A stretch of 35,561 nt of DNA from Bacteroidaceae bacterium (GTDB lineage: Bacteria > Bacteroidota > Bacteroidia > Bacteroidales > Bacteroidaceae), in NCBI GenBank assembly GCA_017536695.1, contig JAFXGX010000004.1, forward strand, positions 1 through 35,561, read 5' to 3'. The notes beneath the pieces were generated by a model. It was not told the origin of the DNA, made no database searches, and saw only the letters and a list, made by a program, of their open reading frames with translations. The translations under genes were made by a program, and so were the position numbers. Position 1 is the stretch's first letter, and the number at the start of each line of letters is the position of its first letter. Of this stretch, positions 1-35,561 are shown one piece after another.

Positions 1-216
1 AAAGGAAACTGCCTGGACAATGCCATGATGGAGAACTTCTTTGGACTTATGAAGTCAGAGTTGCTATATTTGCAGGAGTGGGACAGCGTAGAGCAGTTCG
101 CGAAGGAACTGGTCAAGTACATACGCTACTACAATAATGATAGAATCAAACTTAGGCTAAATGGAAAAAGCCCGGTGCAATACCGAGCTTTATTCCAATC
201 TAAGAAGGCTTCTTAA
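1..216 (+). CDS. IS3-family (IS150-like) transposase OrfB, C-terminal fragment
   Basis: The frame is open from base 1, so the gene is cut by the window edge and the Met at 25 is internal. The visible 71 residues carry the end of the rve/DDE integrase core: NAMMENFFGLMKSE holds the catalytic Glu (in MEN), with the usual Lys seven residues later. The segment that follows, YIRYYNNDRI...L.GKSPVQYR, is the standard C-terminus of IS3-group OrfB proteins. The product would be the catalytic transposase made by frameshifting between OrfA and OrfB. The stop is followed directly by the IS terminal repeat. The family call is strong; whether the complete element is intact is not visible. Confidence 0.93.
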   Translation, partial: KGNCLDNAMMENFFGLMKSELLYLQEWDSVEQFAKELVKYIRYYNNDRIKLRLNGKSPVQYRALFQSKKAS

Positions 217-218
217 TA

Positions 219-252
219 ATGTTAAACCGTCCAACTTTTGGGGGTCACATCA
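219..252. repeat. Right terminal inverted repeat of the IS3-family element
   Basis: Read on the minus strand the element edge is TGATGTGACCCCCAAAAGTT followed by GGACGGTTTAACA. It starts with TG, as IS3 ends do, and lies immediately after the transposase stop. The outer boundary at about 252 is inferred. The opposite end and the target duplication lie outside the window. Confidence 0.75.
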
Positions 253-282
253 ACCTCGCCCCCTTCTTAAATAAGATTATAT

Positions 283-641
283 CAAAAGTTACTTTACAAG
301 TACCTTTTTATTCTTGGCCATTGACGCGCTTTTCTTTCGTGACCCGCACGGTGTCAACTAAACTCCCTCCCCCTTCGGGGACTCCCTCTATTATTATAAA
401 CAGAGGGAGAGTTCTGCTTCGCGTGCCCAATCACTGAAAAGCTCGCCGACAGCAAAAAGTTACTTTACAAGTACCTTATTTATGTGAAGAGAGGGCAACC
501 CTTGGGATTACCCTCCCTTGTTAGTTTGCCGTTGGCTCGCTTTTCTTTCGTGACCCGCACGGCACCAGTTAAACCGGTGCTGCGTGCGACCAATCACTGA
601 AAAGCTCGCCGATAGCAAAAAGTTACTTTACAAGTACCTTT
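283..641. repeat. Two roughly 165-bp tandem repeats built on the 3' end of the neighbouring hydrolase gene
   Basis: The motif AAAGTTACTTTACAAGTACC occurs at about 285, 456 and 619. The last copy is the coding end (KVLVK-stop) of the 623-5242 gene; the other two lie downstream of it. Each unit also carries CCATTGAC or CCGTTGGC (the VNG part of the tail), CTTTTCTTTCGTGACCCGCACGG and CAATCACTGAAAAGCTCGCCGA(C/T)AGC. The two spacings are about 170 and 163 bp. Units differ by short palindromic insertions, for example GAGGGCAACCC...GATTACCCTC near 490-520. No gene is seen in 253-622. Confidence 0.85.
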
Positions 642-3600
642 TTGCCATTGACAATGTAAAGACCTGGAGTAGTAATCTGCTCAATCTTGCGGCCATGGAC
701 ATCATAGGTACCCTTGACAGCTGAATCTGAATTTACATTCAGGATTCCAGTGGGAACAGCCACTTCAAGCATTACATCGATAATCTGACCGCCGTTAGCC
801 TTGAAGTCACCGAACTTGCCGTCAGCATCACCTGCAGGGTCGATGTTACACCAATCCTGCTTAACGCGCATGCGGTATGTACCTGCTGTCTCAGGAGCAT
901 TGAATGCAGGAACTGCAGGTGTGTTACGGTCGTTTCCTGTAATCACTGTACCTTTGCTGTTCCAGCCACTCTCGTCGCTTGCACTGTCATTATTGTAGAA
1001 TGAGTATGCTACAAGGTCCCCGGCAGGAGCCCACTCGCTACCCTCGGCAATGCTTGCTGTGAAACCGTCACCGTCAAAGTCAATGAACACATACTGATGA
1101 ATCCAAGAACCGGCCTTGTTGAATGAGATTGTAAGTTCCTCACCTACCTCAACCTTGAACAAGGCAACAGCGGTAGCATTGGTATAATCCTGTGTCTGCT
1201 CATCATCTGTGAGAGTATAGCTGTTCTCGCCCGAAGCACCGGTAAGAGTGAATCCCTTGATTGCACGGTCTGTCCTTGTTTTTGTGCCGGTGTATCTTGG
1301 CTCATATACGTCAAATTCCTCAACAACAACAGTTACAGAACCACTGAAAGCATCACCTACAGCAACACCCTTTACAACACCTTCCGGGATAACAAGAGTG
1401 TACTCTCCTGGGGTTGTCACTTCAGAGGCCAGTGTAACTGTCAACACCTTGCCTTCGACGCTGTATGTTGCAGCAACAACCTTTTCCCCGTTTGCATCAT
1501 TTAAGAGAACCTCGGCACCTGTAGCGGCATCTTCTACTTCCTTATTGAATTCAACCTCAATGGTTGAAAGAGAGTAAATATCTTCGCTTGGAGTAACAGA
1601 AGTGACCTTTATAGGTTCTGGAGCAGTCACAACCAATGCAAGTTCTCCTGAATAGGCCTTGTCATCGCTATTGCGTACAATAACGCCCTCGGGAATAACA
1701 AGGAGATAATTGCCCGGTGTGCTTACCTTATTTGCCAAAGTAACTGTAACAGTTGAACCCTTTACCTCATATGCAGCCTCTGCTACAACATTCTCTTTTG
1801 CTTCGTCATAGAGAGCAATCACAGCCTCAGCACCCTCGACAGCCTTGACATCAAAATTGAACTCAAGTTTAACGCTGCTGATAGACTCCGCCTTTTTAGG
1901 ACTATAGTTTACAACCTCGAAAGGGACCTGTGCAGGGTCGGCATTCACACCGTCGAATGCAAATACTGTGCTACCCGGGAGAGTAACTGTCAGCTGCTGG
2001 TCGATGTCGATTGCTGTACCCTCGGTCAAGCCCTCGAGAGCATCCTGTACCTTGAATGACTTGGTAAGGATTATTGCGCCTGTGATATTTGCAGGAATCT
2101 CAAGAGCCTCGCGCAGTGTAAAGGTATATGTCAATGCACTGTTGCCGCCGTTGCGCAGAGCAAGAGTAGCCTTCGCGCCGTTCCATGATGCCCAGCCGTA
2201 AACCTCCTGCTTGCTGCCGTTCCAAGGACTGCCGCCTACCCAGTGAGCATCGGGCAATACATCGGCATTCTTCTTCTGCCAAGCAACACACTCAGCTACA
2301 TCCTCCCAAAGCTTACCGTTATTGATTGTGTTCATCAGGTTGCAGTTGGTGTAAAGCTCAACAATACCCGAACCGCAAACGAATGCGCAACGGAGCTCGC
2401 GGAGAACAGCATTGTAGTCTCTTGAATCGCTTGCCGGAGGACCATCCTCAGAAAGGATGAATCCGTGAGTCATCAATGTGTTGATTGGGCAGATTGGAGA
2501 GTTCTGTACATAGTTCTGATAAACCAGACGGTCGCGGTATGTAATCCAGTTCTCGCGGTTGATGCTGTTGTTGCCGATACGGTCGTGGTCGTTCTCCTGA
2601 CGCCATGTAGCATCGGAAATCTGATACCAGAACGGAGAAGCCCATGTACCTACGGTAGTGTTGAAGAAGATATCCTCGCGCATGTTCTCACGAACGTACT
2701 GCTCAAGACGGATGATACCCTCGGCATTCTCGTTACCGGTGTCGCCTGCATCGGGACCTACAGCAGAGAACTGACCTGAGATACCGTCGAACTTGAAGAA
2801 TACATAGTTATCGGTCTCGGGGTTGAAACCCTCTACACCGTCCTGCTGGCATACGAGGTTGTTTGCTGCAGCAAGGTATGTCTCATAGTAAGCAGGGTTA
2901 GAGAGCTGCATGCCACCCTTGCCGCTCCAATACTGGCGACGGTAGTTACCGCTCTGGCCATAACCGCCTACAGGGCCCAGCCAAGCACCGATACCGGCGT
3001 TCATCTCCTTGGCCAAGGTAGACATATCGCGCATCTCGTTGGGGAAGCCGCTGTGGAATGTCCAAGGGCCGTAGTTGTCCCAACCGTCATCGATTACAAA
3101 GGCTGCAATGCCTTCGCCGTACTTGTCAAAATATTTCTCCTTCCACTGTCTCATTACACCAAGAATATCCTCGGCAGTAAAGTTTGTATGCTCGCTGCCG
3201 GGAGCCGCGTTATTGCGGTTGATGTTGAGCTCGTACCAGCTGTTATAGTGTGGGAATGTTCTCCAGGGCACTGCACGCTCGCGCTCGCTGTACGCAAGGA
3301 ATGAACGACGCTTCTGTGTCTCGCGGATATTAGCATTGCTCTGTGTACCGTCCTGTGCAACAAGACCCACAACAGAAGCTACCTTCCATGTGTCGCCTGC
3401 TGCAAGTGTAGTGTTACGGCTCCAGAGACCCTGGATACCAACGATTGCAGTGTTGATTACAGCACCTTCCTTGGCTGTGTAGATATCGACAGTCATTGTA
3501 CTTGACGCATCGATAGACTCGGTCTTGTTCTCTACGAACACACGCACAGCAAATGTACCGTCATAAGGAGCATTAAATGTAAATGTATTGTTGCTGTGCT

Positions 3601-5242
3601 GACCGCCTGAATAACCGCTGTGGTAGTCAACTGCAGCAATAGCACCGTTGCCGTCGAGCAATACGGCGCCGCCAAAGTTCAGACGGTGGCTGCCGCTTGT
3701 GTACTTCACAATGATTGATACCTTCTGACCCTCCTTCAAAGCAACGTTCTGCATATCATATGCGTAGACGTTAGGATAGTTCGCACCTGTAGCCTCCTCA
3801 ACACGCTTTGGAACATCCTCCGCAGCAACCTGTGTCCAAGAAGAAGCTGTGAGAGAAGCAGTCTTTGTCTCAGTAAGGTTCCAGGCATCCTCTTCGCCCG
3901 AAGCCTCGCCCACAGTGTTGTATGCAGTAGGAGTCTCAAGACCTGCGAAAATCTTGTCGCTCATGAGCACTGCACCACGTGTGTTGCCCACAACCTTCGG
4001 AGCTGAACCGGCAGCCTCTGTATCGACATTGTAAATCATTGGGATTACATTGTACATGTCAACAGCGTCAACACCGGTGAGTTCCATCTCGGTACGCAGA
4101 TAGTGGCTGCCGTCGCGCAGTACCGCACGCCATACAATCTCAATCTTTGTCTCCTTGTATGTGTACTCATAGTTTGCTACAAGCTGAACGCCGGCAAAGT
4201 GCTCTGCACCGCCAATGGCAGATGCATTGGCTGCAAGAGTCTCTGTCTTGACATCCATGAGTGTCATTGCCGAAGCAGGAACATTGTCACCGCTGCCGAA
4301 TGCAACTGTGAAAGGCTCGGTACCTGCAACAAGGTCCATAGCCTTAGAACCTGCAAAGTAAAGGGCATTGCCCACCTTCATGTAGCTTGCTGCGAGGACA
4401 TTGTTGCTGAGTGTGTAAACACCGTCGGTCTCATCCATCTTTGCAACACCCACATCCTCCTGCTGCTTGGGATAAACCCACGCATTTACATATGTCTCGC
4501 TATCGGCCTGTACAGGGAGTGTAGCAACGTTCACTGTAATGGTGTTGTTCACATCATCAACAGAAACAACTGCGAACTTACCTTCGGGAGCAGTTACAGA
4601 AGTCTTGTTCTTGTCAAGAGAGCCCTCTACTGTGATTGTAGAACCGTTGGCATACTCTTTGCCATCAATAGTGAGTGTAACACCTTCGGGGACACTGATT
4701 GTATAAGTGCGCTCAACAATCACAGACTCCGTTAATGTATAACGGCTGCCGCCATCCTTTGCACCGTTGTCGGTCCATAGGCCGAGTGTAGTACCACCGT
4801 TGGCAGAAACACCCTGATACCAGTTCAGGTAGATTGCCTGTGCCGAACCGGCAGTTGTGTAAGGCTGAATCTGGTAGTTGTCATCAGAGTAGTTGTCTAC
4901 CTTGAAATAGGCACCGTCAACTCTTGAATCGCTAAGAGTTACAAAACCCTTCTTTGAACTGTAGCTCGCAGCCTTTGTGTAGCCGAGCCACTTCTTTGCA
5001 CTGTGGCTGTAGATGTAGTACGCACCATCGACGCCGTCTACTGCGTAGAAAGCAAAGAGGCCATTCTCATCTGTAGCCGGAGCGGTTGTGGGGCCTACAT
5101 AGGCACCGTTACCGTTCACCATTGTGTAGACATGCTCCGGCTTGCCGTCCGTTGGCAATGTTGTCGAAGCTGTCAACTTGTCGGCGTATGCCTGTGTCGA
5201 GACAAACAGAGCCGCCAACAATAAAGAGAAAATCTTCTTCAT
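623..5242 (-). CDS. Large secreted GH36-like glycoside hydrolase with Ig-like domains and sorting tail
   Basis: The protein has 1539 residues, with signal peptide MKKIFSLLLAALFVSTQAYA at 1-20. A carbohydrate-binding-like N-terminal region (about 22-245) precedes a beta-rich region (about 250-620) and a TIM-barrel-type catalytic region (about 650-1010). The catalytic region has FVIDDGWD (715-722), FFKFDG (815-820; D819 is the candidate nucleophile) and WRQEND (880-885; D885 is a candidate acid/base). These resemble the Bacteroidetes GH36/clan GH-D-like proteins often labelled alpha-galactosidase or 'enterotoxin'. Two SbsA-type Ig-like domains (about 1105-1310) follow, then a GEVED-like domain (about 1320-1490) and a C-terminal tail YDVHGRKI...GLYIVNGKKVLVK typical of secretion/sorting tails. 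It probably acts outside the cell or on its surface on alpha-linked galactosides or host or plant glycans. The substrate is not readable and the GH family is inferred from motifs. Its last codons are duplicated downstream as tandem repeats. Confidence 0.72.
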   Translation of the reverse strand: MKKIFSLLLAALFVSTQAYADKLTASTTLPTDGKPEHVYTMVNGNGAYVGPTTAPATDENGLFAFYAVDGVDGAYYIYSHSAKKWLGYTKAASYSSKKGFVTLSDSRVDGAYFKVDNYSDDNYQIQPYTTAGSAQAIYLNWYQGVSANGGTTLGLWTDNGAKDGGSRYTLTESVIVERTYTISVPEGVTLTIDGKEYANGSTITVEGSLDKNKTSVTAPEGKFAVVSVDDVNNTITVNVATLPVQADSETYVNAWVYPKQQEDVGVAKMDETDGVYTLSNNVLAASYMKVGNALYFAGSKAMDLVAGTEPFTVAFGSGDNVPASAMTLMDVKTETLAANASAIGGAEHFAGVQLVANYEYTYKETKIEIVWRAVLRDGSHYLRTEMELTGVDAVDMYNVIPMIYNVDTEAAGSAPKVVGNTRGAVLMSDKIFAGLETPTAYNTVGEASGEEDAWNLTETKTASLTASSWTQVAAEDVPKRVEEATGANYPNVYAYDMQNVALKEGQKVSIIVKYTSGSHRLNFGGAVLLDGNGAIAAVDYHSGYSGGQHSNNTFTFNAPYDGTFAVRVFVENKTESIDASSTMTVDIYTAKEGAVINTAIVGIQGLWSRNTTLAAGDTWKVASVVGLVAQDGTQSNANIRETQKRRSFLAYSERERAVPWRTFPHYNSWYELNINRNNAAPGSEHTNFTAEDILGVMRQWKEKYFDKYGEGIAAFVIDDGWDNYGPWTFHSGFPNEMRDMSTLAKEMNAGIGAWLGPVGGYGQSGNYRRQYWSGKGGMQLSNPAYYETYLAAANNLVCQQDGVEGFNPETDNYVFFKFDGISGQFSAVGPDAGDTGNENAEGIIRLEQYVRENMREDIFFNTTVGTWASPFWYQISDATWRQENDHDRIGNNSINRENWITYRDRLVYQNYVQNSPICPINTLMTHGFILSEDGPPASDSRDYNAVLRELRCAFVCGSGIVELYTNCNLMNTINNGKLWEDVAECVAWQKKNADVLPDAHWVGGSPWNGSKQEVYGWASWNGAKATLALRNGGNSALTYTFTLREALEIPANITGAIILTKSFKVQDALEGLTEGTAIDIDQQLTVTLPGSTVFAFDGVNADPAQVPFEVVNYSPKKAESISSVKLEFNFDVKAVEGAEAVIALYDEAKENVVAEAAYEVKGSTVTVTLANKVSTPGNYLLVIPEGVIVRNSDDKAYSGELALVVTAPEPIKVTSVTPSEDIYSLSTIEVEFNKEVEDAATGAEVLLNDANGEKVVAATYSVEGKVLTVTLASEVTTPGEYTLVIPEGVVKGVAVGDAFSGSVTVVVEEFDVYEPRYTGTKTRTDRAIKGFTLTGASGENSYTLTDDEQTQDYTNATAVALFKVEVGEELTISFNKAGSWIHQYVFIDFDGDGFTASIAEGSEWAPAGDLVAYSFYNNDSASDESGWNSKGTVITGNDRNTPAVPAFNAPETAGTYRMRVKQDWCNIDPAGDADGKFGDFKANGGQIIDVMLEVAVPTGILNVNSDSAVKGTYDVHGRKIEQITTPGLYIVNGKKVLVK

Positions 5243-5291
5243 AGGTAAAACATTTAAGGTTAGTATTATTTGGTTATTTATTAAGCATGCA

Positions 5292-5317
5292 AGGCTGTGT
5301 CCGTAAAGACACAGCCT
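5292..5317. promoter_or_regulatory. Hairpin in the leader of the GH36-like gene
   Basis: AGGCTGTGTC and GACACAGCCT form a perfect 10-bp stem with a 6-nt loop, 50-75 nt upstream of the ATG at 5242. There is no U-tract on either side, so a leader RNA structure is more likely than a terminator. Role unknown. Confidence 0.5.
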
Positions 5318-5353
5318 GACGTTCCTATAACTAATATTAATGATAATTCACTA

Positions 5354-5760
5354 TCATTCATTTTCACATACAAGGTATCTTATTGAGCTACCTTGTTTAC
5401 GGTTTATGAGATTTTTCGCTTCACTCAAAATGACAGGTCCGCTGAAACAAAGTGGATTTGTGTAATAAAACCACACTGCGCGTGACCCATTGCTAAAAGG
5501 CTCGCGATAGGTTGATTTGTGGATTACTGCCACAGGTTGCCCCATTGACTCGCCTTTTTTATCGCAACCCGCGCGGTTCCCCGGGCTCTCCCTCTTTTGA
5601 AAACTCCTCCACCGCAAGCGGTCCCACGGACTCTCCCTCTTTTCAAAGAGGATAAAGTTGCGAGTAAGTGAGTGTAATGCAAACTGGTTTGTAATTACAC
5701 AACGAACGGAAGCAACTTCGCTAAAGGCAAATACGGCGAAGCCGGGAGGGAGTTTACCTG
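5354..5760. repeat. Mosaic of intergenic repeats, including an SEAKNL-type repeat and a duplicated gene end
   Basis: This gene-free stretch holds several pieces. One is GAGATTTTTCGCTTCACTCA plus AAATGACA (about 5407-5434), a variant of the widely dispersed repeat whose translation reads 'VILSEAKNL'. Another is a block at 5476-5550 homologous to 5765-5838, which includes the last codons of the small gene at 5811-5981. The rest is CTCCCTCTTTT...AAGAGG and GCCGGGAGGGAG palindromic pieces (5583-5755). The 87-residue minus ORF across it is made of repeat sequence and is not called as a gene. Confidence 0.7.
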
Positions 5761-5810
5761 CACTACGCGCGACCCGTTGCTAAAAGGCTCGCGATAGGTT
5801 GATTTGTGGA

Positions 5811-5981
5811 TTAGTTCCACAGGTTGCCCCATTGACGGCCGTTGTCCTTACCGAGCTGCGCGTTTGGATCAGAGGTATCTACTGTCTGATTACTGTCACC
5901 TATCTTCAATGAAGCTGCAAGCATCTGTGCTGCCTCGATATTTACCTCTGTCATCAGAGGAGATACATATGTCTTCTTCAT
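5811..5981 (-). CDS. Small conserved-type protein (56 aa, MKKTYV...MLAASLKI)
   Basis: The minus strand from 5981 encodes 56 residues. The protein begins MKKTYVSPLMTEVNIEAAQM and then LAASLKI, has a polar middle with TVDTSDPNAQLGKDNGR, and ends in QWGNLWN before TAA. From memory, small proteins beginning MKK-x-Y-x-x-P with a following LAAS segment are frequent in Bacteroides and Prevotella and are annotated only as hypothetical; this was not checked. There is no convincing signal peptide. The codons are unbiased and the start is preceded by an AT-rich leader, as for other genes here. It lies alone between the two large secreted-protein genes on the same strand. Its final seven codons plus downstream sequence recur at 5476-5550, so the gene end has been duplicated. 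Function unknown. Confidence 0.72.
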   Translation of the reverse strand: MKKTYVSPLMTEVNIEAAQMLAASLKIGDSNQTVDTSDPNAQLGKDNGRQWGNLWN

Positions 5982-6234
5982 ATTATTGTATAATTATTTT
6001 CCTGTTATATTTTTTTGACAGAAGAACAGAAGGACAAAAGATTGCAAAATGCAGATTCTCGTGAAACCGGGCAACGGTGCCGTTGCAATGCACGCTGTGA
6101 ATTTTTATAAAACAGATTTAATGAAGCTGCACACAAACTGCTTGCGTGCAGTTCACTAAATTTGTTTTATTATAGGTTTCGCGCCATAGGGCTTATGTTC
6201 TTATGTACTTATGTCTAAATTCTTTTTACACGTA
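5982..6234. other. Intergenic region with no gene seen
   Basis: This is the AT-rich leader of the small gene and the trailer of the 6235-8886 gene. It holds imperfect palindromes around TTTATAAAACAGATTTAATG and CACTAAATTTGTTTTATTAT (6112-6175). It also holds the 6197-6219 copy of a 23-bp sequence (GTTCTTATGTACTTATGTCT plus AAA) that recurs at 9214-9236. No clear -33/-7 promoter was found. Confidence 0.5.
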
Positions 6235-8886
6235 TTAGCGAACGAGTTTCTTTACACCGTTTACAATGTAAATACCCGGCTCAGTAATTGTCTCAACACG
6301 ACGGCCTGTAAGGTCGTAGATTTCTGATTTCTCATTTCTGATTTCTACCTTCTCAACGCCTGTTGTGCCCTCGCCGAAACGGAAGCTGTAAGAAGCAGCA
6401 CCACTTGCAACGCTTGCAGGCAAATATGCCTTATTAGCGTTGTTCAACCACTTGCCGTCAGTCATCTTTGCCTTGTAAAGGCCAACACCGTCAACGTTGC
6501 CAAGAACATATGCATCGCCGGCCACATATTCATCAGTTACTGAACCCTTCAAGAGGTTGCCTTCTACGTCAGCTGTTGCTACATCTGTCAGAATCCAGAA
6601 TTTGTATGCGCCCTCGGCTGCCTTAAGAATAACACCTGTCTCAGCAGGAAGAACGCCCGTTACCTGTGTCAAAGTCACCCAACCGTCGTTTACTGCTGTA
6701 ACGGTGTAAGCCTCAACATTTGCAGGAACTGCTACAGAAACTCCGGCATATAGTGTTGCATAACCGGCAGCAGAAACTGATACTTCATGGTACATAGGCA
6801 ACTCAGCCTCGGGAACGAACTTGTAGAGCTGAACAGGCTCGCCGTACGATTCATTATAATAGCGGAAGCGCAAAAATGTTTCGCCTGAGTTAAATCGGAG
6901 GTAGCGACCCGAAACAATTGCAATGCCCTCAGTTGAGAACTCAATTGTATTCAGCTGTTCTGTAGCGTCAAAGTTAAGAGCATTGTCATTGCTTTTGCCG
7001 GAAATGTATCCACCAGCTGTCTTTACTGAATAACCGCCTTCCATTGCTGCAATTGTAACAGCAACTGCATTAACCTCGCTGCTTGCCTCAATTACAGTAC
7101 CGTCGGTGATGGCTGCAACATAACCGTTGTTCTCGTCCTTGCCATTGAACACGTATGCATCGGTACCATTCTCGTAAACAACAAGATACTTGCCACTCCA
7201 ATCTGCAGGCTCAGATGTTACCTTTACATAACTACCCTTCTCAATTACGCTGTATGTTGCAGACGCTATTTCACTAGCGATGTCGTTAACCACTGCAATT
7301 GCCTTTACAGTTGTTGTTGCTGAGATAGTGAACGCACCTGAATAAGGAGTGCTCTCCTCTGTTGGGTCATTGCCATCCAGTGTGTAGTAGATGTCAGCCC
7401 CCTCGGCTGCTGTGATTGACACCTCAAGTGAGCCCTCAAACTCTGTTACATCGGGAGAGATGACTGGTTTTTCGGGTCTTGCAGCTGCTGCCTCAGCGTC
7501 CCAATAGATGCTGATGCTTGTCAAGTACATAGCACTGCTTGCAGAACGCATGCCAATGTATTCATAATCGCCCTCGATTACAAGTTCTGTTGAGGTACCG
7601 CAAACAATTGTGCCAAGCAATGTACCCTGCTTAGAGTTGTCGTACAAATCAGTTGGAGCGTTGTATGCGCTGTTCTTTCCATAGATGTTCAGTGTACGGC
7701 CAGCGCTTGTACCGCTCTGCCACTCAACAGCAACCTTCCTTACCTTACCGCCTGAAGCAGTTGTTATAACGCCTGAATTGTTGTTGTTTGAACGCAACTG
7801 GATTGCGTCGTTTCCACCTGCTGACTGACCTGCATACACCGCGTCAGATGTCACAGTCTTGCCGCTCCATGATGAATAACTTGTACCTGAAATTCCTGTC
7901 AGTTCGCGGTTGAGCACGTCAATAACAGCACCTTCAATCACAACTGTCTTTGAATATTTTGCTGTTTCAACTTCACTTGCAACACCATTAACTACAGCAA
8001 TTGCCTTTACAGTTGTTGTTGCTGAGATAGTGAACGCACCTGAATAAGGAGTGCTCTCCTCTGTTGGGTCATTGCCATCCAGTGTGTAGTAGATGTCGCC
8101 GTCCTCAGCCTCAATTGAAACCTCAAGGCTCTCCTCGAACGTGTCATCAGCAGCCGATATTACAGGCTTATTAGGCATAACGGTGTACACATATTCAGCC
8201 TCAACACTCTCTTCGCCGCAAGTTGACACAACACTCAATGTCATTACACCGGCAACGTCTGCTGTAATTGTTTCTACAGCCTCTGTTATTTCAGTAAATT
8301 CATCACTGTTGTATATAGCATATTTAACAGTGTTTCCCGCTGCGGGAGTGATTGTTATCTCTGTGCCAAGAGCAATTTTTGCACCGTCCTTTACGCTTAC
8401 AGCAGGAAGAGTTGCTACAGGAGCCTCAGGTTCTGGTGTTTCGCCACCGCCTGTGGTATAAGTGACAGTGATTGACTTTACACGAACCTGCGCAGTCAAC
8501 TTTTCAATTGTGAAAGATGTTGAATTAGGCTCAACTGTAACTTCGCTTCCTGACGCCGTAGCAGCATCACCTATAGAATTCTTGAGTTCTGTCGCATATG
8601 AAGAACCACTACAAACGAAAACAATCTTGGTCATTGTGTTAGCGTGCTCTACAATCACCTCTGATTTAGCATACAAACGCACTGGGTTTGAGTAATTAGC
8701 AACATTTGTTGTAGAAGAAGCCTTGTTGTTGGTAAATGTGATACCATTCTGCTCCCACACCTGCTGTGTCGTGGAGAACGATGTGCGCTGAGCGGTGCTA
8801 GCAAAAGAGAGTGTAGCAGTCTCCTGCGCCTGTACCCCTGCAAATGCAAAGAGCACAGCAAAAATTGAAAGTAAAAATTTTTTCAT
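6235..8886 (-). CDS. Secreted protein with two chitobiase C-terminal-like (CHB_HEX_C-type) repeats and sorting tail
   Basis: The start is placed at the ATG at 8886, which begins the signal peptide MKKFLLSIFAVLFAFAGVQA; the open frame extends 25 codons further but that part is not signal-like. The protein has 883 residues. An N-terminal beta-sandwich-like region (about 20-150) precedes two near-identical modules at about 245-312 and 479-544, each with DIYYTLDGNDPTEESTPYSG, the hallmark of chitobiase/beta-hexosaminidase C-terminal Ig-like domains. A jelly-roll-like region separates them. The C-terminus IYDLTGRRVETITEPGIYIV then NGVKKLVR is a sorting tail like that of the 623-5242 protein. No catalytic domain is recognised, so it is probably an adhesive or glycan-binding surface or secreted protein. 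A good promoter lies at 9025-9056. Confidence 0.78.
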   Translation of the reverse strand: MKKFLLSIFAVLFAFAGVQAQETATLSFASTAQRTSFSTTQQVWEQNGITFTNNKASSTTNVANYSNPVRLYAKSEVIVEHANTMTKIVFVCSGSSYATELKNSIGDAATASGSEVTVEPNSTSFTIEKLTAQVRVKSITVTYTTGGGETPEPEAPVATLPAVSVKDGAKIALGTEITITPAAGNTVKYAIYNSDEFTEITEAVETITADVAGVMTLSVVSTCGEESVEAEYVYTVMPNKPVISAADDTFEESLEVSIEAEDGDIYYTLDGNDPTEESTPYSGAFTISATTTVKAIAVVNGVASEVETAKYSKTVVIEGAVIDVLNRELTGISGTSYSSWSGKTVTSDAVYAGQSAGGNDAIQLRSNNNNSGVITTASGGKVRKVAVEWQSGTSAGRTLNIYGKNSAYNAPTDLYDNSKQGTLLGTIVCGTSTELVIEGDYEYIGMRSASSAMYLTSISIYWDAEAAAARPEKPVISPDVTEFEGSLEVSITAAEGADIYYTLDGNDPTEESTPYSGAFTISATTTVKAIAVVNDIASEIASATYSVIEKGSYVKVTSEPADWSGKYLVVYENGTDAYVFNGKDENNGYVAAITDGTVIEASSEVNAVAVTIAAMEGGYSVKTAGGYISGKSNDNALNFDATEQLNTIEFSTEGIAIVSGRYLRFNSGETFLRFRYYNESYGEPVQLYKFVPEAELPMYHEVSVSAAGYATLYAGVSVAVPANVEAYTVTAVNDGWVTLTQVTGVLPAETGVILKAAEGAYKFWILTDVATADVEGNLLKGSVTDEYVAGDAYVLGNVDGVGLYKAKMTDGKWLNNANKAYLPASVASGAASYSFRFGEGTTGVEKVEIRNEKSEIYDLTGRRVETITEPGIYIVNGVKKLVR
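7295..8097. repeat. 101-bp exact intragenic direct repeat (7295-7395 and 7997-8097)
   Basis: The two copies are identical base for base, 702 bp apart, and encode the DIYYTLDGNDPTEESTPYSG core of the two chitobiase-like modules. The flanking parts of the modules have diverged (EDG versus AEGA before the motif), which points to recent duplication or gene conversion of the core only. Confidence 0.9.
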
Positions 8887-9024
8887 AATAATTAAATTTA
8901 TTTTGTTTTGTGAATTTTCTACATGCTCCCCTCGGTCTTCAAAAAGAAGTTTTGAATCCACCTCCCCTCGACTGCGAGTGGAGGAGTTTTCAGTCTCCTA
9001 TTAGGAGTTCCTAAATAATTTTCG

Positions 9025-9056
9025 CAAAGTTACCTCTTTAATATATATTAACCAAA
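9025..9056 (-). promoter_or_regulatory. Bacteroidetes-type promoter for the 6235-8886 gene
   Basis: On the minus strand TTTG (9056-9053), a 20-nt spacer and TAACTTTG (9032-9025) match the Bacteroides -33/-7 consensus. The predicted start near 9017 gives a leader of about 130 nt that contains a palindrome-rich CTCCACTCGCAGTCGAGGGG segment. Confidence 0.7.
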
Positions 9057-9248
9057 TTTTTCGCTGATGTTTGTTCACGCATTAACGTTTTAACATAAAC
9101 GCGAAATTCTCCTTTACAGCATAGCCATAAAGAAGAACACGCAACACCGCAAGAATAAATAATTTAGCCAGAAGAACAAAAGAAGTCCGCAAGAACTCGA
9201 TGCGGTGCCTTTTGTTCTTATGTACTTATGTCTAAAATAATATACTCA

Positions 9249-9360
9249 AGGGCGGGCCGACCCCGCCCCTACACGTTAAACACTAAACATTGACAGCACT
9301 CGCTGACCGCGACCTCCCCTACAGGGGAGGAGTTTTATCGCGCAACGGTTAGCAGCGGTA
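9249..9360. repeat. Interspersed GC-rich repeat copy
   Basis: GGGCGGGCCGACCCCGCCCC (from 9250) is followed by TACACGTTAAACACTAAACA, then ACATTGACAGCACTCGCTGA plus CCGCGACC (9288-9314), then CTCCCCTACAGGGGAGGAG. The same modules recur at 9721-9900 and 11634-11780, and the first recurs inverted at 15114-15137. Confidence 0.8.
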
Positions 9361-9394
9361 ATTCCCTAAACCTCCGGCACTATCAAAAACACAG

Positions 9395-9630
9395 CAAACA
9401 ACCGTTCAGACATCGGGAATAGGATAAAAGTTGTCTGAGCGGTGCATATTAGCGTTGCTGTTATTGCGTGGAAAGCGAGTTCTTTTATCCCCGATGTTTG
9501 AACGAAAAGTTGTTTGTGGCAAGCAACAGCCGGCCGAATGCTCGCCATGGCGGCATGAGCAGAAGGCTGTTGCGACTGTTTTTGCCAAGTGCCGGGACCT
9601 TTTGCATACTTTTCAGTCATGAAAAGTATG
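9395..9630. ncRNA. Highly structured intergenic element, candidate RNA or repeat element
   Basis: Three nested stems are visible. CAAACAACCGTTCAGACATCGGG..ATAAAA (9395-9429, written with its gap) pairs with TTTTATCCCCGATGTTTGAACG...GTTGTTTG (9482-9517). GCAACAGCC (9524-9532) pairs with GGCTGTTGC (9565-9573), enclosing a GCTCGCCATGGCGGCATGAGC core. CATACTTTTCA (9605-9615) pairs perfectly with TGAAAAGTATG (9620-9630). A 101-codon minus frame (9366-9671) spans it, but its sequence is dictated by the stems and it has no credible protein features. Short ORFs with this kind of sequence are, from memory, common spurious annotations in Bacteroides. Strand and function are unknown. Confidence 0.45.
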
Positions 9631-9720
9631 TGATAAAACGACAACAAGAAGAATACAAGACAACATGTCAAGGGTAAGTGGATGGCTGAATATAAGAACT
9701 GTTGATTAGCAATATAAGCC

Positions 9721-10010
9721 TAGGGCGGGCTGACCCCGCCCCTACGGAACCGATGTTGTAAACAACATTACACGTTAAACAATGAACATTGACAGCACTC
9801 GCTGACCGCGACCCACGCGGGATAAAACTCTCCCTCTGTTTATAGAGGGAGTACGGCTTTAGCCGGGAGGGAGTCCTTCGCGCGAGCAATCGCTGCTCGC
9901 ACTGTCGATGTTGTAAACAACATTAAACGTTGCACGCTACACAATACACATTTTGGATACCCCTCCGGCTTAAAAGCCACCTCCCCTACAGGAGAGGAAT
10001 TGCTTGTAGC
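9721..10010. repeat. Second interspersed repeat cluster
   Basis: It contains GGGCGGGCTGACCCCGCCCC (from 9723), two copies of CGATGTTGTAAACAACATTA (about 9751 and 9906; ATGTTGT-AA-ACAACAT is palindromic), the CATTGACAGCACTCGCTGAC module (from 9787), and CTCCCTCTGTTTATAGAGGG followed by GTACGGCTTTAGCCGGGAGG (9831-9870). The gap 8887-10127 holds only the promoter, these repeats and the structured element; no gene is supported. Confidence 0.8.
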
Positions 10011-10127
10011 AGAGAGCCAATAATTCGCATTGGTAATTCCAATAACAACCTGCCTGTTCTTTGGAAATTGCCATATTTTCCATTCCTCCGAAATTTGAAC
10101 TATCACATCAAAGATAGTTTATCGCAA

Positions 10128-11516
10128 TTATTTAGAATTCAATAAGTTCAAATCAATGTCAGGTACTATAACCTCCGTGAGCTTATCCTTTATAAGGAAT
10201 CCCATATAAAGAGGTATTGTAAGAATCTCATCTTCACGACCTACATTATATTGCCCAAGTTTGATTGCATTGTTCAAGTGATAAACATTCTTATTTTTCA
10301 AGGCTGTTTTCAGACTCTTTGTTTTACCTGATTTCGCCTTGACTTCAAGTACAACACATTCACCCTTGAATCGTACAAGGAAGTCTAACTCAAGACCACT
10401 ATCCTTGTGGAAGTAGTACAGCTTTTGACCTGACTTACAAAGAAAATCTGCCATGAGATTCTCGAATATAGCACCTTTATACCCAAGCAGATTGCCTTTT
10501 AGGATGTCTGCTTGAGTACCATAGTCAAGCATAGCTACGAGAAGTCCAATATCCGTAGTGTACAACTTAAAACAGTCCTTAATAGAATTACCCTCAAGTG
10601 GCAGTTCCGTAATCTGTGTATTATAACATCTCTTTGCAATACCTGCATCTTCAAGCCACTGAAGGCTACCTATATATTGAGAAGAGCGTCCTCCCTTGCG
10701 TACTATTGAATACTGGAATTTCTTGTTATCCTTGGCTAATTGCTTGGGGATTGACTCGAAGCATTCACGGATACGAGGTTTGTCTGCATCATCAGCATAC
10801 TTGACCATATCCTCCTCGTATTCAGCAATAAGGTTACGCTGTACTTTGTATGTAAGCTCAATATTTTTGGTTTCAAGGAATGTGTTCACAACCTCCGGCA
10901 GACCTCCGACTATAACGTATCTGTACAACAATTCCATCATCACTTTGTGGATACCATCGGGAACTACCGTCTCATTTTCAAAACAGGCTTTCACAGAATC
11001 AATAACCATGTCGTTGATTCCATTTGCCCACAAGAACTCCTCAAAATCCAACGGATACATTTCAACCACGGTCTCATACCCGACAGGGATAGAGTCCCGG
11101 CCCTCCTCCGTTGTCTTGCCACTTTTACCATACCCCCTTACACCCAAAAGGGAACCGGTTGCTATAACATCAAAACGCCCATCTATTTGGAACGACTTTA
11201 ATGCCGTTCTCGCCTCTCTACACTCCTGAATCTCATCAAGGATAATACAAGTCTTTCCGTTGATGAAACGACTGCCTGGTATCAAGGCTGATAAGTTAAG
11301 GATAATGGTATCGACATCTATATTGCCGGCAAATGCCGACTTTTTATCAGGTTCAAGAATGAAGTTCATATAAACCACACTCTCGTAATTCTCCTTTGCA
11401 AATTTTTGGACAATGTATGTCTTTCCGCATTGGCGAATACCTTTTATCACAAGTGGCTTCTTGGATCCAGAGGCTTTCCATTCAACCAAAACTGACTCAA
11501 TTTTTCTTTTCAGCAT
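10128..11516 (-). CDS. AAA-type ATPase with DUF4143 (PD-(D/E)XK-like) C-terminus
   Basis: The start is placed at ATG 11516 (MLKRKIESVL), the usual start of this family; the open frame runs 14 codons further. The protein has 462 residues. Walker A GIRQCGKT is at 26-33, Walker B CIILDEIQ at 90-97 and the sensor-like ATGSLLG at about 119-125, as in AAA_14 proteins. The C-terminal half matches DUF4143 and ends with ELDFLV...LEVKAKSGK (D378, E391, K393), a PD-(D/E)XK nuclease-like signature. These proteins are widespread in Bacteroidetes, often in many copies, with no assigned role; a stress or mobile-DNA link is only inferred. It is a single gene flanked by repeat mosaics, preceded by two 22-bp direct repeats. 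Confidence 0.85.
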   Translation of the reverse strand: MLKRKIESVLVEWKASGSKKPLVIKGIRQCGKTYIVQKFAKENYESVVYMNFILEPDKKSAFAGNIDVDTIILNLSALIPGSRFINGKTCIILDEIQECREARTALKSFQIDGRFDVIATGSLLGVRGYGKSGKTTEEGRDSIPVGYETVVEMYPLDFEEFLWANGINDMVIDSVKACFENETVVPDGIHKVMMELLYRYVIVGGLPEVVNTFLETKNIELTYKVQRNLIAEYEEDMVKYADDADKPRIRECFESIPKQLAKDNKKFQYSIVRKGGRSSQYIGSLQWLEDAGIAKRCYNTQITELPLEGNSIKDCFKLYTTDIGLLVAMLDYGTQADILKGNLLGYKGAIFENLMADFLCKSGQKLYYFHKDSGLELDFLVRFKGECVVLEVKAKSGKTKSLKTALKNKNVYHLNNAIKLGQYNVGREDEILTIPLYMGFLIKDKLTEVIVPDIDLNLLNSK

Positions 11517-11538
11517 CGTATTGCATTTTAGTTTGAGT

Positions 11539-11601
11539 ACAAAAATACACTTTTTCAAGCGAATAATTAAGACTCAAACACACTTTTTCAAGCGAATAAT
11601 T
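11539..11601 (-). promoter_or_regulatory. Direct-repeat promoter region of the DUF4143 ATPase gene
   Basis: On the minus strand ATTATTCGCTTGAAAAAGTG is repeated at 11601-11580 and 11568-11547 (period 33 bp). TATTTTTG (11546-11539), a fair -7 match, follows the second copy, 23 nt upstream of the ATG. The repeats could be operators or overlapping promoters; no good -33 TTTG was found at normal spacing. Confidence 0.45.
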
Positions 11602-11633
11602 TAACATAACAACATTTTTTAGAGCGAATGGGC

Positions 11634-11845
11634 GGGTAAACACTACACATTGACAGCACTCGCTGACCGCGACCCACGCGGCATAAAACTCTCCCTCTGT
11701 TGGGAACTCCTCCACCGCAAGCGGTCCCCCTCCTCTATAAACAGAGGAGGAGTTGGAGTACGGCTTTAGCCGGGAGGGAGTTCACGCGGCGCTACGCGTA
11801 ACCTATCGCTACGCACATTGTCGATTGCTCGTAGTAGCAGAGTTG
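11634..11845. repeat. Third interspersed repeat cluster
   Basis: It carries the ACATTGACAGCACTCGCTGA module (from 11648), CTCCCTCTGTTGGGAACTCC, CACCGCAAGCGGT, CCTCCTCTATAAACAGAGGA and TACGGCTTTAGCCGGGAGGG. The order matches 9721-9900, with one module inserted. No gene is present. Confidence 0.78.
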
Positions 11846-12427
11846 CTAAAGCATATTCTGCTTTTTCAACTCCTCAGCAACTAAAAGCACCTCTTTGTAC
11901 CACTCTTCGCCGAAGCGCTCTATGAGCGGTTCTTTCAGGAACTCATAGGCTCTGATGCCTTTGCGGCGGCCCTTGATGAAGGCACTGCTGCATACATCCC
12001 ACTTATGCAGGTTGACACCGATGTAGTCGCCCACCTTACGCAAGCGCACGGGGTAGAGATAACATGATATCGGTTTGCGCCATGTGGTGCGCCCTTCGCG
12101 ATACGCCTTGTCTATCAGGCATATGCAGTTACCGTTCTCATCACGCGACGCAAAGACGCAATCCTTGCCGTTCACGATAGATGTGACAAGGTCGCCGTCG
12201 CGGTCGTTATACACCACTCCTTGCTCCTCGACAACGGCACGAGCATCGGGAGTCATTTCGCCACCTACCACTTCATATGCCTCTTCGAGTTTCTCTACCT
12301 CATCCATAAGCACCGGCGCACCGGCATCGCCCTCAACGCAGCAAGCGCCCTTGCAGTGCGTGAAGTTACAGCAGAAATATTCCTGAAAGAGGTCGAAAGA
12401 GACTATTGTGTTTCCTATCTGTACCAT
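11846..12427 (-). CDS. DUF3109 family cysteine-cluster protein
   Basis: The protein has 193 residues and starts MVQIGNTIVSFDLFQEYFCC. The N-terminal cysteine cluster CC-x4-C-x3-CC (C19, C20, C25, C29, C30), the later DCVFA, NCICLID and ISCYLYPVR segments and HKWDVCSSAF are the conserved layout of DUF3109 in Bacteroidetes. Conserved cysteines with this spacing suggest metal (Zn or Fe-S) binding, as in the related YkgJ-like clusters; no reaction is known. It has neither a signal peptide nor a membrane helix, so it is cytoplasmic. It has the same orientation as gpmI upstream, but a 211-bp repeat-filled gap separates them, so co-transcription is doubtful. Confidence 0.85.
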   Translation of the reverse strand: MVQIGNTIVSFDLFQEYFCCNFTHCKGACCVEGDAGAPVLMDEVEKLEEAYEVVGGEMTPDARAVVEEQGVVYNDRDGDLVTSIVNGKDCVFASRDENGNCICLIDKAYREGRTTWRKPISCYLYPVRLRKVGDYIGVNLHKWDVCSSAFIKGRRKGIRAYEFLKEPLIERFGEEWYKEVLLVAEELKKQNML

Positions 12428-12454
12428 ATTGTTATTTTAAGTTTTAAATATTCA

Positions 12455-12600
12455 AACTCCCCCGCCCTACGGGCACCCCCTCTTTAAAAAGAGTGGGAGT
12501 TTTGGGAACAGCTATCCTCCTTGCGGAAAAGAGTGGGAGCTTAAAAAACAACTGTCCCTCTTTGCGAAAGAGGGACGAGCCGTTTACGGCGGAGGGAGTT
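12455..12600. repeat. Fourth interspersed repeat cluster
   Basis: It contains ACTCCCCCGCCCTACGGGCA, CCCCTCTTTAAAAAGAGTGG, CCCTCTTTGCGAAAGAGGGA and GCCGTTTACGGCGGAGGGAG: a run of three or four short hairpins in the gap between gpmI and the DUF3109 gene. On the minus strand they may also act as terminators for gpmI. Confidence 0.65.
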
Positions 12601-12638
12601 CGATGTTTACCGAACAGCACCTCCAACGATATTTATTT

Positions 12639-14138
12639 TTAAATCAGCGACTTGCCTGTCATTTCCGCAGGCACCTCAAGACCCATGATATTGAGGATTG
12701 TAGGTGCTACGTCGGCGAGGATACCATTCTCGATGGTTGCGTTCTCCTTGTTTGTCACATACACGCAAGGAACAGGGTTCAATGAGTGTGCTGTGTTGGG
12801 AGAGCCATCGGCATTGACCGCGTTGTCGGCATTACCGTGGTCGGCAATGATGATTGACTCATAGCCATGGTTGCGGGCAGCCTCAATGACATCCTTCAAA
12901 CATGCGTCGACAGCAAGAACAGCCTTCTCTATTGCGCTGTACACGCCTGTGTGACCGACCATGTCGCCGTTCGCGAAGTTTACCACGATGAAGTCGAACT
13001 TCTCGCTGTTAATCTCGTTGACAAGCTTCTCCTTAACCTCGTATGCGCTCATCTCGGGCTGCAGGTCATATGTGGCAACCTTTGGAGAAGGAACAAGGAT
13101 ACGCTCCTCGCCTTCGTACGGAGCCTCGCGACCACCATTGAAGAAGAATGTAACGTGTGCATACTTCTCGGTCTCGGCAATGTGGAGCTGTTTCATGCCC
13201 TGCTTTGCGATGTACTCGCCAAGAGTGTTCTCGACATTCTCCTTGTCGAAAAGGATATATACGCCTGTGAACTTTGCGTCGTACGGTGTCATGCAGTAGT
13301 ACTGCAGACCGGGGATAGTGTGCATGCCCTCGGCAGGCATATCCTCCTGTGTGAGGACCACTGTAAGTTCCTTCGCACGGTCGTTGCGGTAGTTAAAGAA
13401 GATGACAGCATCGCCCTCGCCGATGCGGCCGTCGAAATTGCTGTTCACGATTGGCTTGATGAACTCATCGGTAACACCCTCCTCGTATGACTCCTTTACG
13501 GCAGCAACCATGTCGGCAGCCTTCTTGCCCTCGCCGCTGACAATGAGGTCATAGGCAATCTTCACGCGCTCCCAACGCTTGTCACGGTCCATAGCATAGT
13601 AACGACCGATGATTGAAGCGAGCTTCAGGTTCTTCTGTGTGAGCTGCTCGATGAAGCCTGCACCGCTCTTTGGGTCGGTGTCACGACCGTCCATGAAACA
13701 GTGTACGTAAGCCTCCTCGACACCCTGCTCTACAGCGAACTGGTACATGGCCTCGAGATGCTCGAGTGAACTGTGTACGCCACCGTCAGATGTCAAGCCC
13801 ATGAAATGGAGTTTCTTGCCGTTCTTCTTTGCATACTCGACAGCCTCAACAAGACGTGGATTCTTCTTTATTGAGCCGTCAGCTATAGCGCGGTTAATCT
13901 TGAGAAGGTCCTGATATACGACGCGGCCGCCACCGATATTGAGGTGACCCACCTCGCTGTTACCCATCTGACCCGCAGGAAGACCTACGTTCTCACCGCT
14001 AGCCTGAAGCTGGGAGTTAGGGTAAACCGATACCAGATGATCCCAATATGGAGTAGGAGTGTTGAAGATAACATCACCCTTACCATGATTACCGACGCCC
14101 CAACCGTCAAGTATTACCAATAATGCTTTGTTTGCCAT
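12639..14138 (-). CDS. gpmI: 2,3-bisphosphoglycerate-independent phosphoglycerate mutase
   Basis: This glycolytic enzyme interconverts 3- and 2-phosphoglycerate using two Mn ions and a phosphoserine, and is cytosolic. ATG 14138 ([14 protein letters not shown]) was chosen over the longer frame, giving 499 residues, close to the family norm of about 505-515. Visible signatures are the metal-binding ILDGWG (D11), the nucleophile in [17 protein letters not shown] (S61), [24 protein letters not shown], and the C-terminal metal site [11 protein letters not shown] with HS-L-NPVP. All expected blocks are present, so it should be active. It is preceded by a TATCTTTG promoter (14215-14222). Confidence 0.97.
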
Positions 14139-14214
14139 AATATTATATTTTAACGTTTTAACCATAATCATTGCCCGCGCCCCGTGCAGGCAGCAGTCTC
14201 AGGCAATCTGGTTG

Positions 14215-14249
14215 CAAAGATACTACTTTTATTCTTATAAGGGAACAAA
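14215..14249 (-). promoter_or_regulatory. Probable gpmI promoter
   Basis: On the minus strand TTTG (14249-14246), 23 nt, then TATCTTTG (14222-14215) resembles the Bacteroides -33/-7 pair, with slightly long spacing. The predicted start lies about 70 nt before the gpmI ATG. Confidence 0.55.
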
Positions 14250-14369
14250 AATGCGCCAAATATTGAAAAACAGCCTTTGATAATAGCAAACACGACACAA
14301 AGGTTTCTAATATTAATTAAATTATCTAAACGCATGGGCAAACATTATAGAAAAAAGATAAAAAAAGAG

Positions 14370-14377
14370 TAACTTTG
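14370..14377 (+). promoter_or_regulatory. -7 element of the Nudix gene promoter
   Basis: TAACTTTG matches the Bacteroides -7 consensus and lies 36 nt before the ATG at 14414. The -33 element is not clear in the A-rich upstream sequence. Confidence 0.5.
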
Positions 14378-14413
14378 CAAATTATATACACCCTTTGGAC
14401 TATTGCAAACAAC

Positions 14414-14932
14414 ATGCACCTGTTAGAGACATTTACCCATTGCCCCAAGTGCGGCAGCGACTGTTTTACCGAGAACGACTTCAAGTCGAAACGGTGCGGC
14501 AACTGCGGATTCACATATTACCTGAACCCGTCGGCTGCCAACGTGGCCGTGATAACCGACGGCTACGGGAACATCCTTGTAGCCACACGTTCCAAAGAGC
14601 CTGCCAAGGGAACGCTTGACCTGCCCGGCGGCTTCTGCGACTGCAATGAGAGTGTCGAGGAGGGTGTCGCGCGCGAGGTATTCGAGGAGACAGGCTTGAG
14701 GGTCAAAGAGGCAAGGTACCTGTTCAGCATACCCAACATTTACAGCTATTCGGGCATGGAGATTCCCACGCTAGACATGTTCTTCCTGTGCAGTGTGGAA
14801 GAGGAGACGCCCCTGCGCCCGGCCGATGATGTGGCCGAGTTGCAGTGGATGAACCTGAAGGAACTTGACAGCAACCGTTTCGGGCTCTGCTCGATAAGAC
14901 AAGGGATTGAGAGACTGAAAACTGAGCCGTAA
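14414..14932 (+). CDS. Nudix hydrolase with N-terminal zinc ribbon
   Basis: The start is placed at ATG 14414 (MHLLETFTHCPKCGS), because an earlier in-frame ATG would sit on the -7 element. The protein has 172 residues. A zinc ribbon (C10-x2-C13, C28-x2-C31) is followed by a complete Nudix box at 73-95: G73-x5-E79-x7-R87-E88-x2-E91-E92-x-G94-L95. It hydrolyses a nucleoside-diphosphate-linked substrate. The zinc ribbon resembles that of NudC-type NADH pyrophosphatases, but the protein is shorter than NudC and lacks the SQPWPFPxS block, so the substrate is unassigned. It is a single gene, divergent from gpmI. Confidence 0.9.
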   Translation: MHLLETFTHCPKCGSDCFTENDFKSKRCGNCGFTYYLNPSAANVAVITDGYGNILVATRSKEPAKGTLDLPGGFCDCNESVEEGVAREVFEETGLRVKEARYLFSIPNIYSYSGMEIPTLDMFFLCSVEEETPLRPADDVAELQWMNLKELDSNRFGLCSIRQGIERLKTEP

Positions 14933-14944
14933 GGCGAAGTTTAG

Positions 14945-15140
14945 ACAACACTTGCAGCGATAGGTCACGCGAAGGATGGATGTAATTCATCCCGCGTGGG
15001 ATTACGGATAACGCATGTTATCAAAACGGGAAACTCCTCCACCGCAAGCGCTCCCCCGGGCTCTCCCTCTTTTCAAAGAGGGAGTACGACAAAGTCGGGA
15101 GGGAGTTATTTGTAGGGGCGGGGTCGGCCCGCCCTTAACC
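14945..15140. repeat. Fifth interspersed repeat cluster, upstream of the TPR operon
   Basis: It carries GCGATAGGTCACGCG, AACTCCTCCACCGCAAGCG, GGGCTCTCCCTCTTTTCAAA then GAGGGAGTACGACAAAGTCG (hairpins), and GTAGGGGCGGGGTCGGCCCG plus CCCTT (15113-15137), the inverted form of the 9250 module. The open frame from 15015 runs through it and must not be used as the start of the TPR gene. Confidence 0.75.
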
Positions 15141-15176
15141 ACAAAACAACAGACAGTAAAGAAAAATAATATAACA

Positions 15177-18176
15177 ATGAAAAGAAACTTGATTCTGATG
15201 TTATTCGCCTCAATGGGGCTTGCCACCATGGCACAGACAACCGTTGAGCCAGAAGACGCAAAGAGGGCTATCGCCGAGTGCCATAGGCTGCACTCCGAGG
15301 GAGAGTATGCCACAGCACTGACACTGATTGAGAAAATCGACGTGCGCTCCCTTGACGAGAGGACAAAGCAGGAGTTCGCCCTGCTGAAAGCCTTGACCAC
15401 ATTCCAAAACAGCCACAGAGAGGGCAAGGCGCTGATGATGCAGTACCTCAACAACCACCCCAACAGTTCGCAGAGAGAACTGCTGAACAGTTACATTGCA
15501 CAGTCGCTCTACCTTGACGGAGATTTTGAAGGAGCATGCGCACTCTTCGCCCAGAGCGAGATGAGCCGCCTTGCAAATGAGGAGCGCGAGAGAGCCGAAC
15601 TGTACTACGCGCTGTCACTGCTCGAGAACGGACAGGAGAGCAATGCCACTGACATGCTGCAGCGTCTGAGGATGGAGAGCAAGCGCTACGCCACTGAGGC
15701 GACATTCCATCTTGCCGTCATCGACTACGACAACGGCGACATTGACAAGGCATACAGCGCCTTCAAAAGCATACAGATGGAGGATGAACACTATCTTGAC
15801 ATCCCATACTACCTTGCGGGAATAGAGCTGAAGCGAGGCAACAGCGACGCAGCCCGTAACATCGCCAGCCGGTTCATTGCTGACCACGGCGACAAGCCAC
15901 AGGGAACAAGGATGAAGCAGATTCATGGCGCTGCGGAGTTTGCCGACGGCAACTACAACGAGGCAGCAGCCATTCTTACAGAGTACATCGGTGCGCACCC
16001 CACCCCACAGCGCATTGCACTGTACCAGCTTGCTGTAAGCCTCTACAAGCAGGGCGAGATGAGCAAGGCAAAGGAACTGTTCGACAGGTGTACCGCCGTT
16101 GATGATGAGCTGACACAAAACGCGTTCCTGCACAAGGGAATGATTGCACTTGCACAGGATGATGCCAACAGTGCCCGTCTGGCGTTCGAGCTTGCATCGC
16201 AGATGAGCCACAGCGACGCCATACGCGAGGAGGCACTCTACAACTACGCGCTCTGCCTGCACAAGGCCAACCACTCGGCATTCGGCGAGGGGGTGAAGAC
16301 TTTCGAGAAGTTCCTGAACGAATACCCGAAGTCAAGGCACGCCGCCACCATAAGCGAGCAGCTTGTCGACGTATACATGAACACCAAGAACTACGAAGTG
16401 GCACTGGAGTCGATAAACAAGATAAACAACCCGTCGGATGAGATTCTCGAGGCAAAGCAGAAGGTTCTTTACCGCCTTGGCGTACAGGAGTTCATCAACG
16501 GCAACTACCGCATGTCGATAGACTACATGAACCGCTCGCTCGAGCTGGCAAGGTTCGACGGGACGACAAAGGCCGACGCGCTCTTCTGGAAAGGCGAGGC
16601 GCTCTACAAGACGGGCGACCAGGCTGCGGCAGAAAAGCTGTACCGCCAGGCAGCAGCCCTCAAGGGCAGCTACGGCAACAAGGCGACATACAACATCGGA
16701 TACATCGAGTTCCAGAACCAAGAGTATGACAAGGCACGCAACGCCTTCATGCAGTTCGTGAACAGCCCCAGAGGCGAAAGCAAGGAGATTATCGCCGACG
16801 CCTACAGCCGCATAGGCGACTGCTACTACTACCAGCGTCAGTTCGCCACTGCAAAGCAGTACTATGACAAGGCCACGAGCGTCGACAGCAAGAATGCCGA
16901 CTATGCTCTGTTCCGCACTGCCATAACCCAGGGCATGGAGAAGGCCTACACCGCAAAGGCAGCAACACTGAAGCAGCTCATCAGGGAGTACCCGCAGAGC
17001 ACATATGCCGAGCAGGCCTATTATGAGCTGGGACGCACATACATAGAGCAGGAGAAGCACAAGGATGCCATTGCCGTATATGACGAGCTGGCGAAGCGCT
17101 ACCCCGCGAGCCAGCTGGCACGCCGCGCCGCTACAGAAAAGGCGATGATATACAACAACAACGGAGACTACGCCAACGCCATAAAGGCATACAAGGCAAT
17201 AATCGAGCGCTACCCGCACAGCGAGGAGGCACAGCTTGCCGTCGGGGACCTGAAGAACATCTACATAGAACAGGGCGACGTGAAGGCATATGCCGACTAC
17301 ATGGCAAGCACCAGCGGCCTGCAGAAGGTCAACAGCAACGAGCTTGACACCCTCGCCTACACGACAGCCGAGAGATTCTACAACAAGCGTGAACTCGACA
17401 ACGCGAAGGCCAAGTTCCAGGAGTACCTTGCCGAGTTCAAGGAGGGCGCCTTCAGACTCAACAGCCACTACTACCTGGGCCTGATACAGCACCACGAGAA
17501 GGATTACAGTGCAGCTATCGGCAACCTCGAGGCTGTGATTAGCTACCCCGACAACAAGTTCAGGGAAGAAGCGCTCATACGTGCCGGCGAGATATATTTC
17601 CACACCAAGGAGTACAACAAGGCAATAGAGACATTCAAGGAGGTCATCAACGTGACGCTTGATGATGAGCGCCGCATAATTGCACACATAAACATCATAC
17701 GCGCTGCAAAGAGGATTGACAACCATAGCGAGGTAATAAACAGCGCAGGACAACTTGCAGGCAACAGCAATGTGGAGCCCGACTGGCAGCGCGAGGCACA
17801 ATTCAGCCGTGCAAAGGCATACATTGCCCTGAACGACATTGACAGCGCCATGGACGACCTTGAGCCACTTGCCGAGGACACCCGCACCAAAGAGGGTGCC
17901 GAGAGCAAGTACCTGCTCGCCGAACTGATGTTCAATGACGGACAGTATCAGGAGTGCGAGGAGGAGATTCTCGACTACATCGAGATGAGTACCCCGCATG
18001 CCTACTGGCTCGCACGCAGTTTCGTGCTCCTTGCCGACACCTACGCTGCACAAGGCAAGACAATGGAGGCAAGAGAGTACCTCGTATCGCTCCAGAACAA
18101 CTACAATGCCGATGATGACATCATGGAGATGATTGAGGAACGTCTGTCAAAGTTAGAAAACGGTAACAACGAGTAA
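15177..18176 (+). CDS. Exported tetratricopeptide-repeat protein
   Basis: ATG 15177 begins the signal peptide MKRNLILMLFASMGLATMAQ; the open frame upstream is repeat DNA. The protein has 999 residues, made almost entirely of TPR-like helical pairs with recurring A-x-Y-x-x-G and YP-x-S/H signatures (for example DAIAVYDELAKRYPASQLAR and NAIKAYKAIIERYPHSEEAQ). It resembles the long periplasmic TPR proteins (YbgF/BamD-like repeat style) of Bacteroidetes. It likely acts as a periplasmic scaffold. Only 2 nt separate it from the outer-membrane barrel gene, so the two are co-translated and probably work together at the outer membrane. The function is not established. A long antisense frame opposite it is ignored. 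Confidence 0.85.
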   Translation: MKRNLILMLFASMGLATMAQTTVEPEDAKRAIAECHRLHSEGEYATALTLIEKIDVRSLDERTKQEFALLKALTTFQNSHREGKALMMQYLNNHPNSSQRELLNSYIAQSLYLDGDFEGACALFAQSEMSRLANEERERAELYYALSLLENGQESNATDMLQRLRMESKRYATEATFHLAVIDYDNGDIDKAYSAFKSIQMEDEHYLDIPYYLAGIELKRGNSDAARNIASRFIADHGDKPQGTRMKQIHGAAEFADGNYNEAAAILTEYIGAHPTPQRIALYQLAVSLYKQGEMSKAKELFDRCTAVDDELTQNAFLHKGMIALAQDDANSARLAFELASQMSHSDAIREEALYNYALCLHKANHSAFGEGVKTFEKFLNEYPKSRHAATISEQLVDVYMNTKNYEVALESINKINNPSDEILEAKQKVLYRLGVQEFINGNYRMSIDYMNRSLELARFDGTTKADALFWKGEALYKTGDQAAAEKLYRQAAALKGSYGNKATYNIGYIEFQNQEYDKARNAFMQFVNSPRGESKEIIADAYSRIGDCYYYQRQFATAKQYYDKATSVDSKNADYALFRTAITQGMEKAYTAKAATLKQLIREYPQSTYAEQAYYELGRTYIEQEKHKDAIAVYDELAKRYPASQLARRAATEKAMIYNNNGDYANAIKAYKAIIERYPHSEEAQLAVGDLKNIYIEQGDVKAYADYMASTSGLQKVNSNELDTLAYTTAERFYNKRELDNAKAKFQEYLAEFKEGAFRLNSHYYLGLIQHHEKDYSAAIGNLEAVISYPDNKFREEALIRAGEIYFHTKEYNKAIETFKEVINVTLDDERRIIAHINIIRAAKRIDNHSEVINSAGQLAGNSNVEPDWQREAQFSRAKAYIALNDIDSAMDDLEPLAEDTRTKEGAESKYLLAELMFNDGQYQECEEEILDYIEMSTPHAYWLARSFVLLADTYAAQGKTMEAREYLVSLQNNYNADDDIMEMIEERLSKLENGNNE

Positions 18177-18178
18177 CA

Positions 18179-19834
18179 ATGAGAAGATTCATATTATCAA
18201 TAGCAGTACTGCTGTCATGCACAGCATATGCACAGACCGACACACTGAGAGCTGTCGTGAACGTACACAACGAATACAACCCAGTACACATCAAGGTCAA
18301 CAAGAAGAGTTTCGTACCCACCACGACAGGTAGCGAGACAAGGAAGAGCAGCCCGAGCTACGAGTTTACCCGGGAGGCAATGCCATTCGGCGGGTTCGTG
18401 AGCGAGAGAAGCACCAAGGAACTGCTGAAAGGAGAGGAGAAGCCTTACTATGGATACGCCAGGGCCGGATACGGGACAGACAACGGCCTTGACCTGAAAG
18501 CAGCTTACAGACGCGACATCACAGCAAGGGACAACATAAACGCCGTTGCATCGGTGGACGGCTACAAGAGCGAGCTCGACGGCGTGTTCAACGAGTGGGA
18601 GTCACGCATGTACCGCAGCATGGCGAGCCTCGGCTACACACACCTGTTCGACTACCTTAAGCTCAGCGCCGGGGCCGACTTCTGCAACCGCGTGTTCAAC
18701 TACCAGAATGCCGGCTTCATGCAGAGCATGACCGACAAGCAGAACAGCATGAGCTACGGAGCCCACGTAGGCGGCGAGTCAATGCTTACAGGCGCTTTCG
18801 GATACGACTTCAACGCCGCATTCACACACAACAGCCGCAAATATACCACCGGCGAGGAGAACAGCATATACGAGAACCGCATCAGCGCAGAGGGCAACGT
18901 ATGGTACGACATCAACAGCGGCGGAGTGAGCAAGGTGGGCATGCTGGCAAGCGCCGACTTCTTCCTTTACAACAACACACTGCGCAATGCCGCACATCCG
19001 TATGACAACTACTGCTCCATCGACATCGACCCATATATCGGTTTCCTTATAGAAGGCTGGAGAGTCCGCATCGGCACAAGGATGAACATCGTTACAGCTA
19101 ACGGCGCCGCATTTGCCATTGCCCCCGACATTGTCGTGGAGAAGGAGCTCGGGAATGTAGTCTCGCTCTATGCCAAGGCAACAGGCGGACGCACCGACAA
19201 CAGCTTCGCAAGAATGGAGAGCATAACACCATACTGGAACTTTGATGCCGAGAACAGCATTCAGCTGAAGCCCACATACAAGGTATTCGACGCAACGGCA
19301 GGCACAAGAGTAACATTCGGTGCTGTATCGGCAGACTTCGAGGCAGGCTATGCCTACACCAAGGACGACCTGCTGCAATGCTTCAACCACGATGACCGAT
19401 ACTCAAAAATCGGTTTCGTGTGCAGCAATTTCGCCCAGGACGACACACACAATGCACATGCCACACTGCGTGCAGGATATGACCTTGGAGGCTGGATGAA
19501 GGTTGCTGCCGACGCACGCTACGACTACTGGAAGTGCGACAGCAAGGAGCTGCTTATGATGAAGCCCCAGGTAACATGCAACATAAACACAGAGTTCAAG
19601 CCGGTGAGAGGCCTGACCCTGAATGCAGACTACAACTTCACATACTTTGCAAAGAACCCCAATGGCAGGATAAGCAACAAGAGCGAACTGAGCATGAGGG
19701 CAAGCTATGACATCTTCCCATGGTTGGGAGTATATATCCAGGGAGAGAACCTGCTGGGCGACAGATACTTCGAGTACGCAGGCTACGAGACCCGCGGAGC
19801 AAGAGGCTTGTTCGGCGTAACCGCGAATTTCTAA
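18179..19834 (+). CDS. Outer-membrane beta-barrel protein (TonB-receptor-like, no plug)
   Basis: The protein has 551 residues, with signal peptide MRRFILSIAVLLSCTAYAQ. The body alternates short aromatic strands and turns (YARAGYGTDNGLDLKAAYRR, YFAKNPNGRISNKSELSMRA), and the C-terminus GLFGVTANF ends in Phe, as Bam-assembled barrels do. The last third (YIQGENLLGDRYFEYAGYET) resembles TonB-dependent receptor ends, but no N-terminal plug or TonB box is seen and the protein is short for a receptor. It sits 2 nt behind the TPR gene and is followed by a terminator, making a two-gene operon. It may anchor the TPR protein to the outer membrane; this is inference. Confidence 0.82.
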   Translation: MRRFILSIAVLLSCTAYAQTDTLRAVVNVHNEYNPVHIKVNKKSFVPTTTGSETRKSSPSYEFTREAMPFGGFVSERSTKELLKGEEKPYYGYARAGYGTDNGLDLKAAYRRDITARDNINAVASVDGYKSELDGVFNEWESRMYRSMASLGYTHLFDYLKLSAGADFCNRVFNYQNAGFMQSMTDKQNSMSYGAHVGGESMLTGAFGYDFNAAFTHNSRKYTTGEENSIYENRISAEGNVWYDINSGGVSKVGMLASADFFLYNNTLRNAAHPYDNYCSIDIDPYIGFLIEGWRVRIGTRMNIVTANGAAFAIAPDIVVEKELGNVVSLYAKATGGRTDNSFARMESITPYWNFDAENSIQLKPTYKVFDATAGTRVTFGAVSADFEAGYAYTKDDLLQCFNHDDRYSKIGFVCSNFAQDDTHNAHATLRAGYDLGGWMKVAADARYDYWKCDSKELLMMKPQVTCNINTEFKPVRGLTLNADYNFTYFAKNPNGRISNKSELSMRASYDIFPWLGVYIQGENLLGDRYFEYAGYETRGARGLFGVTANF

Positions 19835-19858
19835 GAACAGGCACAAATAAAATTGACT

Positions 19859-19890
19859 CTCCCCATTCTCAACCGAGGATGGGGAGTTTA
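19859..19890 (+). terminator. Terminator of the TPR/barrel operon
   Basis: CTCCCCATTCTC and GAGGATGGGGAG pair over 12 bp (one G-U) around an AACC loop, followed by TTTATTTAGG, 25 nt after the barrel stop. Confidence 0.75.
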
Positions 19891-20033
19891 TTTAGGTTAA
19901 TGAACAGAAAAAGTAGGACACCGCCTACCTTCGGCAAAGCCAAAGTAGTGAAATAATCTGAAACAGAAACGGGTACACTATAATTTTGTTCCACCTCAGT
20001 TCGGAATCACTAATGTTCAAATTTCACTCTATT

Positions 20034-20077
20034 TACTGGGTGCTAACTTGACGCCAACTTAGTGCCTTCTTGGTGCT
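20034..20077 (-). pseudogene. Relic of an AlbA_2-type regulator tail (four degenerate 11-bp repeats)
   Basis: The minus strand reads as four 11-bp units (AGCACCAAGAA, GGCACTAAGTT, GGCGTCAAGTT, AGCACCCAGTA). They relate to the exact GGCACCCAGTC units inside the gene at 21949-23322. One frame gives KHQEGTKLASS-stop-HPV, close to that gene's linker SRHPVGTQ. No other coding sequence is left around it, so it looks like a decayed remnant. The rest of 19891-20108 shows nothing recognisable. Confidence 0.5.
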
Positions 20078-20108
20078 TTCATGAGCACTACGGATTATTC
20101 AATGTCTT

Positions 20109-20426
20109 TTATTTCTTCGATGCTCGTTTACGAGGCGACAAATTCATATCTTGCAATACTCTGCCGAGTTCGTCATCTTTTGCCAATGAGAGAATGTCAT
20201 CATCAAGTTGCAGTGCATACAACACACGCAGATAGATGCCAATTGCCACCGTTGGTGCGCCTTTTTCTATGCGTGAAACTGTAAGAGGTGAACTAGTAGC
20301 ACGCTCCGCAACCTGCGCAATGCTCAAATTACGACGCAAACGGGCAAGTTTTATTTGCTCGCCAACAGTTTGCATTTTCTGTTCTAACTTTCGGGGCAAT
20401 TTAGTCCCCATTGTACTCTTTGCCAT
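20109..20426 (-). CDS. XRE/HipB-like helix-turn-helix regulator, no HipA beside it
   Basis: The protein has 105 residues. An HTH_3 domain covers about 20-75: GEQIKLARLRRNLSIAQVAE, then RATSSPLTVSRIEKGAPTVA. The N-terminus MAKSTMGTKLPRKLEQKMQ and the tail with basic SPRKRASKK match antitoxin-like regulators that in Bacteroidetes usually precede a hipA kinase gene. Here the downstream 274 bp has no hipA, only repeat relics and the backbone terminator. The gene is therefore an orphan antitoxin or a free-standing regulator. A -7 element TATCTTTG and a CATAT...ATATG palindrome lie just upstream (20435-20458), consistent with autoregulation. Confidence 0.82.
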   Translation of the reverse strand: MAKSTMGTKLPRKLEQKMQTVGEQIKLARLRRNLSIAQVAERATSSPLTVSRIEKGAPTVAIGIYLRVLYALQLDDDILSLAKDDELGRVLQDMNLSPRKRASKK

Positions 20427-20434
20427 AAGCGTAA

Positions 20435-20458
20435 CATATCATATAATATGCAAAGATA
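20435..20458 (-). promoter_or_regulatory. Promoter/operator of the HipB-like gene
   Basis: On the minus strand TATCTTTG (20458-20451) matches the -7 consensus. Overlapping it downstream is CATATTATATGATATG, an imperfect palindrome that fits an autoregulatory operator. No -33 box stands out. Confidence 0.5.
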
Positions 20459-20583
20459 GTACTTTTCTTTATTTTATGATAGGTTGAGTGCAAATTTGCG
20501 CGTTTGATCATTATTTGATTGAGGAGTTTGAGTATTGCCCTATGTCGTCGACATATCTTTTTAAATAAAGAACATTAGATACA

Positions 20584-21780
20584 TTAAATGTTTATAATTA
20601 TATCGCCGTCAACATCTGTCCTATATATGTTATTATTACACAGCATACTTAAATAAGAAAGCATATGTTTACTAGGATGTCCGTAATTGTTATTTGCGCC
20701 AACTGAAATTATAACATCCGTTGTTGGAGTAGAATATACACGATGTTTAGGAGCATTTTCACCTCCATGATGCGGTGCTATAAGAATATGATTATCAGTT
20801 GCTATATTCTGTTGTAATTCTTGATCATAAATATTCTTTGCTTGTATTAATCTTATATCCCCAGTAAAGTTCACACTGCTTTGCATTCCTTTAACAAACA
20901 TACATAATCCGCAATAATTTAGATTAGTACTCTTTTCTCCAATATAAATAGAAATATTCCCAACTCTTTTCCATAGATGCATAGATATGCCATTTGTTCG
21001 ATAAGTTGGTTGTATGCAATATACATTTCCTATACCCAATGCATTACAGATGTTATTATAAATATTATGAGATGTCAACGATTTCATTGCATCAACACAT
21101 ACAAATTTACTAAAACAATCTTGTATTGTCTGCAAATTCGCATATCGTAGACAATGAATATGATCCATATCCCAATGTGATATAATTAAGATCGGCTTAT
21201 CTCTTTCCAAGGTATTCCTTCTAGTATCAAATATTGTTTGTACTTCATATTTACTAGCATTTAGCGGAGCACCCAAATCATAAACTAATTTGATTATACC
21301 ATCTTCTAATACTTCATTCCAGTTGGCTTGATTGACATCTCGAACATTTAGGGTTAAATTATTGTTTGATAAATCTTGAATAATTAGTTCATTAGGATTA
21401 TTATTATGCAAAAGTTCTGCAGGGTCTAATAGCTCATGGGATTGCAACAACTCTTCTTGATCAATATAAGGCCACTTCATTGTTTCGCAATTATAAGTTC
21501 GCCCTATAAATAAAGACTCTTCATTTTGGATGAATTGTAGTTTATTAATCAACGCAAGATTAAGTTTATAATAACATCCTGAACGTAATCGTTTGTTTGT
21601 TTTAACATTGCATAGTTCCAAATAGGTATTTGTTTCCCCAAAGTTCTGATTGTTTTCACTTGAACTCACAAAAAGGGTTAAATCCTTTTTTAAGCGAAAA
21701 TCAATATAAACATCGTAAATGCTATCACCTCGCTTTTTCATATAATCAAGGTACACAATACATTCTCTTCCGAACCACAT
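20584..21780 (-). CDS. ComEC-like metallo-beta-lactamase-fold hydrolase
   Basis: The protein has 398 residues. The N-terminal half (1-150) is unrecognised; the C-terminal half is an MBL fold. It shows the metal site S-HWDMDH (H202, D204, D206, H207), FTGD (about 305-308), LIAPHHGGENA (H337, H338) and SVGANNNYGHPSKHM (about 362-376), ending with TDVDGDIIINI. The GxNxxGHP and late DG(D/S)I blocks match the MBL domains of ComEC/Rec2-related proteins, but there is no membrane part or signal peptide. It is therefore a soluble phosphodiesterase- or nuclease-like enzyme. The first motif has Trp-Asp in place of the common x-His-x (HxHxDH becomes HxDxDH). It lies in the AT-rich island between the AlbA gene and the XRE gene, 168 nt behind the former. 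Confidence 0.75.
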   Translation of the reverse strand: MWFGRECIVYLDYMKKRGDSIYDVYIDFRLKKDLTLFVSSSENNQNFGETNTYLELCNVKTNKRLRSGCYYKLNLALINKLQFIQNEESLFIGRTYNCETMKWPYIDQEELLQSHELLDPAELLHNNNPNELIIQDLSNNNLTLNVRDVNQANWNEVLEDGIIKLVYDLGAPLNASKYEVQTIFDTRRNTLERDKPILIISHWDMDHIHCLRYANLQTIQDCFSKFVCVDAMKSLTSHNIYNNICNALGIGNVYCIQPTYRTNGISMHLWKRVGNISIYIGEKSTNLNYCGLCMFVKGMQSSVNFTGDIRLIQAKNIYDQELQQNIATDNHILIAPHHGGENAPKHRVYSTPTTDVIISVGANNNYGHPSKHMLSYLSMLCNNNIYRTDVDGDIIINI

Positions 21781-21948
21781 AGTTGTATTTAAGACTCTAT
21801 AATTATTAATGCAACAGAATAACTATTTTGTAGAAACTCTTTATAAATGTATCAAGAACATAACAACTTAAAACTGAATATTATATAGAACTCCTGTCTA
21901 TATAACTCTATAAATATTTGAGTTTATGTTTCTCAACCAACCCCAATA

Positions 21949-23322
21949 TTAATTTTTATGTTCTTGAGAATCTAATAAATTAAATCCTTTATCCGTCAAT
22001 TGATACTTCTGATTCCTGCTGTTAGGTTTTTCTGGCATACTCTGCTCCAATATACCAGCCTCCAAAAGTGGATGAATATATTTTCTCCTAAATTTAGTTC
22101 TATCGGTAAGCCCCATAAATGCTAACATTTCACCAAAAGAGCGTGCTTCAGTACAGAACACAATCAGTTTATCGAGGTTTTCAACATCTGGAATTGACTG
22201 GGTGCCGACTGGGTGCCGACTGGGTGCCGACTGGATGCCATCTTGTGCTCTTATAGGCAAAATAATACGGATAAAGTTATCCGTAAACTTGAAACAATCC
22301 TCACCGTATGCACGCAGAATACGGGGTATGCCGGAGCCTAACGACTCTACCAACTCCACATCACGATAGATACGCATCAATTCCTTGTTGCGCGGGATAG
22401 ATATACCATTGAAGAACTCTTCTTTCGTAAGAGATTCAGGCAAACGACCGGCAGAGGTTATCTCAAGTCTATCGGGGAATATCTCAAATTTGGGCGGTAC
22501 TTCAAACGAATAATCGTTATGCACTATTGCATTGATAACTGCCTCGCGCAAGGCAACCTTATTCCACAATGGAGTTTCAATACGCTCCATCGGGGTTATC
22601 GTTGCTGCCACCTTGTTCTCAATATCCAGTTTTGATAATACACTCTTGGTCGCTTTGATAAGAGAGCAATATCCATATTCGTTGTTCTCAACCAAATCGC
22701 ATCGGTCAAGGCTTGAATACTTTGCCACCTTGATTGAATTGCCATTCTCATCAGCCAACAGATATGCCACATAGTTGTACTTGCCATCATCTGTAAGCAA
22801 CTCCAATGTACGCTTAAAGTTATCATTGAGTCTCTTGCCTCGCTCATCATAGTAGATACGCAACTGTTCAAAACTCAAATCTTGACGATTTGATACAATA
22901 CGACCAATGGAGTTACGAGTACGCATAGCAAACAGACGGTCAATCTGTTCCTGCGGCATAGGCTCCGCTGATGTTCCCACACGCATATATGCTCCGCGTG
23001 GAGTCATACCATACTTCGTTTTGAAATATGGCTTCTCAATTCCACTCGCCACAGTAACCTTGATAATGCTGCGTCCATCCTTTTGCTCCTCGGCAATATC
23101 AAATAAGCCCATAGCAGAAGGTAAAATGTTGTGCTTGATGCGGTCTTTCAACCTCAACATACAATCATCCACATCACTAACGCCCACAGTTGAGCCATCC
23201 TTATCAATACCGATATAGATGTATCCGCCTTCCTTGTAGTTAAGGAACGCCACAACCTCCTTCTCGATATCAAGTTCCGAGGTTAATTCTCTTTTATATT
23301 CTATGCGGTTGGTTTCTGACAT
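21949..23322 (-). CDS. AlbA_2 (Schlafen-type)/HATPase regulator with an in-gene 11-bp tandem repeat
   Basis: The start is placed at ATG 23322 (MSETNRIEYK); the frame is open for nine more codons. The protein has 457 residues. An AlbA_2 DNA/RNA-binding domain covers about 5-135: E-K-VVAFLNYKEGGYIYIGID, then GAYMRVGTS. The middle region leads to a C-terminal HATPase_c_4 segment (ALREAVINAIVHNDYS at 257-272, GSGIPRI at 329-335). A repeat-coded linker SAPSRHPVGTQS (365-376) precedes a winged helix (about 383-450). Such proteins are annotated as ATP-binding putative transcriptional regulators and occur often in defence or mobile islands. The linker is made of four 11-bp units, so a copy-number change would shift the frame ahead of the winged helix. 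The next gene upstream, UPF0489, is 35 nt away, so they are probably one operon. Confidence 0.85.
   Translation of the reverse strand: MSETNRIEYKRELTSELDIEKEVVAFLNYKEGGYIYIGIDKDGSTVGVSDVDDCMLRLKDRIKHNILPSAMGLFDIAEEQKDGRSIIKVTVASGIEKPYFKTKYGMTPRGAYMRVGTSAEPMPQEQIDRLFAMRTRNSIGRIVSNRQDLSFEQLRIYYDERGKRLNDNFKRTLELLTDDGKYNYVAYLLADENGNSIKVAKYSSLDRCDLVENNEYGYCSLIKATKSVLSKLDIENKVAATITPMERIETPLWNKVALREAVINAIVHNDYSFEVPPKFEIFPDRLEITSAGRLPESLTKEEFFNGISIPRNKELMRIYRDVELVESLGSGIPRILRAYGEDCFKFTDNFIRIILPIRAQDGIQSAPSRHPVGTQSIPDVENLDKLIVFCTEARSFGEMLAFMGLTDRTKFRRKYIHPLLEAGILEQSMPEKPNSRNQKYQLTDKGFNLLDSQEHKN
22196..22239. repeat. Four tandem 11-bp repeats inside the AlbA_2 gene
   Basis: GACTGGGTGCC occurs three times exactly (22196-22228), followed by GACTGGATGCC. 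Because 11 is not a multiple of 3, the repeat is read through all three frames, and loss or gain of one unit moves the gene out of frame. Confidence 0.95.
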
Positions 23323-23357
23323 AAATAAATATTGTTTAATTAATAGCAATAAGCAAG

Positions 23358-24218
23358 TTATATTATAGACATCGTGCCAAGATTCCCTTCAAACAAATAT
23401 TGATCAAGATATTCCAATATTTTATTAGATTCACCAATACCGCCACAACATTCAGGCTCTCTACATATTGTAATAAATTGGCAACGAGATATTATTTCTC
23501 TCATAAAGAGTCGTACTTCATCATGTTCATAGTACATTCTTCTAAAAATAGTTTCTGGCCAAGCATATATTTTCTCTTCGCATTCAGTCGTAAAACAATC
23601 TAAATCGAAATCTAAAATAAATGGAGTTGTTGCTTCCTTTGAGAATTTATTATATCTCCCATATGGAGGCTGATTATATTCAAACATATTCCTTACGGCA
23701 GTATAGTAAGGTTCTTTAATAACATTGTCACCAAGACAACCTCTACAGCCAAGTGACGTATTCAGATGGTTTATTGAATATAATTCATGTACTTTCCCAT
23801 CTGTTGAAACGAAACAATTGTTTAAAGCACGAATATTGCTATTGTCCTGCTGACCAATCACTACCGAGTTGTTTATCAACCCCAATTCCATACCAGCTAA
23901 CAACCAATCATCATCCAAATATCCTAAATCAAATTCAACAAAAGACCAAAAGTTAGGACTGGAAACATCTTTTAATTCTGCTGCACCCCAACGCTTGAAT
24001 AGTTCACTTTTGACTATATTTGGATTGCATGCATCATCATGACGATCAAAATATATTATATTGGGGCAACTTGTAAACATGCCAAGTTTAAACGCTTCAA
24101 ATAGAATATTTAATACATATCTATGATCATCATATACTATAATATATTTCTCATTATATCTGTAGACCTCTACATTAGAACGGAATGTAAGTTCTCCTAA
24201 TGACCTTAATTCTTTCAT
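23358..24218 (-). CDS. UPF0489 family protein (arginase/deacetylase-like metal site)
   Basis: The protein has 286 residues. IIYFDRHDD (D58-x-H60-D61) and FILDFDLDCF (D203-x-D205-x-D207) are two Asp/His clusters placed like the bimetal site of the arginase/agmatinase fold. REPECCGG (253-260) is the usual late block. These three blocks, with the N-terminal YDDHRYVL, match UPF0489. The biochemical activity of this family is not known; a metal-dependent amidohydrolase-type reaction is inferred from the motifs. It lies 21 nt behind the membrane coiled-coil gene and 35 nt ahead of the AlbA gene, so it is the middle of a tight minus-strand operon in the island. It also has a Cys-rich stretch (LGCRGCLG, CREPECCGG). 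Confidence 0.75.
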   Translation of the reverse strand: MKELRSLGELTFRSNVEVYRYNEKYIIVYDDHRYVLNILFEAFKLGMFTSCPNIIYFDRHDDACNPNIVKSELFKRWGAAELKDVSSPNFWSFVEFDLGYLDDDWLLAGMELGLINNSVVIGQQDNSNIRALNNCFVSTDGKVHELYSINHLNTSLGCRGCLGDNVIKEPYYTAVRNMFEYNQPPYGRYNKFSKEATTPFILDFDLDCFTTECEEKIYAWPETIFRRMYYEHDEVRLFMREIISRCQFITICREPECCGGIGESNKILEYLDQYLFEGNLGTMSII

Positions 24219-24239
24219 ATATTCAATTATGGTATAACT

Positions 24240-24935
24240 TTATTTTGATAGCAAAGGGACATTTAGAGCGTATCTAAAGGTCTCTATTAATCGTTTTCTC
24301 GCAGTTCTATATTTGACCATTTCAAATTCAGCAAAAATATCAAAACATTTAATGGCTCTCTCTTTCTCTGATAGTGCCAAATCTCTCACAACCTCAATTG
24401 CCTGATTAAGCAGTCCCAGAAATTCGAGGCAGATATTTAGAATTTCCTCATATTGATCAAGAGAAAAGAAAAATTCATTTGATGTAAACCAATTATCTGT
24501 TTCTAAAAGGTAATCCCGCATTTCAAATACTATCTCACTATAATTAACTATACAGCCTTTAGGGCAATCAGGCTTACAGGGTTTTTCAAAATCCACATTA
24601 TCTTTGCAATCGTAATCTTTGTATGCAGCCAGTTTTGTACTATATTCTTCTATCTTTTGCATCCTTATACAAGCTTCCTTAAATATGGACATACGCTCTG
24701 AGAATACATTCCCATAAGAGATTTTTAAGACCTCAATTCGTGAATCGAGTATAGATTTGTATGCTGCAAGATCTTTGTCCAATTGCGCTTGGTACTTTTT
24801 ATTTCTACGAGCAAACCATTCATCAATAAGGTTTCTGCCAAATATCCTTGCAATGGCAAAAACGATAGCTGTAAGTCCAGTTATTCCACCAAATACAACA
24901 GAGACCCATTCAAATATAATCTTCCAGTTCTCCAT
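24240..24935 (-). CDS. Membrane-anchored coiled-coil protein of unknown function
   Basis: The protein has 231 residues. A single N-terminal membrane helix (about 9-33, WVSVVFGGITGLTAIVFAIA) is followed by a basic stretch (RRNKK) and a helical, heptad-like region (about 48-110). The rest is helical with a cysteine cluster at about 123-139 (C-K-DNVDFEKPCKPDCPKGC; three of four Cys closely spaced). The positive-inside pattern puts the long C-terminal part in the cytoplasm. No family is recognised. It is separated by only about 20 nt from both the HEPN gene and the UPF0489 gene, which suggests a membrane sensor or anchor for that cluster. Confidence 0.7.
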   Translation of the reverse strand: MENWKIIFEWVSVVFGGITGLTAIVFAIARIFGRNLIDEWFARRNKKYQAQLDKDLAAYKSILDSRIEVLKISYGNVFSERMSIFKEACIRMQKIEEYSTKLAAYKDYDCKDNVDFEKPCKPDCPKGCIVNYSEIVFEMRDYLLETDNWFTSNEFFFSLDQYEEILNICLEFLGLLNQAIEVVRDLALSEKERAIKCFDIFAEFEMVKYRTARKRLIETFRYALNVPLLSK

Positions 24936-24954
24936 ATTCTAAAATATTAATTCC

Positions 24955-26835
24955 TCATACGCCTTTCAATCTCTTTATCTCGGATGAAATATTGCTTTCA
25001 AGTATTTGATACTCTGAATATATCTTCAGCAATGTATTACCTATATCCATTCCATGCTTATTGTAATGATATCTCACGGCTTGAATTAGAGAACCACTTA
25101 TAAATTGAGCTTTGTATGCGTATAGTTTAATTATAAATTCAGGACATACAGCATTATGAACAATCATATTCCTCAATCTATAAATCAAAGTCACATCATC
25201 AGATACTAAACTCTTGAAATCTATAATACATTTCTTATCCTCATAAAAGGATTGAAGAGCTATTAGTTCTCGCTTAAATATTTCATCATTAATTTCTGCT
25301 ATTAGTCTCGGTAGTTCTACAAAGAATTTTGACAACTCAATTTTGTCTCCTGGCTGTATATTTAATTTAGCGGACTCTATTGTTTTAGAAGTAAACCCAT
25401 AGTAATTATTAAATTGTTGTGTAGTCATAACTAAGTGAGTATATATGTTATTAGCATACGAATAAAATCTATTTCTAGCCATAACACTTGAGCAAATCTC
25501 CTTTGCAACATTAATAATACTACTGTCTTTGGGATTAATATTTATTCTAATAGAATTTGATACTTTAAGAATACTCTCTAAAGCGACCCAACTATATAAA
25601 AGTTTGTCTTCGAATTTAGTCGCACATTTTGCTTTTCTATACCAATGTGTCGACTTGCTAATCTTTTTAAAAGTATTGTTTGATATATCACTATTTTCTG
25701 TAAACTCTTTAAGCCAATCGTTTATATCATCACCATATGGAGTAAGGTCAAACGCCATTAAATCTCTGTATTGTCGCATATGATCAACATCATCCTCTAC
25801 AGAATGGTGAGAACCACACACTTGGTCATCAACTACTATAGCTGCAAATTGCTTACTGACAGAAAGTTTATCTTTGCTTCTAATATTAAACGATAGATAA
25901 TCCAACAAACTTTCAACTCTTTGTCTTGCGTAATTTATTGATGTGTTTAAGAATCTATGTTTAACTGTTACTGCGATATTAACATATTGAGAAGAGTCTG
26001 GTTTTTCGATTTCATTTAGACTATCTTTGGGCAAATAAGCTGCTTTATCAATAGAGTATAGGTGCACATCGTGAAAATGGTAACTAATACTACCTTTAAC
26101 ACCTAATAATCTTAGAATAACATATCCATCCTTTGCCTCTTTATGAAAGTGTGTCAATATATTGCTAATATACTCTTTTGCACTGCGGGACTTATATCTG
26201 ACGCTTACTGCTTTATGATATTCTTCTTCTGACACAAAGTCCTTTCGTTGTAATTCATAAAACGAGTCTTCGCAAATAATCACATTACAACCCTCTGCCA
26301 TCACGACAGTATCTTCCTTAATCAAAGAGGAAACATCCTCAATGTTCATACCTAAGCATACAAATTCTTGAATAAATAGGTCGGTATACAGACATATCTC
26401 ATTTTTTATATTTTCGTTTAGTTTCTGTTCGATTTCGAGAACGCATTGTAATTTATCTACTATCTGGTTCAGATAATGATGTTCATTCATTGATAACAAT
26501 ATCTTCTCTAAAATCGTTTTCACAACTAGAGGAGAGTTATCCCAATTCTTTAATGCTACACCTGTTTCAACTTTATAAAGTTCCGAAAAAGCGCAATCCA
26601 GCTTTAGAATACGCCCTAGCAACTCTTTAAATAGACTTCTATTATCCTTATTGGCAAAATCATTATGCTCGATTTCGGAGATAATCTCTGATAGTAAGAA
26701 GTGAGGGCTATTTAATTGGATTCCATAGTCATCCAAATCGCATAGTTCTTTTATGCGATGATCCCAATATTTCAACCAGAACTTTAGCGGTGTGTCAGTT
26801 GGATAGTCCAATATTTCCTTTATCCTATCATTCAT
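24955..26835 (-). CDS. Large HEPN-domain protein (ApeA-like C-terminus)
   Basis: ATG 26835 (MNDRIKEILD) was taken; the track start two codons earlier is GTG. The protein has 626 residues. The first 380 residues match nothing I recognise and are mixed alpha/beta. The C-terminal part is helical. LLYSWVALESILKVSNS begins the HEPN bundle, and YRLRNMIVHNA carries the R-N-x3-H motif (R555, N556, H560) of HEPN ribonucleases. The AlEs...RNxxxH pairing is the pattern of Apea-like HEPN defence proteins, where the N-terminal part senses and HEPN cuts RNA. Infection-triggered RNA cleavage is therefore the likely role, by inference. It is the first gene of the cluster with the membrane coiled-coil, UPF0489 and AlbA genes. 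Confidence 0.72.
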   Translation of the reverse strand: MNDRIKEILDYPTDTPLKFWLKYWDHRIKELCDLDDYGIQLNSPHFLLSEIISEIEHNDFANKDNRSLFKELLGRILKLDCAFSELYKVETGVALKNWDNSPLVVKTILEKILLSMNEHHYLNQIVDKLQCVLEIEQKLNENIKNEICLYTDLFIQEFVCLGMNIEDVSSLIKEDTVVMAEGCNVIICEDSFYELQRKDFVSEEEYHKAVSVRYKSRSAKEYISNILTHFHKEAKDGYVILRLLGVKGSISYHFHDVHLYSIDKAAYLPKDSLNEIEKPDSSQYVNIAVTVKHRFLNTSINYARQRVESLLDYLSFNIRSKDKLSVSKQFAAIVVDDQVCGSHHSVEDDVDHMRQYRDLMAFDLTPYGDDINDWLKEFTENSDISNNTFKKISKSTHWYRKAKCATKFEDKLLYSWVALESILKVSNSIRININPKDSSIINVAKEICSSVMARNRFYSYANNIYTHLVMTTQQFNNYYGFTSKTIESAKLNIQPGDKIELSKFFVELPRLIAEINDEIFKRELIALQSFYEDKKCIIDFKSLVSDDVTLIYRLRNMIVHNAVCPEFIIKLYAYKAQFISGSLIQAVRYHYNKHGMDIGNTLLKIYSEYQILESNISSEIKRLKGV

Positions 26836-26927
26836 ATACACAACTGTGTTTTCATATTTCTAGATAATGGGGGCTCTATATTTTCAATGAGATCTATAAA
26901 CGGTTGTTCTCACGTTTGGGCACACAT

Positions 26928-27437
26928 TTAATGTAATAGACGATGTTTGCTTGAGTCTTCTGTCCAATACAGATACTCTAAAACATTCTTTAATTTCGCA
27001 CCCTTTTTCTTGTCAACATTGGCAATTATCAATAGCTGGATAATCATCTTTATTGTTGTTTCAGGGACTTCATGTCCAAACGTAATTGTCTTGCCATTAT
27101 TCATCTCCGATAAAGGTGTTTTTGTACGAATATCTGTTGCTTCGTATCCATATGCGCTATATTGCCCTTTTCTAGTGCGTTTATATTTCCATGTATAAAT
27201 ATAAGAGTCACCGAAAGCGCCCTCAGTATATTCTGATATAAAGTTCTTTACCTTATAACATATAACTATTTTACGAATAGCATATATGAGTACCAATATA
27301 CCTAAGGATATACACAACCAAATCCACAAAGGTAAGGGGAATTCCCACACAAAAGATTCAGTTATTGCATATATTATTCCTGAAGCTATTAGGCTACTTA
27401 TAACACCTATTATAATTCCTTTAAATGTATCGTTCAT
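26928..27437 (-). CDS. Two-TM membrane protein at the end of the restriction-like operon
   Basis: The frame is open back into the helicase/methyltransferase gene. ATG 27437 (MNDTFKGIII) is preferred because it lies past that gene's stop and starts directly at a membrane helix; ATG 27470 is the alternative. From 27437 the protein has 169 residues. The two hydrophobic helices are at about 5-25 (GIIIGVISSLIASGIIYAIT) and 35-57 (PLWIWLCISLGILVLIYAIR). A soluble domain of about 110 residues follows, with KTITFGHEVPETTIKMIIQL and a final EYLYWTEDSSKH. No family is recognised. It sits 40 nt behind the helicase gene on the same strand, so it may be an accessory of that system, or the first gene of the HEPN cluster 92 nt further on. 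Confidence 0.6.
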   Translation of the reverse strand: MNDTFKGIIIGVISSLIASGIIYAITESFVWEFPLPLWIWLCISLGILVLIYAIRKIVICYKVKNFISEYTEGAFGDSYIYTWKYKRTRKGQYSAYGYEATDIRTKTPLSEMNNGKTITFGHEVPETTIKMIIQLLIIANVDKKKGAKLKNVLEYLYWTEDSSKHRLLH

Positions 27438-27477
27438 ATTTTTGTTCTTTTTTGCATAAGACAAATACATTTCATCT

Positions 27478-30400
27478 TTACTCCATTGGTTTGATTTTGG
27501 ATTCGATGAAGGATATTTCCGATTCATCAAGTCCATATTTAGCGTAGAGTTGCTGGTCTATCTCTGCAACTGACTTACTCCAATCAATGTTTGATTCGCT
27601 TGTAAAGTTCTGTAATGGAACAAGTCTCCAAACCTCTTTACTATTATCTTGTGTAGCTTTTAATATTCCCAACATAACACGAGCAAACTTACTCTTAATG
27701 TATTTGAGACAAGCTTCAGCCTCATTGACATTGTCAAATGATCCAATACTAATAAACGATTGGGTATAGCCGATTAACGGCTCGCCGATTAACGGCGTAG
27801 ACAACACCTCTCCTAATGCTCCTGATCCATTGCTTTTAGGAACAAGAACCTTATATTTCATTAGATTCTGATGAGACTCAATGTATTGAGGCGAAATATA
27901 TTTGTATGTTCTTATATTTTTAACTAATCCGAGGATGCAAAGGTCTTCGTTACTACTCCTTGTATCCTTAAAAATCTCTTTAAAATCAAATATTGAGGTT
28001 GTTAATCGTTTCTCTTTACCATCGCTACCTATGCGGTCTTTTAGATATGGAAAATCTTTGTATAGTTCTCCTAAAATAAATTTATTTTGAGGATAAATTA
28101 TATTATTCAAGGTACCAATAGTGCGAGCAGACACTTTTCTAATGATAGAATTTAATTCATCAAAAGCAGTGAATGTTCCAACGCTTCCAAAATCTTCAAC
28201 AGCATTTCTGAATGTAACGGCAACTCCCCCCTTTATATCCACATTTGGGAAGACATCTGTACTTTTAGGCTTATACCATATAACCTTAAAATGTGGATCA
28301 TTCAGAACTCGGTTATTCCATTCTGCAGGGGTTTTGCCAGCATTGAATAAAAATCGTGCTGGAGTAATAAATGAAACCTTGTCGCAAATCTGGAATGCAA
28401 CATCCATAAACAAGTGATAGATTGGAGTGTCACTTGTTCGGTCTGTTGTTATTTGGTAAGGTGGATTACCTACTATTGCTGTAAATTTCATATCGTTATC
28501 TTCGTTTGCTTTCCAATAATTCTTTCCCTGCTTCATTTGAGAGACAAATTTAGCAGTCTTATGTGATATTTGATTGATTAAATCCTCATAGTAACGAGTA
28601 TTTACCTTCACGGGGCGGAAGCCTCGCAATGTTCTGCGAGTGATGCTCTTTGCCATCTGCGTTTTGCAGAGAACAAAGATATTTTCACACAGTACCGCAT
28701 CCCAAACTTTGAGGTGGCGTTCTGGTGTATCCTCCATAGTATCTGATGCATCGAGTTTGTCCGATAATCGAGTGCGATATATGGAGTACGCCATATAGAG
28801 CGGATAGAGACCCGATTTGGAGTTAATCTCCAGAATACGGGCATCGGAGGCGAAAACCTCGCGGGTAACATCGCCATTATCAACAAAACGAGGCTCTACA
28901 ATCTGTTTCTCTTTTGTTTCATCGTAGAACACCCAGCCGCCCAAGCAATCGCCCAGGTGCATATTGACAACACGCCAAGGAGTCAAGACGGTCTCCTTAT
29001 CTGGATTGCGGAAGGTGTTGAAGATTGCTGTTATACGCTCAATGCGGTCTTCTATATCGAGAGCATCAGCCGCCTTTGCCATAGCGCGGATGCGCTTACC
29101 TGCGGAGCAGAATACTTCTGGGTCGTAATACTTCTTAAACTGCTCAAATATTTCTTTTGTTACACCTTTTGGCATAAACTCATCCCAAGAGCCGTCATCT
29201 ATAAGTGAGGTAAAGTTGTCGAGGGTAATTTCCTTGCTCTCGTCAGTCAAATCAGCACCATATATCATCAACGGCATACGGATAGAGATGCCGCGAAGAA
29301 TCGAAACAGCTGTATCGCGATTCTTACGCTTCTCCGCCTTCTCTTCAAGCAGACGCTTTTCCTCCTCTGTTAACTCTTTCTTTTTACGCTTCTTCTCCTC
29401 AGCCTTCTCTAATTGTTCGTGTTCCTCATTCGTAAAGCCTTGGTTGTTAATATCTATCTCGCCACTCTTAGGCATAGCCTTGGTAGAGCCGATAATCTTT
29501 TTTAGTTTTGCGAACTCTTGTAACTCAAGAGAGTCGAGGCGCATCAAATCATCATTATATAGATAACCATCCTCAAAACCATTACGGACAACACGCTCAA
29601 CATACACTTTCTTTAACTGCTGAAGCATATTTGGCACATCGTAGGATATCATCTTAGAGCCTTCGTATGCGATAATCGGACAGAAGTTGATAAAGTCGCC
29701 CACAGCTTTGCGATCATCGCTCGTAGTCTTACCTGCCTTCGCTGAAATCTTGGCAGTTTCTGCAATAACCTTTAATGTGCGGTCAGGTGCAAAGTCAAAA
29801 ACAAAACACTCTTCTTTTACCTTACCACCAATAGTAGCAGGAGTTTGAACGCGGAAAATAGTCTGCATATAGCTTGAAGCCGCAGTGCTAAACGAGCCTG
29901 CAAGCATAAAGACTGCTGTCCACGCTTTTACACTCACGCCCGTTGTCAAGCGACCACAAGAGAGAGTAATCGTATATGTTTCCTCTGGCTTATTGCCGAT
30001 AGCCTTATTTACAAGTTCGAGAGCATCATCTCGCTCCTGGTCTTCATCACCCTCTCCAGCAACATTTACCACCTGGAATTGGCTAAATACAGCGTGAGAC
30101 TGCAACATCGCGCTCAATGCCTTTGCTGCTTTTACGCCAGGCACAATCCAAAGCGAATGGCGGAAGTTGTCGCGGTACTCCTCTGTAGAATATGGATAAT
30201 TGCTGTCTGCATCCTTTTTGCAAATCAAATTAAGAAACGATTCAACATCCCTCTTATGAACAAACTCGCCAGTTTCATCTACGCGGAAAAACTCTCGGAA
30301 GTTGAACGCCAACTCTGAGTCTCCATAGCCGTCTAAAAGTTTATTGAGATCGTAAGTATAGATGTTAAGACGAGGCAGACCTGCGTATGGGTTAGGATCG

Positions 30401-31455
30401 CCAAAGTGTGTCAAATCCCACTCTGCTTTGGCGCGTTGCTCCATCACATAGTCCCAAGTGTATATTTCGTCCTCCTTGTAGTCATCAAACAGATTGAATG
30501 GTGTACCTGACAAACGAAGTATCTTTGTTTGAGTCTTGGTTAGTTCCTTCATTACCGCCTCACCAAGTTCTGTTTTCGTTCCTTCGTGTGCCTCATCAAC
30601 AATAATTAAGTCCCAAGGCGTTGCAAATACTTGGTCATTCTTGTCGAAGTTGCCACCAACAAGCGATGAGCCACGCAAATCCTGCATTGAGGCAAAATAG
30701 ACATAGTGAATTCCCTCTTTTGCAACAAGACGCTCCAATGATGTATGACTCTCGCCATTATTCTTCGAGCCATAACGATACTTTGGAGTGTCGTAGAATA
30801 TCTTGGTAAAGTCCTCAAACCAACCTGCATCGACAACGGGGCGGTGCGTAAGGATAAGGGTACGGGCAAAGTCCATCTCCTTGACGACCTGCAAGCCAGA
30901 GAGGGTCTTTCCAAAACGCATCTTTGCGTTCCAAAGCATCTGATTACTCTTCTTAAATTGCTTTTTGGTCTTATCGATGGCATCGCGCTGTTCTGGACGG
31001 AAAATAATCGGACTTCGCTCGGTACTTACCTCTTTTGCAGAGAGAGACATTCGACACTCCTTCGCTGCATGGATAGCATTCTTAACGGTCTCCAAATCTG
31101 TAATAAACCACTCGTTGGCTTTATTCTCAGTGTCAAAAACCTTCTTCTTAATACCAGAACGCTCAAGCACCTTATGCACCTCACCATCGGTTAAGCTCAT
31201 AATTGCTCCGCCACGAGTGAATATTGAGAGTTCGGTGTATAGTAACTCGTAGACAATACCAGCCGTCTGCGTGTATTGATTGATACGCTTCTTGGCTGCT
31301 ACATTCAAAAGGTGGCTCGATGGTGTTAAACCCCACAAGTTCTCCTCATCCGAAAGAGTCGCCTCTCCGACTTTAAGGCATCCTGCGTGAGCTTTATCAT
31401 TTATGCGGAAAACATAAATAAGTTTCGCTTTTAACGATGAAACAAATTTAGCCAT
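27478..31455 (-). CDS. GIY-YIG-like/SF2 helicase/adenine methyltransferase (Eco57I-type) fusion
   Basis: The protein has 1325 residues. The N-terminus (10-80; LIYVFRIND...LKVGEA...KRINQYT) looks like a GIY-YIG/T5orf172 nuclease domain. A DEAH-type SF2 helicase follows, with Walker A AKMRFGKT (177-184), DEAH (287-290), LSGTPF and a late TTGVSV...QTIFRVQTP block to about 560. A highly charged helix (about 675-715, KKRKKKELTEEEKRLLEEK) leads to the methyltransferase half with motif IV NPPYQI (997-1002) and SFITPARFLF. This is the layout of single-chain Type II/ISP-like restriction-modification enzymes, but the FTP and motif I parts are in the neighbouring 325-residue protein. It would cut and modify DNA, with the helicase translocating. 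It lies 26 nt behind that partner. Confidence 0.82.
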   Translation of the reverse strand: MAKFVSSLKAKLIYVFRINDKAHAGCLKVGEATLSDEENLWGLTPSSHLLNVAAKKRINQYTQTAGIVYELLYTELSIFTRGGAIMSLTDGEVHKVLERSGIKKKVFDTENKANEWFITDLETVKNAIHAAKECRMSLSAKEVSTERSPIIFRPEQRDAIDKTKKQFKKSNQMLWNAKMRFGKTLSGLQVVKEMDFARTLILTHRPVVDAGWFEDFTKIFYDTPKYRYGSKNNGESHTSLERLVAKEGIHYVYFASMQDLRGSSLVGGNFDKNDQVFATPWDLIIVDEAHEGTKTELGEAVMKELTKTQTKILRLSGTPFNLFDDYKEDEIYTWDYVMEQRAKAEWDLTHFGDPNPYAGLPRLNIYTYDLNKLLDGYGDSELAFNFREFFRVDETGEFVHKRDVESFLNLICKKDADSNYPYSTEEYRDNFRHSLWIVPGVKAAKALSAMLQSHAVFSQFQVVNVAGEGDEDQERDDALELVNKAIGNKPEETYTITLSCGRLTTGVSVKAWTAVFMLAGSFSTAASSYMQTIFRVQTPATIGGKVKEECFVFDFAPDRTLKVIAETAKISAKAGKTTSDDRKAVGDFINFCPIIAYEGSKMISYDVPNMLQQLKKVYVERVVRNGFEDGYLYNDDLMRLDSLELQEFAKLKKIIGSTKAMPKSGEIDINNQGFTNEEHEQLEKAEEKKRKKKELTEEEKRLLEEKAEKRKNRDTAVSILRGISIRMPLMIYGADLTDESKEITLDNFTSLIDDGSWDEFMPKGVTKEIFEQFKKYYDPEVFCSAGKRIRAMAKAADALDIEDRIERITAIFNTFRNPDKETVLTPWRVVNMHLGDCLGGWVFYDETKEKQIVEPRFVDNGDVTREVFASDARILEINSKSGLYPLYMAYSIYRTRLSDKLDASDTMEDTPERHLKVWDAVLCENIFVLCKTQMAKSITRRTLRGFRPVKVNTRYYEDLINQISHKTAKFVSQMKQGKNYWKANEDNDMKFTAIVGNPPYQITTDRTSDTPIYHLFMDVAFQICDKVSFITPARFLFNAGKTPAEWNNRVLNDPHFKVIWYKPKSTDVFPNVDIKGGVAVTFRNAVEDFGSVGTFTAFDELNSIIRKVSARTIGTLNNIIYPQNKFILGELYKDFPYLKDRIGSDGKEKRLTTSIFDFKEIFKDTRSSNEDLCILGLVKNIRTYKYISPQYIESHQNLMKYKVLVPKSNGSGALGEVLSTPLIGEPLIGYTQSFISIGSFDNVNEAEACLKYIKSKFARVMLGILKATQDNSKEVWRLVPLQNFTSESNIDWSKSVAEIDQQLYAKYGLDESEISFIESKIKPME

Positions 31456-31481
31456 AGGTTGTATCGTTGTTTGAATCTTTT

Positions 31482-32459
31482 CTACTTGAATAAATCAATA
31501 AAGCGAATTTTCTTGCCCAACTTGTTTGTCTGAGGATCTTTTGCTCTCCAATCCTTAATCAAGCAATAAATTCCAGTGTGATTATAGTATCCTCCATCGG
31601 CGCATCCTTTGCAAGGAGTCTTTATATCATCGCCAAACAGAGACGGGATGATAGTATCTTTACAAGAGTTTGGCACAACACCTTTAAGACCATCCATCTG
31701 CCAGATATTCCACGATACGATGTACGCTATATATTTGATAGATGCTGCTAACGGGTGTTTCCCAAACTTTAACTCATAGTTCTCAATGAAAGTGTACAGC
31801 ATAGCCTCTCGCGCAAGCAGTAGATTATCTCCTTGCCACTCAAAGCCATATATGCTCTTATAGGCTTCTTGCGCCGCAGTCAGCCACTCACCAGATGTAT
31901 GGACATTCTCATTAATTACACGCAACTTTCGATCAAGAAGTCCTATGCGTTTTTCAACGGGGATTAGTTCACCAGTGGTCGCATCGTAACGGCTGGTAAT
32001 ATATGGAGCCTCACCACATGTTATCTCCATACGGTTATCTCTTACATAGTCTTTCCAAGTTTTGCCCTCTGGGAACACAATAGACTCAGCGGTTGGAATC
32101 CATGAATGTACGCCATTCTCTTCAACTTCAACATTGAACACACCCTCGCATCCGAACCATGCATTGTCGATCAAATTATTTTGGGCATTGCATACCCAAG
32201 ACGGAGTAAATACCTCTGCCATATCTCTCGAACGAGCAGTCTGCTGAAGCCTATCCTTCAAGACACGAGGTATAATCTTATTGTTGTCGCAAACTTTCTC
32301 GTATGTAATCTCATCAGACTCAGCATAACCATCTCCCCATTGCTCATAATCTTTGGTCGCCCAAAGTATATTGCGCTGGGTAGTGTGGTCACGAAGTAAT
32401 GCATCCATAATATCCTTCGGGATGTTACCTTCAAGTATATCGACTTTCTCTTTCTTCAT
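31482..32459 (-). CDS. Restriction system 'subunit M': first half of a split adenine methyltransferase
   Basis: ATG 32459 (MKKEKVDILEGNIP) was chosen; the longer frame starts with TTG at 32474. The protein has 325 residues. It starts with IPKDIMDALLRDHTTQRNIL and carries AEVFTPSWVCNAQNNLID (FTP at 84-86), then MEITCGEAPYITSRYD (about 144-159), a motif I-like turn where the SAM loop normally is, and later NSC...PCKGCADGGY...C, possibly metal-binding. The catalytic NPPY is missing here and is supplied by the downstream 1325-residue protein. These proteins are usually annotated as 'restriction endonuclease subunit M'. The gene follows an XRE gene by 42 nt and precedes the helicase fusion by 26 nt, a clear operon. 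Confidence 0.82.
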   Translation of the reverse strand: MKKEKVDILEGNIPKDIMDALLRDHTTQRNILWATKDYEQWGDGYAESDEITYEKVCDNNKIIPRVLKDRLQQTARSRDMAEVFTPSWVCNAQNNLIDNAWFGCEGVFNVEVEENGVHSWIPTAESIVFPEGKTWKDYVRDNRMEITCGEAPYITSRYDATTGELIPVEKRIGLLDRKLRVINENVHTSGEWLTAAQEAYKSIYGFEWQGDNLLLAREAMLYTFIENYELKFGKHPLAASIKYIAYIVSWNIWQMDGLKGVVPNSCKDTIIPSLFGDDIKTPCKGCADGGYYNHTGIYCLIKDWRAKDPQTNKLGKKIRFIDLFK

Positions 32460-32501
32460 AGTTTTATGCGACAAATTTCTGTGTAAATTGATAGTCCATA
32501 G

Positions 32502-32705
32502 TCATTGTTTCGTAATGACGATTAGTTCTCTTGTATCAACATCTAATACTTTCGCAATATTCACTAGCATCTCCAAAGAGGGCTGCATCTTGTTGGAGCA
32601 CCATTTAGAAACTGTTGAGGGGTCTTTTCCTAACTGCTCGGCAAGCCATTTGCCGGTTTTCTTTTGTTCAACCAATACTACTTTTAGTCTATTTAAATCT
32701 TTCAT
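32502..32705 (-). CDS. Small XRE-family regulator (controller-protein-like)
   Basis: The protein has 67 residues and is almost entirely an HTH_3 domain: LKVVLVEQKKTGKWLAEQLG, then KDPSTVSKWCSNKMQPSLEM with recognition helix STVSKWC. It resembles the C proteins that delay restriction gene expression, and it is the first gene of the operon with subunit M and the helicase fusion. The upstream minus-strand sequence has TAAATTTG (-7-like) between TCGCA/TGCGA half-sites, which would suit autoregulation. Controller function is inferred from position. Confidence 0.82.
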   Translation of the reverse strand: MKDLNRLKVVLVEQKKTGKWLAEQLGKDPSTVSKWCSNKMQPSLEMLVNIAKVLDVDTRELIVITKQ

Positions 32706-32937
32706 TATTTACACATTTTATTGGCGTATATCGCAAATTTAGTGATAATATGCGAAACTGCGGCTCTCGTTAGCAACTTTTTTATCGGATAAATTGTAAT
32801 TTTTATAATTCAAGAATGAACATTCGGATAGTTTATATGATTATTCGGAGCATAAAACTTGTACATAAAGCGAATGTGTTTGCAATGTAAAATCATCATA
32901 TCTGCCCGACTTTGGAGGGTAGGATACCGACAGGTAG

Positions 32938-33109
32938 TTTTGGGCTGCCGAAAACATTTCGGGTGCCCCAAAACACAACTTGCTATGTTCGCTTGAACAT
33001 AAATTTCCAGTGCCTGGAAATTACCATACAGCAGTCTAAATTTTACTCAAATATCAGCATTGGTGCGTTGGTTATAACACTTATTGGTTACTTGTTTATA
33101 ACCAATAAG
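32938..33109. repeat. Cluster of three hairpins
   Basis: TTTTGGG-CTG-CCGAAA pairs with TTTCGGGTGCCCCAAAA (32938-32973). AATTTCCAG-TGC-CTGGAAATT (33002-33022) is perfect. CTTATTGGTTA and TAACCAATAAG (33080-33090, 33099-33109) are perfect around CTTGTTTA. None has a U-tract. Confidence 0.85.
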
Positions 33110-33161
33110 CAAATCAAGCAATAAAGAATGAGTGTAATCATTAGTGATTATAACAAGTAAT

Positions 33162-33225
33162 GCAATCACTCAATCTTGCAATCTGCCAGACTTGCAGTCA
33201 CACAATCTTGCAGTCTGTCAATCAC
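33162..33225. repeat. Four tandem 16-bp iteron-like repeats
   Basis: The units are GCAATCACTCAATCTT, GCAATCTGCCAGACTT, GCAGTCACACAATCTT and GCAGTCTGTCAATCAC, head to tail with no spacers. The period of 16 bp is not quite helical but is typical of direct-repeat binding sites. They lie 161 nt upstream of the first excisionase-like gene. Confidence 0.85.
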
Positions 33226-33385
33226 TCTTTCTGTAATTGGATTAGCTATTTACTTTCTAAAATACTACCAATTATGCAATCTAATGACACCTGACGACAC
33301 GTTATGTCGGGCTTGCGGAAGGTATTATCTTTTGTTTTTACTTAGCATTCGAAAAGCGAATGTTTAATGTAAAAATGAAATAGTT

Positions 33386-33664
33386 ATGGAGATTATCAGC
33401 ATTGAGAAAAAGACCTTTGAGGAACTTGTATTGCGTCTCGGGCAGTTCGTTAAGCGAATGGATCGTATCAATCGCCAGCGTGGTGGCAGGCGTATGAGTG
33501 ATTGGATGGACAATCAAGATGTCTGCCAAGTGTTGAAGATTAGCCCTCGCACATTGCAGACTCTTCGGGATAGCGGGCGATTGCCACACTCAAAGATTAA
33601 CAATCGTATCTACTATCGCCCTGAAGATGTGGAGCGACTTATCGCAGATTGTAATGATGTTTAA
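33386..33664 (+). CDS. Excisionase-like HTH_17 protein 1
   Basis: The protein has 92 residues. The N-terminal helix (MEIISIEKKTFEELVLRLGQ) is followed by a MerR/excisionase-type winged helix: WMDNQDVCQVLKISPRTLQT, LRDSGRLPHSKINNRIYYRP, then EDVERLI. This is the Bacteroidales HTH domain found in mobile elements beside tyrosine integrases, where it acts as a recombination directionality factor or regulator. A palindrome (33346-33362) and the 16-bp repeats lie upstream. The second HTH gene starts 12 nt after its stop. Confidence 0.85.
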   Translation: MEIISIEKKTFEELVLRLGQFVKRMDRINRQRGGRRMSDWMDNQDVCQVLKISPRTLQTLRDSGRLPHSKINNRIYYRPEDVERLIADCNDV

Positions 33665-33676
33665 CCTATAAATTAT

Positions 33677-33976
33677 ATGCCTATGAGTAACGAAGTTATT
33701 ACACACAAACACGAGTGGGTACTCGGTCTATTCTCTGAACTTGACCGCATTGCCAAAGATGCCGCAACGGTGGCGGACGCGAATCAACCCTTACTGGGCG
33801 GCGAACACTATTTGACCGATAGAGAGTTGTCTGAACGCTTGAAAATCAGTCGCCGTACTTTGCAGGATTACCGCAACAATGGTATTTTGCCGTACCGCCA
33901 ACTTGGAGGTAAAATCCTCTATCGAGAAAGCGATATTGAGCGAGTATTGCAAAGTTGCTATCGTGGCAAGTTTTGA
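33677..33976 (+). CDS. Excisionase-like HTH_17 protein 2
   Basis: The protein has 99 residues (ATG 33677; ATG 33683 is also possible). It has the same layout as its neighbour: an N-terminal helical segment, then YLTDRELSERLKISRRTLQD, YRNNGILPYRQLGGKILYRE and SDIERVL. It is a paralogue of the 33386 gene, diverged outside the wing (shared ISxRTLQ, R-x2-G-x-LP, YR-x2-D-(I/V)-ER). It is translated 12 nt behind that gene, as one operon that ends at the terminator at 34079-34121. Paired factors of this kind control excision in Bacteroides elements. Confidence 0.85.
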   Translation: MPMSNEVITHKHEWVLGLFSELDRIAKDAATVADANQPLLGGEHYLTDRELSERLKISRRTLQDYRNNGILPYRQLGGKILYRESDIERVLQSCYRGKF

Positions 33977-33978
33977 TT

Positions 33979-34039
33979 TTATACCCGATAGGGTGTAATG
34001 ACGACTCGACAACCGCCAATTATACCCGAAGGGGTATAA
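33979..34039. repeat. Two similar small hairpins after the excisionase operon
   Basis: TTATACCC-GATA-GGGTGTAA (33979-33998) and TTATACCC-GAAG-GGGTATAA (34020-34039) share the same 8-bp stem with different loops, 41 bp apart. No U-tract follows; the real terminator is further on. Role unknown; repeated binding sites or RNA stem-loops are possible. Confidence 0.75.
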
Positions 34040-34078
34040 AGTCGGTTAGAAAGAATAGCCACGCAGAATATTGTTATG

Positions 34079-34121
34079 CAGAGTTGGGAGCGAGCTGCCT
34101 TTGTCCCCAACTCTGTTTTTT
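34079..34121 (+). terminator. Rho-independent terminator of the HTH operon
   Basis: CAGAGTTGGG and CCCAACTCTG form a perfect 10-bp stem, followed by TTTTTTATTA. Confidence 0.85.
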
Positions 34122-34193
34122 ATTATAATAGCCGCCCAAGATTTTTGAAAAGTATTTGATTTTTCTTTTGACCTTGATTTATGCGTCGTAGGT

Positions 34194-34364
34194 CGCTTCG
34201 CTTGCTTCGTCCCAATCCCATCCTCAACTCGGACGGTAATACCGGAAAGTTTTTTCGGGTGAAAAATTGTCGAAGATAATTTTTTGCTCGAAAACCCGTA
34301 GGCCTGAAGTTGTAGGTATTGCCCTCCGAGTTAACTTTATAAAGGGACGAAAGCAAGTGAAGCG
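34194..34364. repeat. 170-bp imperfect inverted repeat beside the integrase
   Basis: CGCTTCGCTTGCTTCGTCCC (34194-34213) pairs with GGGACGAAAGCAAGTGAAGC (34344-34363; G follows). AACTCGGACGGTAATACC (34226-34243) pairs with GGTATTGCCCTCCGAGTT (34315-34332), with two mismatches. CGGGT...ACCCG and GAAAAATT/AATTTTTT fill the centre. It lies 14 bp past the integrase stop. The 77-codon frame across it is dictated by the repeat and is not called. Confidence 0.75.
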
Positions 34365-34377
34365 TACCGCAGACCTC

Positions 34378-35561
34378 TTATCCTAAATTCACTATTGCAC
34401 TCTTCACATTCATCATATCCTTCAATATTGAACTGTCAAGTACCTTTGCATAGTGTTGTGTCATTCTTATATTGGCGTGACCGAGCATCTTTGCTACATT
34501 CTCTATGCTCACGCCATTTGCCAAACATACAGATGTTGCATAGGAGTGGCGAGCAACGTGAGTGCTGAGGTGTTTCTGGATTCCACAGACATCGGCTATC
34601 TCTTTCAGGTAACTATTCATATTCTGATTGCAAGGAACAGGCAGTAATACGCCACGCTTGATGCAGCTGGGGTGATTCTCGTACTTCTTGAGTATTGCCA
34701 ACGGAATATCCAACAAAGGAATATTACACATATTGTTTGTCTTTTGGCGTGTCTTACGAATCCAATAGTGCCCGTTATTGTCCTGCACGATATGTTCGGC
34801 AGCGAGTTGCTGAACATCAATAAATGCCAACCCCGTAAACGATGCGAATATAAATATATCACGCACCAACGCAAGGCGTGGAACGGCAAACTCCTTTTGG
34901 TAGATAGTCATCAGCTCGTCCATCGTTAGGAACTCACGCACAACCTCCTTTTCGTGAAACTTGATGCCTGCAAAAGGATTCTTGTCAATCCACTCGTTGG
35001 CAAGTGCAAGGTTGATAATCTTTTTCAAGCACTTCATATAACGGATAACGGTATTCTGCTGGCAATTCTTCTCGGTCTTTAAATAGAACTCAAATGCACG
35101 CACCAATTCGCCACTCACCTCTGTAATTGGCAAGTCCTCCTTATCGTATTTCAATTTGATTAGTTCGGCAAGATAACGGGTACAACTTTCGTAACGCCTT
35201 ACGGTGATTAGGGCAAAATCTTTACCCACTAGGGCTCGGCATTGCTCGTTATGTTCACGCATAGTACCAATGATGGTGCGTACTTGCTCCACCTTTTTGT
35301 CCACTCCAAAGAACTTTTCCTGTAATATTCGGGCAGTGATAAGTTCCCCATTCTCTTCGAGTTGTGTATAAATTCGGTGGAGTTTGATGCGACTCTCCTC
35401 AATGTAATTGTTTAGCTCGGTAGATTTGCGACTTTTACCCCTCGCACACTCCTTTGCCTGGTTCCACGACACAGGCTCGATGCTTTTGCGGATGTTTGTT
35501 TCTACTCTTGCGCCATTGACTGTGATACGCATACATACTGAAGCCTCTCCGTTCTTCAGCA
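34378..35561 (-). CDS. Bacteroidales tyrosine recombinase/integrase, 5' end beyond the window
   Basis: The frame has a Met at 35532, but codons upstream stay open to the edge and read LKNGEASVC-MRITVNG, the usual family N-terminus, so the gene is cut by the window end. Numbered from that Met (384 residues), a SAM-like core-binding domain covers about 80-180 and the catalytic domain about 200-370. The catalytic domain has H-V-A-R-H (H325, R328), MLGHANI and QHYAKV (Y361 nucleophile). The Arg of box I is replaced (SFTGLAFID where TGLR is usual), a feature I recall for CTnDOT-type integrases. It catalyses site-specific insertion of the island. It is convergent with the excisionase operon, with a terminator and a 170-bp inverted repeat between. 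Confidence 0.93.
   Translation of the reverse strand, partial: LKNGEASVCMRITVNGARVETNIRKSIEPVSWNQAKECARGKSRKSTELNNYIEESRIKLHRIYTQLEENGELITARILQEKFFGVDKKVEQVRTIIGTMREHNEQCRALVGKDFALITVRRYESCTRYLAELIKLKYDKEDLPITEVSGELVRAFEFYLKTEKNCQQNTVIRYMKCLKKIINLALANEWIDKNPFAGIKFHEKEVVREFLTMDELMTIYQKEFAVPRLALVRDIFIFASFTGLAFIDVQQLAAEHIVQDNNGHYWIRKTRQKTNNMCNIPLLDIPLAILKKYENHPSCIKRGVLLPVPCNQNMNSYLKEIADVCGIQKHLSTHVARHSYATSVCLANGVSIENVAKMLGHANIRMTQHYAKVLDSSILKDMMNVKSAIVNLG

Follow-up and report, generated by a model that had tools for sequence, protein, structure and literature searches.

The defence protein ApeA is reportedly activated by deoxydinucleotides, which we know solely from the title of a cited preprint. 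The PDB entries of ApeA (Ec2ApeA: 9hxb, 9hxd, 9hxe and 9hxi; Ec4ApeA: 9hxm) label it an antiviral defence protein, and the accessible part of one study describes the ApeA HEPN domain as "in epsilonproteobacteria embedded in R-M operons" (PMC3710099). As for the UPF0489 family, BipC is an arginase, and some members are characterised peptide arginases that convert arginine to ornithine, according to the accessible part of another study (PMC12707348). Type I restriction operons may also carry add-on genes such as SoFic and AbiH. In this study, we analysed a stretch of 35,561 nucleotides from a Bacteroidaceae bacterium (contig JAFXGX010000004.1), which is called the window below, and we believe that it quite probably holds a defence-island run, in which add-ons that are independent and interchangeable, including an ApeA-like gene (A) and an arginase-like gene (C), come after a restriction-modification system, and not one four-gene machine. 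The features concerned are as follows.

31482..32474, minus strand: protein matching the PADLOC Type II methyltransferase model PDLC03390 (E 4.2e-116), upstream of the restriction protein
27478..31455, minus strand: restriction-modification protein, a fusion of ResIII helicase and Eco57I methyltransferase (PADLOC REase_MTase_IIG, E 8.6e-47)
26928..27536, minus strand: 202-aa protein with hydrophobic stretches, between gene A and the restriction gene, its ORF overlapping the 3' end of the latter
24955..26835, minus strand: gene A, ApeA-like HEPN protein of 626 aa (ORF from ATG)
24240..24935, minus strand: gene B, 231-aa protein with an N-terminal TM helix and a Cys cluster (ORF)
23358..24218, minus strand: gene C, UPF0489 peptide-arginase-like protein of 286 aa (ORF, PF12640)
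21949..23322, minus strand: gene D, AlbA_2 and HATPase_c_4 domains with a Fic-like C-terminal domain (ORF, domain matches)
20584..21780: metallo-beta-lactamase-like gene in the AT-rich stretch

The initial annotation had read A to D as four genes on one strand with short gaps, lying beside a restriction system in an AT-rich island. The layout was confirmed: the gaps A-B, B-C and C-D are 19, 21 and 35 nt, respectively, the start of D having been set from a relative (in locus L028) that begins MSETNRI, and the restriction fusion and methyltransferase-model protein lie upstream. An alternative GTG start of A at 26841 would add 2 residues. The AT-rich island holds for A, B and C, whose GC, like that of the 202-aa gene and the metallo-beta-lactamase-like gene, is 0.311-0.345, but not for D (GC 0.418, GC3 0.433); the restriction gene has a GC of 0.422. 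Because the gaps are tight and the GC is similar, A, B and C may well form one transcript in the window. A scan for promoters and terminators found no more sites than in shuffled sequences. The 202-aa protein matched no family above cut-off, and the protein at 31482..32474 no Pfam family. HamA and AbiTi matches to B and the 202-aa protein were weak and covered short stretches, and they were given no weight.

Gene A was described in the initial annotation as a 626-residue protein with a HEPN end of the RNxxxH kind, and this reading stood. The motif RLRNMIVH (R555-N556-x3-H560) is present and appears as RLRN(M/L)I(V/A)H in all five alignment rows that reach it, the window and four relatives; the sixth row, L003, ends before the motif and so was not counted. 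WVALES at residue 416 is also conserved. When the six-row profile was searched against the PDB, four Ec2ApeA sequences were matched (best E 3.7e-8) and Ec4ApeA was matched at 0.0017, with only one other chain at E<=1 (0.83). The match to Ec2ApeA consists of three collinear blocks, the last of which pairs IYRLRN..H with IYRTRNLIVH, so that R555 and H560 align with the RxxxxH of the ApeA HEPN motif. With hhalign, A and ApeA were aligned at 94.7% over 474 columns (E 6.3e-8, an E-value for one pair). The A profile scored 29-31 bits on real ApeA and at best 11.2 on 5000 shuffles. In the reverse search with an ApeA profile, the A protein of L002 reached 14.1 bits, above all 5000 shuffles (best 8.5), and was the sole one to do so; the A proteins of the window, L006 and L012 scored 7.0, 7.0 and 6.8 bits, respectively, within the shuffle range.

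Single-sequence and family-model searches were negative. Phmmer with the window A alone listed no ApeA among matches at E<=10, PF18739 (HEPN_Apea) did not list A when searched against its own genome at E<=10 and was not found by hmmscan in the C-terminal part of A, and no PADLOC model matched A. A Formyl_trans_N match to A fell below cut-off and was not believed. The AlphaFold model of A, built from 3 sequences, failed with a pLDDT of 43.1, so the link to ApeA rests on sequence profiles. On these profiles, A is a distant, full-length relative of ApeA, a divergent ApeA; we call it ApeA-like and not a member by Pfam's rule because PF18739 does not list it. The two are alike in length (626 aa for A, 593 and 619 aa for the ApeA chains) and share an N-terminal helical block, a W-AIES helix and an IYRxRNxxxH HEPN motif near the C-terminus, and a restriction neighbourhood is common to A and, in the accessible part of PMC3710099, to the ApeA HEPN. 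They differ in that identity is about 20%, the Pfam HEPN_Apea model does not reach A, and the 3' partner genes of A are varied.

Relatives of A were found in six loci (L002, L003, L006, L011, L012 and L013), the named ones being from Xylanibacter and a Prevotellaceae bacterium. Since A is cut at its 5' end in L013 and at its 3' end in L003, five 5' sides and five 3' sides are visible. On the 5' side, A lies directly 3' of a restriction-system methyltransferase in two of the five (L002 and L003, where it begins 5 nt past the last methyltransferase ORF) and of a restriction-gene tail remnant in one (L011), which is 45% identical to the last 71 residues of the window restriction-modification protein. 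No recognised restriction gene adjoins A in L006, and a retron-like set takes the place of restriction genes in L012. In the window, the 202-aa gene stands between A and the restriction gene. On the 3' side, the neighbours are TIR in L002 and L006, Fic in L011, an unknown gene in L013 and, in L012, a 483-aa protein that by eye has a Cys cluster and TM stretches. The TIR protein of L006 matches the PADLOC SpbK model (E 1.9e-31); no SpbK-like TIR was found among the window genes scanned. A phylum-wide search for A returned only its own genome among 296. Viral, phage or plasmid relatives of A were absent from the matches listed, and an ApeA piece had no match in plasmids and phages. A weak, short match in genome G667 (E 9.8e-4, profile positions 19-63) was left out of the rows.

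The initial annotation took B for a single-TM coiled-coil protein with a Cys cluster, and this description was borne out: a hydrophobic stretch spans residues ~6-33, seven Cys include C110, C120, C124 and C128, and a coiled coil, by eye, is probable. The one relative of B that was found (L017:1156-1872, 22-24% identical) keeps these four Cys and comes after a DpnII restriction system. The product of the adjoining gene, L017:76-1128, was read as HEPN-like by eye, without Pfam support. A search for B in 198 genomes of the order returned its own genome only, and no viral, phage or plasmid relative was among the matches listed.

To our knowledge, conversion of protein arginine to ornithine in bacteria has been described so far only in peptide biosynthesis. 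Gene C matches PF12640 (UPF0489) with 27.2 bits against a cut-off of 27, and its H32, D58, H60, D62, D205 and D207 are the counterparts of the six metal ligands of OspR (His, DxHxD and DxD) as given in the accessible part of the source, which upholds the arginase-like metal motifs of the initial annotation. The only PDB chain listed for C at E<=10 is the peptide arginase 8brp (OspR, E 0.54). The six ligands are invariant in the relatives of L035 and L036, and H32 is lost in the distant relative of L034. The EEHxE first motif of peptide arginases is absent from C, where DDHRY keeps the metal-binding His and not the glutamates; for this reason we call C arginase-like. Thus C shares the UPF0489 domain and all six ligand residues with OspR and BipC, as far as the accessible text describes them, but has DDHRY for EEHxE, and no RiPP precursor or maturase was recognised by eye beside it, unlike OspR and BipC.

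Two close relatives of C, 60-62% identical, also set it apart from these enzymes: they lie 10 and 12 nt past hsdS in type I restriction operons (n=2), in the orders hsdM-Fic-hsdS-C-TIR-AbiH-(125-aa ORF)-hsdR in L035 and hsdM-Fic-hsdS-C in L036. There they fill the accessory slot directly past hsdS, whereas the window has the ResIII-Eco57I fusion as neighbour, from which C is the fourth gene downstream. A protein search for C in 251 genomes of the family returned only its own genome, no viral, phage or plasmid relative was among the matches listed, and a UPF0489 stretch carrying stops in G475 was left out. Judged by its sequence, C is probably a protein arginase. We found no report of peptide-arginase-like enzymes in restriction operons, and C is the surprise of the locus. 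We tentatively speculate, as a possibility with most of the chances against it, that C stands for an unreported clade of restriction-linked protein arginases, which during infection would change arginines of a defence protein or a phage protein to ornithine.

Gene D carries the AlbA_2 and HATPase_c_4 domains that had been assigned to it, and a Fic-like C-terminal domain in addition. Its relative in L028 is 73% identical, and no A, B or C was found in the 10.8 kb seen around it, the sequence ending 1.1 kb upstream at a contig end. None of the A loci has D adjacent; the sole D match in an A locus covers the C-terminal 75 residues and falls in a different L002 gene, over 2 kb from A. D is therefore best described as probably an independent neighbour, an unrelated regulator outside the unit.

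Whether these genes act together was judged from their linkage elsewhere. The four co-directed genes with short gaps had been proposed as one undescribed four-component system, but the different GC and GC3 of D, its relative without A, B and C, and the A relatives without D make this extremely improbable. The co-occurrence on which the proposal turned was not seen within this small sample: none of B, C or D was found at any of the five visible 3' sides of A relatives (tblastn E<=0.01, at which more divergent B or C relatives would escape). An operon of A, B and C alone, with A as RNase effector, B as membrane anchor or sensor, and C tuning or inhibiting A by modification, for example by turning its catalytic arginine into ornithine, is a better candidate and still unlikely. 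It would agree with the 19- and 21-nt gaps and matching low GC, with the HEPN-like reading of the gene beside the B relative, and with the TM-stretch and Cys-cluster protein 3' of A in L012, although blastp found no similarity of the latter to B at E<=1. Besides the empty 3' sides, it is opposed by the C profile, which found nothing in the seven genomes where relatives of A or B occur (one of these is only 72% complete) and did detect a match in G478, and by L034, L035 and L036, where C relatives occur and no A, B or D was found (tblastn E<=0.01). The boldest form for the window, in which C strips the guanidine from a catalytic arginine of A, silences this HEPN RNase and so is a new kind of post-translational antitoxin, is perhaps conceivable and very improbable; the broader version, a restriction-linked protein arginase, holds most of the probability given to that speculation.

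If instead A were the HEPN toxin of an ordinary toxin-antitoxin pair, its 3' neighbour would be the antitoxin, and this neighbour can indeed be very close, 2 nt for Fic in L011 and 19 nt for B in the window. However, in L006, L012 and L002 the distance is 53 to 108 nt, and the partner family differs in most loci and includes likely effectors (TIR and Fic), with no single antitoxin family. Together with the full-length match of A to ApeA, named an antiviral defence protein, this makes the pair decidedly doubtful. We therefore favour the run of independent add-ons behind a restriction-modification system. Two further claims of the initial annotation gave way: the N-terminal half of A matches solved ApeA and so does not count as novel, and the activity of C need not be called unknown, since characterised peptide arginases occur in UPF0489, according to the accessible part of PMC12707348.

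In this run of add-ons, the N-terminal half of A would probably be the sensing part and the C-terminal half the HEPN RNase. By analogy with ApeA, A would stay off until infection, and deoxydinucleotides, small DNA breakdown products that could come from restriction and exonucleases, would then switch on RNA cleavage, which would probably stop the infected cell. If triggered by such products, A would be a second line behind restriction. C would be a ureohydrolase akin to peptide arginases that depends on Mn and probably turns at least one protein arginine into ornithine, B may be a membrane-anchored accessory whose Cys cluster probably binds metal, and D would be an unrelated regulator.

The claimed new system thus gives way to a testable picture in which restriction loci gather single add-on genes. 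These add-ons include a distant ApeA that is not listed by the Pfam and PADLOC models used, a hint that current models overlook some ApeA-like genes, and a UPF0489 enzyme in which the peptide-arginase metal ligands are retained. Should the relatives of C be active, conversion of protein arginine to ornithine would be new chemistry in phage defence.

The initial annotation had described four genes on one strand separated by short gaps, and this layout was borne out on the minus strand, with gaps of 19 nt between A and B, 21 nt between B and C, and 35 nt between C and D (the last using a start of D taken from its relative). The genes and their flanks are as follows.

Genes A to D and neighbouring features
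20584-21780: downstream of D, metallo-beta-lactamase-like gene (so labelled from its HWDMDH motif and a weak ComEC similarity, E 2.5e-4, far below cut-off); low GC, two PHROG matches without names
21949-23322, minus strand: D, AlbA_2, HATPase_c_4 and Fic-like protein (start from its relative)
23358-24218, minus strand: C, UPF0489 protein
24240-24935, minus strand: B, membrane protein with a Cys cluster
24955-26835, minus strand: A, HEPN protein of 626 aa
26928-27536: upstream of A, 202-aa protein with hydrophobic stretches
27478-31455: upstream of A, ResIII and Eco57I restriction-modification protein
31482-32474: upstream of A, protein matching a Type II methyltransferase model; its ORF ends 26 nt ahead of the start of the restriction protein, and an NPPY motif is located in the second ORF of this pair
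34378-35532: upstream of A near the island, tyrosine integrase, presumably of a kind associated with Bacteroidota

The GC content was 0.311-0.345 in A, B, C, the 202-aa gene and the metallo-beta-lactamase-like gene, 0.418 in D, and 0.422 in the restriction gene. The methyltransferase ORF and the restriction protein may be one split system.

The four genes are real and the initial reading is partly right, but one undescribed four-gene defence system is not supported, as A, B, C and D were not found linked elsewhere in the genomes searched. B, C or D was found at none of the five visible 3' sides of A relatives (tblastn, E<=0.01), and the single D match in the A loci covered the C-terminal 75 residues and lay in another gene of locus L002, more than 2 kb away. 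C was missing from all seven genomes in which a relative of A or B occurs (completeness 72% in one), and A, B and D were absent from the three loci with C relatives. D had matches in six of the seven genomes searched, including one close relative (73% identity); the 10.8-kb stretch around it, whose contig ends 1.1 kb upstream of the relative, contained none of A, B and C, and its genes looked ordinary chromosomal by eye. Because of its different GC content and this close relative without A, B or C nearby, we regard D as a neighbour rather than a part. Since relatives of A, B and C were each found elsewhere beside a restriction system, each of a different kind, the best reading is a series of genes added on to restriction systems rather than one four-gene system.

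A carries RLRNMIVH, with R555 and H560 of the RNxxxH HEPN motif exactly as claimed. It had no Pfam or NCBIfam family above cut-off and no PADLOC match of any kind. A profile of six rows (the window, L002, L003 (partial), L006, L011 and L012), in which the five relatives were 29-51% identical to the window protein, was searched against 177,635 distinct PDB sequences and found the solved antiviral HEPN proteins Ec2ApeA (E 3.7e-8) and Ec4ApeA (E 0.0017); beyond ApeA, the sole chain at E<=1 had E 0.83. The match to Ec2ApeA consisted of three collinear blocks, namely an N-terminal helical block, a W-AIES helix, and a block pairing IYRLRN..H of the A family with IYRTRNLIVH of ApeA. A piece of Ec2ApeA served as the query to retrieve seven ApeA loci from IMG/VR; real ApeA scored 29-31 bits under the A profile, and the best of 5000 shuffles scored 11.2. 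The hhalign comparison gave 94.7% and E 6.3e-8 (a one-pair E-value) over 474 columns at 20% identity. In the reverse search with an ApeA profile, the A of L002 alone exceeded all shuffles and the window A fell inside the shuffle range; phmmer with the window A alone listed no ApeA, and the AlphaFold model of A (pLDDT 43.1) was too poor for use. From these profile comparisons we are confident that A is homologous to ApeA, with which it has the collinear blocks and the HEPN motif in common; however, PF18739 (HEPN_Apea) does not list A, and we are not confident that A is an ApeA member by Pfam's rule.

A is rare in the genome samples searched. Relatives occurred in 3 of 399 family genomes (own genome included), 4 of 393 order genomes (own and one weak match included) and 1 of 296 phylum genomes (own only), samples that overlap slightly, and at two loci in genome_contigs. 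Six A loci were studied, with the 5' side visible in five and the 3' side in five. A helicase/methyltransferase set precedes A in both L002 and L003, where A begins 5 nt past the final methyltransferase ORF (the L002 methyltransferase spans two overlapping ORFs; the L003 helicase was labelled by eye). These sets had no similarity to the window restriction protein at E<=0.01, which indicates that different restriction systems share the slot beside A. In L011, a 71-residue tail remnant, 45% identical to the window restriction protein, lies directly upstream of A. At L012:3105-10555, a retron-type reverse transcriptase (RT_VI of PADLOC, E 2.5e-71) precedes the A relative, as do AAA/HNH genes (the pair PDC-M62) and another HEPN-like protein, so labelled from its RNKIVH motif. 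No defence gene was recognised upstream of A in L006. On the 3' side, A is directly followed by TIR genes in L002 (12002-12798, split over two frames) and L006 (12672-13418, matching SpbK at E 1.9e-31), by Fic after 2 nt in L011, in L012 by a 483-aa protein in which TM stretches and a Cys cluster were seen by eye, and by a gene without a recognised family in L013. In a review (PMC3710099), HEPN proteins of the ApeA type are described as occurring 'in epsilonproteobacteria embedded in R-M operons'.

B had a relative in one of 251 family genomes besides its own, and among 198 order genomes it was found in its own only. The relative (L017:1156-1872) is 22-24% identical, keeps all four clustered Cys residues, and is preceded by a DpnII restriction system made up of a D12 methyltransferase, a DpnII nuclease and an N6_N4 methylase. 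The 350-aa protein downstream of it (L017:76-1128) is HEPN-like by eye only, with no Pfam match above cut-off and a match to the unnamed phrog_19461 (E 5.1e-22).

C exceeded the UPF0489 cut-off by a narrow margin. The RiPP arginase BipC is assigned to UPF0489 in a passage of PMC12707348, and peptide arginases such as OspR are described in excerpts of PMC12707348 and PMC10028609 as converting Arg to Orn via a two-Mn centre. All six metal ligands of OspR have equivalents in C (H32, D58, H60, D62, D205 and D207), and the single PDB chain listed for the C profile at E<=10 was the peptide arginase 8brp, a weak match (E 0.54). Searched by protein in 251 family genomes, C was found in its own only. 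PF12640 matched in 5 of 178 order genomes (own included), three over cut-off; the fourth match besides the own one, in genome G475, contains stops. The C profile matched in genome G478 but in none of its 17 relatives. One C relative (L034, 21% identity) is close to the end of its contig, where inspection by eye recognised no defence gene. The other two, 60 and 62% identical, lie 10 and 12 nt after hsdS in L035 and L036:

L035:2833-13690: type I restriction operon, hsdM-Fic-hsdS-C-TIR-AbiH-(125-aa ORF)-hsdR; the Fic is SoFic
L036: hsdM-Fic-hsdS-C; the contig ends before any hsdR

The place of C in type I restriction operons, seen in two operons, is the most surprising part of this analysis, and we found no report of UPF0489 proteins or peptide arginases in restriction operons among open-licence PMC papers.

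What this analysis shows is homology, motifs and neighbourhoods, from which the probable activities of A, B and C are inferred. Restriction cuts the incoming DNA, C would convert arginines of some protein to ornithine, and B would anchor something at the membrane. By analogy with ApeA, A would act as a backup and cleave RNA once DNA breakdown products accumulate. The title of a 2026 preprint cited in PMC13405049 states that deoxydinucleotides activate ApeA. According to a passage of PMC11706625, deoxydinucleotide-specific nucleases lie near phage-defence genes, type I restriction included, at loci other than the window, which fits such a breakdown-product signal.
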